A DNA stretch of 64,000 nt, from positions 1 to 64,000 of the forward strand of contig JAFZFX010000047.1 in the NCBI GenBank assembly GCA_017555695.1, given 5' to 3'. How positions within the stretch are numbered: position 1 is the first letter of the stretch; each line of letters opens with the position of its first letter. The position numbers and the translations under genes are program-made. Shown here in pieces: positions 1-64,000 of the stretch. This DNA comes from Alistipes sp. (GTDB lineage: Bacteria; Bacteroidota; Bacteroidia; Bacteroidales; Rikenellaceae). The notes under the pieces were generated by a model that was not told the origin of the DNA, searched no databases, and worked only from the letters and a program-made list of their open reading frames with translations.

Positions 1-1934
<1,934 letters not shown>

Positions 1935-1980
1935 TTAGTTTTAGTCGGTAGTATAGGCGTTAAATCACACCAAATCTTGA

Positions 1981-1988
1981 CAAAGTTA
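1981..1988 (-). promoter_or_regulatory. -7 promoter element of nifJ
   Basis: CAAAGTTA on the plus strand reads TAACTTTG on the minus strand, an exact match to the Bacteroidota -7 element TAnnTTTG, in the AT-rich gap upstream of nifJ. No TTG at the usual 19-21 bp upstream was found, so only the -7 part is claimed. Confidence 0.5.
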
Positions 1989-2153
1989 CAAATTTATTGC
2001 AAGAATTCATACTTTTTTAGTGTTAATATTTTAACAAACAAAACTCTCTCACCAGCCCCTGCGAGAGCCCAAACAAGGACCTCCAAACAAGCCACCCGAG
2101 GCTCTGATTTCAATATTCCTTCACCGAAAACAGCGCGGTAAGAAAAAAATCAA

Positions 2154-2161
2154 TATTTTTG
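2154..2161 (+). promoter_or_regulatory. -7 promoter element of the M16 peptidase pair
   Basis: TATTTTTG is an exact TAnnTTTG match, 42 bp before the ATG at 2204. It implies transcription starting near 2165 and a leader of about 40 nt. No clear -33 TTG is present. Confidence 0.5.
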
Positions 2162-2203
2162 CAGTTGCATCGGACTTAATTGTAGTCCGCAAAAACTTTG
2201 TTT

Positions 2204-3439
2204 ATGATTACATATCACAAAAAAACGCTTTCAAACGGTCTTACGGTTATAGCCAACCACGACACCACATCGCGTATGGCTGCCGTAAACATCCTATATA
2301 AAGTTGGTGCTCGCAACGAGAACCCCAACCGCACGGGACTGGCGCATCTGTTCGAACATCTTATGTTCAGGGGCACTCACCAGATTCCCGACTTCGACAC
2401 ACCCATACAGATGGCTTGTGGCGAGAACAACGCATTTACCAACAACGATTATACCGATTTTTACATCACCCTGCCTTTGGCCAACATCGAGACTGCCCTG
2501 TGGCTTGAGAGCGACAGAATGAGAGGACTCAACCTTAGCGAGGAGGCGTGCAAAATCGAGAAGCGTGTAGTAATCGAGGAGTTCCGCCAGCGCTACCTCA
2601 ACCAGCCCTACGGAGATGCAAATATGCTGCTCCGCGCTCTGGCCTACAAGGTACACCCCTACCGCTGGGCGACGATTGGCATCTCGCCAGAACATATCGA
2701 GCAGGCATCGATTGAGGAGATTCGTAACTTCTACGACCGCTTCTACCAGCCATCCAACGCCATACTCTCGTTCTCAGGAGATATGGAGGCCGAGGAGTTC
2801 TTCACACTGGCCGAAAAGTGGTTTGGCTCAATACCCAACACCTCGCACCCTGCAGCCGAGATTCCTGCAGAGCCCGCGCAGTGCGAGGCACGACGACAGG
2901 TTGTGGAGCGAGATGTGCCCGCCACAACAATATCGATAGCCTTTAAGATGGGTAACCGCCTCTCGGCTGACTTTTTCCTTGGCGACATCACATCCGACAT
3001 CCTGGCGGGTGGTGACTCGGCACGATTGTACGAACACTTGATAAAGAACAAACGACTGTTTGCATCGGTTAATGCCTACATCACGGGCGATGTTGATTGC
3101 GGTCTATTTGTATTTACGGGTCAGCTACTACCAACCACAACCGAGGAGCAGGCCGAGCAGGCTTTCTGGGACGAGATTGAGGAGTTGCAGCACAACTTCG
3201 TTTCGGAGTACGAGTTGGAGAAGGTTAAAAACAAGTTCGAGGCAAACACTCTCTTCGGCGAGCTGAATGTGATGAACAAGGCGATGAATCTGGGATATTA
3301 CGAGATGATTGGCGACCTGCCACTCATCAACCGCGAGGTGGAGACCTACCGCTCGCTCTCGGCCGCCGACATTGCATCATTCGCCGAGCGCATCTTCCGC
3401 AAAGAGAACTCTTCAACACTAATTTACCGCGCAAAATAA
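2204..3439 (+). CDS. M16 family zinc peptidase, catalytic subunit
   Basis: Inverzincin-type metallopeptidase of about 411 residues. The inverted zinc motif HLFEH is at residues 48-52 and the downstream metal-ligand glutamate lies in the RVVIEEFRQ stretch near residue 125. There is no signal peptide, so it is predicted cytoplasmic. A TTG lies in frame two codons earlier, but the ATG at 2204 is preferred. The stop overlaps the next start (TAATG), indicating translational coupling to the second M16 gene. The C-terminal half lacks the R...Y substrate-binding pair typical of M16 (it reads KNKRLFASV), which the partner supplies. This fits the two-subunit M16B type; the substrate is unknown. Confidence 0.88.
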   Translation: MITYHKKTLSNGLTVIANHDTTSRMAAVNILYKVGARNENPNRTGLAHLFEHLMFRGTHQIPDFDTPIQMACGENNAFTNNDYTDFYITLPLANIETALWLESDRMRGLNLSEEACKIEKRVVIEEFRQRYLNQPYGDANMLLRALAYKVHPYRWATIGISPEHIEQASIEEIRNFYDRFYQPSNAILSFSGDMEAEEFFTLAEKWFGSIPNTSHPAAEIPAEPAQCEARRQVVERDVPATTISIAFKMGNRLSADFFLGDITSDILAGGDSARLYEHLIKNKRLFASVNAYITGDVDCGLFVFTGQLLPTTTEEQAEQAFWDEIEELQHNFVSEYELEKVKNKFEANTLFGELNVMNKAMNLGYYEMIGDLPLINREVETYRSLSAADIASFAERIFRKENSSTLIYRAK

Positions 3440-4701
3440 TGAAACAGCCACCATTGACAATACCCTCGACAATAGATGTGCGTGCGGCCGAGAAACACTG
3501 CGCCAGCAACGGCACAAACATATATGTGATAAACTGCCCCGAGTATGAGGTGGTGCGACTTTCATTCGTATTCCACGCGGGCACAATCACCCAGCAACAC
3601 CCCTTCACGGCATCGGCTACGGCCAATATGCTGGCCGAAGGAAGTGCCGCCCTCTCGTCGCAGCAGATAGCCGAGAGACTCGACTACTTCGGGTCGTATT
3701 TCGACATCAACATCGACCGCGACTACGCCTACATCACCTTCTGCTCACTCTCGAAGTTCTTTGAGCCCACAGCCGATGTGATTGAGGAGGTTATTCTGCA
3801 CCCCACATTCCCCGCCGAGGAGGTTGCCACATACAGTGCAAAGCGCCGCCAGCAACTATCCATCGAGCGCCGCAAGGTGGAGACCATCGCACGCGAGAAG
3901 TTTGCCCACGCCATATTTGGAGCAAGCCACCCCTACGGAATATCATATAGCGAAGATATGTACGACTCTCTTTCGCGCGAACATATCGTCAAGCACTACC
4001 AGAGATGCTACACTGCACAGCGCTGTATAGTGGTTTGCAGTGGCAACATCAACAACAAGGTACTCGAGCGCATAACATCCATCGCCGAGCAACTGCCCAC
4101 CGCAGAGGCCGACACCGACTTGGGCATACCCTCATTCGACACAACCCACACCATCCGCCACCAGCACGATGGTGCCGTGCAGTCGTCAGTGCGTATGGGC
4201 CGCCTGCTCTTCCCTCGCACACACGAAGATTTCATCCCGATGCAGGTGCTCTCTACCCTGCTGGGAGGATATTTCGGCTCACGACTGATGCAGAACCTGC
4301 GCGAGAGAAATGGATATACCTATGGTGCATTCTGCGCAATGGTGAACTTCCAGCATACAGGATACTTGGCACTGGCTACACAGGTCGGCAAAGAGGTTAC
4401 GGACGATGCCCTGCAGGAGATAGCCTACGAGATTGAGCGCCTACGCACCGAGCCCATTCCGCAGGAGGAGCTGGATTTGGTGAAGAACATTATGGCGGGC
4501 GAACTGATGCGAATCCTCGACGGCCCCTTCGGCATAGCAGATGTAACAACGGAGAACATCCTCTGCGGATTCGACAACTCACACATACAGACCCACCTGC
4601 AACGCATCCGTCAAACCACACCCGAGCAACTGCAGGCTCTCGCAAAAAAATACCTACAACCACAAGACCTTGTCACCGTAGTCGTCGGCGACTTCAAATA
4701 A
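3439..4701 (+). CDS. M16 family peptidase-like protein, non-catalytic partner
   Basis: A 420-residue M16-fold protein in which the position of the HxxEH motif reads ATANMLAEGS, so no zinc site is present. Its C-terminal half retains the RERNGYTYG segment carrying the Arg/Tyr pair that binds substrate in M16B enzymes. In two-subunit M16B peptidases one chain carries the zinc site and the other the R/Y pair, and the two genes here show exactly that division. It is translationally coupled to the upstream catalytic gene by the TAATG overlap. There is no signal peptide. A heterodimer is inferred from sequence. Confidence 0.87.
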   Translation: MKQPPLTIPSTIDVRAAEKHCASNGTNIYVINCPEYEVVRLSFVFHAGTITQQHPFTASATANMLAEGSAALSSQQIAERLDYFGSYFDINIDRDYAYITFCSLSKFFEPTADVIEEVILHPTFPAEEVATYSAKRRQQLSIERRKVETIAREKFAHAIFGASHPYGISYSEDMYDSLSREHIVKHYQRCYTAQRCIVVCSGNINNKVLERITSIAEQLPTAEADTDLGIPSFDTTHTIRHQHDGAVQSSVRMGRLLFPRTHEDFIPMQVLSTLLGGYFGSRLMQNLRERNGYTYGAFCAMVNFQHTGYLALATQVGKEVTDDALQEIAYEIERLRTEPIPQEELDLVKNIMAGELMRILDGPFGIADVTTENILCGFDNSHIQTHLQRIRQTTPEQLQALAKKYLQPQDLVTVVVGDFK

Positions 4702-4705
4702 CACA

Positions 4706-4730
4706 AAAGGCTGCTAAATTAGCAGCCTTT
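4706..4730. terminator. Bidirectional terminator hairpin
   Basis: A perfect 10-bp stem (AAAGGCTGCT / AGCAGCCTTT) with a 5-nt loop sits between two convergent transcription units: the M16 pair ends at 4701 and the Yip1-like gene at 4767. The stem ends in A/T on both sides and so can serve both directions. Confidence 0.8.
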
Positions 4731-4766
4731 AATGTTTATATAAGTTGTATAAGAGCCTTATTATTA

Positions 4767-5324
4767 CTAGAACATCAGAGCATAAGCAGAGAGGATATAG
4801 GCGGCGAGCCAGCCGACGATGAACAGAGCGATGCCTTTGAAGCCTTTGAGGTTGGTGGCGACAGAGAAGGCATTGTATGTCCAGACATAGTACCATATTG
4901 ACATTACGGCTGTCACTACACTAATAGCCGAAATCACGCTGTTATATTGCATTGCAGTTTCAAAGCTACCCTCGACCATCAGAGCCATAACGCTACGCAC
5001 CGAAGGGAACGCAAAGATAAGCATAGAGAGATCGAAAGGCAGGCGAGCGAAGAGGTTGAACGCCGCAACATCAACAAAGCGCACCTTCGACTTCGAGGCG
5101 ACGATACCCAACAGATAGAGTATAACGCTGAGCAGCACCCACACAATCACCTGGCGCAGTGTGGCAGCCCAAAGTCTATCGCCGAGGTAGTTAGTCTGCG
5201 ACAGCGATGTCAGGCGCAGTCCTATCTGCCAGCAATATATAGAACAAAGTATCAGCGTAGCAATACCCCAGCACCAAGCGGTACGGAGCGAGATAAACTT
5301 AAACGGATTAATAAACTTTTTCAT
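4767..5324 (-). CDS. Yip1-like multi-pass inner-membrane protein
   Basis: A 185-residue protein with about five predicted hydrophobic helices and a short basic N-terminus (MKKFINPFKF). The arrangement and the RLPFDLSMLIFAF-type segments resemble Yip1/DUF1282-type membrane proteins, but this is a fold-level impression. ATG at 5324 is preferred over an in-frame TTG at 5330. It lies 22 bp downstream of the DUF2089-like zinc-ribbon/HTH gene on the same strand, so the two form an operon and the HTH protein may regulate or partner it. Specific function unknown. Confidence 0.7.
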   Translation of the reverse strand: MKKFINPFKFISLRTAWCWGIATLILCSIYCWQIGLRLTSLSQTNYLGDRLWAATLRQVIVWVLLSVILYLLGIVASKSKVRFVDVAAFNLFARLPFDLSMLIFAFPSVRSVMALMVEGSFETAMQYNSVISAISVVTAVMSIWYYVWTYNAFSVATNLKGFKGIALFIVGWLAAYILSAYALMF

Positions 5325-5346
5325 AGTCAATATTTTTTCAGGTTTA

Positions 5347-5625
5347 CTATAACATCATCTTATTGAGTTGTTCGATAATATCGTCCAGACGATTACGCAC
5401 CGTAGGATAGCTCAGCCCCATTCGTGAGGCTATCTCCTTGAGCGAGCCACCGCAAAGGATGAAATTGTGAACAAACTGCAAATCCTCCTCCGCAAGTCGC
5501 ATCAGAGGTGGCAACTTATAGTCGCCCTCTATTTTCGTGCCGCAACCAGTGCAGTGCATAGTATGCACACGCAAACCCTTGCCGCACGATGGGCAACTCT
5601 TGGGTAGGCGCTTTTCAGTCTCCAT
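5347..5625 (-). CDS. DUF2089-like zinc-ribbon plus helix-turn-helix protein
   Basis: A 92-residue protein with two parts. The N-terminal zinc ribbon has two CxxC pairs (CPSCG and CTGCG, residues about 11-29). The C-terminal region contains a helix-turn-helix (LKEIASRMGLSYPTVRNRLD) resembling sigma-70 region 4 or LuxR-type helices. This matches the DUF2089 family, small putative transcription regulators. It is first in a two-gene operon with the Yip1-like membrane protein. A TAnnTTTG element lies about 60 bp upstream. Its target is unknown. Confidence 0.8.
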   Translation of the reverse strand: METEKRLPKSCPSCGKGLRVHTMHCTGCGTKIEGDYKLPPLMRLAEEDLQFVHNFILCGGSLKEIASRMGLSYPTVRNRLDDIIEQLNKMML

Positions 5626-5683
5626 AGTATTACGATTTTAGGTTTTACACTCCGTTTTGTTGGCCTCGCCATTTGAAGCCATA

Positions 5684-5691
5684 CAAATTTA
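5684..5691 (-). promoter_or_regulatory. -7 promoter element of the DUF2089/Yip1-like operon
   Basis: CAAATTTA on the plus strand reads TAAATTTG on the minus strand, an exact TAnnTTTG match about 60 bp upstream of the start at 5625. A TTG lies 23 bp further upstream, slightly beyond the usual spacing. Confidence 0.5.
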
Positions 5692-5796
5692 AGTACAATT
5701 TTAATAAAATCAGACAATTATTTAATTTTATTAAACTTTAAGGTTATTTTATTGCGGTTTTCGACCTATTACCACTCCTTTTCGACCATTTTCGGC

Positions 5797-5831
5797 AAAA
5801 AAAGCCCGACAAACTGTGAGTCCGTCGGGCT
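5797..5831 (-). terminator. Rho-independent terminator of the glycosidase operon
   Basis: On the minus strand an 8-bp GC-rich stem (AGCCCGAC at 5803-5810 pairs with GTCGGGCT at 5824-5831) is followed by a run of seven T. It lies about 25 bp after the stop of the GH20 gene. Confidence 0.85.
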
Positions 5832-5856
5832 GCGGGTAAAATATTCGCCGAGGCGA

Positions 5857-7266
5857 CTATCTATGAGGCTCGGGATGGCGCTCGGGGTCACGGAAATCGT
5901 AGTAGTGAACACCAAGCTTATCCAAATACTTATACTCGTTCTCAAGGCGCTTCTTGAAACCAGCGAAATCGATATTCTCATCCATAGTCCACGCCTTCTC
6001 GGCCAAAGCGAGGATTCGGGGATAGAGCATATAGTCCACACGCTTAGGAGTAATCACGCGCTCTGACCAGAGGTTTGACTGAACGCCGATAACACGGGGG
6101 TTATCCTCGATTTTGTACTCATAAATCTCCTTCATATAGTTCACGGCCTTAATCCACACGAGGTGACCCTCCTTATCATCGGGATCCTGAACAAAGTCGA
6201 GATAGAAGGGACGGTCGGGGCATACCACCATATTGAAACCCTTATCAGCACCCTGACCGAGGAATTCGGGATGCTCGGTATGCCACCACAGCATAACCTT
6301 ACCCTCGGGTGATGTACCGCTATCAATCAGGTCATCCCACGCTACAACATTCTTGCCCGTTGAGGTGATGATGTCGGCCAGACGACGGCAGAAGTACTCC
6401 TCAACCTCGTTGAGTGACTTCAAACCCTCCTTCTCCATCAGAGCCTTAACCTCGGGAAGATTATCCCAGCCATTCTTGTTTACCTCGTCACCACCGATAT
6501 GGATGTAGCGGCCAGGGAAGAGTTTGGCAAGCTCAGAGTAGATGGTCTTTAGTGTAGCATAGGTCTCATCCTTACCAGGGTTCACCGTGCGGTCGTTACC
6601 CTTCAGGTGGGGCATAACTCGTGTAAAGGCAGAGGCGTGGCCAGGCATATCAATCTCGGGGATAACCTCGATATGGCGCTCGGCTGCGTAGACCAGAATC
6701 TCGCTAATCTCGGCCTGTGTGTAGTACTTGGCGGGAGCCTTTGAATCAGAGTAGCAGCCTACGCCACCTACGGTTGTGAGTTCGGGGAAAGCCTTGATCT
6801 CAACTCGCCAGCCCTGATCGTCAGAGAGGTGCCAGTGGAAGCGGTTGAGCTTATAGCGTGCCATCATATCGAGTACAGCCTTGACGCGCTCCATACCGAA
6901 GAAGTGGCGAGCCTCGTCCAACATAAAGCCTCTCCACTTGAAGCGGGGCTCATCCTTAATCACACCACAGTAGATGGTCTCCTCCTCGGCGAGTTGCTTC
7001 AGAGTCTGTAGGGCGTAGAATCGACCAGCATCGTCTGACGACTTGATTACAACACCACCCTTCTTGAGGTAGAGTTCATAGGCCTCGGCAGCAATGCTCT
7101 TATCCTTAACAAACTTAACCTTCTCTATCTTCGCCTTATCAAACACCTTGTCGGTCAGTTCAACCGACTGGGGATAGGGAATAATATTTACGGCGGCACA
7201 AGGCTCTACGCCGACAATAGCAAACAGCATCAACGATGCCAACAGATAAATAAATTTCAATCGCAT
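5857..7266 (-). CDS. Secreted GH20 beta-N-acetylhexosaminidase
   Basis: Removes terminal beta-linked GlcNAc or GalNAc from glycans. It is 469 residues with an N-terminal signal peptide (about residues 1-25). A small GH20b-type domain precedes the TIM barrel, which starts with the FKWRGFMLDEARHFF segment near residue 109. The catalytic Asp-Glu pair is D260-E261 in HIGGDEV, and the substrate-pocket segments HWHLSDDQGW and VMLWWH are present. The chain ends soon after the barrel, with none of the C-terminal modules found in larger family members. It is last gene of a three-gene operon with the GH36 and GxGYxYP genes and is followed by a strong terminator. Confidence 0.93.
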   Translation of the reverse strand: MRLKFIYLLASLMLFAIVGVEPCAAVNIIPYPQSVELTDKVFDKAKIEKVKFVKDKSIAAEAYELYLKKGGVVIKSSDDAGRFYALQTLKQLAEEETIYCGVIKDEPRFKWRGFMLDEARHFFGMERVKAVLDMMARYKLNRFHWHLSDDQGWRVEIKAFPELTTVGGVGCYSDSKAPAKYYTQAEISEILVYAAERHIEVIPEIDMPGHASAFTRVMPHLKGNDRTVNPGKDETYATLKTIYSELAKLFPGRYIHIGGDEVNKNGWDNLPEVKALMEKEGLKSLNEVEEYFCRRLADIITSTGKNVVAWDDLIDSGTSPEGKVMLWWHTEHPEFLGQGADKGFNMVVCPDRPFYLDFVQDPDDKEGHLVWIKAVNYMKEIYEYKIEDNPRVIGVQSNLWSERVITPKRVDYMLYPRILALAEKAWTMDENIDFAGFKKRLENEYKYLDKLGVHYYDFRDPERHPEPHR

Positions 7267-7288
7267 ATAGTTATTAATTTATAATGTT

Positions 7289-9358
7289 CTACTTTTTCTC
7301 GGCATACTGCAACAGGAGTGAACCGAGGGGGGTCTCGATGTTGAGCGTAAGACCTTCGGCAAGTTGCTGGCCCGTAGCCTCGCTGACTGTGCCGTCGTTA
7401 TCGTTGCGGAGTGTATAGACAACATCGGGATTCAGACCCTTGAGTCGCACCGTAATAGAGTTCTGTGCAGCAGGGTTATTGCGACGACGGAATGCCATCA
7501 CCAGACCCGAATTATCCGACGGGCGGTTGAGCTGGTAGGCCATCCAGACATCGTCACCCGTCAAATCCTTGACACCAGTGAGCGGATAGTAATCCTCCAT
7601 ATAGTATGGGCGCAACTCCTTGAATTTATCAATAGCGCGGTGCATATCGGCAAGTGAGCCGTAGCGCGAAGCAACCTCCCAGTTGGTAACCATTGCACTG
7701 CTCATACTTGAGCGGAAATTGTAGTGATCACCACCATAAACGCCCGTGCCGTGCAAAGGCAGGAAGAAGTTGAGGGCATAGGTGTGGCACTGATAGCCAT
7801 TAACCTCGCCGTAGTTGTAGTCGGTACGCCATAGGGGCAGACTACGACTCATAGTCTCGAGGTCGAGACGGCGGCCACCCGAAGCGCAGTTGTCGATAAT
7901 CATACCTGGGAAACGCTCCAGCAGATAGTCCCAATAGGCATAGAGTCCCTCGATGTGGCGAATCTCGCTCATACCTACTCTATCGGGTGCATCGTTGGCC
8001 TCCCAATAGCCATTGATTGCCATATTGAAATCCTGACGATAGTAGTCGATGCCATTCTGCTCGACCATATCGCCTATATATTTGCAGAGCCAATCAAGAG
8101 CCTCCTTGTTACCGAGATTGAAGAGCATATTGCTACCTCCGCTCGGCAGTTTGAGCATCCACTCAGGGTGTTCGTTGGCGAACTGCGTACCAGCATAGAC
8201 GCGCTCGGGCTCGAACCACACCATAAACTTCGCTCCAATCTTATGTGCAGCATCCGACAGAGGCTTGAGTCCATTGGGGAAACGCTCCTTATCCACGGTC
8301 CAGTTACCCACCTGATTATACCACATACGACCTTCGAAGTTGGGACCACCACTACCGGTGTACCAACCAGCATCCAGCCAGAAGACCTCGGGCACGATAC
8401 CAAACTGCTTGTGGCGATTGATAAGTGCCACGGCATAATCCTCGGTCAAACAGCCATACTCATTGCAAGGCGCAGGGTCACCCCAATCGAAGCCACCACA
8501 CAATGGGGCGTGGGCGTAGGCATCATCCACTTTATGGGTGTGGTGAGCAAGCATAAAGCGACGGAAGGCGTTGTTACCCGCCATAAAGTCCTCATCCTGC
8601 CAGAAAAGCATAGCGATGCGTGGCGTACGAATGGTCTCACCCGGCAAAAGGTGCAAATCCATCTTTGCCATTCCAGAGGTTAGGGTCAGCTCCTTGTCGT
8701 CGCTCTTGAGCAGCGAAGCATACCAAGTACCAGTCCAACCAATGGCAACTACAACGCCCGTATTATCGGGAGAGATAACATTGAAGAACGGGAAAGCCGA
8801 TGTATCTGACGAGCGACCGTAAGTAGGCTGCATCAATACGCTCTCCTCACCCTCTATCGAATCTATAGTAGCCAGAAAGTCGGCACGAACACCACAGCTA
8901 CCCTTGCAACTCAATAGGCGGTAAGGCTCTGCGCTCTGAGCCTGCATAGTGTAATCTACGGCCTTTACACTCTTGATTTGAGGTGTATTGCCGTTAGAGG
9001 TATTGGTAAAATGTAGCACCCACTCCACAGCGTTGAACTGCGTAAAGCCGCTAATCTCACACTTTACCTCAAGACCCGTTACGGGGTCGGTGTATGTAGC
9101 GAGATACTTCACTACATTCACATCCTCACTCGGCTGCTCGTTGAGCGTATGCTTCCACTTACGGATAAAGCCAGAGGAGTGTTTATCGTCATAGACAAAT
9201 GTGAACGGCGGCAACTTGCCACGACCAAACGAGGTGGAAATCCACTTCTTGACATCCTGCGGGACGACAATTTTCTGTGTAGCTTGCGCCGCTACGCGCT
9301 GAAGGCCAAATGTGGACACAACGGCAAACAACAAAAGGATAGATAGTAGCTTTTTCAT
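7289..9358 (-). CDS. Secreted GH36-type alpha-galactosidase
   Basis: Hydrolyses terminal alpha-galactosides (alpha-GalNAc specificity is also possible in this clan). It is 689 residues with a signal peptide ending near VAAQ. An N-terminal beta-sandwich precedes the catalytic TIM barrel (WLDAGWY near 327). The predicted nucleophile is D443 in YYRQDFN and the acid/base is D513 in PLWRTD; their 70-residue spacing is that of well-studied GH36 enzymes. The CASGGRR loop lies between them. It sits 22 bp upstream of the GH20 gene and 26 bp downstream of the GxGYxYP gene, so the three are co-transcribed. Confidence 0.92.
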   Translation of the reverse strand: MKKLLSILLLFAVVSTFGLQRVAAQATQKIVVPQDVKKWISTSFGRGKLPPFTFVYDDKHSSGFIRKWKHTLNEQPSEDVNVVKYLATYTDPVTGLEVKCEISGFTQFNAVEWVLHFTNTSNGNTPQIKSVKAVDYTMQAQSAEPYRLLSCKGSCGVRADFLATIDSIEGEESVLMQPTYGRSSDTSAFPFFNVISPDNTGVVVAIGWTGTWYASLLKSDDKELTLTSGMAKMDLHLLPGETIRTPRIAMLFWQDEDFMAGNNAFRRFMLAHHTHKVDDAYAHAPLCGGFDWGDPAPCNEYGCLTEDYAVALINRHKQFGIVPEVFWLDAGWYTGSGGPNFEGRMWYNQVGNWTVDKERFPNGLKPLSDAAHKIGAKFMVWFEPERVYAGTQFANEHPEWMLKLPSGGSNMLFNLGNKEALDWLCKYIGDMVEQNGIDYYRQDFNMAINGYWEANDAPDRVGMSEIRHIEGLYAYWDYLLERFPGMIIDNCASGGRRLDLETMSRSLPLWRTDYNYGEVNGYQCHTYALNFFLPLHGTGVYGGDHYNFRSSMSSAMVTNWEVASRYGSLADMHRAIDKFKELRPYYMEDYYPLTGVKDLTGDDVWMAYQLNRPSDNSGLVMAFRRRNNPAAQNSITVRLKGLNPDVVYTLRNDNDGTVSEATGQQLAEGLTLNIETPLGSLLLQYAEKK

Positions 9359-9384
9359 TGTATTATGTTTTTATTATCTCTCAA

Positions 9385-11277
9385 TTACTCGATTCTACCA
9401 GCGGCGGCATCGGGATTCTGCTTTAGCCAGCGACGATAGAGTTCGAAGAATGTGGGGGCATCCAGCAACTCAAGTTGCGGAGCATCCTGCTTGATGTGTT
9501 CGATAATCTCCTTGTGCCAAGTGGGCGACTTGAGAATATCGCGATACCAGCCGAAGGGGGTCGGGTTGCGGTAGAGCATATCCCACACGATAAAGTCGGC
9601 ATTCTCTTCAGGCGAGCGCACCAAATCATCTCCCGAACGCAACACGGGCATATCGCCAAAGAGTCGTGTGCGGGGAGTCTTCTGCGGCACTATGCCGTTG
9701 GGGCTGAACGAGGCGTAACACTCCAAACCCTTATCGTTGAGTGCAGGGGCGTGGCCGTCGATGACAAAGCCCGTAATGGTTAGTCCCCACTTATCGTACA
9801 TCGGCTTGCAGTGGTTAGCCCACGCCTGCAGACCATCGGGCAGTCCCGACTCGCGCGGCTCCTGCAACATACCAGGCATCAGATAACCAGCACCATTGTC
9901 AGCAGCAGCGAAGTAGTCGTTTGGCGAAGCGGTACGGCGCACATAATCCATAACCATAGGCGCACGGCGTGCCAACACAGGGCTGATGCACCACATCAGC
10001 GGATACTCTCCACGCACGGGGTCACTCCACAGATGGGGCAACACGCTGGTAATCCACGACGAGGCGTCGTAGTCACCGACATAGAATATATAGAATTTTC
10101 TGCCGTCAATCTTTACCTTACCATTCTCGTCGAGATAACCTCGCTGGCGGAGTTCATCCTCGGTGACCCACTTTTGGGGGTAGGTCTCATCAGTGGGGAA
10201 GTGCTGCCAGAACGAGGCGTTGGCCATTGCACCAAAGCCGATAGCATCGGCATCCTTGAAAGCGCTATATGCGCTGATGATGCGGCTGAACTCCCACTCC
10301 GTAGCGACATCTTCGTGCTGACCGTTGGCGTGTTTGGTGTATTTGTAGGCCCACGCGGGGAAGCCTCCGATGTGGCACAATTTCTCGCCCTTGTTGATGC
10401 GGTAGGCCTCACGCAACATCTCAATCAGAGTGTTGTAGTCTGAGCCTACGCTCTGCGTCGGGTCATCCGTAGCAGGCTCATCGGCCCACGGCGAAAGGTC
10501 GAAGAAGAAGGCACGCTTGCTGACAAAAAAGTCGTGGTTTGTCAGGCAGTGTGCATTCATCGGAGCAGAAGCAGCGCTCTCACGCCAATACTGGTCGAGG
10601 TAGTATGCGCCATACTCGCCACTACAGCGATTTGACTTCATATAGTTGTGAATAAACCAAATATAGGGGTCATTTTTGAGCGAGCCCGTAGAGGGGCGGT
10701 CGGTCTGGGGAATATAGCCTTTGCCCGTAAACAGCGACGAGCCATCCTCATTGACGAGCCACACCTTGACTTTCAGTTTGGGACCATTGTTTACCAGGCG
10801 GTCGTAGAGGCTACCCTTGCTGGCATCATAGCGGATGGCAACAAGATTTTCGATACCCGCCACGGCCGATGCCACAGACGATGTAGATGCCACATTGGGG
10901 TCATAAACCACAGCACCCTTGATACGGCCAGAGAACTTCTCAACCAACTCCACCACATCTTGATAGACCACCGTGTCGCGATTAGCCAACCAGCGACCCT
11001 CCTGACGGTAGTAGTTCCACCAGAAACGGTCGGCCTCCATCATCTCGTTGCGAACATAGTTGATATAGAGCGTGGGCTTGTGGCGATTGACAATACCTTG
11101 CAGTGTGGCTGTGGTGTGCAACACATCCCACATCTCTGTCACCTGCGCCTTGTTATCGGGTCGGTAGTTCCACATCGAAGAGAAGTCGATGTAGGCAATA
11201 GGTTCATTTCGTCGGCTACAGCTCGAAGCAAAAATAGCCGTAAAGAGAACTATAGTCAAAAATAGTCTGCGAATCAT
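9385..11277 (-). CDS. GxGYxYP family lipoprotein (putative glycoside hydrolase)
   Basis: A 630-residue predicted surface lipoprotein with lipobox FASSC at residue 20. It carries the two-part architecture of the GxGYxYP family: an N-terminal domain (residues about 25-230) and a C-terminal domain containing the family motif in the variant form NGAGYLMP. These families accompany glycan-degrading genes in gut Bacteroidota; the activity is not established. It is the first gene of the operon with GH36 and GH20, lies downstream of an AraC regulator gene, and has its own TAnnTTTG element about 30 bp upstream. Confidence 0.83.
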   Translation of the reverse strand: MIRRLFLTIVLFTAIFASSCSRRNEPIAYIDFSSMWNYRPDNKAQVTEMWDVLHTTATLQGIVNRHKPTLYINYVRNEMMEADRFWWNYYRQEGRWLANRDTVVYQDVVELVEKFSGRIKGAVVYDPNVASTSSVASAVAGIENLVAIRYDASKGSLYDRLVNNGPKLKVKVWLVNEDGSSLFTGKGYIPQTDRPSTGSLKNDPYIWFIHNYMKSNRCSGEYGAYYLDQYWRESAASAPMNAHCLTNHDFFVSKRAFFFDLSPWADEPATDDPTQSVGSDYNTLIEMLREAYRINKGEKLCHIGGFPAWAYKYTKHANGQHEDVATEWEFSRIISAYSAFKDADAIGFGAMANASFWQHFPTDETYPQKWVTEDELRQRGYLDENGKVKIDGRKFYIFYVGDYDASSWITSVLPHLWSDPVRGEYPLMWCISPVLARRAPMVMDYVRRTASPNDYFAAADNGAGYLMPGMLQEPRESGLPDGLQAWANHCKPMYDKWGLTITGFVIDGHAPALNDKGLECYASFSPNGIVPQKTPRTRLFGDMPVLRSGDDLVRSPEENADFIVWDMLYRNPTPFGWYRDILKSPTWHKEIIEHIKQDAPQLELLDAPTFFELYRRWLKQNPDAAAGRIE

Positions 11278-11302
11278 AACTCCAAATCATATTAATCCAT
11301 TA

Positions 11303-11310
11303 CAAATATA
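11303..11310 (-). promoter_or_regulatory. -7 promoter element of the GxGYxYP/GH36/GH20 operon
   Basis: CAAATATA on the plus strand reads TATATTTG on the minus strand, an exact TAnnTTTG match 26 bp upstream of the start at 11277. No good -33 TTG is visible, which fits a promoter that may need an activator. Confidence 0.55.
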
Positions 11311-11345
11311 CGAAAATTGTGATAAAAACATAAGCGTAACCAACG

Positions 11346-11381
11346 AAAAAGGGCCCGCCAAGAAAAATCTATGGCGGACCC
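11346..11381 (-). terminator. Rho-independent terminator after the AraC regulator
   Basis: On the minus strand a 10-bp stem with one mismatch (GGGTCCGCCA / TGGCGGGCCC) is followed by five T. It separates the regulator gene from the glycosidase operon, so the operon needs its own promoter. Confidence 0.8.
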
Positions 11382-11402
11382 TATATTGTTTAGCAAAGTT
11401 CA

Positions 11403-12290
11403 CTACCCTATTCGGCGATACTCCTTGGGCGAAAGACCTGCTCGGCGTTTGAAATATTTACCAAAGAAGGTCTGCGACGGGAAATTCAGATAGTCACTAA
11501 TCTGTTGGATGGTCATATTGGTACTCTTGAGCAGTGCGCGAGCCTCCAACACCACATAACGCTCAATCCAGTCGGCCGCTGACGAGCCCGTGCGCTCTTT
11601 GACAGCACGCGAAAGGTAGCGTGGTGTAATGCAGAGTTCATCGGCGTAGAACTTGAGTTGGCGCTCGCTACGGAAGTTAGCCTTCACCAATTCGAAGAAC
11701 TTGCGCGAGAGGTGGTCGGCGCTGGAACTGACTGAGTCGGTATCGTTGATTCGGCGCAACTTGTCCGACGAGTAGAATATAGCCATTATGATGTGCTGCA
11801 CGACCTGAATTCGGTAGGGATTGCGGTCATCGCGCATAATATGTTGCAGAGCCTTGACAAAATACTCAATCTCGTGTAACTGAGATGGTTCTATGCGCTC
11901 AATAATATCGAACTTCACGCCTGGCTGCAACGACACCGAGCCGTTGATAAAGACGGCCAGCGACTCAACAAAACGGGTGGACATCATCAAGATATGGGCA
12001 TCGAAATCGTCGCTAATCTCATCAATCGAGACTATCTGTCCAGGCATAATGCGTATGGAGTTGCATGGCGACGAGAGTTTATAATCGACCATATCGACCT
12101 TGAACTTTATGCTGCCCGAGAACTGAAAAAGCATCAATATAAAATCCATCTTGTGTGGCGACTGCAGAGGCTTAAGATTTACCTTACCTTTCACCACATC
12201 GGAGTAGGAAAAGAGCGATATCTCACCAGGTATGGTAGCTACACCCTCCATTCGGTCCACATCCGACATCCAATCATAATAGTGTATCAT
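11403..12290 (-). CDS. AraC family transcriptional regulator
   Basis: A 295-residue protein with an N-terminal sensor-like domain (about 1-185) and a C-terminal AraC-type double helix-turn-helix. The second helix-turn-helix includes ISDYLNFPSQTFFGKYFKR and the GLSPKEYRR ending typical of the family. It is transcribed in the same direction as the downstream glycosidase operon, and control of that operon is inferred from position only. The regulator gene has a complete TTG-N19-TACTTTTG promoter. Confidence 0.9.
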   Translation of the reverse strand: MIHYYDWMSDVDRMEGVATIPGEISLFSYSDVVKGKVNLKPLQSPHKMDFILMLFQFSGSIKFKVDMVDYKLSSPCNSIRIMPGQIVSIDEISDDFDAHILMMSTRFVESLAVFINGSVSLQPGVKFDIIERIEPSQLHEIEYFVKALQHIMRDDRNPYRIQVVQHIIMAIFYSSDKLRRINDTDSVSSSADHLSRKFFELVKANFRSERQLKFYADELCITPRYLSRAVKERTGSSAADWIERYVVLEARALLKSTNMTIQQISDYLNFPSQTFFGKYFKRRAGLSPKEYRRIG

Positions 12291-12333
12291 CTTGTAATAG
12301 TTAAATTATACATTCAAAAAACTTATGTACCAG

Positions 12334-12363
12334 CAAAAGTAATAATATATGCCCGATTTACAA
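12334..12363 (-). promoter_or_regulatory. Promoter of the AraC regulator
   Basis: On the minus strand TTG (12361-12363) and TACTTTTG (12334-12341) are separated by 19 bp, a full match to the Bacteroidota -33/-7 promoter. The predicted leader is about 40 nt. Confidence 0.75.
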
Positions 12364-12515
12364 TATTAAGTGTACTTTTAGACCAAAAGCCCCATACTTA
12401 ATTCAAATTGCGATTCGGCGGGCGCGGTGCCGATATGCGACCCGAAGGCGGGGCAGTATATTTTGCTGGATGCTATGCTTTACGAAGTAAATAACGAGAT
12501 TGGTTATATTTTTAG

Positions 12516-12523
12516 TATCTTTG
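12516..12523 (+). promoter_or_regulatory. -7 promoter element of the MATE/ricT/gldH/trmB unit
   Basis: TATCTTTG matches TAnnTTTG exactly, 29 bp before the MATE start codon. A TTG lies only 13 bp upstream, so a normal -33 box is not assigned. Confidence 0.6.
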
Positions 12524-12552
12524 CGGCACTTTTTAACGACTTTTAGCTAAGT

Positions 12553-13950
12553 ATGAAATTCTGGTCACGATATAAGGATTATTACAAGGAGAATTTTCGA
12601 CTCGCCCTGCCCGTTATTTTGTCACAAATTGGACAGATAACCGTACAGTTGGCCGACACGGCTATGGTAGGCCGATATGGAGGCGACGACCCCACACCTA
12701 TGGCGGCGGTATCGTATGCATCGAGCCTATTTTTCATTGTATTCATCACCGTAATGGGAGTTACATTTGGTCTTACGCCTCTGGTTGGCGAACACTACGC
12801 CCGAGGTAACAAGGCTCACGCAACCAAACTGTTGAAGAACGGCGCCGTGCTGTTTACCACACTGAGCATCCTCACCACAATGCTGCTTATCGCCATACGA
12901 CCGCTGTTTGGCCTGATGAGCAAATGGATGATTGCAACAGGTAGCGACTCCTCAATCAACGAGGTAGTGGATATGGCTCTGCCGTACTACGATATGATGA
13001 CCTGGAGCCTTATCCCCGTGATGATTTGGGGTACGGTCAAGCAGTTCTTAGAAGGCATAGGCAACACACGCATTGCGATGGTTACAATCATTTCGTCCAA
13101 CGCACTGAATATCTTTCTAAACTGGATATTCATCTTCGGCAAATTCGGCATCGAGCCGATGGGTGCCGTAGGTGCTGGACTGGCCACACTCATTGCGCGC
13201 ATCGTGCAGTGCATAATGCTGGTGTCATACTTCGTATATGCTCCGAAATTCAAGGAGTACACAACAAAACTATTCGCCAAGTCGCGCATCAGCCTGAATG
13301 CTATGCGTGAGATTCTGAAGGTGGGCACACCCATTGCGTTCCAGATGTCGATGGAGGCGAGCGCCTTCGTAGTGGCGGGAATTATGGTTTTGGCCTTTGG
13401 TGCACACTCGGCGAGTGCATATCAGATTGGAGTGAACACGATGAATGTATCATTTATGATTGTCATCGCCATCGGCTCGGCCACTACCATCCTCTGCTCG
13501 CACATCTACGGACGACGCGACTTCGGCCGCCTGCGTAACACGATAAATGCCGCCTACCAGATGGGCTTGGCGTGGAATATTACGGTAGCAGTGCTTTATG
13601 TGATATTCCGATACGACATTCCAACGCTCTTTACATCGAATCAAGAGGTTATAAACATTACGGCCAATATGCTTATTTTCATCGCTTTGTTCCAGGTATC
13701 GGACTGCCTGCAGGCGATATCTATCAGCATTATGCGAGGCTTGCAGGATGTGAAGGCGCTGATGCCGATTGTCTTGATTTCGTACATAGTGCTGAATATA
13801 CCCATCGGCTATCTGCTGGCCTTCAAGTGTGGGCTGGAGTCGATAGGTTTGATTATAGGTTTTATCGTGGGATTATCGTGCGCTGCACTGCTGACCATCC
13901 TTCGTGTACGCCGTGATGTAAAACAAATGGAGACACAGGGTATAAATTAA
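12553..13950 (+). CDS. MATE family multidrug/cation antiporter
   Basis: A 465-residue inner-membrane protein with about twelve predicted transmembrane helices in two similar halves. Family features include the opening LALPVILSQIGQITVQLADTAMVGRYG and the central FLEGIGNTRIAM segment. Family members exchange Na+ or H+ for organic cations or metabolites. It is the first gene of a plus-strand unit with ricT 35 bp downstream; the substrate cannot be read from sequence. Confidence 0.92.
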   Translation: MKFWSRYKDYYKENFRLALPVILSQIGQITVQLADTAMVGRYGGDDPTPMAAVSYASSLFFIVFITVMGVTFGLTPLVGEHYARGNKAHATKLLKNGAVLFTTLSILTTMLLIAIRPLFGLMSKWMIATGSDSSINEVVDMALPYYDMMTWSLIPVMIWGTVKQFLEGIGNTRIAMVTIISSNALNIFLNWIFIFGKFGIEPMGAVGAGLATLIARIVQCIMLVSYFVYAPKFKEYTTKLFAKSRISLNAMREILKVGTPIAFQMSMEASAFVVAGIMVLAFGAHSASAYQIGVNTMNVSFMIVIAIGSATTILCSHIYGRRDFGRLRNTINAAYQMGLAWNITVAVLYVIFRYDIPTLFTSNQEVINITANMLIFIALFQVSDCLQAISISIMRGLQDVKALMPIVLISYIVLNIPIGYLLAFKCGLESIGLIIGFIVGLSCAALLTILRVRRDVKQMETQGIN

Positions 13951-13985
13951 AAATTTTTTCTTACCTTTACAAAAATTTTGCATCA

Positions 13986-15449
13986 ATGAGCGACAATAAT
14001 AATTGTTCAAAAAAACATATAATTGAGCCCGGCCGTGGATTTGAGGTCTGCGATTGTGGCGAGGAATTAACCGTAACGCCCGTAGAGGGTTGTTACAAAC
14101 TACACGAGACACCGTGGCTGGAGGAGTATCCTGAGAATATTCCGACCGACATATTCGAGGTGCGTTTCAAGAATACGCGCCGCTCGTACTACCGCAATGT
14201 AAACAATCTGCCGCTGAAGCGTGGCGACATCGTAGCCGTTGAGGCTTCGCCTGGTCACGATATCGGTATCATCTCGCTGACGGGCGATATGGTAGCCAAG
14301 CAGATTAAGAGAGTGGGGTTCACACCCTTCAATGGCGAGTACAAGAAGATTTACCGCAAAGCCAAACCCTACGACATCGAGCGTTGGCAGGAGGCCATTG
14401 CGTTGGAGCACGACACAATGATTCAGTCGCGCCAGATTGCAGCCGAGATGGGTCTGGATATGAAGATTGGCGATGTAGAGTATCAGGGCGACAAGATTAA
14501 GGCCATATTCTACTACATTGCCGAGGGTCGTGTGGACTTCCGTGAGCTTATCAAGGTATTTGCCGAGCGTTTCCATATCCGCATCGAGATGAAGCAGATT
14601 GGTGCGCGTCAGGAGGCGGGCCGCATCGGCGGCATTGGCGCTTGTGGCCGTGAGTTGTGCTGTGCGTCGTGGATTTCGAGCTTCTCGAGCGTGACGACAA
14701 ACGCAGCCCGCGTGCAGGATATATCGCTTAACCCGTTGAAGTTGGCAGGCCAGTGTTCAAAACTCAAGTGCTGCTTGATGTACGAATACGATGTGTATGC
14801 CGATGCTCGACAGACTCTGCCTCGCGTGCGTGAGCCGCTGCAGGCAATGGATGGCGAGTACTTCCTCGTGAAGACCGACATTCTGGGTCGCACAATGTCA
14901 TTCAGCAGTAGCAAAGATGCTATGGTGAATGTGGTGACTATACCCGTCGAGCGTGTACGCGAGATTCTGGCAATGAACCGTGCTGGCAAGAAGGTGGAGT
15001 CACTCATCGACAAGGATAGCATCGTAGAGATTGAGGAGCCGACATTCCGCACCGAAGAGGATAGCATCACACGCTTCGATAACCAGAACAAGCGTCGTCG
15101 CAACAACCGCAAGGGCAACAATAAGGATCAGCGCCCGCAAAAGGGTCAGAGAGGTCCCAAGCCTCAGGGTGGTGCAAAGCCCCAGGCTGAGGGTCAGGCA
15201 GAGAGTGTAGCACCTGCAAATGTGGCGGAGAAGCCCCAGCGCGAGCCGAGAGAGAATCGCGAGAATCGTGAGCCAAGAGAGGGTCGCGAGCAGCGTCGTG
15301 GCCGTCGTGACAACCGTGACCGCCGCAACAACCGCGACAATCGTGACCGCAGAGATAATGCCAATGGTGAGGGTCGCCACAACGCAAAGGATAACGCCCG
15401 TCCGCACAGAAACAACAATGCTGGCGGAGAGAAGGAGAGCAACAATTAA
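13986..15449 (+). CDS. ricT: RicT/YaaT-like PSP1 domain protein with basic disordered tail
   Basis: A 487-residue cytoplasmic protein. Residues about 50-330 form the PSP1/RicT core with the Cys-rich iron-sulfur-ligand pattern seen in RicT (CGRELCC and, further on, CSKLKCC), plus an N-terminal CDCG. In Bacillus RicT belongs to the Ric complex acting with RNase Y; that role is not shown for Bacteroidota. From about residue 365 the tail is low-complexity, with runs of Arg, Asn, Asp, Gly and Glu including repeated NRDNRD-type units, likely disordered and RNA-binding. It precedes gldH and trmB on the same strand. Confidence 0.87.
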   Translation: MSDNNNCSKKHIIEPGRGFEVCDCGEELTVTPVEGCYKLHETPWLEEYPENIPTDIFEVRFKNTRRSYYRNVNNLPLKRGDIVAVEASPGHDIGIISLTGDMVAKQIKRVGFTPFNGEYKKIYRKAKPYDIERWQEAIALEHDTMIQSRQIAAEMGLDMKIGDVEYQGDKIKAIFYYIAEGRVDFRELIKVFAERFHIRIEMKQIGARQEAGRIGGIGACGRELCCASWISSFSSVTTNAARVQDISLNPLKLAGQCSKLKCCLMYEYDVYADARQTLPRVREPLQAMDGEYFLVKTDILGRTMSFSSSKDAMVNVVTIPVERVREILAMNRAGKKVESLIDKDSIVEIEEPTFRTEEDSITRFDNQNKRRRNNRKGNNKDQRPQKGQRGPKPQGGAKPQAEGQAESVAPANVAEKPQREPRENRENREPREGREQRRGRRDNRDRRNNRDNRDRRDNANGEGRHNAKDNARPHRNNNAGGEKESNN

Positions 15450-15481
15450 GTAAACAAAGGCCATCCCTCTTCAGGTTGAGT

Positions 15482-15949
15482 ATGCTCCGAATTGCACAGA
15501 AATATACCACTAAAGTCGTGCGACTGATGCTTTGCGGCCTCGTCGCACTGCTTTGTGTGCAGTGCAGCAAGACTGAACTGATGGTGGCAATGACCGATGT
15601 GAATGTCCGTTCGTGGAGCGACGAGGCTACGATTGAGCACGAAAACAAGGATACATCGAACCAATACGACCTCGACATCGTGCTACACATCAACGACCGC
15701 TTTGCGGCAAACGAGGTAGAGTTGGAGATTACGATGCTTTCGCCCGACTCGTTGCGATGCACCGAGCAGGTTACAATCAGCGTGAACAGCCAGCGACCCG
15801 ATGTGCCGACAGCACAAGCCGCAGACATCACACTACCCTACCGTCGCGACACAAAACTCTCGAGCAAGGGTAACTATATATTCCGCATCAAGCCCCTAAA
15901 GCCAATCGTTGGCGTAGAGGCTGCAGGAGTACATTTTCAAGCACAATAA
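15482..15949 (+). CDS. gldH: Gliding motility lipoprotein GldH-like
   Basis: A 155-residue predicted lipoprotein with a basic start, a hydrophobic core and Cys in the LLCVQCSK segment, followed by a beta-rich domain (VRSWSDEATIEHEN onward) and a C-terminal VGVEAAGVHF segment similar to GldH. GldH is needed for gliding in Flavobacterium, but homologues occur in many non-gliding Bacteroidales, so motility is not implied. ATG at 15482 is used in preference to the in-frame TTG at 15476. It follows ricT by 32 bp and precedes trmB by 14 bp. Confidence 0.8.
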   Translation: MLRIAQKYTTKVVRLMLCGLVALLCVQCSKTELMVAMTDVNVRSWSDEATIEHENKDTSNQYDLDIVLHINDRFAANEVELEITMLSPDSLRCTEQVTISVNSQRPDVPTAQAADITLPYRRDTKLSSKGNYIFRIKPLKPIVGVEAAGVHFQAQ

Positions 15950-15963
15950 ACCAATTTACAGCA

Positions 15964-16722
15964 GTGGGAAAAGATAAACTTAAACGATTTGCCGAAAACC
16001 TTACTTTCAGATGTATGGTACAGCCTGAATTTGAGGATATTTTTCATAAGGACCACCCCTTGAAGGGGAATTGGCACCGCGACTTCTTCAAGAACGACAA
16101 CCCCATCATCCTTGAGCTGGGATGCGGTAAGGGAGAGTACACCATAGCACTCGCCGAGCGTAACCCAGAGGCCAACTACATCGGTGTGGACATCAAGGGA
16201 GCGCGTATGTGGCGTGGAGCAAAGACTGCAACCGAGAATGGAATGACGAATGTAGGATTCCTGCGTACTCGCATCGAGTTTATCAACTCGTTCTTTGCAG
16301 AGGGCGAGGTGGCAGAGATTTGGATTACATTCCCCGACCCGCAGCTCAAGACTCGCCGTGCGAAGAAGCGCCTCACATCGCCCATCTTCCTGGAGTACTA
16401 TGCGCAGTTCCTGGCGGCAGACGGATGGATTAACCTAAAGACCGACTCACAGCACCTCTATGGCTACACAAACGAGGTTGTAAAGCACTTCGACCTGCCC
16501 TGCGAGGCATCGAACAACGACATCTACGGTAGCGGATATGCTGACGCAGACCTCTCGGTAAAGACCGCCTACGAGACAAAGTTCCTGCAGCGTGGACTGC
16601 CCATCACTTACACCCGTTTCTCGCTCAACGGCGGACGCGTATTCCCGATGTTTGAGTGGGAAGAGGACGAGAAGTTGGAGAAGGACAACGAGGAGGCACG
16701 CATCGGCATCAGCAAGTGCTAA
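15964..16722 (+). CDS. trmB: tRNA (guanine-N7-)-methyltransferase
   Basis: Methylates G46 in the variable loop of tRNAs using S-adenosylmethionine. It is 252 residues with a Rossmann-like fold: the SAM-binding motif LELGCGKGEYT near residue 50, IGVDIKG, and the TrmB signature ITFPDPQLKTRRAKKRL. The start is GTG at 15964 (GTG GGA AAA GAT), the only start that fits the family N-terminus. It is the last gene of the plus-strand unit, followed by a terminator hairpin at 16804. Confidence 0.94.
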   Translation: MGKDKLKRFAENLTFRCMVQPEFEDIFHKDHPLKGNWHRDFFKNDNPIILELGCGKGEYTIALAERNPEANYIGVDIKGARMWRGAKTATENGMTNVGFLRTRIEFINSFFAEGEVAEIWITFPDPQLKTRRAKKRLTSPIFLEYYAQFLAADGWINLKTDSQHLYGYTNEVVKHFDLPCEASNNDIYGSGYADADLSVKTAYETKFLQRGLPITYTRFSLNGGRVFPMFEWEEDEKLEKDNEEARIGISKC

Positions 16723-16803
16723 AGAGAGGCTAACCTGAGGACACGAAAGCAACAAAGACTACGGAGCGGAAGTAACACAGGCTACGGAAGTCCCAAATAT
16801 AGA

Positions 16804-16834
16804 AGCCCATCATACTCAAAGTATGGTGGGCTTT
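16804..16834 (+). terminator. Terminator after trmB
   Basis: A 13-bp stem with a single G-T pair (AGCCCATCATACT / AGTATGGTGGGCT, 3-nt loop) is followed by a T-rich stretch, about 80 bp after the trmB stop. Confidence 0.75.
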
Positions 16835-16886
16835 ATTTATGTCCAAAACCATATCCATCACCATACTGCACAGAACGGCACGGCAC

Positions 16887-16925
16887 AAAAAAAACACCCG
16901 CCAGAGAATAATCTGGCGGGTGTTT
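16887..16925 (-). terminator. Terminator after the TPR protein gene
   Basis: A perfect 14-bp stem (AAACACCCGCCAGA / TCTGGCGGGTGTTT, 6-nt loop) is followed on the minus strand by eight T, 26 bp after the stop of the TPR gene. The symmetry allows bidirectional use. Confidence 0.88.
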
Positions 16926-16950
16926 CTATTATTTGGTTACGAGCCGAAGA

Positions 16951-18330
16951 TTAGTTGTTACCCTTCAACTCCTGGTAAGCCTTGTTGTACTTCTCGTACT
17001 TGGGCATCATACCCTCCTCGTCACGGAGCTTGAAGGTAACCTCCTTAGCCAACTCAACATTACGCAAGTCCTTGGGGTTAAGCTCGTATGACTTCTCGAG
17101 GTAAGGAATAGCGGCGCGGTAAACACCCTTAACCTTCTCCTGATCCTCCTTGAACTCGGCGTTGCTCTTATAGTCCTTCTTGTTGATCTCGTCATTCATA
17201 GCATCAGCCTGAACGAGGTAAAAGTAACCAATAAAGAACTGAACCTGTGCATCCTTGGGATCGAGCTCTGCGACCTTCTTGAACGATACGATACTCTCCT
17301 CGTAGTTCTTAAGGCTGAAGAAGATACGGCCACGGCCATACCACATATCGCGGTTCTTGGGGTCACGCTGCAAAGCAGCATCAACCATATTGATCAACTC
17401 GCTGGGGTCACCCAATGAGCCGCTGTCAGCAGAAGTGTAGATGTTGATAAGACCCTCAACGATCTTGTCGTTCTTTGGGAACTTAGCCAAACCCTCCATC
17501 AAGAGCTGCTTTGCACGCTGGAGGTTAGCTACGCGTACTGAAGAGTCAGTCTGACCGTAGTAGCAGTGGTAGAGGTAGAAGTAGATATCACCAACCTCGT
17601 CAGCATAACCAGCAGCCAAAGCCTTGTTCAAAACCATAGCACCCTTAACATAAGAAGCCTGGTTGTTGTTAGTCTGTGCATCAACTACATAGAGGAAACC
17701 TGCGTAGTAGAGGTACTGGTAGTTCTGAATACCTGTGAAACCAGGAGCCTCCTGAACTGTGAAAGCCTTAGCGTAGCTATCAGCAGCCAAAGCGTTAAGA
17801 CCAGCATCCATTGAAACACTTGCGTTCTGGTTGAGGTAGTTCTCCAACATAGTCAAACCCTGAGCAACGGGCTCCTGCATCTTCTTTGCATCCAACTCGA
17901 GAGCCTTGTTGTATGAGCTGATGATAACGGGAACCAAATCCTTGTCGCTAACCTGCTGTGTCATAACCCAAGTAGCAACCTTGTTATCAGCGCCAACATA
18001 GAGCTTCAACCAGGGGTAGATGTGCTCTGTGTAAGCCTTACCGTTGAGAACAACATTAGCAGCCGATGACTCGGGCTTACCGATGTTAATCATAGCCTCC
18101 TCGAAGGGCATACCTACGAAGATGTCCTTAGTAGGAGCCGACAATGCGTTGTAGGTCTCCTGTGCGTGCTTGAGCCAAGTTGCAGCCTTTGCAGCCTTCT
18201 TCGCATCAGCAATAGTAGCATCAGCCTTTGCCAACTTTGATGTGAGAGCGTCCTTGTTTACTCTCTGTGCATTTGCCATTGGTGCAGCCATAAACGATAT
18301 AGCCAACACCGCGAAAATTAATCTTTTCAT
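16951..18330 (-). CDS. Secreted TPR repeat protein
   Basis: A 459-residue protein with a signal peptide ending near MANAQ, so probably periplasmic or outer-membrane associated. The N-terminal part is rich in Ala and Lys (coiled-coil-like). The C-terminal half carries several tetratricopeptide repeats, for example around RDMWYGRGRIFFSLKNYEESIVSF and AIPYLEKSYELNPKD. Strongly biased codon choice suggests high expression. It lies 65 bp downstream of gyrA on the same strand. Exact role unknown. Confidence 0.82.
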   Translation of the reverse strand: MKRLIFAVLAISFMAAPMANAQRVNKDALTSKLAKADATIADAKKAAKAATWLKHAQETYNALSAPTKDIFVGMPFEEAMINIGKPESSAANVVLNGKAYTEHIYPWLKLYVGADNKVATWVMTQQVSDKDLVPVIISSYNKALELDAKKMQEPVAQGLTMLENYLNQNASVSMDAGLNALAADSYAKAFTVQEAPGFTGIQNYQYLYYAGFLYVVDAQTNNNQASYVKGAMVLNKALAAGYADEVGDIYFYLYHCYYGQTDSSVRVANLQRAKQLLMEGLAKFPKNDKIVEGLINIYTSADSGSLGDPSELINMVDAALQRDPKNRDMWYGRGRIFFSLKNYEESIVSFKKVAELDPKDAQVQFFIGYFYLVQADAMNDEINKKDYKSNAEFKEDQEKVKGVYRAAIPYLEKSYELNPKDLRNVELAKEVTFKLRDEEGMMPKYEKYNKAYQELKGNN

Positions 18331-18395
18331 AGCCTTAATTTCATTAAATGAAAAATGTGTTTATTACTTGTATTTAATTGTTTCGTGTCTTTACA

Positions 18396-20975
18396 CTATT
18401 CTGCCGACGGAGTAGTCTCTGCGCCACCCTCTACAACTGCAGCCTGTGCCACGGCCTCGGTCTGTGCGCCTGCCTCAGCATCCTGAGCCAAAGCCTCATC
18501 CTCGTTCTCGTTAGCAGGAACAGCCATCACTGAAGCGATAGCATCGCCCTCGCGGAGGTTGATGATACGCACACCCTGCGTAGCACGACCCGCCAGACGA
18601 ATCTGACTAACCTCGGTACGGATGGTTACACCCGAACGGTTGATAATCATCAAATCGTTATCGTCGGTAACGGCCTGGATTGATACCAGATTACCTGTCT
18701 TATCGGTGATATTGATTGTCTTGACACCCTTACCGCCACGGTTGGTGATACGGTACTCATCGAGGTCGGTACGCTTACCGTAACCGTTCTCAGAGAGAAC
18801 CAATACATCCTGAGTTGAGTCGGGCTCGATACAAATCATACCTACAACCTCGTCACCCTCATCGAGTGCGATACCGCGAACACCAGCACCTACACGACCG
18901 ATAGGACGAACAGTCTCCTCGTTGAAGCGGATAGCCTTACCGCCACGAGCAGCAATCATCACCTCTGCCTTACCGCTGGTAATCTTAGCCTCGATAAGCT
19001 GGTCGCCCTCGCGGATAACGATAGCGTTCACACCATTCTGACGAGGACGAGAGTATGCCTCCAACTTAGTCTTCTTGATGACACCCTCGCGAGTACACAT
19101 CACGATGTAGTTGTTGTTGATATAGTCGGCATCGTTCAGGTTCTTGGTGTTGATATATGCGCGTACCTTGTCGTCAGCCTCAATCTGGATGACATTCTGG
19201 ATTGCACGACCCTTCGAAGTACGAGTACCCTCGGGAATCTGGTAAACCTTCAACCAGTAGCAACGGCCCTTCTCGGTGAAGAACATCATTGTGTTGTGCA
19301 TTGAGGCTACATAGATATGCTCGATGAAGTCCTCGTCGCGTGTAGCGCTACCCTTAACGCCTACGCCGCCACGGTTCTGTGTGCGGTACTCGGCCAGAGG
19401 TGTACGCTTGATGTAGCCCATATGCGAGATGGTGATAACCATATCGTCGTCGGCGTAGAAGTCCTCGGGATTGAACTCCTCTGAAGAGTATACAATCTCG
19501 GTGCGGCGCTCGTCGCCATACTTGGCCTTGATCTCCTGCAACTCGTCCTTGATAATCTGCATCTGCATATCTTCGCTTGCCAATACCTCGTTGAAGTAGG
19601 CAATCTGACGCTCCAACTCTGCGTGCTCGTTCTCCAGCTTCTCGCGCTCGAGACCAGTAAGCTGACGCAGACGCATCTCGACAATAGCTGTAGACTGGAT
19701 CTCGCTCAAGCCAAAACGCTCCTGCAAAGTCTTCTTCGCGATATCGGTGCTGCGTGACTGCTTGATGATCTGGATAATCTCGTCGATGTTATCCTGTGCG
19801 ATAAGCAAGCCCTTAACGATGTGCATACGCTCCTGCGCCTTCTTCAAGTCGAAACGAGTACGACGCACAATCACATCGTGACGGTGAGCCACAAAGTTGG
19901 CAATCAAATCCTTCAAGTTAAGCAACATCGGACGGCCATTGACCAGAGCGATATTATTAACTGCAAACGAAGTCTGCAACTGTGTATTCTTGAAGAGCGT
20001 GTTCAGCACAACATTAGCCGATGCATCGCGCTTGATTTCGATGGCGATACGAGTACCCTGGCGGTCACTCTCATCGTTGATGTGAGAGATACCCTCCAAC
20101 TTCTTCTCGTTTACCATCTCGCCGATGCGCTTAATCATATCGGCCTTATTGACCATATAGGGAATCTCGGTAACGACGATTGTCTCATGGCCAGTAGAGC
20201 TGGTCTCGATGTCGGCCTTAGCACGCATCATAATACGGCCACGACCAGTGAGCAACGCCTCCTTGACGCCCTCATATCCGTAGATAAGTGCACCTGTGGG
20301 GAAGTCGGGACCCTTGACATACTGCAACAACTCCTCGCACTCACACTCGGGGTTGTCGATATATGCACAACAGGCATCAACCACCTCACCCAAGTTGTGG
20401 GGTGCCATATTCGTAGCCATACCTACGGCGATACCGCTTGCGCCATTAACCAGCAACAACGGAATCTTGGTAGGCAACACGGTGGGCTCCTTCATTGTAT
20501 CGTCGAAGTTGGTGGTCCAATCGATAGTCTCCTTCTCGATATCGGCCATCACCTCGTCGGTAATCTTCTGCATACGAGCCTCGGTATAACGCATAGCCGC
20601 AGCAGAGTCACCGTCCATAGAACCGAAGTTACCCTGACCCTCAACCAGCGGATAGCGCATAGCCCAATCCTGAGCCATACGAACCATAGCCTCGTAAACC
20701 GAGCTATCGCCGTGGGGGTGGAACTTACCCAACACATCACCCACGATACGGGCTGACTTACGGGTAGGTTTATCAGAATACAGATTCAGCTCGGCGCTCA
20801 TATCGTACAGAATACGACGATGTACGGGTTTCAGACCATCGCGCACATCGGGCAACGCACGCGAGACGATAACCGACATCGAGTAGTCGATATATGCCGA
20901 CTTCATCTTCTCTTCGATATTGACAGGAACAATCTTACCTGTCAACTCGACACTCTTTTCTTCTTCATTCAACAT
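18396..20975 (-). CDS. gyrA: DNA gyrase subunit A
   Basis: Cuts and reseals DNA for negative supercoiling as an A2B2 complex. It is 859 residues; the catalytic tyrosine is Y130 in [10 protein letters not shown]. The quinolone-resistance region reads [12 protein letters not shown], with the Ser equivalent to E. coli S83 (S91 here) intact and Glu at the position of D87, so no resistance substitution is seen. The C-terminal pinwheel has six-blade-type repeats, including NRGGVGV and NRGGKGV, the latter resembling the GyrA box needed for DNA wrapping. The tail is Ala/Glu-rich. A complete promoter lies upstream. Confidence 0.97.
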
Positions 20976-21025
20976 AGTCTCTATCTTTCAAAATCAGCGC
21001 TCTTTAGCGCACCTTTTTAACCAAA

Positions 21026-21056
21026 CAAAAGTAATATTTTTTTCACAAATAAGCAA
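21026..21056 (-). promoter_or_regulatory. Promoter of gyrA
   Basis: On the minus strand TTG (21054-21056), 20 bp and TACTTTTG (21026-21033) form a full Bacteroidota promoter, about 50 bp before the gyrA start. Apart from this and the terminator at 21192-21232, the 270-bp gap holds nothing recognisable. Confidence 0.75.
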
Positions 21057-21191
21057 TTTTGGAGGGCTCTTTTATGGCTTTTTTGATATTCAATGTGCAG
21101 AAAATCGTTTTTTCGGCCATTTTTAGCCGTTTTGAGGGCAAAAAATTTTTCACCCGACACCCCGTCGGGGTTTTAGCCGATATTTGGCCCT

Positions 21192-21232
21192 TAAAAACAG
21201 ACCACCCCTGCCGAAACACGGAACAGGGGTGG
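21192..21232 (-). terminator. Terminator of the ftsK/lolA unit
   Basis: On the minus strand a 9-bp GC-rich stem (CCACCCCTG at 21202-21210 pairs with CAGGGGTGG at 21224-21232) is followed within a few bases by five T, 12 bp after the lolA-like stop. Confidence 0.72.
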
Positions 21233-21244
21233 CATAAATCTATG

Positions 21245-21844
21245 CTATCTGAAATCGATTATTTCGTAGTCGCGGTAGCGCGAGCGATCGAACTTTGCGG
21301 GAGAAGTTTTGCTCTTGGCGATGGAGCAGACCTTGACATTAAACCTATCGTCGTAGAGCCTATACTCGATGGCCAGAGGCTCGGCTGTGGACTCCTTTAT
21401 CGTGAGGTAGATTTCACCCTCAACCGACTTATCCTTCGAAACGAGCTTGATGGTCGCTGCTCCCGAGTCGCGCCTCACCACCTCGGAGAGGTAGTCCGTA
21501 CCCGCAAAATCGAAGCATCGAGTTGGGTTATCTAGCACATTACGACTCTTGGTATCCACCTCGTCGATATAGACCTCTTCGTGCTGGTTATCAACCTCAT
21601 ATCGCACCTTGCCGTCGGAGTAAACCTCGGCATCACCCACCGAGATATAGTAGAGATCGCCTGCGACACGGAAATAGCCGCGAGTAGAGTATTCGCCTGC
21701 GTTCATATCAAACTGCACCTCGTAATTGCCCAACTGCCCAACATACTTCGACAAGCGGCCGAGCAGGGCCACAGCATCAGAATTGTTGCTGGCCATCAGC
21801 GGCAAACTAAGTAGCAGCGAGAGTATGGTTAATATCTTTCTCAT
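21245..21844 (-). CDS. lolA: LolA-like outer-membrane lipoprotein carrier protein
   Basis: Periplasmic chaperone-type protein predicted to carry lipoproteins from the inner to the outer membrane. About 199 residues from the ATG at 21844, with a signal peptide (MRKILTILSLLLSLPLMAS) and a beta-rich LolA/LolB-like fold (YSTRGYFRVAGDLYYISV, then EVYIDEVDTKSRNV and TIKLVSKD). The frame is open further upstream into ftsK, but that extension lacks family similarity and the signal peptide fixes the start. It lies 67 bp after ftsK; an ftsK-lolA order is also known from Proteobacteria. Confidence 0.82.
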   Translation of the reverse strand: MRKILTILSLLLSLPLMASNNSDAVALLGRLSKYVGQLGNYEVQFDMNAGEYSTRGYFRVAGDLYYISVGDAEVYSDGKVRYEVDNQHEEVYIDEVDTKSRNVLDNPTRCFDFAGTDYLSEVVRRDSGAATIKLVSKDKSVEGEIYLTIKESTAEPLAIEYRLYDDRFNVKVCSIAKSKTSPAKFDRSRYRDYEIIDFR

Positions 21845-21911
21845 AGAGTGATTCGTTTTACATATAAACGGACAAACTGCCCAATGCAGTATGTCGCGCA
21901 TCATATTTGCG

Positions 21912-24803
21912 CTAAAAAACGCCCAAATCCTGCAATTTAGCCTCCAGCGAGGGCAGGTCATAGAACTTGATTTCGCGCTGCTTTGAGCCCATCTGCGGGC
22001 CTACGATGCCAGCTCGCTCCAACTGCAACATAATGCGACCTGCGCGGTTGAAACCGACCTCATAGGTACGCTGGATGGCAGAAGTAGAGATTGAACCGTT
22101 GGTTACAGCCGCACGGGCAATTTCGCCAAAGAGCGAGTCGTACTTGATGGGGGCACCACTCTCGCCGTCCGACATCGAGCCTCCGCCATCGCCTGAATCG
22201 GGCACAAAATCGGGCAGAGGGTACGCCTCGGTATAACCCTGCTGCTTGGCGATGAAATCAACCAAACGGGTAACCTCAGGAGTATCTACAAGCGCACACT
22301 GGATACGCGTAAGTTCGCCATTGTTAGAGAAGAGCATATCGCCCTTACCGATAAGCTGGTTAGCACCTGGCTGGTCGAGGATAGTACGCGAATCGACAAC
22401 CTGCTGAACACGGAACGCAATACGGGCCGGGAAGTTGGCCTTGATATTACCCGTAATAACCTTAACATCGGGTCGCTGCGTAGCCACGATAAGGTGAATA
22501 CCTACGGCACGAGCCTTCTGCGCCAGACGCATAACGGGAACCTCTACCTCCTTGGCCGTCATAATAAGGTCGGCGTACTCGTCTATGATGACAACGATAT
22601 AGGGCAAATAGCGGTGACCCTTGAGCGGGTTGAGCTGGCGAGAGGTGAACTTTGTGTTGTACTCCACAATATTTCTCACACCCGCCTGCTTACACAGCTC
22701 CAGACGGCGACCCATCTCATCAACCAACGAGTTGAGTACATAAACAGCCTTCTTCGAGTCGGTTACAATAGCCTCATCCTCCGACTCCATCTTGGCCAAG
22801 AAGTGGCGCTCGATCTTGCTATATATCGAGAACTCGACCATCTTGGGGTCAATCATAACGAACTTCAACTCTGACGGATGCTTGCGATAGAGCAACGAGG
22901 TAACGATGGCGTTAAGGCCCACCGACTTACCCATACCCGTAGCACCCGCAACGAGCAGGTGAGGCATCTTGGCAAGGTCGAAAGTGTAGTTCTCATTCTG
23001 GATAGTACGACCAATAACGATAGGCAACTCGGCCTTCGACGACTGGAACTCCTCCGAGAGGATTGACGAGTACATCGAAACAATCTGCTTATCGCGGTTG
23101 GGCACCTCGATACCGATAGTACCACGGCCAGGGATGGGGGCAATGATACGGATGCCGAGAGCCTTGAGGCTCTGTGCGATATCGCGCTCCAAACCCTGAA
23201 TCTTGGCAATCTTAACACCCTGCGCCTGCACGATTTCATAGAGCGTAACCGTAGGGCCGACAGTGGCGTTGATGTCGATGATATCGATACCAAAATTCTT
23301 CAAAGTCTCCTGGATGCGACACTTGTTGTTATAAATCTCGGCATCGCTCACCTTGTTGTTCGATTTGTAATCCTCGAGCAACGACACATAGGGCTTCTTG
23401 TATGACTCCAGGTCGCGCATCGGATCATACAGCGTATTGTCTATTTCACTCTCGTCACGCTGCTGAGGTCTATTCTCTATAACATTGATTACCAGACCAT
23501 CATTCTCAGTCTCGTCAGCACCAGCCACCGGCATACGCACCTCTGGCGCGGGGAAGTGATAATCGGTTGCGACAGGGGGCGGCAACTGCGCTCCGCCTAC
23601 CATAGCACTCGGCTTTAGCTCTTCGCCACCCGACACCACGGCAAAGCCATCGTCATCGAATTGTGGCTCACTCGGCTTGGGAGCAACGGGCTGACTTGAC
23701 GGCTGTGAAGGACGAGAGAGCAGAGCATTGACATCTATCTCGTTAAGGGGCACATCGGCACCAGGCAGAACCATAAAACCATCCTCATCGAATTGAGGCT
23801 CGGCGGGTTTGCTCTCCACGACGGGCTGTGGCTTATTGATGGGCTCAACGATGAATTCGTCCTCCTCTTCAGCAACTACTGAAGGGCGCGACACCATAAC
23901 ATCGCTACGGTATCTATCGTTGATTGTCAGCGGTTTCTGCGGCTCGGTGGCAGGAGTATACTCCACTGCACGGGGCTGCTCGACGGCTACCGTGCGAATC
24001 TCCTCACGCTCCTGTACAGGAACGGGGGTTGGCGCAGGTGCTGCAGCGGGCTCGCTTACCGAAGGTATATTCTGTTGTGCAGGCTCGGCCGTAGTATCAT
24101 CAGCCTCCTCGGCCTCGGCCTCACTCTCCTCAGCTTCGGCCTTGGCGCTCTTGCTGACACTATCCTTAACGGCAGAAACTATCTTCTCGCTCTGATGTAC
24201 CATATTGTCGCTGAAGTCATTAACGATATGGATAAAGTTACGATTGATAAATACTCCCGTAATAACCCAGCCAGCCAAAATCAGCATAGACATACCGAAG
24301 TTACCGATGATTGCGGCCAAATCGGTAGCGCAAGCGTGACCAAGACGACCACCGATATCATAGCTCACACCAAACTGCGAACCCAAGAAACCGAGGGTCA
24401 AGGCGCCCATAATAAGCATCAGCGCCGTACTCAACGCAAAATGGTTGAGGTGGAGCGACTTCTTGCGGAAGATGCGCCAGCCGATAACAACTATAAATAT
24501 TGGTATGATTATACCGAATACTCCAAACGAACAATCGACAAACCAATTTGCAATGTGTGCGCCCAGACTACTGCATATATTCTCGAATGGTACCACCACA
24601 CCCGTCAGCTCCTCGTCATTACGCAGGGCCGACAAATCTGATGACCAATGGAAGAAGTGCGACAAAACCGAAAAAAACGATATAACACCCACTATCAGCA
24701 ACACAAAGCCCAACATCCACAACATATTGTCGTTGGATGATGCCGCCGCTGTGCTCTTGACAGACTTACTTTTAGTGGTGGTCTTTTTAACTTGCTGTGC
24801 CAT
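21912..24803 (-). CDS. ftsK: DNA translocase FtsK/SpoIIIE
   Basis: Septum-anchored DNA pump that clears chromosome termini during division. It is 963 residues with four N-terminal transmembrane segments (about 28-190), a Pro/Glu-rich linker (200-470), then the motor: Walker A GATGMGKSV, Walker B VVIIDEYADL and ATQRPDVKVITG. A C-terminal gamma winged-helix domain (SISTSAIQRTYEVGFNRAGR) reads KOPS-like polarity sites. It is embedded between murI and lolA on the same strand. Confidence 0.95.
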   Translation of the reverse strand: MAQQVKKTTTKSKSVKSTAAASSNDNMLWMLGFVLLIVGVISFFSVLSHFFHWSSDLSALRNDEELTGVVVPFENICSSLGAHIANWFVDCSFGVFGIIIPIFIVVIGWRIFRKKSLHLNHFALSTALMLIMGALTLGFLGSQFGVSYDIGGRLGHACATDLAAIIGNFGMSMLILAGWVITGVFINRNFIHIVNDFSDNMVHQSEKIVSAVKDSVSKSAKAEAEESEAEAEEADDTTAEPAQQNIPSVSEPAAAPAPTPVPVQEREEIRTVAVEQPRAVEYTPATEPQKPLTINDRYRSDVMVSRPSVVAEEEDEFIVEPINKPQPVVESKPAEPQFDEDGFMVLPGADVPLNEIDVNALLSRPSQPSSQPVAPKPSEPQFDDDGFAVVSGGEELKPSAMVGGAQLPPPVATDYHFPAPEVRMPVAGADETENDGLVINVIENRPQQRDESEIDNTLYDPMRDLESYKKPYVSLLEDYKSNNKVSDAEIYNNKCRIQETLKNFGIDIIDINATVGPTVTLYEIVQAQGVKIAKIQGLERDIAQSLKALGIRIIAPIPGRGTIGIEVPNRDKQIVSMYSSILSEEFQSSKAELPIVIGRTIQNENYTFDLAKMPHLLVAGATGMGKSVGLNAIVTSLLYRKHPSELKFVMIDPKMVEFSIYSKIERHFLAKMESEDEAIVTDSKKAVYVLNSLVDEMGRRLELCKQAGVRNIVEYNTKFTSRQLNPLKGHRYLPYIVVIIDEYADLIMTAKEVEVPVMRLAQKARAVGIHLIVATQRPDVKVITGNIKANFPARIAFRVQQVVDSRTILDQPGANQLIGKGDMLFSNNGELTRIQCALVDTPEVTRLVDFIAKQQGYTEAYPLPDFVPDSGDGGGSMSDGESGAPIKYDSLFGEIARAAVTNGSISTSAIQRTYEVGFNRAGRIMLQLERAGIVGPQMGSKQREIKFYDLPSLEAKLQDLGVF

Positions 24804-24860
24804 ATTATAGTAAACTCTATGCCCGCAGGCAAATCGTAAAAGTTGATTATCTCTATATTA

Positions 24861-25676
24861 TTAATAATGTATAGCCCTACACTTTACATCATCCGAGGGG
24901 CCAACCTCTCGGCCAAAGGCCTTGCAACTTAAACGCTCGGCATAAGCCTCATCTGCGAATGTAAGGAACTCATATCGGGCATCGTTATCGTCCTCGGCTC
25001 TGATGTCGTACTTATCGAGCAGACTCTCCACTCGTTTTTCGACCGCCTCACCCGAATCGATGACTCGCACCGCTCTATCGCCTATGACCTTATCTATAAC
25101 GCCACGCAGAAATGGATAGTGCGTACAACCCAAAACTATGGTATCGGCACCCGCCTCAATCACGGGCTCTATCACACGACGGACAACAACCTCGGTACTC
25201 TCCTCCGCCTCGGCATTGGCCTCGACAGCCTCGACAAAGCCACGACCCACCGCCTTGATGACCTCGACACCCTCTCCATATTTGGAAAGTGTTGTCAAGA
25301 ACTTCTCAGCCTGAAGGCTACGCTCGGTAGCAACCACGCCCACCACCCCACTGCGGGTTGTAAGGCAAGCGGGCTTCACTGCCGGCTCAAGACCCACGAA
25401 GGGTATATCGGGGTACTTCTCGCGCAAGCACTTAATAGCGACAGCCGTTGCAGTATTACAAGCCACGACAATCATCTTGCAGCCGCGCTCGATAAGCACC
25501 TCAACAGAGCGTTGTGCCAACTCAAGTATCCTCTCGGGCGGCAATGCTCCGTAAGGGCAGTGCAAACCATCACCCAGATAGACAAGCGACTCATCGGGCA
25601 ATGACCAGTAGAGTTCACGCCACACAGACAATCCGCCAAAGCCTGAATCGTATAGACCTATCGGCTTATTGTTCAT
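24861..25676 (-). CDS. murI: Glutamate racemase
   Basis: Interconverts L- and D-glutamate to supply D-Glu for peptidoglycan, without a cofactor. It is 271 residues with the two catalytic cysteines C73 (VACNTAT) and C184 (GCTHYPF) and the opening IGLYDSGFGGLSVW containing the conserved DSG. It overlaps aroK by 11 bp and precedes ftsK by 57 bp. The C-terminal extension of about 30 residues is not informative. Confidence 0.95.
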   Translation of the reverse strand: MNNKPIGLYDSGFGGLSVWRELYWSLPDESLVYLGDGLHCPYGALPPERILELAQRSVEVLIERGCKMIVVACNTATAVAIKCLREKYPDIPFVGLEPAVKPACLTTRSGVVGVVATERSLQAEKFLTTLSKYGEGVEVIKAVGRGFVEAVEANAEAEESTEVVVRRVIEPVIEAGADTIVLGCTHYPFLRGVIDKVIGDRAVRVIDSGEAVEKRVESLLDKYDIRAEDDNDARYEFLTFADEAYAERLSCKAFGREVGPSDDVKCRAIHY

Positions 25677-26193
25677 CGGACTGCAGTTTTGAGAGTATAT
25701 ACTCGATGATTGCCTCGTCGCTCATCTCCGAACACTCGATAATGTGGCTCGCGCGGGCATAAAAAGGCTCTCGCTCGGCCATATTCACACGCATAAACTG
25801 CACCAACTCCTCGTCGTTTAGACCACGCAACTTGGGGCGTTTCTGTCGTCCGTGAGGACTCAGGCGCGAAGCTATCTGTTCGGGGGTGCGACGCAGATAG
25901 AAAGTGTAGCCAACGGCGGTCATACGCTCCATATTATCACGCCAGGTAGGAGCTCCTCCTCCCGCCGAGATAATCACATTGCCCTCCTTTCGGCCCAACT
26001 CCTCGATAAGATTACTCTCCAGCGTACGGAAATACTCCTCGCCCTCGTAGGCAAAGATATCGGGGATGGTAGCACCCTCGCGCTCCTCGATGATGTTATC
26101 CATATCGACAAACTCGTAGCCAGCTCTCTTGGCCAACTTACGGCCCAGCGAACTCTTGCCGCAACCCATATATCCTATCAAAAAGAGTTTCAT
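25666..26193 (-). CDS. aroK: Shikimate kinase
   Basis: Phosphorylates shikimate with ATP in the chorismate pathway. It is 175 residues with P-loop GYMGCGKSS at the N-terminus, the DMDNIIEEREG shikimate-binding region, the GGGAPTW segment and the LID-region arginine in RLSPHGRQKRP. Overlap with murI and the 38-bp gap to parC suggest co-transcription. Confidence 0.95.
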   Translation of the reverse strand: MKLFLIGYMGCGKSSLGRKLAKRAGYEFVDMDNIIEEREGATIPDIFAYEGEEYFRTLESNLIEELGRKEGNVIISAGGGAPTWRDNMERMTAVGYTFYLRRTPEQIASRLSPHGRQKRPKLRGLNDEELVQFMRVNMAEREPFYARASHIIECSEMSDEAIIEYILSKLQSDEQ

Positions 26194-26231
26194 TGTGCGT
26201 AGAAAAATAATCTATCTTAAAAAATATTTCG

Positions 26232-29024
26232 TTAGAACAGATTTAACTGTTCAGGATCGATAACCATAACTGTGGTCTCCTTATCTTCAGCTTGTGCCGA
26301 CGGCTGGGGCTCCCACTCCTCGGCATCGGCAGTGGTATCAGCCACTACATCCATAGCATCGGCCAAATCTACAACCTCGGCATCCTCAACGCCCGCATCG
26401 TCGTAAGCCTCTTCGGCCGACTCGTCAATTTCGGTCTCGATGAATGTCAAGCTTTCAACATCGTATGTGGTGATGCGCTTACCCTTGGCTCGGTGGCTCT
26501 TCACGCCCACAAATGAGTCCACATCCATATCGTCGGCAGGACGAGTAGCCTGCGCTCCCTTGTAGGTGATATGCAGTGTGGCACCAGCCTTATCGGTGAT
26601 GGTAACGAAGTCCATTGTGGCGTCATCCTCCAGGAACGAGAGCATCTTCTCGCTCATCTCCAACTGGAAGCGCTTCATATAGTAGTAGTTCTGCTCCTTA
26701 TCGAAGTAGCAGAGGCTATAAACCTTACCTGCGACATATCGCTCGACGCGCACCGTCTCGTCGGGGAAGTGCTGATCAACGCTGAAGCCCGTGATGTAGT
26801 ACTGCGACTTTGAAGTCCAGATAACGAGCTTATCCTCGCCCTTGAACTCACCCAACAGAATGCCTCGTCCATCAGTGTTCAGACGGCGTACATCCTCGTC
26901 GTACCATATATTCTGACCGCCCAAAGTAGATACTCCGCGCTCCTTCAAGACAATCTTGTTGATGCCATAACGCGAGAAGAGATTACCCTGGCTCTGACGG
27001 CCCTTGATGGCAACAGTCGAGAAGTCCAAATCGACAATCACCTTCTTTAGGCGCGGGCGGGGACGGAAGTAGATCTTCAGCACCTCGGCCTCGCCGTTGG
27101 GATTAACCGACATATAGAGAATCTCACTCTTGGGCGTACCCTTGGTAAGGTCATAAACCTTGTCGCGGGTGATGCTCTTGATGGCGCAACGCTTCATCAT
27201 AATCGCTCCGCCTCGACCATCACGGTAGAGGACATTGTATATTGTGCGCTCGTCGTTGCGCTTGAAGACGCCGATGTAGTGGATATTCTTCTCAAAGAAT
27301 ACCTTGTCGAGAACCTTCTTAATCACATAGCGACCATCCTTGAGGATGACGATGATATCGTCAATATCGCTACAATCGCATACATACTCAGGATTCTGCA
27401 TACCCTTGGCAGATGTTCCGAAGAAGCCCTCGGCACGGTCCACATAGAGTTTAGCGTTGGTGACAGCCACCTTTGTAGCCTCGATAACATCGAACTCACG
27501 AATCTCGGTCTTACGCTCGCGACCAGCGCCATAGCGCTCGCGGATACGTTCGTAGTAGGCAATAGTATATTCGGTGAGGTGCTCGATATCGTACTTCGTA
27601 GCCTCGATATCGGCCTCGATACGCTTAATCTCGTTATCGTTCTTATCCTTATCGAAACGAGAGATGCGGATAAACTTAAGCTCCGTAAGGCGCTTGATAT
27701 CCTCCTGCGTAACCTCGCGGCGGAGCAACTTCTTGAATGGTTCCAGACCAGCATCAACAGCTGCGTATGCATCCTCAGGAGTACGGCAACCCTCGATGCG
27801 CTCGTAAATCTTATTCTCGATAAAGATACGCTCGAGTGAGGCAGCGTGCCAAGCCTCGTTAAGCTCGAAGAGACGAATCTCCAACTCGCGACCAAAGAGT
27901 GAGCGAGTGCGATTAGCCGAATGGCGAAGGATATCCTTGACACCCATAAAGCAGGGCTTGTCATCGACAATAACGCAAGAGTTGGGCGAGATAGACACCT
28001 CACACGCAGTAAATGCGTAGAGAGCATCGATAGTCTTGTCGCTCGACTCGTCGTTGGCCACATGGATAACAATCTCCACCTTGTCGGCCGTAAGGTCATC
28101 GACCTTCTTAATCTTAATCTTACCCTTCTCGTTAGCCTTGATGATTGACTCCTTGATAGACTCGGAAGTGGTAGAGTATGGAATCTCGGTAATAACAAGC
28201 GTGCGCTTATCCACCTTTGAGATGCGGGCACGCACCTTGACAGTACCGCCTCTAACACCGTCGTTGTAGCGGCTGGCATCCATTAAACCTCCCGTAGGGA
28301 AGTCGGGCAGAAGCTGGAAATCCTCACCCTTGAGGTAAGCGATACTTGCCGAGATAAGCTCGTTGAAGTTATGCGGCAAAATCTTTGAGGCCAAACCCAC
28401 GGCAATACCCTCGGTACCCTGTGCCAACAACAACGGGAACTTAACAGGCAGAGTAACGGGCTCATCGTTACGGCCATCGTACGAGCGCATCCACTCGGTG
28501 GTCTTGTTATTATAGACCACATCCAAAGCAAACTTCGACAGACGGGCCTCGATATAACGACCCGCTGCGGCATCATCACCCGTGAGGATGTTACCCCAGT
28601 TACCCTGTGTATCAATCAGCAGACCTTTCTGTCCGAGCTGTACCAACGCATCCTTGATAGAGGCATCACCGTGAGGGTGGTACTTCATCACATCACCCAC
28701 AATGCTCTGCACCTTGGTACGCACACCATCGGCACAGTGACGCTTCATCGTATGCAAGATACGACGCTGTACAGGTTTCAGACCATCGTCAATGTGCGGC
28801 ACGGCACGCTCCAGAATAACATACGAGGCGTAGTCCAAAAACCAGTTCTGGTACATACCCGTAAGTTTGCGCATACTGCCTCCGTCGCTGAACAAGCGAT
28901 TGAACTTATTGTTGCTGACTGCAGACTGCTCATCATAGTTGAGTTCGTCGTTCTCGGCGTCTGCGACGACATCCGACATCGACTCAATCTCCTGCGATTC
29001 CAATATATCTTTCTCTTCTGCCAT
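26232..29024 (-). CDS. parC: DNA topoisomerase IV subunit A
   Basis: Decatenates daughter chromosomes with ParE. It is 930 residues. The catalytic tyrosine is Y157 in AAGRYIEARLS and the breakage-reunion core is recognisable from VPHIDDGLKPVQRRIL. The region matching the quinolone pocket reads HPHGDASIKDAL. It is more divergent than gyrA, with a C-terminal domain lacking a GyrA box and an acidic Asp/Glu/Ala-rich tail, which separates it from GyrA. It is 32 bp downstream of parE. Confidence 0.94.
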   Translation of the reverse strand: MAEEKDILESQEIESMSDVVADAENDELNYDEQSAVSNNKFNRLFSDGGSMRKLTGMYQNWFLDYASYVILERAVPHIDDGLKPVQRRILHTMKRHCADGVRTKVQSIVGDVMKYHPHGDASIKDALVQLGQKGLLIDTQGNWGNILTGDDAAAGRYIEARLSKFALDVVYNNKTTEWMRSYDGRNDEPVTLPVKFPLLLAQGTEGIAVGLASKILPHNFNELISASIAYLKGEDFQLLPDFPTGGLMDASRYNDGVRGGTVKVRARISKVDKRTLVITEIPYSTTSESIKESIIKANEKGKIKIKKVDDLTADKVEIVIHVANDESSDKTIDALYAFTACEVSISPNSCVIVDDKPCFMGVKDILRHSANRTRSLFGRELEIRLFELNEAWHAASLERIFIENKIYERIEGCRTPEDAYAAVDAGLEPFKKLLRREVTQEDIKRLTELKFIRISRFDKDKNDNEIKRIEADIEATKYDIEHLTEYTIAYYERIRERYGAGRERKTEIREFDVIEATKVAVTNAKLYVDRAEGFFGTSAKGMQNPEYVCDCSDIDDIIVILKDGRYVIKKVLDKVFFEKNIHYIGVFKRNDERTIYNVLYRDGRGGAIMMKRCAIKSITRDKVYDLTKGTPKSEILYMSVNPNGEAEVLKIYFRPRPRLKKVIVDLDFSTVAIKGRQSQGNLFSRYGINKIVLKERGVSTLGGQNIWYDEDVRRLNTDGRGILLGEFKGEDKLVIWTSKSQYYITGFSVDQHFPDETVRVERYVAGKVYSLCYFDKEQNYYYMKRFQLEMSEKMLSFLEDDATMDFVTITDKAGATLHITYKGAQATRPADDMDVDSFVGVKSHRAKGKRITTYDVESLTFIETEIDESAEEAYDDAGVEDAEVVDLADAMDVVADTTADAEEWEPQPSAQAEDKETTVMVIDPEQLNLF

Positions 29025-29055
29025 CTATGGTAGATTTCTTATCTGTTGTGTAAAC

Positions 29056-30927
29056 TTATGCTATATCATCCACAATATCCTCCTCGATACGAAGGTTATT
29101 GACAATAAAATTCTGGCGGTCGAAGGTATTGACACCCATATAGAACTCCAGCAAGTCGTTGATGGGGTCATCCTTGGTGAGGCGTACCTTGTCAAGACGC
29201 ATATTCTCGCCGATAAGATCCTTAAACTCCTCGGGCGAGATCTCACCCAAACCCTTGAATCGTGTAATCTCGGCCGTTGCACCGCACTTCTTGATAGCCT
29301 TCTGGCGCTCCTCCTCGGTGTAGCAGTAGAAGTTTTCCTTCTTATTCTGCACACGGAACAGCGGAGTCTGCAAGATGTAGAGGTGTCCCGCACGAATCAG
29401 CTCGGGGTAGAACTGCAGGAAGAAGCTCGTCATCAAAAGGCGGATGTGCATACCATCGACATCGGCATCTGTTGCGATAATGACCTTGTTGAAACGCAGA
29501 TTCTCCAGACCATCCTCGATGTTGAGCGCCGCCTGCAAGAGGTTGAACTCCTCGTTCTCGTAGATGAGTTTCTTGGTGAGTCCGTAGCAGTTCTTGGGCT
29601 TACCACGCAAACAGAATACGGCCTGCGTCATAGCGTCGCGCGTCTGCGTGATGGGACCCATAGCCGAAAGACCCTCGGTGATGAAGATCATTGTCTTCTC
29701 GGCCAGCGGGTTCTTGCTATCGGTGAGGTGTACCTTGCAGTCACGCAACTTACGGTTGTTCACCGCCACCTTCTTGGCTGTCTCGCGAGCCTTCTTCTGT
29801 ATGCCAGAGATAGCCTTGCGAGCCTTCTCGTTCTCGTTAATCTTCTTCTGCAATACCTGCACAGTCTCGGGGTGCTTATGCAGATAGTTGTCGAGGTTCA
29901 TTGTCAGGAAGTCACCCACAAACTGCTGCATCGACACACCTGGAGCAATCTCCTTTGAGCCGAGACGAATCTTGGTCTGCGACTCAAATACAGGGTCGTT
30001 CATTCTAACCGAAATGGCAGCAATGATTGATGTGCGAACATCCGACGGGTCATAGTCCTTCTTGAAGAACTCCTTCACAACCTTGGCTACCGAAGCACGG
30101 AAAGCCGCCTGATGCGTACCGCCCTGGGGTGTGTACTGACCATTGACGAATGAGTAGTAGCTCTCGCCATAGCCTGCGCCGTGAGTGATAACCACATCGA
30201 TATCGTCACCCGAAAGGTAAATAGGCGGATAGAGGGGCTCCTCCGAGAGGTTGTCGTTCACCAAATCCAAAAGACCATTCTTCGACACATACTCCTGGCC
30301 GTTGAGGACAATCTTAAGGCCGAGATTAAGGTAGGTGTAGTTACGCACCAACTGCTCGACATAGTCCATATTGTAGGCGTACTTGCCGAAGATCTCCTCA
30401 TCAACACGGAAGCTGATGAATGTACCGTTGCGCTCCTCGACACCACTCTCCCAGCGGTCAGACACCTCAAGACCCTTGGCGAATGTTACCGTGTGAGCCT
30501 CGCCGTCACGCACCGAGCGTGCTGTAAACTCGCTCGAGAGCATATTCACGGCCTTAACACCCACACCATTCAGACCTACGGTCTTCTGGAAGGCATCACC
30601 GTCGTACTTACCACCCGTATTCATCTGGCTGACGGCAGCCGACAGCGACTTCAACGGAATACCACGACCATAGTCGCGCACCGACACGACATTGTCCTCG
30701 ATAGTAATCTCGACCTTGTCGCCAGCGCCCATAATAAACTCGTCGATAGAGTTATCTACGGTCTCCTTGATCAGCACATAGATACCATCGTCCGACTGTG
30801 AGCCATCGCCCAACTTACCGATGTACATACCCGGACGAAGACGCAAGTGCTCGCGAGGCGAGAGGGTCTTAATCGAGGCATCATCGTAAGCCACCGTGGC
30901 TTGATTATTTTTCGTATTATTTGCCAT
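29056..30927 (-). CDS. parE: DNA topoisomerase IV subunit B
   Basis: ATPase subunit of topoisomerase IV. It is 623 residues: GHKL ATPase domain with KETVDNSIDEF (conserved Glu/Asn), DYGRGIP and NGVGVKAVN; transducer domain; then a Toprim domain with ATDADVDGMHIR as the metal-binding Asp-rich motif. The first Toprim motif reads TEGLSA rather than the usual EGDSA. It is short relative to GyrB and pairs with parC 32 bp downstream. A TAnnTTTG element lies 28 bp upstream. Confidence 0.94.
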   Translation of the reverse strand: MANNTKNNQATVAYDDASIKTLSPREHLRLRPGMYIGKLGDGSQSDDGIYVLIKETVDNSIDEFIMGAGDKVEITIEDNVVSVRDYGRGIPLKSLSAAVSQMNTGGKYDGDAFQKTVGLNGVGVKAVNMLSSEFTARSVRDGEAHTVTFAKGLEVSDRWESGVEERNGTFISFRVDEEIFGKYAYNMDYVEQLVRNYTYLNLGLKIVLNGQEYVSKNGLLDLVNDNLSEEPLYPPIYLSGDDIDVVITHGAGYGESYYSFVNGQYTPQGGTHQAAFRASVAKVVKEFFKKDYDPSDVRTSIIAAISVRMNDPVFESQTKIRLGSKEIAPGVSMQQFVGDFLTMNLDNYLHKHPETVQVLQKKINENEKARKAISGIQKKARETAKKVAVNNRKLRDCKVHLTDSKNPLAEKTMIFITEGLSAMGPITQTRDAMTQAVFCLRGKPKNCYGLTKKLIYENEEFNLLQAALNIEDGLENLRFNKVIIATDADVDGMHIRLLMTSFFLQFYPELIRAGHLYILQTPLFRVQNKKENFYCYTEEERQKAIKKCGATAEITRFKGLGEISPEEFKDLIGENMRLDKVRLTKDDPINDLLEFYMGVNTFDRQNFIVNNLRIEEDIVDDIA

Positions 30928-30954
30928 ATCTGCTTAATTGCTCATCGTTAGCCG

Positions 30955-30962
30955 CAAAATTA
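30955..30962 (-). promoter_or_regulatory. -7 promoter element of the parE-parC unit
   Basis: CAAAATTA on the plus strand reads TAATTTTG on the minus strand, matching TAnnTTTG, 28 bp upstream of parE. No TTG at the usual distance was found. Read-through from plsC is also possible. Confidence 0.5.
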
Positions 30963-31005
30963 CTGCGGCAAAATGCCAATTTCTGTCACTTGTCAGAAAA
31001 TGTGG

Positions 31006-31749
31006 CTATTTTTTCTCATTCTTTACCTGCTCACGCAAGTCGGCCAAAGCCTCAACCATACTCTCGCGTACGCTCTGCGCCATCTCCTTAACCTCGGTTG
31101 CGGCAACCTGCTCAACGCTGATGGGCTTCAACACACGGATGGCTACGCGGTTGCGCCAATTAACCATTCCACCCTTGCGGAACATTGTGTTGGTACCGGT
31201 CATTACAACGGGCAAAATCTCGACACCAGCCTCCTTTGCGAGGTTGAAGGCTCCCATCTTGAAGCGGTTAATCTCGCCTGTCTTTGAGCGTGTACCCTCG
31301 GGGAAGATTGCTACACTTGCGCCACGGCTGAGCCACAGCTTACCGAGCGAGAGCACCTTGGCCATAGCCTCTGACGGATTGCCACGCTCGATGGGGATAT
31401 CACCGTGAATAGTGAGCAGCGGGCCCATAAACGGCACGCGGAAGACCTCACGCTTCGACACCCAACGGAAGTTCAACGGAATCTTGTAGGCTGCGAATAT
31501 ATCGATACCCGAGTTGTGGTTCATAACGATTACATAGGGCTTGTTCTGGTCGATATTCTCCAGACCCTCAATCGTGCGCTTGATGTGGGGCGGCACGCCA
31601 AAGAGCAGTCGGCATATCCAGCGAGAACATTCGTGCACCCAACGACGACTCTTATCGAAGGGGTAGGTTACAGCCAATACGATAATCGACAAAACAAAGA
31701 AAAACGACACCTGCAACAGGGTAAAGATGTAGTACAAAATTGATAGCAT
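31006..31749 (-). CDS. plsC: 1-acyl-sn-glycerol-3-phosphate acyltransferase
   Basis: Acylates lysophosphatidic acid to phosphatidic acid at the inner membrane. About 247 residues with an N-terminal transmembrane helix, the acyltransferase HX4D motif (H78-D83 in NHNSGID) and the FPEGTRS motif near 145. The chosen start is ATG at 31749: an in-frame TTG at 31785 lies inside the promoter -7 element and cannot be in the transcript. Confidence 0.92.
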   Translation of the reverse strand: MLSILYYIFTLLQVSFFFVLSIIVLAVTYPFDKSRRWVHECSRWICRLLFGVPPHIKRTIEGLENIDQNKPYVIVMNHNSGIDIFAAYKIPLNFRWVSKREVFRVPFMGPLLTIHGDIPIERGNPSEAMAKVLSLGKLWLSRGASVAIFPEGTRSKTGEINRFKMGAFNLAKEAGVEILPVVMTGTNTMFRKGGMVNWRNRVAIRVLKPISVEQVAATEVKEMAQSVRESMVEALADLREQVKNEKK

Positions 31750-31782
31750 AATCTGGATTTTAATCAAAAAATATTCATCTCG

Positions 31783-31813
31783 CAAATTTACTCATTTTTG
31801 GCTACTCACCCAA
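31783..31813 (-). promoter_or_regulatory. Promoter of plsC
   Basis: On the minus strand TTG (31811-31813), 20 bp and TAAATTTG (31783-31790) give a full Bacteroidota promoter with a predicted leader of about 30 nt. Confidence 0.78.
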
Positions 31814-31872
31814 AAATTTGGGCGGCTTTTTTCAAATTGTTTTTCACTATCGGCAGAATATCGTTGGGTGGC

Positions 31873-31903
31873 TTGAAAAACTCGATTTGTTTGCATATCT
31901 TTG
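31873..31903 (+). promoter_or_regulatory. Promoter of the MBL-fold hydrolase gene
   Basis: TTG (31873-31875), 20 bp and TATCTTTG (31896-31903) form a full promoter; predicted leader about 78 nt to the ATG at 31985. Confidence 0.75.
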
Positions 31904-31984
31904 TGTGAGGCAACGGGCAGCCACAGGCAAGTTCTTTCGGCTACCAACACAGCCTACAAGTTGAACCATAAAAACAGACTTACA

Positions 31985-32716
31985 ATGTCACTTTTTTCGC
32001 TTTTCGGCGGCGGAAGCCGCACCCCCGACTACCCCACCGATGTGGTAACATACGGAGATGGTAACAGCGTGAAATTCACATTCTTCAAGCACGCCTCATT
32101 CAGCATATCGTATGGTGATGAATTCGAGCAGCACCACATCTATATCGACCCCGTCAGCCAGTATGCAAAATATGCACACCTGCCCAAAGCCGACGCGGTG
32201 TTGATTAGCCACTCGCACTATGACCATTTCGACCGCGCAGCCGTCGATGACATCACATCGCGCGACAGCGCCATCATCTGCGACAAGACCACTGCCGAGG
32301 CTTTCGACGGCGAAGCGATAGTTATGACTCCTGGTATGAAGGCGCAACTCGACGGCAACATCATCATCGAGGCCGTGGCCGCCTACAACACCTCGGAGGG
32401 TCACACCGATTTTCACCCCAAAGCTCGCGAGGATAATGGTTACATCGTCCGTTTTGAGGGGCTGAACATCTACATCGCTGGCGATACAGAGCCGACAGAG
32501 GAGATGCTCGCACTCGAAGGTATCGACATTGCATTCTTGCCTGTCAATCAACCCTATACAATGACCGTAGACCAGGCTGTAGAGGTTATAAAGACCATTC
32601 GTCCACGCATATTCTACCCCTACCACTACGGCGAGGTGGACGAAAAGACCGACATCGAGCGCCTGAAAAACGAACTAAAGGATATCACCGATGTAAGGGT
32701 ATTCCCGATGGAGTAA
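31985..32716 (+). CDS. Metallo-beta-lactamase-fold hydrolase (UlaG/UPF0173-like)
   Basis: A 243-residue cytoplasmic protein with the MBL zinc motif SHSHYDHFD (HxHxDH), a later GDTEPTEEM Asp ligand and YPYHYGEV as the final His region. This resembles the UlaG/UPF0173 group of MBL-fold hydrolases, some of which open lactones; the substrate here is unknown. The reading frame extends upstream, but those codons fall in the promoter, so ATG at 31985 is used. Confidence 0.85.
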   Translation: MSLFSLFGGGSRTPDYPTDVVTYGDGNSVKFTFFKHASFSISYGDEFEQHHIYIDPVSQYAKYAHLPKADAVLISHSHYDHFDRAAVDDITSRDSAIICDKTTAEAFDGEAIVMTPGMKAQLDGNIIIEAVAAYNTSEGHTDFHPKAREDNGYIVRFEGLNIYIAGDTEPTEEMLALEGIDIAFLPVNQPYTMTVDQAVEVIKTIRPRIFYPYHYGEVDEKTDIERLKNELKDITDVRVFPME

Positions 32717-32735
32717 TGTCCAATATCAAATCAAT

Positions 32736-32770
32736 AAAGCCGTTGCAAGGAACACCCCTACAACGGCTTT
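32736..32770. terminator. Bidirectional terminator hairpin
   Basis: A perfect 10-bp stem (AAAGCCGTTG / CAACGGCTTT) separates the convergent MBL-fold gene and the minus-strand membrane-protein gene; T tracts lie on both strands. Confidence 0.82.
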
Positions 32771-32802
32771 TACTCTGTAATAGTTCAGATTATAATTACT
32801 CT

Positions 32803-33252
32803 TTACTCCTCTTTCTTATACATTATGCGCTCGATAATAAAGGCCAAAACCAAGCCTAAACCACCACCTAAAATAATCCAAGCACCAATGATAAGTTCAA
32901 ATAGATAATGAACATTGTAGATTCCTTCAAAATCTCGAAAATTGATATTACAGTTAAAAAAGACACCCATAAAGGCACCCAATCCTATACCGAGCATCAA
33001 CATACCCCAACGCAACGCCTTTGCTTGCGGCTGTACGGGATGAATCTTCTCTGCGTATACAGCATCTGCGCCCAATGTATTACCACGCCCCAAGCCAATG
33101 GGTATTCGTTTGGCATATTCTATCAGCGATTCCCCCTCAAGGCGCTGAATTATATTCATACGCTCTTTTTTGAGAATCAACAACTCAAACCACTTGTAAA
33201 CGAAGAATGCAACGCCAATAAAACCCGCTGCTACTGCAAAATCTCCAAACAT
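32803..33252 (-). CDS. DUF6249-like small membrane protein
   Basis: A 149-residue protein with an N-terminal transmembrane helix (FAVAAGFIGVAFFVY), a cytoplasmic loop and two closely spaced C-terminal helices (about 83-103 and 118-140). The layout resembles small membrane proteins of the DUF6249 type found beside ECF sigma genes in Bacteroidota (tentative). It is divergent from an ECF sigma gene, and its upstream region carries the same TGTAAC-N16-CGTCTAA element as the sigma gene, so it is probably a member of that sigma factor's regulon. Confidence 0.62.
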   Translation of the reverse strand: MFGDFAVAAGFIGVAFFVYKWFELLILKKERMNIIQRLEGESLIEYAKRIPIGLGRGNTLGADAVYAEKIHPVQPQAKALRWGMLMLGIGLGAFMGVFFNCNINFRDFEGIYNVHYLFELIIGAWIILGGGLGLVLAFIIERIMYKKEE

Positions 33253-33335
33253 AACACTAATAATTTATTAAGTTAAACATATTTATTCTTTTTAATTGCA
33301 TTTTGTTCTGTCTCAAATTTGCGACCTTTGCCCTA

Positions 33336-33364
33336 TTAGACGCAGAGTTTAGCAAAAGGTTACA
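33336..33364 (-). promoter_or_regulatory. ECF-type promoter (minus strand copy)
   Basis: On the minus strand TGTAAC (33359-33364), exactly 16 bp, and CGTCTAA (33336-33342) have the form of an extracytoplasmic-function sigma promoter (-35 with AAC, -10 CGTC). It faces the membrane-protein gene starting at 33252, giving a leader of about 75 nt. Confidence 0.68.
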
Positions 33365-33409
33365 CGATTTTTTAGAAAAATATTTTTGCAACATTTTTTC
33401 GCCTACAAA

Positions 33410-33438
33410 TGTAACCTTTCCCTTACTTTTGCGTCTAA
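33410..33438 (+). promoter_or_regulatory. ECF-type promoter (plus strand copy)
   Basis: TGTAAC (33410-33415), 16 bp and CGTCTAA (33432-33438) mirror the minus-strand copy, sharing TGTAACCTTT and GCGTCTAA. It faces the sigma gene at 33448 and would allow autoregulation with an almost leaderless transcript. A housekeeping-type TACTTTTG (33424-33431) overlaps the spacer. Confidence 0.66.
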
Positions 33439-33447
33439 AGGGTAACT

Positions 33448-34011
33448 ATGCTAAACAACGAGAAGGAACTTTTAGATGAGATTTCGCGCGGCAATATGGC
33501 CGTATTCGGCACCTTGATGAAACACTATTCGCAAGGTGTCTATACGCTCGTTGTACGCATCGTGAGCGATGATTGCGACGCCGAGGAGTTGGCGCAGGAT
33601 GTGTGGATGAAGGTATACAAACAGTTGCCTATGTTTTCAGGGCGCAGCGCCTTCTCGACGTGGCTCTACCGCATAGCCTACAACGCCGCCATATCGCACA
33701 CACGCCGAAAACGACAAAACAACATCTCACTCGACGAGAGGAAGTTAGCTGCAGTCGGAGAACAAGAGTTGGAGCAGATGGAGGGCGACAACTCGGAGCA
33801 TAATATCGAAGCCCTGACCGCCGCCATCGAACAGTTAGAGCCACAAGAGAGGGCATTGGTAACACTGCACTACTACGAAGGGCGTTCATTAGCCGAGTGC
33901 GCCGAAATTACGGGACAGAGCGAGGGCACAACAAAGGTCAGAATGTACAGAATAAGAAAGAAATTATACCTATTGATAACCAATAACGATTATGAGCAAC
34001 AATCAAGATAA
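33448..34011 (+). CDS. ECF (extracytoplasmic function) RNA polymerase sigma factor
   Basis: A 187-residue sigma-70 family protein containing only regions 2 and 4. Region 2 includes DAEELAQDVWMKVYKQLPMF and FSTWLYRIAYN. Region 4 includes LEPQERALVTLHYYEGRSLAE and a helix-turn-helix in AEITGQSEGTTKVRMYRIRKKL. The 3' end overlaps the next membrane-protein gene by 20 bp, the usual sigma/anti-sigma arrangement. An ECF-type promoter ends 9 bp before the ATG, so positive autoregulation is likely. The signal sensed is unknown. Confidence 0.93.
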   Translation: MLNNEKELLDEISRGNMAVFGTLMKHYSQGVYTLVVRIVSDDCDAEELAQDVWMKVYKQLPMFSGRSAFSTWLYRIAYNAAISHTRRKRQNNISLDERKLAAVGEQELEQMEGDNSEHNIEALTAAIEQLEPQERALVTLHYYEGRSLAECAEITGQSEGTTKVRMYRIRKKLYLLITNNDYEQQSR

Positions 34012-34420
34012 CGCCATACGCCAAGCCGCACAACGGTTGGAGCAGAAGCCTCTGCCTGCGGGATTCGAGGCACGAATGATGGCCCGATTGGAGAAGCAAC
34101 AACGACGCGAAGAGTTGCAGGAGAGTGCGCTCTTTGTTTCGGGCATTGTAGCGACCATCGCCCTACTTGTATGGGCGGGGATGCATTATGCCCCTACGCT
34201 CGACTTTTCGATTTTTGACTTTACGAAGGAGAGTGCGCCACTGAATGATTCTTCGTTGAGTCCTAAAATTGATTGGCATTGGCCCAAGGTGTCGTTTATC
34301 GAAAATCTGTCAAATTACAGAATGTGGTACATAATGGGAGCGGCCACTATGGGATTACTCCTTGCTGATACATACATACGTCAACGCATACGACTCAAGT
34401 CGCAAGCAAAGGAGAAGTAA
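33992..34420 (+). CDS. Putative membrane anti-sigma factor
   Basis: A 142-residue protein with a short helical N-terminus (about 1-45; QAAQRLEQKPLPAGFEARMMARLEKQQ), a transmembrane helix near 47-65, a periplasmic loop of about 40 residues and a second helix near 108-125. It has no zinc-binding anti-sigma motif. The role is inferred from the 20-bp overlap with the ECF sigma gene and from the LP-GFE-RMMARLE-type segment common in such partners. A terminator follows immediately. Confidence 0.68.
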   Translation: MSNNQDNAIRQAAQRLEQKPLPAGFEARMMARLEKQQRREELQESALFVSGIVATIALLVWAGMHYAPTLDFSIFDFTKESAPLNDSSLSPKIDWHWPKVSFIENLSNYRMWYIMGAATMGLLLADTYIRQRIRLKSQAKEK

Positions 34421-34428
34421 AAACAGAA

Positions 34429-34462
34429 GGGGTTGTCCAACAAGTGTGAGTCGGACAACCCC
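34429..34462 (+). terminator. Terminator after the sigma/anti-sigma operon
   Basis: A perfect 10-bp stem (GGGGTTGTCC / GGACAACCCC) begins 9 bp after the stop. The T tail is weak (ATTCGTTAT). Confidence 0.72.
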
Positions 34463-34486
34463 ATTCGTTATATTATGTACAACTAC

Positions 34487-35227
34487 TTAAAACTCCACGT
34501 CGATATACAAAGGCAGGTGGTCAGAGGCCATAGGCTCGTCGATGACCTCGTAGTTCAAGACCTTGTATTTGTAGCCCTCGCGACCCCAAATGTAGTCAAT
34601 AGTGCACGAAGCTCCATCGGCGGGGAATGTAAAGCGAGTAGTATCCGAGAGGGGCATCCACATCTCGTCCATCTTGTGGTACTCCTCCGAAGTGGGATAC
34701 ATATTGAAATCGCCGGTAATGATAGCGGGTTTATTGTACTCGGCAATCACTCGGCGAATAATCTCCACAGACTCCTTACGCGACTCTGCAACGAGCGAGA
34801 AGTGAGTATTACACAACAAGTAATCCTCATACTCCAGCACAAGGAATGTACGCAACTCCTCCTTGCCTGGCAAGCCGATATTGCGGTATGAAATGGGCTT
34901 CTCCTTAACCAGCGCCGCAATACCATAGAGTCCCTTTGAACGCTCCAGAGCGGGTGCAAAGATATAGTGCATACCCGTCATCTCGCCCAACGCCTTGGCC
35001 TGATCTACCCAATATGAGCGCTCAGCAATGCTATCCACCTCCTGCAGACCCACAAAGTCGGGCTTGACGCGATTGATAACATCGGCAGCACGCTGCAAGT
35101 CAGTCTTATTATCCATACCGATACCGATGCGAATATTATAACTCATAATACGCAAACGGTTGGGCTGGCACGAAACAGCAGTCAGAGCCAACACACAAAG
35201 CAGGAACAGGTTGAATATTCTCTTCAT
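34487..35227 (-). CDS. Endonuclease/exonuclease/phosphatase-fold lipoprotein (first of three)
   Basis: A 246-residue exported protein with lipobox AVSC at about residue 20. The EEP fold is complete: MSYNIRIG, LQEVDS (catalytic Glu), THFSL, TGDFNMYP (Asp/Asn) and SDHLPLYIDV (final Asp-His). Exported family members hydrolyse phosphodiesters or phosphomonoesters, such as extracellular DNA or sphingolipid/inositol phosphates; the substrate is not predictable. Two further paralogues lie at 43413 and 44259. Confidence 0.87.
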   Translation of the reverse strand: MKRIFNLFLLCVLALTAVSCQPNRLRIMSYNIRIGIGMDNKTDLQRAADVINRVKPDFVGLQEVDSIAERSYWVDQAKALGEMTGMHYIFAPALERSKGLYGIAALVKEKPISYRNIGLPGKEELRTFLVLEYEDYLLCNTHFSLVAESRKESVEIIRRVIAEYNKPAIITGDFNMYPTSEEYHKMDEMWMPLSDTTRFTFPADGASCTIDYIWGREGYKYKVLNYEVIDEPMASDHLPLYIDVEF

Positions 35228-35248
35228 ATTTTCAAGTTGTTAGTTTTC

Positions 35249-35286
35249 AAAAAAAATGAGGGGCTACGGCGCTATGCCCGCCCCTC
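35249..35286 (-). terminator. Terminator of the metal-related operon
   Basis: On the minus strand a stem GAGGGGC / GCCCCTC (35258-35264 with 35280-35286) is followed by eight T. It lies 24 bp after the HMA gene stop and closes the PqqD/Cys-His/TonB/HMA operon. Confidence 0.75.
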
Positions 35287-35309
35287 GGATAATATTTAGC
35301 CTTCGGCCA

Positions 35310-35615
35310 TTACTTCTTCTTGGGAGCAACCTCAGCCTTTACCTTAACCTTCTGGAATGCCTTGAGCAGAGCAGCATCGTTGGTCTTTGAGCTGTCGTAA
35401 GTTACGGTTACCAACTTTGTAGGGACATCCACCTTAACATCCTTTACACCCTTCTGAAAGGGAATGCTATTAGTAATCTTCTTAGCGCAACCCTCACAGT
35501 CGATATCGGTCAAGAATACGGTGGTCTTAACCGCTGCAGCCTGCTTCTGTGCAGAGGCCTCGTTGATGCCAAAGCCGAGAACGGCCAAAAGGCAGAACAA
35601 AACAATCTTTTTCAT
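35310..35615 (-). CDS. Secreted heavy-metal-associated (HMA) domain protein
   Basis: A 101-residue exported protein with a signal peptide ending near EASAQ, then one HMA ferredoxin-like domain with the metal-binding DIDCEGC motif (C40 and C43) and a Lys-rich C-terminus. HMA domains bind Cu(I), Zn(II) or similar soft metals; the periplasmic location points to metal capture or hand-over. It is the last gene of the four-gene operon with the TonB receptor 72 bp upstream. Copper is the most likely metal but this is inference. Confidence 0.87.
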   Translation of the reverse strand: MKKIVLFCLLAVLGFGINEASAQKQAAAVKTTVFLTDIDCEGCAKKITNSIPFQKGVKDVKVDVPTKLVTVTYDSSKTNDAALLKAFQKVKVKAEVAPKKK

Positions 35616-35687
35616 AATATTTTATAGTTTTAAGTTTTTAATTTTCATTCACTTCCTCGCCTCGGGGCACTACCCCACCGAGCAAGA

Positions 35688-38060
35688 TCAATAGAGGTTA
35701 TAGCGCAAACCAATGTAGAACTTGCGTCCCATCAGCGGGCCCCACACGCTCGACGAGTTGAAGGCGGGCGAGAAGGGATTAGCGGTATTCAGAATAGGAT
35801 CCTGCTGCATATAGTCGGCGATATTCTCGCAACCGACATAGATCTCCAAGTCACGAATCTTGTGACTCACCTGCGCATAGAACATCGGATAGGCGGGCGA
35901 AAGCTCGGAACGAGTAATGTCACCATCGAGCGACGGGCGACGCATCGGGCCATTATATTGTGCCGTAACATCGAACACCCAACGGCGGAACGCAGTAGCA
36001 TACTGGATGTTGAGCAGCGTCTTATAGCGGCTGGTGAGCGGACGCTCGACAAGATGGCTGATACCATCACGCAACAAACTCACCTTGGCGTTTGTATAGC
36101 GATAAGTGGCGAAGATATCGAGACCCTTGACTGCCGTCCACTGGAAATCGACCTGATAGGTGTCGGTGAACGAGCGGCCGTTGGTATTATAAATCAATAT
36201 TTTATTAGACATCTCACCACCAAACTCCTGGTCAGCCAAAACGGTGTTATAGAGTTGTGTACGGAAGTAATCGAAGCTCAAAGTGGCATCCTCATAACCA
36301 CCCAACTTGATATATTGTGTAATGCTACCGCCTGCGGTGAGTGCCTTCTCTACATCGTCGTTGAGATTGTCAGTGGCGATAGTACGACCTGTAGCCAGCA
36401 TCCAAACATTGTCGGTAAGGATACTTGCACGGCGGTAACCCAAACCAGCCGAGGCACGCAACACGGTAGAGGGCGTCACATCCCAGCGGATGTGTGAGCG
36501 AGGAGTGAGTGCGAAGTACTCCTTGGGCTGATAGTGTGCCGAGATGGCATCGTCAGCAACAACGGCCGAGTTTTTAGCACCCAGCCAATCACCACGCAGA
36601 CCCAACACCAACGAGAACTTATCCTTGGCGGCATAGGTATACTCTGCATATACGCCTGGCTCGACATAGCGCATACGATTGTCGGTCTGATAGTCAAAGC
36701 GTCGATAAACGCCACCATCGATAAGGCTACCTCCCACCACGCTATTGAGCAGACTCTCGTTACTATTGGTAAGCGACGCCGACGCTCCGATGATCATCGA
36801 CGAGCGAGGCGTGAAGTAGTGAGCATACATAAAATTGAACCACCAAGCGTGGTCGTAAGCATCCAATCTGTTAAGACCGAAGTAAGCGTCCTCCTTGAAG
36901 TGGCTGTAATCGGCTACAAAAGCGATATTCGAGCGCAACTCGCTATCCTCCTCTTCATCATAAACAGCAGCACCAACGGGTGTACCAACCTTCAAATAGG
37001 CGTTCACATTGCTATTGTCCATATGCGAACCGTAGAGCGATAGGCTTTGCTCCATATCGTCACGCATAGACTCCTTATAGCCTTTCTGACCACCCAAACG
37101 ATTCTCGTCCACATACTTCCAGCCCCAGCGTATCTGCGCACCGCCAACAGTCTGCCACAACCACTTGTTGGCAATGTTAATCTGGTTGCTCTCGGGCAAA
37201 TCGCGAAAGCCGTCACCATTGCGGTCGTGCGACTGCGTATCCATCGAGCCGTGAGCAAGGATAACCGTAGAGAGGCGCTTGTCAGCAGTCAATGGAATAG
37301 CCGACGAAAGGTTTATCTCGGGACGCATCTCGCTGTCGAAGTAGAGGTTCACGAACAAGCGTTCCTCGTCAGTAGGCTTACGATGCTCGAGATTAATCTG
37401 ACCCGTAATAGCCTCGTGGCCAGCCGTTACCGACGACACACCCTTCGACACCTGGATAGAGTTGAGCCACATACCAGGCGTATAGTTAAGGCCATAGGGA
37501 GAACTCAAGCCTCGCATCACAGGGCGATTCTCGTCCAAAATCTGAGTGTAAGTACCCGTCAGACCCAACATCTTGATTTGGCGCGCACCAGAGATAGCAT
37601 CGCTATAACCCACGGTCACCGATGCCGAATTCTCGAAACTCTCGGCCAGGTTACAACAAGCCATCTTGCAGAGACCCGCAAACGAGATAGTCTCGCCTTT
37701 AAGCACTCCGTCGCGCTTGACATAGTTGCCAAGGCCACCCTCAACCACGACCTCCTCCAACTCGGTGTCGGGTTTGAGTGTAAAGTCAATCTTGCTGACG
37801 CCCTCGGCCACCTTAATCGTGTCGGCGCGATAGCCTACATAGGTGGCTACCAGCGTATCATAACCCTTAACACGATGCAGCGAGTATGCGCCATCGACAT
37901 TACTGCTTGCGCCCACGGTGGTATTAAGCCAATAGATGGCTGCACCAATCAGGGGCTCGTTGTTGTCAGATGCAACGACAACACCGCTAACATTCTGAGC
38001 AAACGCACTGCGGCCCAGAACGATAAATAAAACTGCTAATAAAATATTCTTGATTTTCAT
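35688..38060 (-). CDS. TonB-dependent outer-membrane receptor, probably metal-related
   Basis: A 790-residue outer-membrane protein with a signal peptide ending near SAFAQ, an N-terminal carboxypeptidase-regulatory-like beta-sandwich (about 23-105), a plug domain (about 115-235, with GARQIKMLGLTGTYTQIL and ITGQINLEHRKP) and a 22-strand-type beta-barrel. The plug entrance contains an unusual MACCNLAESFENS segment with adjacent cysteines. It is not a SusC: there is no SusD and the size is small. The context, a Cys/His-rich protein upstream and an HMA protein downstream, suggests metal or metal-complex transport. Confidence 0.87.
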   Translation of the reverse strand: MKIKNILLAVLFIVLGRSAFAQNVSGVVVASDNNEPLIGAAIYWLNTTVGASSNVDGAYSLHRVKGYDTLVATYVGYRADTIKVAEGVSKIDFTLKPDTELEEVVVEGGLGNYVKRDGVLKGETISFAGLCKMACCNLAESFENSASVTVGYSDAISGARQIKMLGLTGTYTQILDENRPVMRGLSSPYGLNYTPGMWLNSIQVSKGVSSVTAGHEAITGQINLEHRKPTDEERLFVNLYFDSEMRPEINLSSAIPLTADKRLSTVILAHGSMDTQSHDRNGDGFRDLPESNQINIANKWLWQTVGGAQIRWGWKYVDENRLGGQKGYKESMRDDMEQSLSLYGSHMDNSNVNAYLKVGTPVGAAVYDEEEDSELRSNIAFVADYSHFKEDAYFGLNRLDAYDHAWWFNFMYAHYFTPRSSMIIGASASLTNSNESLLNSVVGGSLIDGGVYRRFDYQTDNRMRYVEPGVYAEYTYAAKDKFSLVLGLRGDWLGAKNSAVVADDAISAHYQPKEYFALTPRSHIRWDVTPSTVLRASAGLGYRRASILTDNVWMLATGRTIATDNLNDDVEKALTAGGSITQYIKLGGYEDATLSFDYFRTQLYNTVLADQEFGGEMSNKILIYNTNGRSFTDTYQVDFQWTAVKGLDIFATYRYTNAKVSLLRDGISHLVERPLTSRYKTLLNIQYATAFRRWVFDVTAQYNGPMRRPSLDGDITRSELSPAYPMFYAQVSHKIRDLEIYVGCENIADYMQQDPILNTANPFSPAFNSSSVWGPLMGRKFYIGLRYNLY

Positions 38061-38123
38061 CTCTCTTTTTCAAACATTGATACAATTAACTCTCGGGGCT
38101 AATCCTCCACCCCACAACAGCAA

Positions 38124-38594
38124 CTATACCAATGAGGGCGGGGCTCGAAGGCCTATGCCCACCTTATGCGCCGCCAAGAGTGGAGGCAGAAGATATCCAT
38201 TAAACGAAGGCGATGAATCACCCTCGATATTTATTTCGTAAGTGTCAGATAGCGGCACCGCCTGCACCAACGACAGAGCATAGCGCATCAAGGCATCATC
38301 CTCGGCACCACGCGGCTGGGTGTAGAGCAGGATATCGGTAGAGTGGCTATGGTTACAGCAACAACCTTGGCAGTTGAACTGCGGGGCGCAACCCTGACAC
38401 GACATAGCAACGCTCTCGTGTTCGCATCCGCCGCCACAATCGCAGTGGTTATGCGAAGGAGTATGCTCCAAGGAGTGGACACAGAGCGAGTGATGGCAGT
38501 CGCAGGTGAGCGACACCACATCCGACACCAGCGACACTACAGCGTAGAGCGCAAGCATCATAACGGCCATCAAAAATCTGTATCCTCTATTCAT
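38124..38594 (-). CDS. Secreted Cys/His-rich putative metal-binding protein
   Basis: A 156-residue protein with an N-terminal signal or membrane-anchor segment (RFLMAVMMLALYAVVSLVSDVV), then a compact stretch (residues about 30-88) holding 12 cysteines and 9 histidines, including CDCHH, HNHCDCGGGC, CQGC and CQGCCCNHSHSH-like spacing. This composition indicates binding of several soft metal ions outside the cytoplasm. The C-terminal half is ordinary and may be a second domain. No family name is assigned. It lies 63 bp upstream of the TonB receptor and 70 bp downstream of the PqqD-like gene. Confidence 0.75.
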   Translation of the reverse strand: MNRGYRFLMAVMMLALYAVVSLVSDVVSLTCDCHHSLCVHSLEHTPSHNHCDCGGGCEHESVAMSCQGCAPQFNCQGCCCNHSHSTDILLYTQPRGAEDDALMRYALSLVQAVPLSDTYEINIEGDSSPSFNGYLLPPLLAAHKVGIGLRAPPSLV

Positions 38595-38664
38595 TTTTTC
38601 GTTAAAATTTCATTTTCGAGTAGCGACATTAGCGCCAAATCGGCATAAACTACCCCACGGCTAA

Positions 38665-38931
38665 CTACTCCACCAAGTTGCACTCCTGCAGACGCGCAAC
38701 CCAACTCTTCACATCGCCCAAAGCCACACCAGGCTCGACATCGTAGTTGGCACACAGCACATACACCGCATCCTCGATGGTGAAATCGATACCCTGCAGG
38801 CTGTTCCACAGCAGCAGCGCACTATCGTTGAGGGTAATAATCTGCGTCATATCGGCACCAGCAATACCCTGCATAATCACCACATTCTCGTCCGCTATTT
38901 GGCGGACTTTATAGTCAGATTTTATCCTCAT
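38665..38931 (-). CDS. PqqD-like RiPP recognition element (RRE) protein
   Basis: An 88-residue cytoplasmic protein of the PqqD family, with the winged-helix RRE pattern: a beta-rich N-terminus (VRQIADENVVI), ITLNDSALLLWNSLQG as the family core, and a helical C-terminus (VKSWVARLQECNLVE). PqqD-type proteins bind the leader of a precursor peptide and present it to a radical SAM or other enzyme. Here no such enzyme is adjacent: the next genes are the Cys/His-rich protein and the TonB receptor. Orphan PqqD genes are common in Bacteroidota and their role is unclear. Confidence 0.85.
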   Translation of the reverse strand: MRIKSDYKVRQIADENVVIMQGIAGADMTQIITLNDSALLLWNSLQGIDFTIEDAVYVLCANYDVEPGVALGDVKSWVARLQECNLVE

Positions 38932-38959
38932 ATCGCTTTGAATAATAACATTTAGCGTA

Positions 38960-38967
38960 CAAATATA
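38960..38967 (-). promoter_or_regulatory. -7 promoter element of the PqqD/metal operon
   Basis: CAAATATA on the plus strand reads TATATTTG on the minus strand, an exact TAnnTTTG match 29 bp upstream of the PqqD start. It lacks a TTG at 19-21 bp, compatible with activator control. Confidence 0.55.
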
Positions 38968-38999
38968 CGAAAAAAATTACAAATGAGTGGTTTTTTACC

Positions 39000-39007
39000 T
39001 ATTTTTG
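39000..39007 (+). promoter_or_regulatory. Possible -7 promoter element of recQ
   Basis: TATTTTTG matches TAnnTTTG but ends only 5 bp before the ATG at 39013, so it would give a nearly leaderless mRNA. Its use is uncertain. Confidence 0.35.
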
Positions 39008-39012
39008 CAGAG

Positions 39013-40938
39013 ATGAACACTCCAAGCAACATAAACCAAACCGACCCGACAACGGCCGTTCTGCGCAAATACTGGGGCTATAGCGATTTTCGCCCCGGGC
39101 AGAGACCTATTATCGATTCGGTGATGGCACGCCGTGACACTTTGGCTCTGATGCCTACGGGCGGAGGCAAGTCGCTGACCTATCAGGTACCGGCACTCGC
39201 CTCCGACGGATTGTGTATTGTCATCACGCCACTTATTGCGCTGATGAAGGACCAGGTGGACCGTCTGAGGAGTATGGGCATCGCCGCCACGGCCATACAT
39301 TCGGGATTGTCATATTCGCAAATTGACATTGCGTTAGACAACTGCGTCTATGGCGATATGAAATTCCTCTATATCGCACCCGAGCGTCTGGCAACCGAGG
39401 CCTTCCGACTGAGAGTTCAGCGTATGAATGTCAGCCTGTTAGCAGTCGATGAGGCACACTGCATCTCGCAGTGGGGCTACGACTTCCGACCCGCCTATCT
39501 GCGCATCAAGGAGGTGAGAAAACTCCTCCCCGATGTACCCATTCTGGCGCTCACGGCATCGGCCACACAGCTCGTTGCCGATGACATAATGCGACAGCTC
39601 GCCTTCGAGCAACCTAACATCATACGCAGTAGTTTTGCCCGCGAAAACCTCTCGTTGGCCGTCAGACACACCGACGACAAAAACGAGCAGTTGCTGCGCA
39701 TTATAAACAATGTCGAGGGGTCAGGAATCGTCTATATGCGTTCACGCGAAGGTTGCGAACAGCTGGCCGAATCGCTACACGAAATTGGCATTTCGGCATC
39801 GTACTACCACGCAGGACTACCCTACACCGAGCGCACGATGCGTCAAGAGGAGTGGACATCGGGCAAGAAGCGTATAATGGTGGCTACCAACGCATTCGGA
39901 ATGGGTATCGACAAAGCCGATGTAAGGTTTGTGGTACACTACTCGATGTGTGATTCACTCGAGAGTTACTACCAGGAGGCGGGACGCGCAGGCCGTGACG
40001 GCAAGCGTAGCTACGCCGTATTGTTGGTGGCATCAGATGACAAATCGAGAATCGAAAGACACTTCGAGCAGGAGTTCCCGCCAATAGAGGATATAAAGAG
40101 TATCTACGAGAAGATTTGTAGTTATCTACAAGTCCCCATTGGTGATGCGTTATACTCGTCGTTCATATTCAATATTCACGAATTTTGCACTCGCGAACAT
40201 ATCTACATCGGCAAGGTAAAGTCGGCACTCAAGCTACTACAACAGAATGGTTATATGACACTTACCGAGGAGTTGGAGAACCCCGCAAAGTTGATGTTCT
40301 GTGTGAGCCGTGACGACCTCTACAAGATACGCATCGACCGCCGCGATTTGGACCATATCATCCGCACCATACTGCGAATGTACAACGGTGTTTTCACGGA
40401 GTTCAAGTCGATAAACGAGCGCGACATAGCCGCCTCGAGTGGCTACACAGTCGAGCGCGTAAAGGAGTCGCTGAAGCGTATGTGGCAGATGAGGATAATC
40501 CGCTATATACCATCCAACCGCTCGCCTATGATTTTCTTTGACGAGGAGCGACTGCCGACCAAGGATGTATACATCTCGCCCGAGACATATCTGCACCGCA
40601 AACAGCTTATGGCCGAGCGATTTGAGAATATGATACACTACGCCGCAAACGAAGAGGAGTGCCGTAGCGTAATCATCCAGCACTACTTCGGCGACGAGCA
40701 GGCCAAGCCGTGCGGAGTGTGTGATGTATGTCTGGCCCGCCGCCGTCGCGCGAAAGGCGACACCGAGCAACTCTGCGACACCATCATCAAGGCACTGAAA
40801 GAGGCACCTCTCACAGCCCGCGAAGTGTGCCGCGAGGTGAAAGCCGACCCACAAATGGTGGCATCGGCAATAGACAAGTTGAAAGAAGAGGGTAAAATAT
40901 CTGCCGAGAGTGGTGGGAAACTGATAATAATTGAGTAA
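39013..40938 (+). CDS. recQ: RecQ family ATP-dependent DNA helicase
   Basis: Unwinds DNA 3' to 5' in recombination and fork repair. About 641 residues: Walker A TGGGKSLTYQ, DEAHCISQWG, the QxGRxGRD-type motif VI QEAGRAGRDG, and the RecQ zinc ligand cluster (CRSV ... CGVCDVC). A winged-helix-like C-terminus (REVCREVKADPQMVASAIDKL) replaces a typical HRDC domain. The start is uncertain: ATG at 38983 would add ten residues, but ATG at 39013 fits homologues better. A DEDDy exonuclease gene follows after 26 bp. Confidence 0.93.
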   Translation: MNTPSNINQTDPTTAVLRKYWGYSDFRPGQRPIIDSVMARRDTLALMPTGGGKSLTYQVPALASDGLCIVITPLIALMKDQVDRLRSMGIAATAIHSGLSYSQIDIALDNCVYGDMKFLYIAPERLATEAFRLRVQRMNVSLLAVDEAHCISQWGYDFRPAYLRIKEVRKLLPDVPILALTASATQLVADDIMRQLAFEQPNIIRSSFARENLSLAVRHTDDKNEQLLRIINNVEGSGIVYMRSREGCEQLAESLHEIGISASYYHAGLPYTERTMRQEEWTSGKKRIMVATNAFGMGIDKADVRFVVHYSMCDSLESYYQEAGRAGRDGKRSYAVLLVASDDKSRIERHFEQEFPPIEDIKSIYEKICSYLQVPIGDALYSSFIFNIHEFCTREHIYIGKVKSALKLLQQNGYMTLTEELENPAKLMFCVSRDDLYKIRIDRRDLDHIIRTILRMYNGVFTEFKSINERDIAASSGYTVERVKESLKRMWQMRIIRYIPSNRSPMIFFDEERLPTKDVYISPETYLHRKQLMAERFENMIHYAANEEECRSVIIQHYFGDEQAKPCGVCDVCLARRRRAKGDTEQLCDTIIKALKEAPLTAREVCREVKADPQMVASAIDKLKEEGKISAESGGKLIIIE

Positions 40939-40964
40939 CTTTGCGTCCTCAATTAATTTAGGGT

Positions 40965-41738
40965 ATGGAGTTTCAAGCAACAATAAGCAATGAGCAGACG
41001 GCAGAGCTTGCATCGGCCCGCTTCGATGGCGAGATTATCGTCGTGGAGCGTGACGAGCAGGTGAAGGATATGTGCCGTGACCTGTCAACTCAGCGCATCA
41101 TTGGATTCGACACCGAAACCCGACCCTCGTTCAAGGCTGGCGTAACAAACAAAGTGGCTCTGCTACAGCTATCTACACACAAGCGATGCTATCTGATACG
41201 ACTCTGTCGCACACGACTGCACAACGCAATACTGAAGATACTGAGCAACCCCGCCATAATAAAGATTGGCGCCGATGTGGCTGGCGACATCCGCTCACTG
41301 CACGCCTTGAGACACTTTACAGAGCGCGGTTTTCTGGACCTCCAACACATAGCCATCAACTGGGGCATCGAGGAGAAGAGCCTGCGTAAACTCTCGGCGA
41401 TAGTGTTGGGACAGCGAGTCTCGAAGGCACAGCGTCTGAGCAACTGGGAGGCAGGAAAGCTGACTCCGCAACAGCAGATGTATGCGGCTACAGATGCTTG
41501 GGTCTGCATAAAGATTTACGAGAAGTTAATCGAGACCGAGCCTTTAACAAAGCTACAGCCACTGGAGCAGATGGTTGTGCAGCCCGCAAAGCCAACACCG
41601 AAGCGCACACAAAAACCGACTGCCAAGCCAATGGCAAAACAGCCGGCAAAGCAACCCGCAGCGGAAACAGCAACAGAGACAAAACCGAAGGCCAAGGCCC
41701 GAGTAAGAAGAAAAAGAAAAATCAAAAAAGAGATATGA
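40965..41738 (+). CDS. DEDDy-type 3'-5' exonuclease (WRN/RNase D-like) with basic tail
   Basis: A 257-residue protein. Residues 1-185 form a DnaQ-superfamily exonuclease with motif I GFDTET (D49, E51), motif II in the GADVAGD segment, and motif III YAATDAW (Tyr/Asp, so DEDDy). From about residue 195 the tail is low-complexity, with Lys, Pro, Ala and Thr, ending in an RVRRKRKIKK basic cluster, likely nucleic-acid-binding. Placement directly after recQ recalls Werner protein, where the same exonuclease type and a RecQ helicase are one chain. Its stop overlaps the next gene (ATGA). Confidence 0.87.
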   Translation: MEFQATISNEQTAELASARFDGEIIVVERDEQVKDMCRDLSTQRIIGFDTETRPSFKAGVTNKVALLQLSTHKRCYLIRLCRTRLHNAILKILSNPAIIKIGADVAGDIRSLHALRHFTERGFLDLQHIAINWGIEEKSLRKLSAIVLGQRVSKAQRLSNWEAGKLTPQQQMYAATDAWVCIKIYEKLIETEPLTKLQPLEQMVVQPAKPTPKRTQKPTAKPMAKQPAKQPAAETATETKPKAKARVRRKRKIKKEI

Positions 41739-42934
41739 CACAGACACAGATATATCTTCGACGAGGCAAGGAGGAGTCACTCCTGCGCCGTCACCCGTGG
41801 ATTTTCTCGGGAGCAATAGAGCGCATCAAGTGCAATGCAAAGGAGATTAAGGAGGGCGAGTTGGTTGATGTATTCACCAAACAGGGTGATTTCATCGCAC
41901 GCGGCCACTACCAGATAGGCTCCATTGCGGTCAGAGTCCTCACCTTCGAGGATGAGCCTATCGACCAGCAGTGGTGGAACCACAAGGTTGCCGTTGCTTA
42001 CGATGTACGCCGCACACTGGACCTCACAGACAACGCCGACACAACCTGCTACCGCCTCATTCACGGCGAGGGCGACTCACTGCCTGGCTTGGTGGTGGAT
42101 ATCTATGGCACAACAGCCGTAGTACAGTGCCACTCTGTGGGTATGTACCTCTCGCGTATGGCTATTGCCGAGGCTCTGCGCACGGTGTATGGCGACAAGC
42201 TGACATCAATCTACGACAAGAGCTCACAGACCGTACCCTTCAAGGCAGGACTAAATGCCGTTGATGGCTACATCTGGGGACACTCTGACCACAAGACACA
42301 CATCGTTAAGGAGAACGGCCAGCAGTTCCTCGTAAATTGGGAGGAGGGCCAGAAGACAGGTTTCTTCCTCGACCAGCGCTACAACCGCGAGTTGGTTAAG
42401 CACTACTCGAAGGGACGCACCGTACTCAATACATTCTGCTACACGGGAGGTTTCTCTGTTTACGCCGCAGCAGGTGGCGCCGTAGAGGTATGCTCGGTGG
42501 ACGCTTCAGAGCGTGCCGTGAAGTTGGCCGACGAAAATATGCGCCTCAACTTCGGCGACACCATTCCCCACAAGGCCGTAGCTGCCGACGCCGTAGAGTA
42601 TATCAAGCAGATTGGCAACAAGTACGACTTGATAATCCTCGACCCGCCCGCATTCGCCAAGCACCACAAAGTGTTGGGCAACGCAATGCAGGGATATAAG
42701 CGAATCAACGCCCGCGCACTCTCTCAAATCAAGAGTGGCGGTATCCTGTTCACCTTCTCTTGCTCGCAGGCTGTAAGCAAGGAGCTGTTCCGCACCACCG
42801 TATTCTCGGCTGCCGCCATCGCCGGCCGCAAGGTACGCATCCTGCACCAGCTCACCCAGCCCGCCGACCACCCCATCAACATCTACCACCCCGAAGGCGA
42901 ATACCTCAAAGGCTTGGTATTGTATGTAGAGTAA
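41735..42934 (+). CDS. Class I SAM-dependent rRNA methyltransferase (RlmI-like)
   Basis: A 399-residue protein with an N-terminal PUA-like domain (IYLRRGKEESLLRRHPWIFSGAI) and a Rossmann methyltransferase domain: VLNTFCYTGGFSVYAA as motif I, DASERAV and the NPPF-type motif in the form LDPPAFAK. This matches the RlmI/YccW group that methylates a cytosine in 23S rRNA; the exact target is inferred. The start is ATG at 41735, which overlaps the exonuclease stop by four bases (ATGA); the frame continues upstream within the exonuclease gene but without similarity. Confidence 0.9.
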   Translation: MTQTQIYLRRGKEESLLRRHPWIFSGAIERIKCNAKEIKEGELVDVFTKQGDFIARGHYQIGSIAVRVLTFEDEPIDQQWWNHKVAVAYDVRRTLDLTDNADTTCYRLIHGEGDSLPGLVVDIYGTTAVVQCHSVGMYLSRMAIAEALRTVYGDKLTSIYDKSSQTVPFKAGLNAVDGYIWGHSDHKTHIVKENGQQFLVNWEEGQKTGFFLDQRYNRELVKHYSKGRTVLNTFCYTGGFSVYAAAGGAVEVCSVDASERAVKLADENMRLNFGDTIPHKAVAADAVEYIKQIGNKYDLIILDPPAFAKHHKVLGNAMQGYKRINARALSQIKSGGILFTFSCSQAVSKELFRTTVFSAAAIAGRKVRILHQLTQPADHPINIYHPEGEYLKGLVLYVE

Positions 42935-42971
42935 AACAAAATATCTACCCCTCACAAACGAGAATCATAAC

Positions 42972-43010
42972 AAAAAAAACAGAGCAGAACTCTTCAGTTC
43001 TGCTCTGTTT
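42972..43010. terminator. Bidirectional terminator between the methyltransferase gene and tRNA-Pro genes
   Basis: A perfect 14-bp stem (42977-42990 with 42997-43010; AAACAGAGCAGAAC and its complement) with a 6-nt loop. On the minus strand it is followed by eight T, terminating the tRNA-Pro transcript. Confidence 0.88.
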
Positions 43011-43017
43011 GCATCTG

Positions 43018-43092
43018 TCGGGATAACAGGATTCGAACCTGTGACCTCCAACTCCCGAAGCTGGCGCGCTAACCGGACTGCGCTACATCCCG
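43018..43092 (-). tRNA. tRNA-Pro (anticodon CGG)
   Basis: A 75-nt cloverleaf on the minus strand. The acceptor arm CGGGATG pairs with TATCCCG and the D arm is GCGCAGTCCGGTTAGCGC. The anticodon stem CCAGC/GTTGG encloses loop TTCGGGA with anticodon CGG, and the T arm is AGGTTCGAATCCT. CCA is not encoded. It is the second of two adjacent proline tRNA genes. Confidence 0.96.
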
Positions 43093-43128
43093 ATGCCCAA
43101 TAAAAAAGTGAGCCGAGGCGGCTCATTG

Positions 43129-43203
43129 TCGGGATACCAGGATTCGAACCTGGGACCCCCTGCTCCCAAAGCAGGTGCGCTAACCGGACTGCGCTACATC
43201 CCG
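43129..43203 (-). tRNA. tRNA-Pro (anticodon TGG)
   Basis: A 75-nt cloverleaf on the minus strand with the same acceptor and D arms as its neighbour. The anticodon stem CCTGC/GCAGG encloses loop TTTGGGA, giving anticodon TGG, and the T arm is AGGTTCGAATCCT. It is first in the transcript behind a full promoter; the 36-bp spacer to the other tRNA holds a small GAGCCG/CGGCTC hairpin. Confidence 0.96.
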
Positions 43204-43292
43204 AGTTTTGCGTAGCCTCCTGACAACTGCATTGCAACTGCTCACAACCAGTGCGGAGGGCGCATATCGTACAATTTTACGATTTCGTGCGG

Positions 43293-43323
43293 CAAAGATA
43301 TGTAACTTTTTCGTCTTATACAA
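43293..43323 (-). promoter_or_regulatory. Promoter of the tRNA-Pro genes
   Basis: On the minus strand TTG (43321-43323), 20 bp and TATCTTTG (43293-43300) form a full promoter about 90 bp upstream of the first tRNA. The 210-bp gap to the next protein gene holds nothing else recognisable. Confidence 0.78.
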
Positions 43324-43412
43324 GTTTTTGAGATGCTTTTTACCAAAAGCAGCCCGATATGCTGGTATGTCATATCGGACTGCGTATCCTTTTGAATCAA
43401 CCGATTAATCTG

Positions 43413-44243
43413 TTACAACTCCACATCCACATAGACTGCATAGTGGTCAGATGCCTTTTTTACATTGCCAGAGTAAACCTCCTTTACAACATCGGAGCCT
43501 ACGACTTTGGCAGGTACGGCTGCGTTGTTAAGCTGTAGGATGTAGTCGATGCAGAGCTTATTGGGTGACTTTACCGAGGTGCCCTTAGCTGTGAGAGAAA
43601 TTACAGTCCACTCCTTGCGAAACTCATCCATCATAGGGCTTTCGGGAAAAGCATTCATATCTCCTCCCAAGAATACTGGCTTTGTTGAGTTGCCATACAA
43701 CCTCTTGATTTGGGCATTAAGATACTCAACCTGTGCAGGTTGTCCACCATTTAGGTGGGTGCAGGCCACGACATAGTCCTTATATTCAACTATAGTCAAT
43801 ACGCGCGGTTCGCTCTTCTCATTGACGGGAATGGGAATATAAAGCGTCTTGAGAACTTTCTTATTTCTGCTCACTACGCCCGTTCCATATTTTCCGCCCT
43901 TATACTCAATTGCTGGGCCATAGAAATAGCTCCACTTGGGGTTGCACAACTCTGCGATTGCCTGCAATTGGAAGTAATCATTACGAGTATTACAACTGTC
44001 GAGCTCCTGGATAGCTACTGCGTCGGGCTGCAACTCCTTAATTATGTTAGCCAATAGCTCTACATTATCCTTAGCCGTAAAATCTTTGTCGTGAAACTTA
44101 CATATTGCCCCTACATTGTAGGTCATAAGGCGTACAACACCCTTAGGTTTGGGCGCAATAGATGCCTGGCCGCCGTTACGATTTCCGCCAGCCATCAGTG
44201 TTACGACGCACAATGTTGCAAAGATTGAGTATATGGCCTTCAT
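43413..44243 (-). CDS. Secreted endonuclease/exonuclease/phosphatase-fold protein (second of three)
   Basis: A 276-residue exported protein with a signal peptide; there is no clear lipobox Cys. The EEP core includes LMTYNVGAI, IQELDS, ACTHLNGG, GGDMNAFP and SDHYAVYVDV. Relative to its neighbour at 44259 it has an N-terminal extension and different loops. It follows that gene by 15 bp, so the pair is co-transcribed. Likely a secreted phosphoesterase; substrate unknown. Confidence 0.86.
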   Translation of the reverse strand: MKAIYSIFATLCVVTLMAGGNRNGGQASIAPKPKGVVRLMTYNVGAICKFHDKDFTAKDNVELLANIIKELQPDAVAIQELDSCNTRNDYFQLQAIAELCNPKWSYFYGPAIEYKGGKYGTGVVSRNKKVLKTLYIPIPVNEKSEPRVLTIVEYKDYVVACTHLNGGQPAQVEYLNAQIKRLYGNSTKPVFLGGDMNAFPESPMMDEFRKEWTVISLTAKGTSVKSPNKLCIDYILQLNNAAVPAKVVGSDVVKEVYSGNVKKASDHYAVYVDVEL

Positions 44244-44258
44244 AAATCGGTCTTGTTA

Positions 44259-45017
44259 CTAATTAATCTTTACCTCAGCTACGATAGGACGGTGGTCTGA
44301 CTCTATGGGCGCATCGGTAATCGAGTGCTCTAATACCTCGAACTTAGCCACCTTGTCGCTCTTGAGCAGGCAGATGTAGTCAATCTCAATCTCAGGCTTA
44401 TCGGCAGGGAAGGTGTACGAAGGTGTTACATCCTTTTTGAATATAACAAAATCCTCTGCCATAACCTTCATTGACTCCTCTTCTGGCTCGGCGTTGAAGT
44501 CGCCTGCAATCATTACGGGCTTGTCGAGCTTCGACAACTCGTCAGCAATGATGCCTACAGATGTCAAACGATCCTCGGCATGCAACGAGAGGTGAGTACA
44601 GCAGTAGTAGTAATCCTCCAACTCAACAATCAGCAATGAGCGAGGTTCCGAACGACAAGGCAACGCCACACGGCGGAAAGACAACGGCTTCTCCTTAGTA
44701 AGCATACCTATACCATACTTACCACCCATATAATCAATCGAGCCAGCGAATGTGGGATACATGCCAGTAAGGTCTGCCAAATTCTTCAGCATATCCTGAC
44801 CCTCAAAACGAGCTGTCATACTATCCAACTCCTGAATGGCTATAGCCTCGCAGTCGGCAGACTTGATGACATTAGCTATACGATCATAGTCGAGTTTGTT
44901 GTCCAAACCCTTGCAGTTGCGGACATTGTAACTCATCACGCGAACATGTGTAGGTTCGCTGCACGATGCCATACAGAATAGCAGTGCTGTAAATAGTAGT
45001 GTAGAGATCTTTTTCAT
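44259..45017 (-). CDS. Endonuclease/exonuclease/phosphatase-fold lipoprotein (third of three)
   Basis: A 252-residue exported protein with lipobox CMASCSE near residue 18. The EEP motifs MSYNVRN, IQELDS, THLSLHAED, AGDFNAEP and SDHRPIVAEV are all present. It resembles the protein at 34487 in length, lipobox and the FTFPAD/YTFPAD segment near the C-terminus, more than the adjacent paralogue does. It is first gene of a two-gene unit. Confidence 0.87.
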   Translation of the reverse strand: MKKISTLLFTALLFCMASCSEPTHVRVMSYNVRNCKGLDNKLDYDRIANVIKSADCEAIAIQELDSMTARFEGQDMLKNLADLTGMYPTFAGSIDYMGGKYGIGMLTKEKPLSFRRVALPCRSEPRSLLIVELEDYYYCCTHLSLHAEDRLTSVGIIADELSKLDKPVMIAGDFNAEPEEESMKVMAEDFVIFKKDVTPSYTFPADKPEIEIDYICLLKSDKVAKFEVLEHSITDAPIESDHRPIVAEVKIN

Positions 45018-45106
45018 AGTTAAAATGTTTTGTTGCGTAAAATTACCGCTTTTCAGCCGAAAAATAACTTTTTAGACGAAAAATGTAAAAAAAAGTTTTG
45101 CGAATG

Positions 45107-45138
45107 TTGCAGGTTTGGAATTTTTATGTATATCTTTG
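45107..45138 (+). promoter_or_regulatory. Promoter of the SPFH cluster
   Basis: TTG (45107-45109), 21 bp and TATCTTTG (45131-45138) form a promoter with a predicted leader of about 65 nt before the ATG at 45207. Confidence 0.7.
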
Positions 45139-45206
45139 TGATATCAAAATAATATCAGATTAAAAGCCGAAAAATAACTAATGTAAAACTTAATACTATT
45201 TACCTT

Positions 45207-46169
45207 ATGGAAAACAAGAATTTTGAGTACTCAGGTTGGAAAGTCAATGGTTTTGTAGCATTGATTCTCATTATTGCCCTCGTGGCAGCATCTGTTGTGA
45301 TGATCGTAAAGGGCGTTAATATGCTTGACGCAGGAACTACTACCGTAGGCACCGTAATGCTTGTTGGCGGCATCGTATTGCTGATTCTGTCGCTTATCGC
45401 TTGCAAGGGCTTTATGCTGCTGGAGCCTAACGAGGCTCGCGTACTGACATTCTTCGGTAAGTACTGCGGTTCGTTCTATAACACTGGTTTCTGGTGGGTG
45501 AACTTCTTGATGTCAGCAAAGAACATCTCACTGCGTGCGCGCAACCTCAATGCCGAGCCTATCAAGGTAAATGACAAGAGCGGTAACCCCATTATGATTG
45601 GTCTGGTATTGGTATGGAAACTCAAGCGTGACGAGATCTACCGCTCGGTATTCGATATCGACGCCACTGCCGACAGCACAGGAATGGTTACACAGAGCAG
45701 TCGTATGCGTATGTTGGAGAACTTCGTGTCTGTTCAGAGCGACGCCGCTCTGCGTCAGGTGGCAGGATGCTACGCTTATGACAATAACACTTCAAACGAC
45801 GAGGAGGAGACTACATTGCGTAGCAGTAGCGACGAGGTGAACAATGTTTTGGAGGAGCGTCTGGCCGAGCGCCTGGCTATTGCAGGTATCGAGGTTGTTG
45901 AGGCTCGTATCAACTACCTTGCTTATGCACCCGAGATTGCAGCCGTGATGTTGCGTCGCCAGCAGGCCGATGCTATCATTGCTGCCCGCGAGAAGATTGT
46001 TGAGGGTGCTGTTTCTATGGTTAAGATGGCTCTGGATAAGCTCTCTACAGACGAGGTTGTTGAGCTTGACGACGAGCGCAAGGCGGCAATGGTTACAAAT
46101 ATGCTGGTAGTGTTGTGCGCTGACGAGTCAGCACAGCCCGTAGTTAATGCAGGTACAATGCACCATTAA
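45207..46169 (+). CDS. SPFH (stomatin/prohibitin/flotillin) domain membrane protein
   Basis: A 320-residue protein with two N-terminal transmembrane helices (about 15-35 and 45-68) and an SPFH domain (about 68-260; [18 protein letters not shown], then helical [35 protein letters not shown]). Such proteins form large oligomeric membrane scaffolds or cages and often regulate proteases or membrane fluidity. It is the first gene of a cluster with a ribbon-helix-helix protein and small membrane proteins. It has no NfeD partner, unlike classical stomatin operons. Confidence 0.9.
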
Positions 46170-46178
46170 TATTGCATA

Positions 46179-46388
46179 ATGGCAAAGAAAAACGAAAATA
46201 AAAGTTTTGTTCTGCGCGTGGACGCCGCAACGATGGATGCATTGGAGCGGTGGGCCGAGGATGAGTTCCGCAGCATCAATGGGCAACTGCAATGGATTAT
46301 TGCAGATGCCCTGCGACGCAGTGGCCGTCTGAAGAAGGTCAAGAGCGAAGCAGTACACAGCGAGGAGACAACTGAGGGAAAGGAGTGA
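46179..46388 (+). CDS. Arc-type ribbon-helix-helix protein
   Basis: A 69-residue protein whose N-terminal half (KSFVLRVDAATMDALERWAEDEFRS, then INGQLQWIIADALR) follows the Arc/MetJ ribbon-helix-helix pattern: a short strand, then two helices, dimerising to bind DNA. The C-terminal tail is charged and probably disordered. It lies 9 bp after the SPFH gene, so the two are co-transcribed. It may regulate the cluster or simply bind nucleic acid; no toxin partner is evident. Confidence 0.8.
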   Translation: MAKKNENKSFVLRVDAATMDALERWAEDEFRSINGQLQWIIADALRRSGRLKKVKSEAVHSEETTEGKE

Positions 46389-46391
46389 TGT

Positions 46392-46460
46392 ATGATAAGC
46401 GTAATCGTAATGTTTGCAGCAAGCGCTGCAATGTGGGTTTGCAAATTAATCAGAATGTAG
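46392..46460 (+). CDS. Candidate 22-residue membrane microprotein
   Basis: A short frame between the RHH gene and the next membrane-protein gene encodes 22 residues: a hydrophobic run (ISVIVMFAASAAMWV) ending in a basic/polar C-terminus (CKLIRM). AGGAG lies 7 bp before the ATG, unusual in this phylum. It ends 4 bp before the next start. The composition suggests a single transmembrane helix, but the frame is short enough to arise by chance. Confidence 0.38.
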   Translation: MISVIVMFAASAAMWVCKLIRM

Positions 46461-46464
46461 AACC

Positions 46465-46890
46465 ATGGGAGAGTTTAAGAAAAAGTGGTTTCAGACCGTG
46501 TGGCTGATTCTGATGGCCGCACAGCTACTTATAGATAGAATTCAGCGAAGCTCCGATGCTTTGTGGGCTCAGGGCCCTGGCCTCACTATGCTCAACAAAG
46601 TGTTGATGTGGATAATCTTCCCGATGACCCTGTTATTGTTTATCTTGCACAACATCGAGTCTTGGCGCAAGGGCGAACGCCACTTCTGGAGAATGTGGCA
46701 AAAGGGTTCATTGGCTCTGCTCGTAGGAGGTGCATTGGGTTCTCTGCTGGTCGTGGTTGTAAAGAAATGCAAGGGAGAAGCACTGGAGATAGACAATGGA
46801 ACTCGCTTGATCATATTGGCCGTATTCTCGGTGATAGGTCTTGTCTGCGCCTTCGCGCGATATAAATTCAAGACCTGGCGAGAGAAATAA
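46465..46890 (+). CDS. Uncharacterised small membrane protein
   Basis: A 141-residue protein with about four predicted transmembrane segments (near 8-24, 45-62, 79-98 and 113-132) and a basic C-terminus (RYKFKTWREK). No family recognised. It lies in the SPFH cluster, 76 bp after the RHH gene (with the microprotein frame between) and 32 bp before the next membrane-protein gene, so a shared transcript is likely. Confidence 0.7.
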   Translation: MGEFKKKWFQTVWLILMAAQLLIDRIQRSSDALWAQGPGLTMLNKVLMWIIFPMTLLLFILHNIESWRKGERHFWRMWQKGSLALLVGGALGSLLVVVVKKCKGEALEIDNGTRLIILAVFSVIGLVCAFARYKFKTWREK

Positions 46891-46922
46891 TCAATTAGAA
46901 AAATCTGTTAGATGTTAGTTTT

Positions 46923-47390
46923 ATGGGATTTAGAGTCGTAAGAATAGGTAAAACGGTATGGAACCCACGCATCATCAAGCGCTATCCGTTGGTTAGCTTC
47001 CTTGTTGTAATGGCTGTCTATATATTGATTGCAAAACTATTTATCAAGGATGATCCAATGTGGTATAAGGTCATTTTCTTTATCATATCGGGATGGACCT
47101 ACAGCGCAATCGACAACCAGTTGCCTCGCAAACGATATAGAGATTTGGCCATAATTCTCGGCGGATTCACTCTGCTGTTTTCAAGCATTGTGTTCAAGGA
47201 GTTGGTTATAAATAAAAACAGACCCAATCTCGACACCGCCGATTTTGCGATAATGGCGGCACTGACAATCTTGCCTTTGATCTATTGTATCTATTCTGTG
47301 TGGCGTCTGCGTCGAGAAATTATGATGTATAAAGAGATTAAACTCCAACGAGAGTTGCGAGCCAAGCGTAAAAGAAGTTTAGGTTATTAG
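46923..47390 (+). CDS. Uncharacterised small membrane protein
   Basis: A 155-residue protein with a basic N-terminus, about four transmembrane helices (near 24-41, 49-63, 74-92 and 107-127) and a strongly basic, coiled-coil-like C-terminus (RREIMMYKEIKLQRELRAKRKR). No family recognised. It ends 3 bp before the sirtuin gene. Confidence 0.72.
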   Translation: MGFRVVRIGKTVWNPRIIKRYPLVSFLVVMAVYILIAKLFIKDDPMWYKVIFFIISGWTYSAIDNQLPRKRYRDLAIILGGFTLLFSSIVFKELVINKNRPNLDTADFAIMAALTILPLIYCIYSVWRLRREIMMYKEIKLQRELRAKRKRSLGY

Positions 47391-47393
47391 TCT

Positions 47394-48089
47394 ATGACAA
47401 AGATAGTTGTATTCACTGGCGCAGGCGTTAGTGCCGACAGCGGCATCTCCACATTCCGCGATGCCGACGGATTGTGGGCAAATTATCGTATCGAGGATGT
47501 ATGCACGCCCGAAGCGTTGGCTCGCAACCGTGAGTTGGTGATAGAGTTCTATAATATCCGCCGCCGCGAGTTGCTATCTGTTGAACCCAATGCGGCACAT
47601 CGCGCCATTGCAGAGTTGGAGCAACACTTCGATGTGGAGGTGGTAACGCAAAATGTCGATAACCTGCACGAACGAGCGGGTTCGACACGCGTAACACATC
47701 TGCACGGCGAACTGATGAAACTGCGTAGCGAGCGTAACCCCGAACTGATTGTCCCCATCGAGGAGTGGGAGCAACCGTTGGATGCACGAGCTGAAGATGG
47801 CGCTTTGTTGCGCCCACATATCGTGTTTTTTGGCGAGTCGGTGCCGATGTTCGATGCCGCGACACACATCGCAGCTACGGCCGATGTGATGATTGTGGTG
47901 GGCACATCGCTGGCAGTCTATCCCGCCGCTATGTTGGTGCGCTATGCCCGCCCTGAGATACCCATATATCTCGTAGATCCAGGCAACCCCGACACGGCAA
48001 TGATACGCAACCCGCTGACACACATCAAATCTCGCGCCGCCGAAGGTATGCCCGCACTGGCCGAAAAACTCATTAGCGAACTGAAGTAA
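47394..48089 (+). CDS. cobB: Sir2-family NAD-dependent protein deacylase (CobB-like), zinc-less
   Basis: Removes acyl groups from lysines, consuming NAD. It is 231 residues with GAGVSADSGISTFR at the start, TQNVDNLHERAG, catalytic His H104 in THLHGEL, and VVGTSLAVYPAA. Y53 and R56 (FYNIRRR) are the class III pair that favours succinyl or malonyl groups. The four zinc-binding cysteines of the usual family are absent: after HGEL the sequence is MKLRSERNPELIVPIEEW with no Cys, and the small domain is short. It is translationally coupled to the next gene (TAATG). Confidence 0.92.
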   Translation: MTKIVVFTGAGVSADSGISTFRDADGLWANYRIEDVCTPEALARNRELVIEFYNIRRRELLSVEPNAAHRAIAELEQHFDVEVVTQNVDNLHERAGSTRVTHLHGELMKLRSERNPELIVPIEEWEQPLDARAEDGALLRPHIVFFGESVPMFDAATHIAATADVMIVVGTSLAVYPAAMLVRYARPEIPIYLVDPGNPDTAMIRNPLTHIKSRAAEGMPALAEKLISELK

Positions 48090-48604
48090 TGAAGATAGAG
48101 CGTTTCCGCCAACACGCCGCACTGTTGCAAGATTATTGCCGCAAGCACGGCTACAATCAGAAGATTGGAGTGCTGTGGGACCTGTCACTGCACTCGGGTC
48201 GCAGACGCTTTGTCGTGTGGAACTTCGAGCAAGATAGAGCCGAATATGCCTTTGTCGCCTCACACGGCAGTGGTAGCAAGCGCAGTCTAAAACGAAGCGC
48301 CTACGCCACCGTATCAAATGAGCCCGATTCACACCTTTCATCCGTGGGCCACGCACTCATCGCCGAGCGCTACGTAGGCCGCTACGGTATAGCCTATAGG
48401 CTCGACGGCCTCGATACCACCAACTCTGCATTGCGACCGAGATGCGTCGTACTCCACGGCTGGGAACACACCCCTATGCACCCCCTCTGGCCACTACCCA
48501 CCGCTGGCAGCTGGGGCTGCCCCGTACTCTCCACCCACGCAATGCACATCATCGACACCATCCTCCAACAAGAGCACTCCATCATCCTCTGGGCGTATAA
48601 ATAA
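48089..48604 (+). CDS. L,D-transpeptidase catalytic-domain (YkuD_2-like) protein
   Basis: A 171-residue protein with the YkuD_2/PF13645-type pattern: SSVGHALIAERYVGRYGIAYRLDGL, then VVLHGW with H123, and GSWGCPVLS with candidate catalytic C144. It would make or break L,D-peptide crosslinks in murein. No signal peptide is visible at the chosen start, which is odd for a periplasmic enzyme. Overlapping TAATG ties it to the sirtuin gene. Confidence 0.8.
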   Translation: MKIERFRQHAALLQDYCRKHGYNQKIGVLWDLSLHSGRRRFVVWNFEQDRAEYAFVASHGSGSKRSLKRSAYATVSNEPDSHLSSVGHALIAERYVGRYGIAYRLDGLDTTNSALRPRCVVLHGWEHTPMHPLWPLPTAGSWGCPVLSTHAMHIIDTILQQEHSIILWAYK

Positions 48605-48632
48605 ACAAGAGTATGGATAATTTGGGTATCTA

Positions 48633-48680
48633 AAATATGGGCGAGAAAACTAAGTTTCTCGCCCATATTTTTTGTTGCTT
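48633..48680 (+). terminator. Terminator of the SPFH-to-L,D-transpeptidase unit
   Basis: A perfect 16-bp stem (48633-48648 with 48655-48670) with a 6-nt loop is followed by a T-rich tail. It begins 29 bp after the last stop of the unit. Confidence 0.9.
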
Positions 48681-48730
48681 TTACTTGATTACTTTACAGT
48701 TTTCTGAATTCAAAATATCTTTTAAGATGC

Positions 48731-48952
48731 CTATGGAAGTTTATTTTCTTCTGTATCTGCAACGATGCAATTTACATAATCTTTCCATCCATCAGCACTC
48801 ATATATAAATGGACATATTCTGCGGGAACATAAATCTTATTTAATGAAGTATTCTTAAATGCATCCCATATATCCCAAACTTCGTTACTACCTTTATGTA
48901 CTGCCGGTGGTGTTATGGCTTTACAATAGACACTAGTTATATTTTTACATAG
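48731..48952 (-). pseudogene. Fragment of a BspA-like leucine-rich-repeat surface protein
   Basis: The minus strand encodes about 73 residues without a start codon, ending at TAG (48731-48733). The segments NITSVYCKAITPPAV and YVPAEYVHLYMSADGWKDY match the C-terminal end of BspA-like leucine-rich-repeat proteins. A stop codon (48953-48955) bounds it upstream and no ATG precedes the similarity, so only the 3' end of the gene survives. It is more AT-rich than neighbouring genes, suggesting a relic of an acquired gene. Confidence 0.72.
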
Positions 48953-48955
48953 TTA

Positions 48956-49141
48956 AAGGTAGCCATAGATTTAGTCTATTTACTCTGCATTTACTCTTAT
49001 ATTTACTCTATTTTACTCGGTGGGGTGACAAAAAGTGCGTATAAAATGGGAAAGTCGATTTACTCTACAACTGCACTTTTGAGCATATCGCGAGCTATAA
49101 ATAATAGACATAGCATCCTGATACGAAGGGATATATAAAAC
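48956..49141. repeat. AT-rich gap with repeated ATTTACTCT
   Basis: A non-coding stretch between the leucine-rich-repeat relic and tRNA-Thr. ATTTACTCT occurs at 48978-48986, 48989-48997, 49001-49009 and 49058-49066, with a related TTTTACTC at 49011-49018. No gene, promoter or tRNA-derived duplication was recognised. It could be a scar of a mobile element or a binding-site cluster. Confidence 0.5.
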
Positions 49142-49169
49142 AAAAAAGGAAGAGATTTTTCTCTTCCTT
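49142..49169 (-). terminator. Terminator of tRNA-Thr
   Basis: On the minus strand a perfect 9-bp stem (AAGGAAGAG at 49146-49154 with CTCTTCCTT at 49161-49169) is followed by six T, directly after the tRNA. Confidence 0.85.
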
Positions 49170-49175
49170 AATTTG

Positions 49176-49247
<72 letters not shown>

Positions 49248-49267
49248 AAACATCTCTTTGAGCGGTG

Positions 49268-49298
49268 CAAATGTAGAAAACAAAATCGAATCGACCAA
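49268..49298 (-). promoter_or_regulatory. Promoter of tRNA-Thr
   Basis: On the minus strand TTG (49296-49298), 20 bp and TACATTTG (49268-49275) form a full promoter about 20 bp before the tRNA. Confidence 0.8.
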
Positions 49299-49523
49299 AA
49301 ATATACAGTTATTTTTATCTTTTTTGCTCATTTTTATCTCGCCAAGCGCGCACCAAAACACCCGATAAGAGGGGCACAACAACCGCATCGGCCAGCAGAT
49401 TTATGGGCGGAGCAAGAGGGCAAACACGCCAACTTTTTTTGAAATTTTCATAATATTTTAGGGTTGTTTTTAATTCGTTTGAATAAAATCCGCTCGTTCA
49501 TAAAAATTTCCACGCGATTTATT
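49299..49523. other. Intergenic stretch without recognised features
   Basis: Non-coding gap between tRNA-Thr and the radical SAM/lipoprotein pair. It has an AT-rich part, a more GC-rich block near 49350-49430 and another AT-rich part. No convincing frame, hairpin terminator or repeat was found. Confidence 0.6.
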
Positions 49524-49553
49524 TTGCAAAACGCATAACTTTTCTTAACTTTG
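49524..49553 (+). promoter_or_regulatory. Promoter of the lipoprotein/radical SAM pair
   Basis: TTG (49524-49526), 19 bp and TAACTTTG (49546-49553) match the Bacteroidota promoter fully. The predicted leader to the ATG at 49629 is about 72 nt. Confidence 0.8.
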
Positions 49554-49628
49554 AGACGGGTAATTGTACAGTGTAAGTACGCCGATACAATCATCTAAAA
49601 AATCAGCAACTTAAAAACCTTATTGCTT

Positions 49629-50159
49629 ATGAAAACAACTAATTTCAACCTTTTGAAGTGGCTCTGTTCCATAGTGATGGTTGCTATGGGATTTTCATCA
49701 TGCAAAGACGCCGAGCCCGACGATATCTATTTTGCATACGGCACTCCGACTTGTGACTACAAGATTTCTGGAGTTGTAAAGAATGAAAAGTACAAACCCA
49801 TACCTGGTATAAATGTCGTTTTCCAAGCAAGAAAAGGTGGCATTATGCAGGATGTATTGGTAATGGAGACCGACAAAGACGGCAAGTTCGAGACTGATTA
49901 CTTCGACTCCGAAGATATTTATATCACCGAAATCAAATTCATTGATATTGATGGCGAAGAGAACTATGGCGACTTCGAGGAGAAGAGCATAAGAGCCTGG
50001 GGTATGACTCGCAATCAAGTAGAAGAGGGTGATGGAGACTGGTACAGCGGCAAATTTGATTTGTACGACGAGATTAGATTGAAGAAAAAGCCCGTCGAGG
50101 ATACAACAGAGCCCGAAGCACCCGCCGAGGAGGAGGGAAACGAAGAGACCGAAGAGTAG
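49629..50159 (+). CDS. Radical SAM-associated putative lipoprotein
   Basis: A 176-residue predicted lipoprotein (lipobox FSSC near residue 25). The mature part has AYGTPTCDYKISGVV, then a carboxypeptidase-regulatory-like fold (YKPIPGINVVFQARKG, TDKDGKFETDYF) and an acidic Glu/Pro-rich tail. This agrees with the lipoprotein family that NCBI models describe as partner of a radical SAM/SPASM protein (TIGR04134 with TIGR04133; named from memory). The partner gene begins 6 bp after the stop. ATG at 49629 is preferred over a TTG two codons earlier. Whether it is the substrate of the radical SAM enzyme is unproven. Confidence 0.82.
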   Translation: MKTTNFNLLKWLCSIVMVAMGFSSCKDAEPDDIYFAYGTPTCDYKISGVVKNEKYKPIPGINVVFQARKGGIMQDVLVMETDKDGKFETDYFDSEDIYITEIKFIDIDGEENYGDFEEKSIRAWGMTRNQVEEGDGDWYSGKFDLYDEIRLKKKPVEDTTEPEAPAEEEGNEETEE

Positions 50160-50165
50160 TAGCCA

Positions 50166-51242
50166 ATGAGTAGCCATTCACTATCACTGCGCCGACGCAT
50201 TGCGTTGGAGGCTTGGCGACAACTGAGAATAAAGAATCGCAAAGAGCACAAACTCTCGCAGTTGATGTGGGAGTGCACATTGCGTTGCAACCTAAATTGT
50301 CGTCACTGCGGAAGCGACTGCCACACCGACTCGTGCAAGGCAGATATGCCGTTGGAGGATTTCCTGCGCGTACTCGAGAATATCAAGGCTAACACCAATC
50401 CAAACAAGGTTTTTGTAATCATCACGGGCGGAGAGCCTTTGATGCGCCGTGACCTGGAGAAGTGCGGCCGTGCCATATACGAAATGGGGTTCCCGTGGGG
50501 AATGGTGACCAACGGTCTGGCTATGACACCGCAACGATTCCGCTCGCTATTAGCGGCGGGACTGCACACCGCAACGGTGAGTCTTGACGGCATAGGCGAC
50601 GATCACAACTATATGCGTGGCAACGCGCACAGCTTCGATAATGCCGTAGGAGCCATCAAGTTGATGGGCCAGCAGCCAGACTTTGTCTTCGATGTGGTGA
50701 CCTGCGTAAACAAGCGCAACCTGAAACAGTTGGAAGAGTTGAAGGAGTTGCTGATAAGCCTCGGCGTGAAGCAGTGGCGTCTGTTCCCCATCTTCCCCGT
50801 TGGTCGTGCCGCCGAAGACCCAATGCTGCAACTCTCGCGCGAGGAGTATCGCGAGTTGCTCGACTTCATCAAGCGTAACCGCAAGGAGGAGACGCGCATC
50901 ACATTGGACCACGCCTGCGAGGGATTCCTCGGCAACTACGAGGGAGAAGTAAGAAAATCATTCTTCACCTGCAATGCGGGCATAAATGTAGCGTCAGTAT
51001 TGATTGACGGCACGATATCGGCCTGCACAAGCGTGCGTAGCGACTACCATCAGGGCAACATCTACGAAGACGACTTTTGGGATGTGTGGAACAACCGTTT
51101 CGAGAAGTTCCGCAACCGCGAATGGATGCGTACGGGCAAGTGTGCCGACTGCGATATGTTCCGCTACTGCGAGGGAAATGGTATGCACCTGCGCGACAAT
51201 GACGGCAACCTGCTGATGTGCAATCTGGAGCGTATAGAGTAA
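50166..51242 (+). CDS. Radical SAM/SPASM protein of the lipoprotein-associated type
   Basis: A 358-residue radical SAM enzyme. The [4Fe-4S]/SAM motif is CNLNCRHC (C41, C45, C48), with VIITGGEPL for SAM binding. The C-terminal SPASM domain carries further cysteines (FFTCNAG, ISACTSV, KCADCDMFRYCEGN, LLMCNLE) for auxiliary clusters. SPASM enzymes usually modify peptides or proteins. The adjacent lipoprotein gene 6 bp upstream is the likely partner or substrate, consistent with family TIGR04133. The reaction is unknown. Confidence 0.9.
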   Translation: MSSHSLSLRRRIALEAWRQLRIKNRKEHKLSQLMWECTLRCNLNCRHCGSDCHTDSCKADMPLEDFLRVLENIKANTNPNKVFVIITGGEPLMRRDLEKCGRAIYEMGFPWGMVTNGLAMTPQRFRSLLAAGLHTATVSLDGIGDDHNYMRGNAHSFDNAVGAIKLMGQQPDFVFDVVTCVNKRNLKQLEELKELLISLGVKQWRLFPIFPVGRAAEDPMLQLSREEYRELLDFIKRNRKEETRITLDHACEGFLGNYEGEVRKSFFTCNAGINVASVLIDGTISACTSVRSDYHQGNIYEDDFWDVWNNRFEKFRNREWMRTGKCADCDMFRYCEGNGMHLRDNDGNLLMCNLERIE

Positions 51243-51274
51243 CGCAAACAACCTAACAAGACAACGATAGAGAG

Positions 51275-51315
51275 GGTCTGGGCGAGATAATGGGCGTCCA
51301 GACCTTTGTTATTTG
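51275..51315 (+). terminator. Terminator of the lipoprotein/radical SAM operon
   Basis: A stem GGTCTGGGCG / CGTCCAGACC with one mismatch is followed by a T-rich tail, 32 bp after the stop of the radical SAM gene. Confidence 0.72.
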
Positions 51316-51356
51316 TATATTTTTACTAATTTCGCACCAAAGAAGAGTATTCGATT

Positions 51357-52091
51357 ATGCGTAAGATTGAAGTTTGCTGTTCGTCGCTTTATGAGGCGCG
51401 CGAGGCCGAGGCTGGAGGAGCTATCCGTATAGAGTTGTGTGGGGCTATTGCCTGTGGAGGTGTGACACCGAGTTATGGTGTTATACGCTCCATCGTCGAG
51501 GCGGGGCTGAATCTGGACATCAATGTGCTGATTCGTCCGCGCGAGGGAGGCTTCTGCTACACCGCAGAGGAGATAGAGGCTATGTGCCGCGACATCGAGT
51601 TCTGCCGCGAGGTGGGCGTGAGTGGCGTGGTTATAGGCGCACTGACCGCCGAGGGCGACATCGACATCGAGGCGTGCCGACGAATGGTGCAGGCCGCGGG
51701 CGATATCTCAATCACCTTCCACCGCGCATTTGATGTATGCCGCCAGCCACAGCAGGCTCTGGAGCAGATTATCTCGCTCGGATGTCATCGTCTGCTAACT
51801 TCGGGATGCCAATCTACGGCCGAGCGAGGTGCGGAGCTCATCGCCGAGCTGGTGGAGCAGGTCGCAGGGCGCATAATCGTTATGCCTGGCGCGGGCATCC
51901 GTCCATCGAACATTGCCAAGATAGAGAAAATAACACGAGCCGCAGAGTTTCACTCTACGGCCCGCGAAGATAATATCGACTGCGCCTACGCCAACGAGGC
52001 GGTAGATTTCAGCGCATACCCCGAGCGAAAGGGCATCTTGCCACTCTCGTCGAGGAGTGTCGTTCTACAGCTTGTGAATGACATTATTTAA
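51357..52091 (+). CDS. cutC: CutC family protein
   Basis: A 244-residue TIM-barrel protein with the CutC opening EVCCSSLYEAREAEAGGAIRIELC, then RPREGGFCYTAEE, the FHRAFDVC segment and GAGIRPSNI. CutC was linked to copper tolerance in E. coli, but a direct copper role is disputed. It is monocistronic as far as visible, and its 3' end overlaps the convergent transglutaminase-like gene by 27 bp. Confidence 0.92.
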   Translation: MRKIEVCCSSLYEAREAEAGGAIRIELCGAIACGGVTPSYGVIRSIVEAGLNLDINVLIRPREGGFCYTAEEIEAMCRDIEFCREVGVSGVVIGALTAEGDIDIEACRRMVQAAGDISITFHRAFDVCRQPQQALEQIISLGCHRLLTSGCQSTAERGAELIAELVEQVAGRIIVMPGAGIRPSNIAKIEKITRAAEFHSTAREDNIDCAYANEAVDFSAYPERKGILPLSSRSVVLQLVNDII

Positions 52092-54686
52092 CTGCTCGGC
52101 AAGCGAGGTGTTGTAACCCTGCGAGAAGTAAACCGTGCGGCCGAAGCTGTCGCAGATAGCCACTACGGGCAATTTTGGCGACTCGGCATTGCAACCCGAG
52201 CAAATCATCTTTCTAACCTTATCGTTGGTATCCACTCCATAGTGAGCCTTCACATCACCCAGCAACTGCTTATTGAACTTGGCGGCATCCTCGGCCGTGG
52301 GGCTCAACACGATGATGGGGCGTCCCCACTCGTCGAGCACCTTGCTCATTGAGGCCAGACCTCTGAGCGCGTGGTTCGTAGGCTCGTCACCGCTACCCAT
52401 AATAGCCACAATAAAGTAACCTCTACCCGCAGTAAGCAGAAGCGAAGTCTCCGCAGTTGCGCCCTCGGGCAGATACTTCTGCTCAGCATCCATCGAGCCG
52501 ATTACGCCGATGTCGTCGTTGGCGGCACGAATCGTAAGATCCACATCGGTAGTCTTACCCTCTTCGATGCGGAATGTGATGGCGCGAGTGAGCGACTTAC
52601 CACTGGCCATACGGTTACCCGTAGTGAGCAAGTAGTAACCCTCCTCGAGTGTGAACTGGCGAGCAAAGAGGCCAGGAGCAGCATTTGCGCCCAAATCGAC
52701 CTCACTGCCACTGCTGAAGTTGAGCGTATGACAACGACCATCCTCGATGCGAGATATTGAGAAGTGGCGGTAGTAGTCGGGCGAGGGGATTGTCGGTACG
52801 GCCTTGGCATCGTAAATCGTACGCAAGTTACCCTCCTTCACCTGTTTCTCGGCTACGGGACCATCGAGAACAACATCAACCCACTCGTTAGAGTTGTGAT
52901 ACTGAGCCTTGCCCGTCATACCGTCGATGCGAGCCGCAATGCCGAATGTACGCGACGCTGCCACGAAGAAGCGGTTGCGTGAGGCGGCATCGGCATGGCG
53001 CAGACGCAGTACTCCCGCAGGAGTTGTCTGCAACTCGATGGGATTATACTCATCAGCAAGCGATATATTCTGCTGAATCCACTTGATGATGTCGCCAGCC
53101 GTGGGCTTATCGCCAAGTTCGGCAGCCAGAACACTCTTAATCTCGTTACGGTAGGGCTGAATAAACTCGCTACCGATACGGGGTGAGGCGATGAAACGAT
53201 AGAGCGGGCTATTGGGCTGAACATCGGCAGTAGTCGAGAGAGCATCCTGTAACACCTCGAGTGAGGTATCGTGCAAATCCTTGCGCGAGAGCGTACGCAG
53301 CAGAGCCACTACACGCTGACGCTCACTACCCTCGGCCGAGTCAATCACACTCTTGATATTGCGCCAGTTGCCGCGAGCCTCAACCAAAAGAGCCTGCTCG
53401 GCAGGAGAGTAACCCTCCAACTGCTCACGAGTAAGGAATGTGGCCACATAGCCCAATCTAATCTTATCCTCCTCAGCCAGACGCTCCTTGTTGCGGGCTA
53501 CGGCCTCCTCGGTAACATCAACGGGAATGTCACCAGGAACGGGAGGAGTGATATCGAAGTCGGCAGCAATGGCGTCGCCATCCTTATACTTGAGTTCGAT
53601 GGTAAGGTTCTCCGACGAGAGCTTATCGAAACCGAAACGACCCTCATACGATGCCCACACCATCATATCACCAAGTCCCATATGCAACTTCGCCTCGCCA
53701 TTGGCATCGCTCTGCAGCGTAACGACAGTGTAGTACTCGGCGTAGTTATAGATTTTGAACTCAACAGCAGCGCCCTCGACGGCATTACCCTCCGTATCGA
53801 CAACCTTCACTACCGAGCCACGCACGGGGGCGTAATTGTCAATTACATTAATCTCGGTAAAGCAGTTTGTACGCTGGATTACATCCTCAGGGCCGTTATA
53901 GTCGCCCGTCACACGGGTATGCATCAGCATAGCACGCGCTGCAGGCTGATTGAACCAACCGATATTGAGTTCGGGCTCGGGCTCACAAGCACCGAGGAAC
54001 TGCCAACGGCCATCAACCCAAACCTCGACCCAAGCGTGGTTGCTGTCGGTATGAGCCCAACGGGGAGTATATACCTGGCGGGCAGGAATACCCACTGTAC
54101 GCATAGCCGACACGGTGAGTGTAGACTCCTCACCACAACGACCCTCAGCATTGACGATGGTCGCTACGGGAGATGATGTACGGCTATCCGAAGGTGTATA
54201 GGTCACCTTCTCGTGGCACCAGTGGTTTACCTCAAGGGCCGCATCGTGCAACGACAGGCCCTTGACGCGCTGCGCCAAAGTATCGTAATACATCATTCTG
54301 AACTCATCCATTCGCTCGTTATTGACTCTGACTGGCAATACGAAATGGCGGAACAAATCATCGGGAATCTGACTACCCCACGCCATCTCCTCTCTGGCGC
54401 GCAACGACATACGCACATTGTCGAGGAAGAACTCCCCCTCGTAGTCGCCCAAATCAGCCGAACTCATCGATGAGTAGAGGAACTCCATAGCGCCTCGCTC
54501 CTGCGAGGTCAAAGGCTGGTCAAAAATCGAGAACACATCACCAGCAGTAAACAACGCACGGCGAGCCTCGAAGCTCTCGGCAACACTCTTACGCGTTGCG
54601 GCATCCTTGATAAAATGATTCTGGCAAGAGCCCAGAAACAATAGTGGTAAAGCCCACAGAAGGGCAAAGATTTGACGAGTTTTCAT
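52065..54686 (-). CDS. Transglutaminase-like domain lipoprotein
   Basis: An exported protein of about 873 residues with lipobox FLGSC. A transglutaminase-like domain holds the Cys in GRCGEES and the His in SNHAWVEVWVDG; the usual Asp position reads LGACEPEP, so the triad may be altered. Beta-sandwich domains follow (VRGSVVKVVDTEGNAV), then a second similar papain-like region (VLRLRHADAASRNRFFVAASRTFGIAARIDG, without Cys) and a thioredoxin-like C-terminal portion (FNKQLLGDVKAHYGV, PVVAICDSFGRTVYFSQGYN). ATG at 54686 is preferred to a GTG three codons earlier. Possibly a peptidase acting on surface or dietary peptides; uncertain. Confidence 0.82.
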   Translation of the reverse strand: MKTRQIFALLWALPLLFLGSCQNHFIKDAATRKSVAESFEARRALFTAGDVFSIFDQPLTSQERGAMEFLYSSMSSADLGDYEGEFFLDNVRMSLRAREEMAWGSQIPDDLFRHFVLPVRVNNERMDEFRMMYYDTLAQRVKGLSLHDAALEVNHWCHEKVTYTPSDSRTSSPVATIVNAEGRCGEESTLTVSAMRTVGIPARQVYTPRWAHTDSNHAWVEVWVDGRWQFLGACEPEPELNIGWFNQPAARAMLMHTRVTGDYNGPEDVIQRTNCFTEINVIDNYAPVRGSVVKVVDTEGNAVEGAAVEFKIYNYAEYYTVVTLQSDANGEAKLHMGLGDMMVWASYEGRFGFDKLSSENLTIELKYKDGDAIAADFDITPPVPGDIPVDVTEEAVARNKERLAEEDKIRLGYVATFLTREQLEGYSPAEQALLVEARGNWRNIKSVIDSAEGSERQRVVALLRTLSRKDLHDTSLEVLQDALSTTADVQPNSPLYRFIASPRIGSEFIQPYRNEIKSVLAAELGDKPTAGDIIKWIQQNISLADEYNPIELQTTPAGVLRLRHADAASRNRFFVAASRTFGIAARIDGMTGKAQYHNSNEWVDVVLDGPVAEKQVKEGNLRTIYDAKAVPTIPSPDYYRHFSISRIEDGRCHTLNFSSGSEVDLGANAAPGLFARQFTLEEGYYLLTTGNRMASGKSLTRAITFRIEEGKTTDVDLTIRAANDDIGVIGSMDAEQKYLPEGATAETSLLLTAGRGYFIVAIMGSGDEPTNHALRGLASMSKVLDEWGRPIIVLSPTAEDAAKFNKQLLGDVKAHYGVDTNDKVRKMICSGCNAESPKLPVVAICDSFGRTVYFSQGYNTSLAEQLNNVIHKL

Positions 54687-54725
54687 TTTAATCACATTTT
54701 AGTCGTAAATATACAAAGAAAAAAG

Positions 54726-54733
54726 TAATTTTG
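54726..54733 (+). promoter_or_regulatory. -7 promoter element of the NhaC-type antiporter
   Basis: TAATTTTG matches TAnnTTTG, 38 bp before the ATG at 54772. No clear -33 TTG. Confidence 0.5.
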
Positions 54734-54771
54734 TAGCCACATAGGTTAAAATAATTGATAGTTCTTGATTG

Positions 54772-56061
54772 ATGGATAATACGAAGAGAGGCAATGCTGT
54801 GGCGCTGCTGCCGCTGGTGGTATTTCTTGTCATATATTTGGCGGGAGCATTGATTGCCAACGATTTCTATAAAATGCCCATCGTAGTGGCTGGTATGTTT
54901 GCCTCGATAGTGGCGGTGGCAATGTCGTCAAAACGCCCCTTGACCGAGCGCATAGAGTCATACACTCGCGGTGCTACCGAATCTAACATTATGCTGATGA
55001 TATGGATTTTTGTTCTGGCGGGAGCCTTTGCCGCCTCGACAAAATCTATGGGCGCCGTAGATGCTACCGTAGCACTCACGCTGAAGATAGTTCCCGAATC
55101 ATTCCTTCCGGCTGGCATCTTTTTGGCGGCCTGCTTCACATCGTTCTCGGTGGGAACATCAGTTGGAACAATCGTTGCCCTGACACCTATTGCATCGGCC
55201 ATAGCCGAACAGACGGGCGGCAATGTGGCGTGGCTGGTGGCCATTGTCGTGGGTGGCGCGTTATTTGGTGATAATCTGTCGTTTATCTCCGACACTACCA
55301 TAGCGGCTACACGCACACAAGGTTGTAGTATGCGCGACAAGTTCCGCACAAATCTTCAGATTGTAGCCCCCGCAGCTCTCATCTCGCTCATTATCTACAT
55401 CGTAATGGGTGGCCAATACATCTCGTCATACACCCCCGCCGAGAGCGCATCTTGGCTGATGATGCTACCCTACTTGTTGGTACTCGTCACCGCCATTGCA
55501 GGTATGAATGTATTGATGGTATTGGTGATGGGAATTGTCGCTTCGGGCGCCATTGGCCTAATCAGCGGAGAGATCTCGCTTATCGACTGGCTCGTAGCGA
55601 TGGGTGACGGCATAAGTTCGATGGGCGAATTGATTATCATCACGATGATGGCCGGTGGAATGTTGGAGATGATACGCGTAAACGGCGGTATCGACTACAT
55701 CATCTCGCGCGTAACACGCCGCATCAATTCACGCCGTGGTGCCGAGTTCTCGATTGCGGCACTCGTGTCGTTTGCCGATGTTTGCACGGCCAACAATACC
55801 GTAGCCATCATATCAGTTGGCGGCATCGTGCGCGAGATAGCACAGAAGTTCAACATCGCACCCCGCCGAGCCGCAAGTATTCTGGATACATTCTCTTGCT
55901 TCATTCAGGGCATATTACCCTATGGCGCACAGCTACTTATGGCCGCAGGTCTGGCTGCCATTTCGCCGCTGGAGATTGTAAAATTCCTCTACTACCCCGC
56001 CATTATGGGTGTTTGCGCACTGATAGCCATAGTGTTGCAAAGACCAAAATGTAATGATTAG
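54772..56061 (+). CDS. NhaC family Na+/H+ antiporter
   Basis: A 429-residue inner-membrane protein with about eleven predicted helices. NhaC-type segments include FTSFSVGTSVGTIVALTPIASAIA, GGALFGDNLSFISDTTIAATRTQG (the polar ion-site helix) and FADVCTANNTVAIISVG. Members exchange Na+ for H+ or, in some cases, organic acids or amino acids. The in-frame TTG at 54769 is disregarded in favour of ATG at 54772. Divergent from the transglutaminase-like gene. Confidence 0.9.
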   Translation: MDNTKRGNAVALLPLVVFLVIYLAGALIANDFYKMPIVVAGMFASIVAVAMSSKRPLTERIESYTRGATESNIMLMIWIFVLAGAFAASTKSMGAVDATVALTLKIVPESFLPAGIFLAACFTSFSVGTSVGTIVALTPIASAIAEQTGGNVAWLVAIVVGGALFGDNLSFISDTTIAATRTQGCSMRDKFRTNLQIVAPAALISLIIYIVMGGQYISSYTPAESASWLMMLPYLLVLVTAIAGMNVLMVLVMGIVASGAIGLISGEISLIDWLVAMGDGISSMGELIIITMMAGGMLEMIRVNGGIDYIISRVTRRINSRRGAEFSIAALVSFADVCTANNTVAIISVGGIVREIAQKFNIAPRRAASILDTFSCFIQGILPYGAQLLMAAGLAAISPLEIVKFLYYPAIMGVCALIAIVLQRPKCND

Positions 56062-56091
56062 ACTTTATAGTGACTATATAAGTTATTGACT

Positions 56092-56523
56092 ATGGGAAGG
56101 TTATTTATAATTGGTTTTGCTTCACTGATTTTGTTTAGTGCTTGTGACCCAGATAAGTGGCTATCAGGATATTCAGCATTATGGTATGTGAAAAATACTA
56201 CAGATATTTCATTAAAAATATCGCATTCTCGAATGCGAACAGAATACCAAATAATTGCTCCAGGCGATTCTGTTTGTATATTCACCACTGGTCGACTTTT
56301 GGGTGATAATGAATTACCTCCATTTGATGACATTCTTGCATTAGACAATATTTCCGTTTATGATGAAGAAGGTAATGTATTGCAAGAATGGCATCAGGGA
56401 AGTAATACAGTTGAAGAATATAGCATATTCAGAGAGGAAGAGTGGAGGCATTATAAAGAACATATCTCAGGGCCAGAATATGCCTTCATATGGGTTTATG
56501 ACATTCATAGTGCAGAGCCGTAA
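56092..56523 (+). CDS. Small lipoprotein of unknown function
   Basis: A 143-residue predicted lipoprotein (lipobox LFSAC at about residue 18) with a beta-rich mature part (WYVKNTTDISLKISHSRM, IIAPGDSVCIFTTGRLL) and a C-terminal EYAFIWVYDIHS. No family recognised. Codon choice is markedly more AT-rich than neighbouring genes, hinting at recent acquisition. ATG at 56092 is used instead of the TTG at 56086. No promoter assigned. Confidence 0.7.
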   Translation: MGRLFIIGFASLILFSACDPDKWLSGYSALWYVKNTTDISLKISHSRMRTEYQIIAPGDSVCIFTTGRLLGDNELPPFDDILALDNISVYDEEGNVLQEWHQGSNTVEEYSIFREEEWRHYKEHISGPEYAFIWVYDIHSAEP

Positions 56524-56557
56524 TTGAATATTTATTGACACAAAAATGAATATAAAT

Positions 56558-56588
56558 TTTGCAGAAACGATATTATGTAGTACATTTG
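56558..56588 (+). promoter_or_regulatory. Promoter of the isomerase-like lipoprotein
   Basis: TTTG (56558-56561), 19 bp and TACATTTG (56581-56588) form a near-consensus promoter, fitting the strongly biased codons of the gene it drives. Leader about 55 nt. Confidence 0.82.
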
Positions 56589-56647
56589 CATGGTATATTA
56601 TTCTTTTTTAAGAAACCTATAAATTAATACATAAAAATCAAATCATT

Positions 56648-57610
56648 ATGAAAAAGTTTTCAACTTTATTGTTCTCTGCAGTAGCAGCTTTGATGCTCGC
56701 TTCTTGCGGTGGTAACGCAGCCAAGAAGGCTGAGTGCTGTGGCGGTTGCAACGAGACTCTGCCCATCGGTTTGCAGCTTTATAGCGTTCGTGACGCTATG
56801 GCTCAGGATTTCAAGGGTACTCTTCAGCAGGTTAAGGCTATGGGCTACGACGGCGTTGAGTTCGCTGGTTTGTTCGACAACACTCCCGAGCAGGTTAAGG
56901 CTATGTGCGAGGAGATCGGTTTGGTACCCATCTCAGCTCACGTACCTTTGGCTGACATGTTGGCTGATGTAGACAAGGTTATCGCTGACTACAAGGCTGT
57001 AGGTTGCAAGTACATCGTTGTACCTTATGTAACTGAGGAGCGTCGTCCCGGTGGCGAGTTGTTCATGCAGATGGTTGAGGAGATTCGCTCAATCGGTGAG
57101 AAGTGCAAGGCTGCTGGCCTCGTATTGCTCTACCACAACCACGACTTCGAGTTCAAGAAGTTGGAGAGCGGCGAGTTCGGTTTGGACTACCTCTACGCTA
57201 ATGTTCCCGCTGACCTGTTGCAGACAGAGTTGGACCAGTGCTGGGTTAAGTACTCTGGTCAGGACCCCGTTGCTTACTTGCAGAAGTACTCAGGTCGTTC
57301 ACCCGTTGTTCACCTCAAGGACTTCTACACTGAGGGTGAGCAGGATGGTGATCCCTATGCACTTATCGGCTTGAACGAGGGCGAGCAGAAGAAGAACACT
57401 GCTTTCGAGTTCCGTCCTTTGGGTCAGGGTGTTCAGGATGTTCCCTCTATCATCGCAGCTGCTGAGGCTGCTGGTAGCAAGTGGTTCATCATCGAGCAGG
57501 ACCAGCCCAGCATGGAGAAGACTCCTATGGAGTGTGTTGCTATGAGCATCGAGTATGTTAAGTCTTTCTATGGCAAGGCTTGCGCTGATTGCGAGGAGGC
57601 TGCAAAATAA
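56648..57610 (+). CDS. Sugar phosphate isomerase/epimerase-like TIM-barrel lipoprotein
   Basis: A 320-residue predicted lipoprotein (lipobox LASC near residue 20) followed by a Cys-rich linker (ECCGGCNE) and a xylose-isomerase-like AP2EC TIM barrel (GLQLYSVRDAM, GYDGVEFAGL, YHNHDFEFKKL, VHLKDFY, FIIEQDQPS). The conserved His/Glu/Asp metal ligands of the fold are present. Enzymes of this fold epimerise sugars or keto-sugars; an exported, lipid-anchored form is unusual but seen in Bacteroidota. Codon bias (GCT, CGT, AAG) indicates high expression. A terminator follows. Confidence 0.85.
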   Translation: MKKFSTLLFSAVAALMLASCGGNAAKKAECCGGCNETLPIGLQLYSVRDAMAQDFKGTLQQVKAMGYDGVEFAGLFDNTPEQVKAMCEEIGLVPISAHVPLADMLADVDKVIADYKAVGCKYIVVPYVTEERRPGGELFMQMVEEIRSIGEKCKAAGLVLLYHNHDFEFKKLESGEFGLDYLYANVPADLLQTELDQCWVKYSGQDPVAYLQKYSGRSPVVHLKDFYTEGEQDGDPYALIGLNEGEQKKNTAFEFRPLGQGVQDVPSIIAAAEAAGSKWFIIEQDQPSMEKTPMECVAMSIEYVKSFYGKACADCEEAAK

Positions 57611-57644
57611 GTCTTAACACACAATATAGAGATTAGAAATCGGG

Positions 57645-57682
57645 CTGCCGCACCTTCGGGTTGCGGCAGTTCGTTTTTTTTT
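57645..57682 (+). terminator. Terminator after the isomerase-like lipoprotein
   Basis: A perfect 8-bp GC-rich stem (CTGCCGCA / TGCGGCAG) with a 9-nt loop is followed by TTCG and eight T, 35 bp after the stop. Confidence 0.88.
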
Positions 57683-57738
57683 ATACCCATAGACAAGATT
57701 TTTTTGCCCTCACATTTCATTGTTTGTCATTATTTTCT

Positions 57739-57746
57739 TAAATTTG
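57739..57746 (+). promoter_or_regulatory. -7 promoter element of the Gfo/Idh/MocA pair
   Basis: TAAATTTG matches TAnnTTTG, with a TTG 16 bp upstream (slightly short). About 68 bp before the ATG at 57815. Confidence 0.5.
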
Positions 57747-57814
57747 AATGATAATGTGGCTCACATTCAGACTTGGGCCGTCCAACACCGACTAACAAAA
57801 CTACTAAAGACAAT

Positions 57815-58816
57815 ATGAAACGACTTTTAACACTTTCTCTCGCGCTGCTCATCAGCGGCTACATCTATGCACAAGATGTTATGCGTATAGGCATCATCGG
57901 CCTCGACACATCACACTCTACAGCCTTCACCGAACTCATCAACAGCGGCGAGGATCCGTGTGCTGCTGGGTTTAAGATTGTGGCAGCCTACCCCTACGGC
58001 TCGAAGACCATAGAGTCGAGCTACAAGCGCATTCCCGAATATACCGAGACGGTAAAGAAGTACGGCGTAGAGATCGTGGAGTCTATCGCCGAGTTGCTCG
58101 ATAAGGTGGACTGCGTATTGCTGGAAACCAACGACGGACGAGAGCATCTTGAGCAGGCCATTGAGGTGTTTAAGGCAGGTAAGATTTGCTTTATCGACAA
58201 GCCCGTTGGTGCTACCTTGGGCGAAACTATAGCCATATATGATTTGGCCGAGAAGTACAATGTTCCTATCTTCTCCGCTTCGTCACTCCGCTACTCACCC
58301 ATCAACCAGCAGTTGCGTAACGGCGAGTTGGGCGAAGTGATCGGTGCAGACTGCTACTCTCCGCACTCGATAGAGCCTACACACCCCGACTTCGGTTTCT
58401 ATGGTATTCACGGCGTTGAGACACTCTACACCATCCTGGGCACGGGTTGTACAGCCGTTAATCGCATCTCGACAGAGCAGGGCGATGTAGTAACGGGCGA
58501 GTGGGCAGACGGTCGCATCGGCACATTCAGAGCATTTGTGAAGGGTCCCCACATCTATGGTGGTACAGCATACACTACAAGCAAGGCCATCACGGCTGGT
58601 GGCTACGTTGGCTATAAGGTGTTGTTGGAGCAGATTCTGCAATTCTTCAAGAGTGGCAAATCACCCATCAGCAAGGAGGAGACCATCGAGATTTTCGCCT
58701 TTATGCGCGCATCTAACCTGAGCAAGGAGCGAGGTGGCAAGGTCGTAACACTCGACGAGGCTATGAAGCAGGGCCGCAAGGAGGCCGACAAACTATTGAA
58801 GGCATATTCAAAGTAA
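57815..58816 (+). CDS. Exported Gfo/Idh/MocA family oxidoreductase-like protein
   Basis: A 333-residue protein with a signal peptide ending near YIYAQ and a Rossmann N-terminal domain (MRIGIIGLDTSHSTAF, VDCVLLETNDGREH, then IDKPVGATLGE in place of the family EKP motif), followed by the Gfo/Idh C-terminal domain. The DTSH variant replaces the usual GxGxxG, so nucleotide binding may differ. Periplasmic location is odd for an NAD-linked enzyme unless the cofactor is tightly bound. ATG at 57815 gives the signal peptide. A second Gfo/Idh gene follows after 22 bp. Confidence 0.84.
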   Translation: MKRLLTLSLALLISGYIYAQDVMRIGIIGLDTSHSTAFTELINSGEDPCAAGFKIVAAYPYGSKTIESSYKRIPEYTETVKKYGVEIVESIAELLDKVDCVLLETNDGREHLEQAIEVFKAGKICFIDKPVGATLGETIAIYDLAEKYNVPIFSASSLRYSPINQQLRNGELGEVIGADCYSPHSIEPTHPDFGFYGIHGVETLYTILGTGCTAVNRISTEQGDVVTGEWADGRIGTFRAFVKGPHIYGGTAYTTSKAITAGGYVGYKVLLEQILQFFKSGKSPISKEETIEIFAFMRASNLSKERGGKVVTLDEAMKQGRKEADKLLKAYSK

Positions 58817-58838
58817 CGCAAACTAAAACACTAAAGAT

Positions 58839-60182
58839 ATGATAAGCAGAAAAGATTTTCTCAAGCAGGCGTTGGCTGGCGCTACGGCTTTATCGCTGGG
58901 ACGCGTTGCCACTGCACAGACGGCAGCGTCGTACAATAGCATTATGGGCGCAAACGAAAAGATACGCATCGGCGTGATTGGCGTCAATTCGCGTGGTCTT
59001 GCCATAGCGGAGTGTCTGGCAAAGTTACCCGAGTGTGAGGTAACCTGCATTTGCGATGTGGACTCACGCGCCATCACGACTTGTCAGCAGGCCGTAAAGA
59101 AGATTACGGGCAAGACTCCTCGTGGCGAGCGCGACATCAGAGTGATGTTGCAATCAACCGACTTCGAGGCTGTGGCTATCGCTATGCCCGACCACTGGCA
59201 CGCTCCCGCTGCCATTATGGCAATGCAGGCTGGTAAGCATGTCTATGTAGAGAAGCCCACATCACACAACCCCGCCGAGAACGAGATGCTTATCCGTGCC
59301 ACTTCGAAGTACAACCGCGTGGTGCAAGTGGGCAATCAGCGCCGCTCGTGGCCAAATGTAAAGGCAGCTATCGAGGAGTTGCGTAACGGCACAATCGGTC
59401 GCGTGCAGTATGCTAAATCGTGGTACACAAACAACCGCCCATCAATCGGCACTGGCAAGGTAGTTCCCGTACCCGAGTGGCTTGACTGGGACTTGTGGCA
59501 GGGACCCGCACCTCGCACCGAATATCGTGACAACATCGTTCACTACAACTGGCATTGGTTCTGGAATTGGGGAACAGGTGAGGCGCTCAATAATGGTACA
59601 CACTTCGTAGATTTGATGCGTTGGGGTCTGGATGTTGAGTACCCCACAAAGGTGAACTCTGTGGGTGGTCGCTACCGCTACAATGACGATTGGGAGACCC
59701 CCGATACACAACTCATCACCTACCAGTTCGGCGACAAGGCCTCTGGCTCGTGGGAGGGTCGTAGCTGTAACAGACAGCCCGTGGACAACAACAGTTGTGG
59801 CGTAGCGTTCTACGGCGAAACGGGAACTCTCCTCTATAGTGGCGGCAACGGCTACCAGATTCACGACATTCAGGGTAAGTTGGTAAAGGATGTAGTGAGC
59901 AACCTCAAATTCGAGGATGGAAACTTGCTGAACCCCTCTGAAGCACTCGACACATTCCATTTCCGCAACTGGTTTGACGGCATCCGCAAGGGGACACCGC
60001 TCAACTCAAATATCGTTGATGCATGCATAAGTACACAGTTGGTACAGTATGGCAACATCGCCCAGCGCGTGGGTCATTCGCTCGACATCGACCCTGTAAC
60101 CGGTCGCATACTCAATGCCGACTCAAAGGTGAACAAACTCTGGGGACGCAAATACGAAAAGGGCTGGGAGCCTAAGGTATAA
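58839..60182 (+). CDS. Exported Gfo/Idh/MocA family oxidoreductase
   Basis: A 447-residue protein with a Tat-like N-terminus (SRKDFLKQALAGATALSL; Arg-Lys rather than Arg-Arg), a Rossmann domain (IRIGVIGVNSRGLA, VAIAMPDHWHAPA, YVEKPTSHNPAE with the EKP motif) and a C-terminal domain typical of exported Bacteroidota members. Tat export would carry a folded protein with its NAD(P) already bound. It is the second gene of a pair, followed by a terminator; the substrate is unknown. Confidence 0.87.
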   Translation: MISRKDFLKQALAGATALSLGRVATAQTAASYNSIMGANEKIRIGVIGVNSRGLAIAECLAKLPECEVTCICDVDSRAITTCQQAVKKITGKTPRGERDIRVMLQSTDFEAVAIAMPDHWHAPAAIMAMQAGKHVYVEKPTSHNPAENEMLIRATSKYNRVVQVGNQRRSWPNVKAAIEELRNGTIGRVQYAKSWYTNNRPSIGTGKVVPVPEWLDWDLWQGPAPRTEYRDNIVHYNWHWFWNWGTGEALNNGTHFVDLMRWGLDVEYPTKVNSVGGRYRYNDDWETPDTQLITYQFGDKASGSWEGRSCNRQPVDNNSCGVAFYGETGTLLYSGGNGYQIHDIQGKLVKDVVSNLKFEDGNLLNPSEALDTFHFRNWFDGIRKGTPLNSNIVDACISTQLVQYGNIAQRVGHSLDIDPVTGRILNADSKVNKLWGRKYEKGWEPKV

Positions 60183-60204
60183 TCCCGCCCCGCACGACAA
60201 AACA

Positions 60205-60242
60205 AGAGCCTGTCTAAAAATATTAGACAGGCTCTATTCTTT
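60205..60242 (+). terminator. Terminator after the Gfo/Idh/MocA pair
   Basis: A perfect 13-bp stem (AGAGCCTGTCTAA / TTAGACAGGCTCT, 5-nt loop) followed by a T-rich tail, 22 bp after the stop. Confidence 0.9.
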
Positions 60243-60376
60243 TATGGAAGTTGTATAACAAGTGCTATTTTTAGACCCTCGATACCCCAAAACCGCAACA
60301 TCCTTGGCGCATGTGAGGATTTCGAGGACGAGAGAAACGACAAAAGAGCCTTGTTAGACGGCTTCTTGCTGTTTCA

Positions 60377-61741
60377 CTACTTCATAATCTTATCCAACTC
60401 ATCCACCGCACGGCGAATCTCGGCCTCGTCCACCTCGTGGTCCACAAGGTTGTTGTTAAAATACTGCTCGTAGGCGTAGAGGTCAATCATACCATTACCC
60501 GACAGATTGAACAGGATAGTCTTCTCCTTACCCTCCTCCTTGGCCATCTTGGCCTCGCGGATAGCCATAGCGATGGCGTGGCAAGACTCGGGAGCAGGAA
60601 TGATACCCTCGCTATTGGCAAACATCATACCCGCCGCAAATGTCTCAAGCTGCTGCACTGAGTGAGCCTCCATCAAACCATCCTTATAGAGTTGGCTGAC
60701 AATAGGACCTGCGCCGTGATAACGCAAACCGCCTGCGTGGATATCCGAAGGCTGGAATGTGTGACCCAAAGTGTACATCGGCATCAACGGAGTCATACCG
60801 GCAGTGTCGCCAAAATCGTACTGGAACTCACCGCGTGTGAGCTTCGGGCACGATGCAGGCTCAACGGCTATAACGCGAGTCTTCTTACCCTCACACAGAT
60901 TGCGGCGGATAAATGGGAAGCCGATACCGGCGAAGTTAGAACCACCACCGAAGCAGCCAATTACCACATCGGGCTCATCACCTGCCATCTCCATCTGCTT
61001 GATAGCCTCCTCGCCAATTACGGTCTGATGCATCAAGACATGGTTCATCACACTACCCAAGCAGTAGCGAGTTGTGTCGCCGTGATCCAATGCACTCTCA
61101 ACAGCCTCCGAGATGGCTATACCAAGGTTACCCGAACAGTCGGGGTCGTTAGCCAACACATTACGACCAAAGCGGGTTGTATCGCTCGGCGAAGGGATAA
61201 CATTTGCCCCCCAAGCGTTCATCAGCAACTTGCGGTAGGGTTTCTGCTGGCAGCTCACCCTTACCATATATACACGAAGGTCGATATTGAAGTACTGACA
61301 CGCCAGCGACATAGCACTACCCCACTGACCGCCACCTGTCTCCGTAGCCAGATACTTGATACCCTGCTTGGCATTGTAGTAGGCCTGCGGAATTGCCGTA
61401 TTGGGCTTGTGTGAGCCTGCGGGCGAAGTACCCTCATTCTTGAAGTATATCTTGGCGGGAGTGTCGAGCATACGCTCCAGATTATAGGCACGCACCACGG
61501 GCGTAGGACGCCATATCTTGTAGAGTTCCTGCACCTGCTCGGGAATCTCGATATAACGCTCCATTGACATATCCTGACGCACCAACTCCTCGCCGAAAAT
61601 CTGGCTCATAGCCTCGAAAGTGATGGGCTTCTTGGTGCGCGGGTCGAGCATAGGCTGCGGCTTATTGGGCATATCGGCCACAATATTATACCACGCCGTA
61701 GGCATTTGGCTCTCTGGCAAAACAAACTTTTTCGTCTTCAT
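60377..61741 (-). CDS. trpB: TrpB2-type tryptophan synthase beta chain-like protein
   Basis: PLP-dependent enzyme that condenses indole (or a related acceptor) with serine. It is 454 residues, with the PLP lysine K112 in GSHKPNTA, the glycine-rich phosphate loop CFGGGSNFAG, and the TrpB2 features of a longer N-terminus, SPAGSHK and LKxxG-like HAGGLRYHGAG. TrpB2 proteins often occur apart from trpA, as here. A leader peptide with two consecutive Trp codons and alternative hairpins lies upstream, so expression appears to respond to Trp-tRNA and a role in tryptophan supply is likely. Confidence 0.94.
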   Translation of the reverse strand: MKTKKFVLPESQMPTAWYNIVADMPNKPQPMLDPRTKKPITFEAMSQIFGEELVRQDMSMERYIEIPEQVQELYKIWRPTPVVRAYNLERMLDTPAKIYFKNEGTSPAGSHKPNTAIPQAYYNAKQGIKYLATETGGGQWGSAMSLACQYFNIDLRVYMVRVSCQQKPYRKLLMNAWGANVIPSPSDTTRFGRNVLANDPDCSGNLGIAISEAVESALDHGDTTRYCLGSVMNHVLMHQTVIGEEAIKQMEMAGDEPDVVIGCFGGGSNFAGIGFPFIRRNLCEGKKTRVIAVEPASCPKLTRGEFQYDFGDTAGMTPLMPMYTLGHTFQPSDIHAGGLRYHGAGPIVSQLYKDGLMEAHSVQQLETFAAGMMFANSEGIIPAPESCHAIAMAIREAKMAKEEGKEKTILFNLSGNGMIDLYAYEQYFNNNLVDHEVDEAEIRRAVDELDKIMK

Positions 61742-61776
61742 AACCTTAACTATTTATTGTTTATTATTCTCTATGC

Positions 61777-61816
61777 TAAAAATAAAATCGCCATCGTTCA
61801 ATTTGGAACAATGGCG
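61777..61816 (-). terminator. Attenuator terminator hairpin in the trpB2 leader
   Basis: On the minus strand CGCCATTGTTC and GAACGATGGCG form an 11-bp stem with a single T-G pair and a 6-nt loop, followed by a T-rich tail (ATTTTATTTTTAG). It lies upstream of the gene, not after a stop, and overlaps a possible alternative pairing with the leader-peptide end, as in attenuation control. Confidence 0.75.
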
Positions 61817-61860
61817 TTTATCTAAATATCTTATTCTATTATATACACAAGCAACAAGCG

Positions 61861-61920
61861 TCATTGTCCGATTATAGTCAATGAGCGCCACCACAACAAA
61901 TTATGTATATTCTGCATCAT
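61861..61920 (-). CDS. Trp leader peptide of the trpB2 attenuator
   Basis: A 19-residue frame (MMQNIHNLLWWRSLTIIGQ) with two adjacent Trp codons (TGG TGG), starting about 20 nt after the predicted transcription start. The stop codon lies in the RNA segment that can pair with either the preceding segment (GCGCTCATTG with CAATGACGC) or the terminator's first arm (CAATG with CATTG). This is the classical leader-peptide layout in which ribosome stalling at Trp codons decides termination. Confidence 0.78.
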   Translation of the reverse strand: MMQNIHNLLWWRSLTIIGQ

Positions 61921-61941
61921 CTCTGAAAATTTTGCTTTACA

Positions 61942-61949
61942 CAAATATA
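61942..61949 (-). promoter_or_regulatory. -7 promoter element of the trpB2 leader
   Basis: CAAATATA on the plus strand reads TATATTTG on the minus strand, an exact TAnnTTTG match 22 bp before the leader-peptide ATG. No TTG at the usual spacing. Confidence 0.6.
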
Positions 61950-62004
61950 AGCATAAATATTTAATTTATCGTAATATCGATGCACTTTTTTTGAATACTC
62001 ACGC

Positions 62005-62041
62005 AAAAAAAAGATGCGAGGCGGAGAACCCACCTCGCATC
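62005..62041 (-). terminator. Terminator of the GH109-like pair
   Basis: On the minus strand a perfect 9-bp stem (GATGCGAGG / CCTCGCATC) is followed by eight T, 29 bp after the stop of the downstream GH109-like gene. Confidence 0.88.
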
Positions 62042-62069
62042 GTATATATCGAAATCCTACTATTTTATA

Positions 62070-63488
62070 TTACTTTGTGTAGAACTTCACGCCATCCAAC
62101 TTGTTCCAGTCGCCACGAGTAAAGTCGGGAACAACAACGGGAGTACTGTTGTGCTCTGCTGATACAGCCGACAACTCGCCGATGCAAGACCACTCGGCAG
62201 CGTCATATACATCCTGATCCAAAGGCAAACCATTCTGCAAGCAGTAGATCAAACGATAGTCCATAACGAAGTCCATACCGCCGTGACCACCTACAGTCTT
62301 AGCCTTCTCCTCAATCTCCTGGTGGATGGGGTGCTTGTAAGCATCCATCGCAGAGGCCATAATCTCCTGTGAAGCGAAGCCGTGAGGATTGAGTGACTGA
62401 CCCTCGGGGATAACGCCATCCTTCAACATACCCTCAGTGAATGTGAAGCCAGAGATGGGGTACTTGTTAGCAAAGCCCTTAGAACCTGTAATCTGATAGA
62501 GACGGTTGTAGGGACGGGGAGTATATACATTGTGCTGCAACTCGATAGTCTGACCCAACTCTGTCTTGATAAGAGTGTTGGTGTGGTCGCCATTAGCGAA
62601 ATCTGTCGAGCCCATCTTAGCGGCAGCCTTCTCCAAACCGTTTACAGACTTTGTATCCATACATACGAGGTAGTTGAGCTTGTTACCACGGTGAATGTTC
62701 AACACCTGGCAAACGGGACCAAAGCCGTGAGTAGCGTAAACATCGCCACGGTGCTTCTGGTTGAAGTCCAGACGCCAGTTGTTGTGGTAGCTATCCCAGT
62801 AGTCTGACAAGTTGTGGATGTAAGCACCCTCAACATGCAGAACCTCGCCGAATACACCCTGCTGTGCCATATTGAGGCAAGTGAGCTCGAAGAAGTCATA
62901 TACACAGTTCTCGAGCATCATACAGTGACGACGAGTGCGCTCTGAAGTATCAACCAACTGCCAGCACTCCTCAACTGTAGTAGCAGCGGGCACCTCGATA
63001 GCGACATGCTTGCCGTGCTCCATAGCGTAGAGAGCGATAGGCACATGGTGAATCCAGTCAGTAGCGATGTAGATGAGGTCGATATCCTCACGCTCACACA
63101 ACTCCTTGTAAGCCTCGGGACCTACATAGCTACCAGCCTCGGGCAGACCTGCATTAACAAGCATCTTCTGACACTTGTCCACATTGTGCTGCTCGATATC
63201 GCACAAACCGTTGATCTCAACACCCTGAATGTGAGTGAAACGGCTAACAGCACCGGGGCCACGGCTACCCAAACCAACGAAACCTACCTTAACAACGGGG
63301 ATAGGCTCGGCAGCAAATGCCAACATTGACTCCTGACCCGCAGCACGAGCAGGCTCGTCAAACACGATCATACCATTCTTATACTTGTAGTTCTCACCTG
63401 AAATGTTGTTTGAACCACAGCAGCAGCTCTGCAACAGAGCTCCCAATGCGAGCGCAAGGCTCAATACAATTAAACGATTAAATTTCAT
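62070..63488 (-). CDS. GH109-like Gfo/Idh/MocA family lipoprotein
   Basis: A 472-residue predicted lipoprotein (lipobox LLQSC followed by CCGS). A Rossmann domain (VGFVGLGSRGPGAVSRF, GLCDIEQHNVDKC, HVAIEVPAATTVEE) and the GH109-type C-terminal part (GGHGGMDFVMDYR, DVYDAAEWSCIGELS, VPDFTRGDW) match the family that includes NAD-dependent alpha-N-acetylgalactosaminidases, which remove GalNAc through transient oxidation. It lies 42 bp downstream of a close paralogue; the two share long identical stretches. The terminator follows. Confidence 0.9.
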   Translation of the reverse strand: MKFNRLIVLSLALALGALLQSCCCGSNNISGENYKYKNGMIVFDEPARAAGQESMLAFAAEPIPVVKVGFVGLGSRGPGAVSRFTHIQGVEINGLCDIEQHNVDKCQKMLVNAGLPEAGSYVGPEAYKELCEREDIDLIYIATDWIHHVPIALYAMEHGKHVAIEVPAATTVEECWQLVDTSERTRRHCMMLENCVYDFFELTCLNMAQQGVFGEVLHVEGAYIHNLSDYWDSYHNNWRLDFNQKHRGDVYATHGFGPVCQVLNIHRGNKLNYLVCMDTKSVNGLEKAAAKMGSTDFANGDHTNTLIKTELGQTIELQHNVYTPRPYNRLYQITGSKGFANKYPISGFTFTEGMLKDGVIPEGQSLNPHGFASQEIMASAMDAYKHPIHQEIEEKAKTVGGHGGMDFVMDYRLIYCLQNGLPLDQDVYDAAEWSCIGELSAVSAEHNSTPVVVPDFTRGDWNKLDGVKFYTK

Positions 63489-63530
63489 ACGCTGTAAAAA
63501 TTATTTAGTTTCGATAATCTCTCTTATTCG

Positions 63531-64000
63531 CTATTTTGAGTGAAATGTCACACCCTGCAACTTCTTCCAATCACCACGCGTGAAGTCGGGAACGGCAACG
63601 GGCATTTTATGCTCGAGCGAAGCATCCGACAACGAGATGACGCAAGACCACTCGGCCGCATCATATACATCCTGATCCAAAGGCAGACCATTCTGCAAGC
63701 AGTAAATCAAGCGATAGTCCATCACGAAGTCCATACCGCCGTGACCGCCCACCTGCTTGGCCTTCTCTTCAATCTCTTGGTGGATGGGGTGCTTGTAGGC
63801 ATCCATTGCGGCTGCCATAACATCCTGCGACGCAAAGTCGTGGGGATTAATCTGCATACCCTCCTTCAAGACACCATCCTTGAGCTGACCCTCGGTGAAG
63901 GTATAACCGCTGATGGGGTATTTATTAGCAAAACCCTTTGTTCCTGTCAGCTGATAGCGACGATCGTAGGGACGCGGGCTGTAAACATCGTAATGAAGTT
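63531..64000 (-). CDS. GH109-like Gfo/Idh/MocA family protein, C-terminal part
   Basis: The minus-strand frame is open from the window edge to the stop at 63531 (about 156 residues). It shares with the neighbouring gene RLIYCLQNGLPLDQDVYDAA, GGHGGMDFVMDYR and VPDFTRGDW, but differs in loops (CVISLSDASLEHKMPVAVPD). The 42-bp gap implies one operon with this gene upstream. The N-terminus and export signal are outside the window. Confidence 0.9.
   Translation of the reverse strand, partial: LHYDVYSPRPYDRRYQLTGTKGFANKYPISGYTFTEGQLKDGVLKEGMQINPHDFASQDVMAAAMDAYKHPIHQEIEEKAKQVGGHGGMDFVMDYRLIYCLQNGLPLDQDVYDAAEWSCVISLSDASLEHKMPVAVPDFTRGDWKKLQGVTFHSK

Follow-up and report, generated by a model that had tools for sequence, protein, structure and literature searches.

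The trpL attenuator of E. coli combines tandem Trp codons with three alternative RNA pairings, 1:2, 2:3 and 3:4, and controls the trp operon. Classical attenuators with double or triple UGG codons have been predicted by comparison outside Proteobacteria, in actinobacteria, and one of them is described as preceding the trpB2A operon of C. diphtheriae (PMC1262725). In Bacteroidota, Rfam family RF01692 (Bacteroid-trp) is a Bacteroidete tryptophan peptide leader RNA (Weinberg 2010, PMC2864571), leader-peptide attenuation has been reported upstream of amino-acid operons in Flavobacterium psychrophilum (PMC9723704), and leader-like sORFs are described in B. thetaiotaomicron (PMC7366714).

The locus studied here resembles these systems in its elements and departs from them in its target. 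It lies in what we call the window, the whole stretch of 64,000 nucleotides analysed (contig JAFZFX010000047.1 of the Alistipes sp. assembly GCA_017555695.1). The tandem Trp codons and the three alternative pairings of the E. coli attenuator recur in it, but the leader controls a single orphan gene, trpB2. The trpB2 of C. diphtheriae shares an operon with trpA, whereas here trpB2 stands alone and TrpA was not found in the genomes. Flavobacterium psychrophilum belongs to the same phylum and uses the same kind of control, but the word 'tryptophan' is absent from the main text of that report. A search of literature titles and abstracts returned no Trp attenuator on an orphan trpB2 of Bacteroidota. 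Ribosome-mediated attenuation is a known kind of control; what appears new is that it targets an orphan trpB2 in gut bacteria poor in the pathway, and how widely it occurs. Judged from sequence comparison, the leader very probably acts as a ribosome-mediated transcription attenuator that senses Trp-tRNA charging and places a lone trpB2 under starvation-induced indole salvage.

Architecture of the trpB2 leader

The trpB2 gene (60377-61741, minus strand, ATG at 61741) encodes a TrpB-like PLP enzyme of 454 aa (TIGR01415, NF009057). All elements named in an earlier note on this DNA—a promoter element, a leader with tandem TGG codons, a 1:2 pairing, a terminator and its T-rich tail—are present upstream of the gene on the same strand, at 61742-61950. 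The promoter element TATATTTG (61942-61949) matches TAnnTTTG, the reported -7 consensus for the primary sigma factor in Bacteroidota (PMC7366714). The leader ORF, MMQNIHNLLWWRSLTIIGQ and a stop, runs for 19 codons from ATG to TGA (61861-61920) and contains the tandem codons TGG TGG (61888-61893), the presumed stall site, represented in relatives by WW, WWW or WWWW. Segment 1, GCGCTCATTG (61879-61888), is followed by segment 2 (61858-61869), which overlaps the leader stop and has two possible partners: its portion CAATGACGC (61858-61866) pairs with segment 1, and positions 61862-61869 pair with segment 3. Segment 3 (61806-61816) is the first arm of the terminator and pairs either with segment 2, through 61806-61813, or with segment 4 (61789-61799), the second arm. 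The terminator itself, CGCCATTGTTC-6 nt-GAACGATGGCG (61789-61816), comprises 11 bp including one G.U and runs into the T-rich tail ATTTTATTTTTA (61777-61788).

The earlier note had also proposed that segment 2 pairs alternatively with the first terminator arm through 5 bp. The pairing exists, but it is longer, with 8 contiguous base pairs of which one is G.U, joining GGACAATG (61862-61869) to CATTGTTC (61806-61813); the same eight contiguous pairs, G.U included, can be written as GGACAAUG with CAUUGUUC. A linker of 48 nt separates segments 2 and 3 in the window. Folding of the 209-nt stretch, proposed in the same note as a check, gives -45.9 kcal/mol (z = -2.35), a value equalled by 4 of 200 shuffles, and brought out a further helix: a 10-bp outer stem, with its 5' strand within the leader ORF (61901-61910) and its 3' strand at 61841-61850, which surrounds the Trp codons and the 1:2 hairpin. 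The isolated terminator is more stable than the isolated 2:3 helix (-15.9 versus -11.2 kcal/mol), and antitermination must therefore be kinetic, as in known attenuators.

We infer the transcription start, the stalling, the tryptophan response and the enzyme activity of this system, and propose that it would work as follows. When charged Trp-tRNA is scarce, the ribosome would stall on the two Trp codons and cover segment 1 together with the 5' strand of the outer stem, freeing segment 2; the free segment 2 would pair with segment 3, no terminator would form and trpB2 would be transcribed. When tryptophan is plentiful, the ribosome would reach the stop codon inside segment 2, or would depart and allow the 1:2 hairpin and the outer stem to re-form. 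In either case segments 3 and 4 would form the terminator. The TrpB2 produced under starvation would condense serine (or phosphoserine) with preformed indole, making this a salvage reaction induced by tryptophan starvation.

Conservation of the leader and its pairings

We collected 110 loci and reduced them to 98 by removing four TrpB1-like proteins (below 50% identity), three loci with less than 300 nt of upstream DNA before a contig end and five duplicates. A WW leader was defined as a frame that begins with ATG, spans 8-45 codons and has TGGTGG in frame, at most 300 nt upstream. The search in relatives that the earlier note had called for found such a leader before 49 of the 98 distinct trpB2 genes; among 9800 dinucleotide shuffles 58 contain one (0.6%). 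Control sequences rarely contain it: it occurs in 25 of 2944 pieces taken from elsewhere in these loci and in 6 of 462 upstreams of other ORFs, two of the six lying before trpB1 of a trp operon. By TrpB2 identity, the leader is present in 16 of 17 loci at 84% or more, in 32 of 77 between 60 and 84%, and in one of four between 50 and 60%. The genus sample comprised 61 genomes drawn from a larger group; 23 carry TrpB2, one of them (G013) cut at a contig end, and all 22 readable trpB2 genes follow a WW leader. A covariance model of the trpB2 leaders matches next to trpB2 in 18 of the 61 genomes. Four other distinct places matched by the model are not Trp leaders—L133, L135 and L139 resemble ordinary terminators and L136 is an Ile/Leu/Val leader—and three further matches are antisense to trpB2 leaders that were known by then. 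A genome pattern, TTTG..ATG..TGGTGG, was dropped as too loose, with 174 matches versus 87 in the reversed control, and the window's genome may hold further WW leaders.

The TrpB2 tree has 97 rows, since one of the 98 sequences was too short. Of these rows 48 have WW, four have WxW and 45 have neither, and the WW trait requires 12 changes against 32.5 in shuffles. The leader is found in 36 of the 41 rows of the clade of Rikenellaceae and Odoribacteraceae, in 6 of 7 rows of a clade with Paludibacteraceae, sporadically elsewhere, and in 2 of the 19 rows of a clade rich in Cytophagales and Chitinophagales. Within the window's own clade, the upstream region of trpB2 at L012 has neither a WW nor a WxW leader. 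At L016 and L040, reading by eye reveals single-Trp leader-like frames ahead of a terminator-like hairpin upstream of trpB2, which are possibly decaying attenuators. The WW ORF at L072 (Fibrella) comes without a terminator and looks like chance. Of 47 leaders, 37 have a TAnnTTTG at 15-110 nt before the WW codons, mostly at 53-66 nt, a spacing that would suit a transcription start ahead of the leader; the same holds for 276 of 4700 mononucleotide shuffles.

The leader peptide retains HN and WWR in close relatives. Such conservation would be expected if the nascent peptide itself, in the manner of TnaC, arrested the ribosome together with free tryptophan, with no part played by Trp-tRNA charging. 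The Trp run, however, varies from two to four codons and is interrupted in distant relatives (WRW, WCW), the remaining residues change freely, and the HN and R codons fall in paired RNA. TnaC arrest accompanies plentiful tryptophan, and arrest of this type would better suit a catabolic gene. We regard peptide sensing as highly unlikely here and favour the sensing of Trp-tRNA charging.

A terminator stands between the leader and trpB2 in 47 of the 49 loci, the search having failed for L072 and L104, and the alternative pairing is kept. Both facts count against the view that the leader serves re-initiation coupling to trpB2 or shields the mRNA, the hairpin doing no more than stabilise the transcript or end a small RNA. 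Leader genes have been reported to raise translation by such coupling, but the peak described for Bacteroidetes lies at 11-14 bp (PMC4833913), and the leader stop in the window is 119 nt from the trpB2 start. We give this view a very small probability, and the pairings are considered below as parts of an attenuator.

In 16 close relatives, pairing reaches 99.4% of cells for the terminator, where two pairs are changed on both sides, 77.7% for the 1:2 hairpin and 79.5% for the main outer stem. For this structure as a whole, considered apart from the 2:3 helix, the covariation score and the number of cells paired exceed those of all 500 shuffles, and one of five measures, pair types, was matched by 46 of the 500. 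For the 2:3 helix every cell is paired (128 of 128) and variation is small, and its covariation among close relatives is weak, amounting to one compensatory pair in one sequence, with 24 of 500 shuffles scoring as high. An unguided RNAalifold consensus of the 16 close leaders contains the terminator only.

The words of segment 2 and of the terminator differ across lineages, and the longest unbroken helix that the stretch following the Trp codons can form with the locus's own terminator is significant (p<0.05) in 38 of 47 cases, including the window's own sequence (p = 0.04); the nine loci without significance are L006, L019, L035, L036, L038, L039, L069, L079 and L083. When segments and terminators were swapped among the 12 most divergent leaders, own pairs averaged 18.9 versus 14.1 for swapped pairs (permutation p = 1e-4), though some single cases depart from this, such as L036, for which 7 of 11 foreign terminators fit equally well or better. 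A test of the 2:3 helix by duplex energy gave a weak result (mean z -1.57, with 20 of 47 below -1.64), perhaps because segment 2 was free to pair with either arm of the terminator; the two preceding tests gave the clearer result. The antiterminator is mutually exclusive with both the 1:2 hairpin and the terminator, and the energy test on its own is not significant for the window (p = 0.41). Taken together, the leader frame and the alternative pairings, on whose conservation in relatives the earlier note had made its reading depend, are both conserved.

Folding under simulated ribosome positions separates the states of the leader; because segment 2 was picked by its pairing with the terminator, these counts are informative only as a contrast between states. 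With the WW codons masked as by a ribosome, the 2:3 helix (at least 6 bp) forms in 44 of 47 leaders, and in the window with 8 of 8 bp; in the unmasked leader 2:3 forms in 17 and 1:2 in 23 of the 47; and with the ribosome at the stop codon 37 form a terminator that differs by no more than 2 bp from the arm length used. The window's leader adopts all three states, with 2:3 (8 bp) under the WW mask, 1:2 (7 bp) when unmasked and the terminator under the stop mask, the last with 9 pairs against an arm length of 12 and hence outside the 37.

Segment 2 sits 33-58 nt before its terminator partner in the 47 cases, a point of difference from the E. coli attenuator. In 35 of them no more than about 11 nt separate the leader stop from the end of segment 2, and in three the stop is 14-16 nt beyond that end. 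In the remaining nine, all of the Rikenellaceae clade, the stop is 23-26 nt past segment 2. Four leaders with this arrangement (L018, L022, L023 and L029) were seen to traverse segment 2, stop 26 nt past it and end on a Trp codon (..NNECAPSHVW or ..SRVW before the stop). In this variant geometry a ribosome at the stop could not mask segment 2, and a re-formed 1:2 hairpin would have to do so.

Relation to Bacteroid-trp and other leaders

The Rfam models do not recognise the leader in the window. At the gathering score no leader family was found in the window, and a permissive scan of 61700-62000 likewise gave no leader family and no RF01692 match at E<=10. RF00513 (Trp_leader), the family of the E. 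coli element, has no match in the window and stays below its cut-off of 41 on two of 17 loci (25.9 and 22.7 bits). RF01692 matches none of the 17 loci with trpB2 leaders at E<=5, reaches at most 23.4 bits (cut-off 49) on trpB2 leaders in a genus search with strict filters, and is over its cut-off in none of the 61 genus genomes. The same model passes the cut-off of 49 on two Dysgonomonas trp leaders, with 57.3 and 50.8 bits; at these two loci trpB2 lies among trpB1, trpE and trpD, and a WWW leader precedes trpB1.

We built a model, R1, from 16 trpB2 leaders, and it finds both Dysgonomonas trp-operon leaders (42.6 and 40.8 bits, E 2e-7 and 5e-7). It also finds the operon leader of genome G078 at E 0.004 and the leader of G008 at E 0.2 only; RF01692 stays below its cut-off on both, with 33.9 bits for the G078 operon leader and 41.9 bits for the G008 trpB1 leader. 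The trpB2 leaders thus resemble RF01692 as Trp leader RNAs of Bacteroidota with two Dysgonomonas members found by both models, but the members over the cut-off here precede trpB1 of a trp operon, and the words of segment 2 and of the terminator differ. The two groups of leaders likely share ancestry, convergence being the less likely alternative. By Rfam's own test the trpB2 leaders are not members of the family, and from these scores we read them as a related, uncatalogued branch beside Bacteroid-trp.

In G078 the operon trpB1-E-G-D-C-F-A (L164 7435-14032; TrpE and TrpF assigned by best match, below their specific cut-offs) lies behind its own WWW leader, and trpB2 lies on a different contig with a second WWW leader. 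In G008 (L161/L174), of the same genus as the window, a canonical trpB1 stands behind a WW leader, MNRTLVHNYWWRLLQL, in a genome in which no TrpA, IGPS or TrpD was found; this trpB1 is a parallel to the lone trpB2.

An element of similar build was observed in the window's own genome before ilvD (L171, contig C52). It has an Ile/Leu/Val-rich leader, MNSCLYIIINLILVVLRR and a stop, with its ATG 149 nt before the ATG of ilvD, a terminator and an alternative antiterminator pairing, and is attenuator-like; L136 (G014) likewise has an Ile/Leu/Val leader. A second attenuator-like element suggests that this kind of control is used in this species.

Metabolic setting of TrpB2

The trpB2 product passes TIGR01415 (628.2 bits, cut-off 518.85) and NF009057 (718.5 bits, cut-off 366), and is below the cut-off of the TrpB1 model TIGR00263 (151.1 bits, cut-off 392.45). 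It is the sole TrpB-like gene found in the source genome (2.18 Mb, 88% complete). Queries with TrpB1, E, D, F, C and A against the window matched nothing except trpB2, and a search of the 88%-complete genome for TrpA, IGPS (TrpC), TrpD and a second TrpB found none of them. The gene is thus an orphan unlinked to trpA, and the two neighbours tested on either side of it are Gfo/Idh/MocA-type proteins. This gene content supports the claim of the earlier note that TrpB2 serves tryptophan supply. Because no TrpA, TrpC, TrpD or TrpB1 was found in the genome, the substrate of TrpB2 would most likely be ready-made indole.

TrpA, IGPS and TrpD each exceed the cut-off in one of the 61 genomes of the genus sample, always G078, the sole sampled genome with all three, and in 22 of the 23 TrpB2 genomes none of the three enzymes searched for, TrpA, IGPS (TrpC) and TrpD, is over the cut-off. 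Short TrpA matches of 18-21 bits (cut-off 102.35) in four genomes, three of which carry TrpB2 (G023, G032 and G077), were taken for other barrel proteins. Salvage of outside indole by TrpB is reported in bifidobacteria, in a paper that cites an indole-salvage role for TrpB2 in Thermococcus (PMC11085991). According to a survey of amino-acid pathways in the human gut, genomes with TrpAB only require tryptophan or indole precursors (PMC9026213).

The attenuator might be real and the reaction of TrpB2 a different one, such as serine or threonine deamination, with the control left over from an ancestral trp operon. TIGR01415 is graded merely as a hypothetical equivalog, and the trpB2 leaders appear related to trp-operon leaders, both of which fit such a history. 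A leftover sits poorly, however, with control that persists at every one of the 22 readable trpB2 genes in the genus sample and in 36 of the 41 Rikenellaceae-Odoribacteraceae rows, and with the same control over trpB1 in the pathway-poor G008; the closest solved structures, 6hul, 4qys and 6hte, bear the names tryptophan synthase beta chain 1 and 2 in their depositions. We consider a different reaction improbable and retain tryptophan synthesis from indole as the likely role.

Tryptophanase-like proteins occur in the genus. The model TIGR02617 passes its cut-off in none of the 61 genomes, but matches at E<1e-148 in 35 of them, and the two of these proteins that were tested (G003 and G023) pass NF053783, a more specific model. 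A form of the family that is more distant (E 1e-107 to 1e-111) occurs in the window's species and nine others; the two proteins of this form that were tested pass NF009709 only. In the window's genome, the minus-strand gene at L167 321-1769 (contig C17) encodes an enzyme of the tryptophanase/tyrosine phenol-lyase family that is below both specific cut-offs. At four loci with tryptophanase-family genes, two with starts set by eye, a rough inspection of the upstream DNA found no WW leader. On balance we favour a reading in which gut Bacteroidales without the tryptophan pathway kept or re-used the pathway's class of attenuator on the one remaining step, a lone beta subunit that is TrpB2 in 22 genomes of the sample and TrpB1 in one, as a starvation-induced salvage switch, tied to indole that tryptophanase, their own or that of their neighbours, would supply.

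The role of bacterial TrpB2 is still debated. That it follows a conserved Trp-codon attenuator, in genomes that yielded none of the other pathway enzymes searched for, suggests that the cell treats TrpB2 as a tryptophan supply gene, and the trpB2 leaders add a branch missed by current RNA family models. Indole is a signal in the gut and a host-active metabolite, and the leaders described here suggest that its return to tryptophan by gut Bacteroidales may be regulated.
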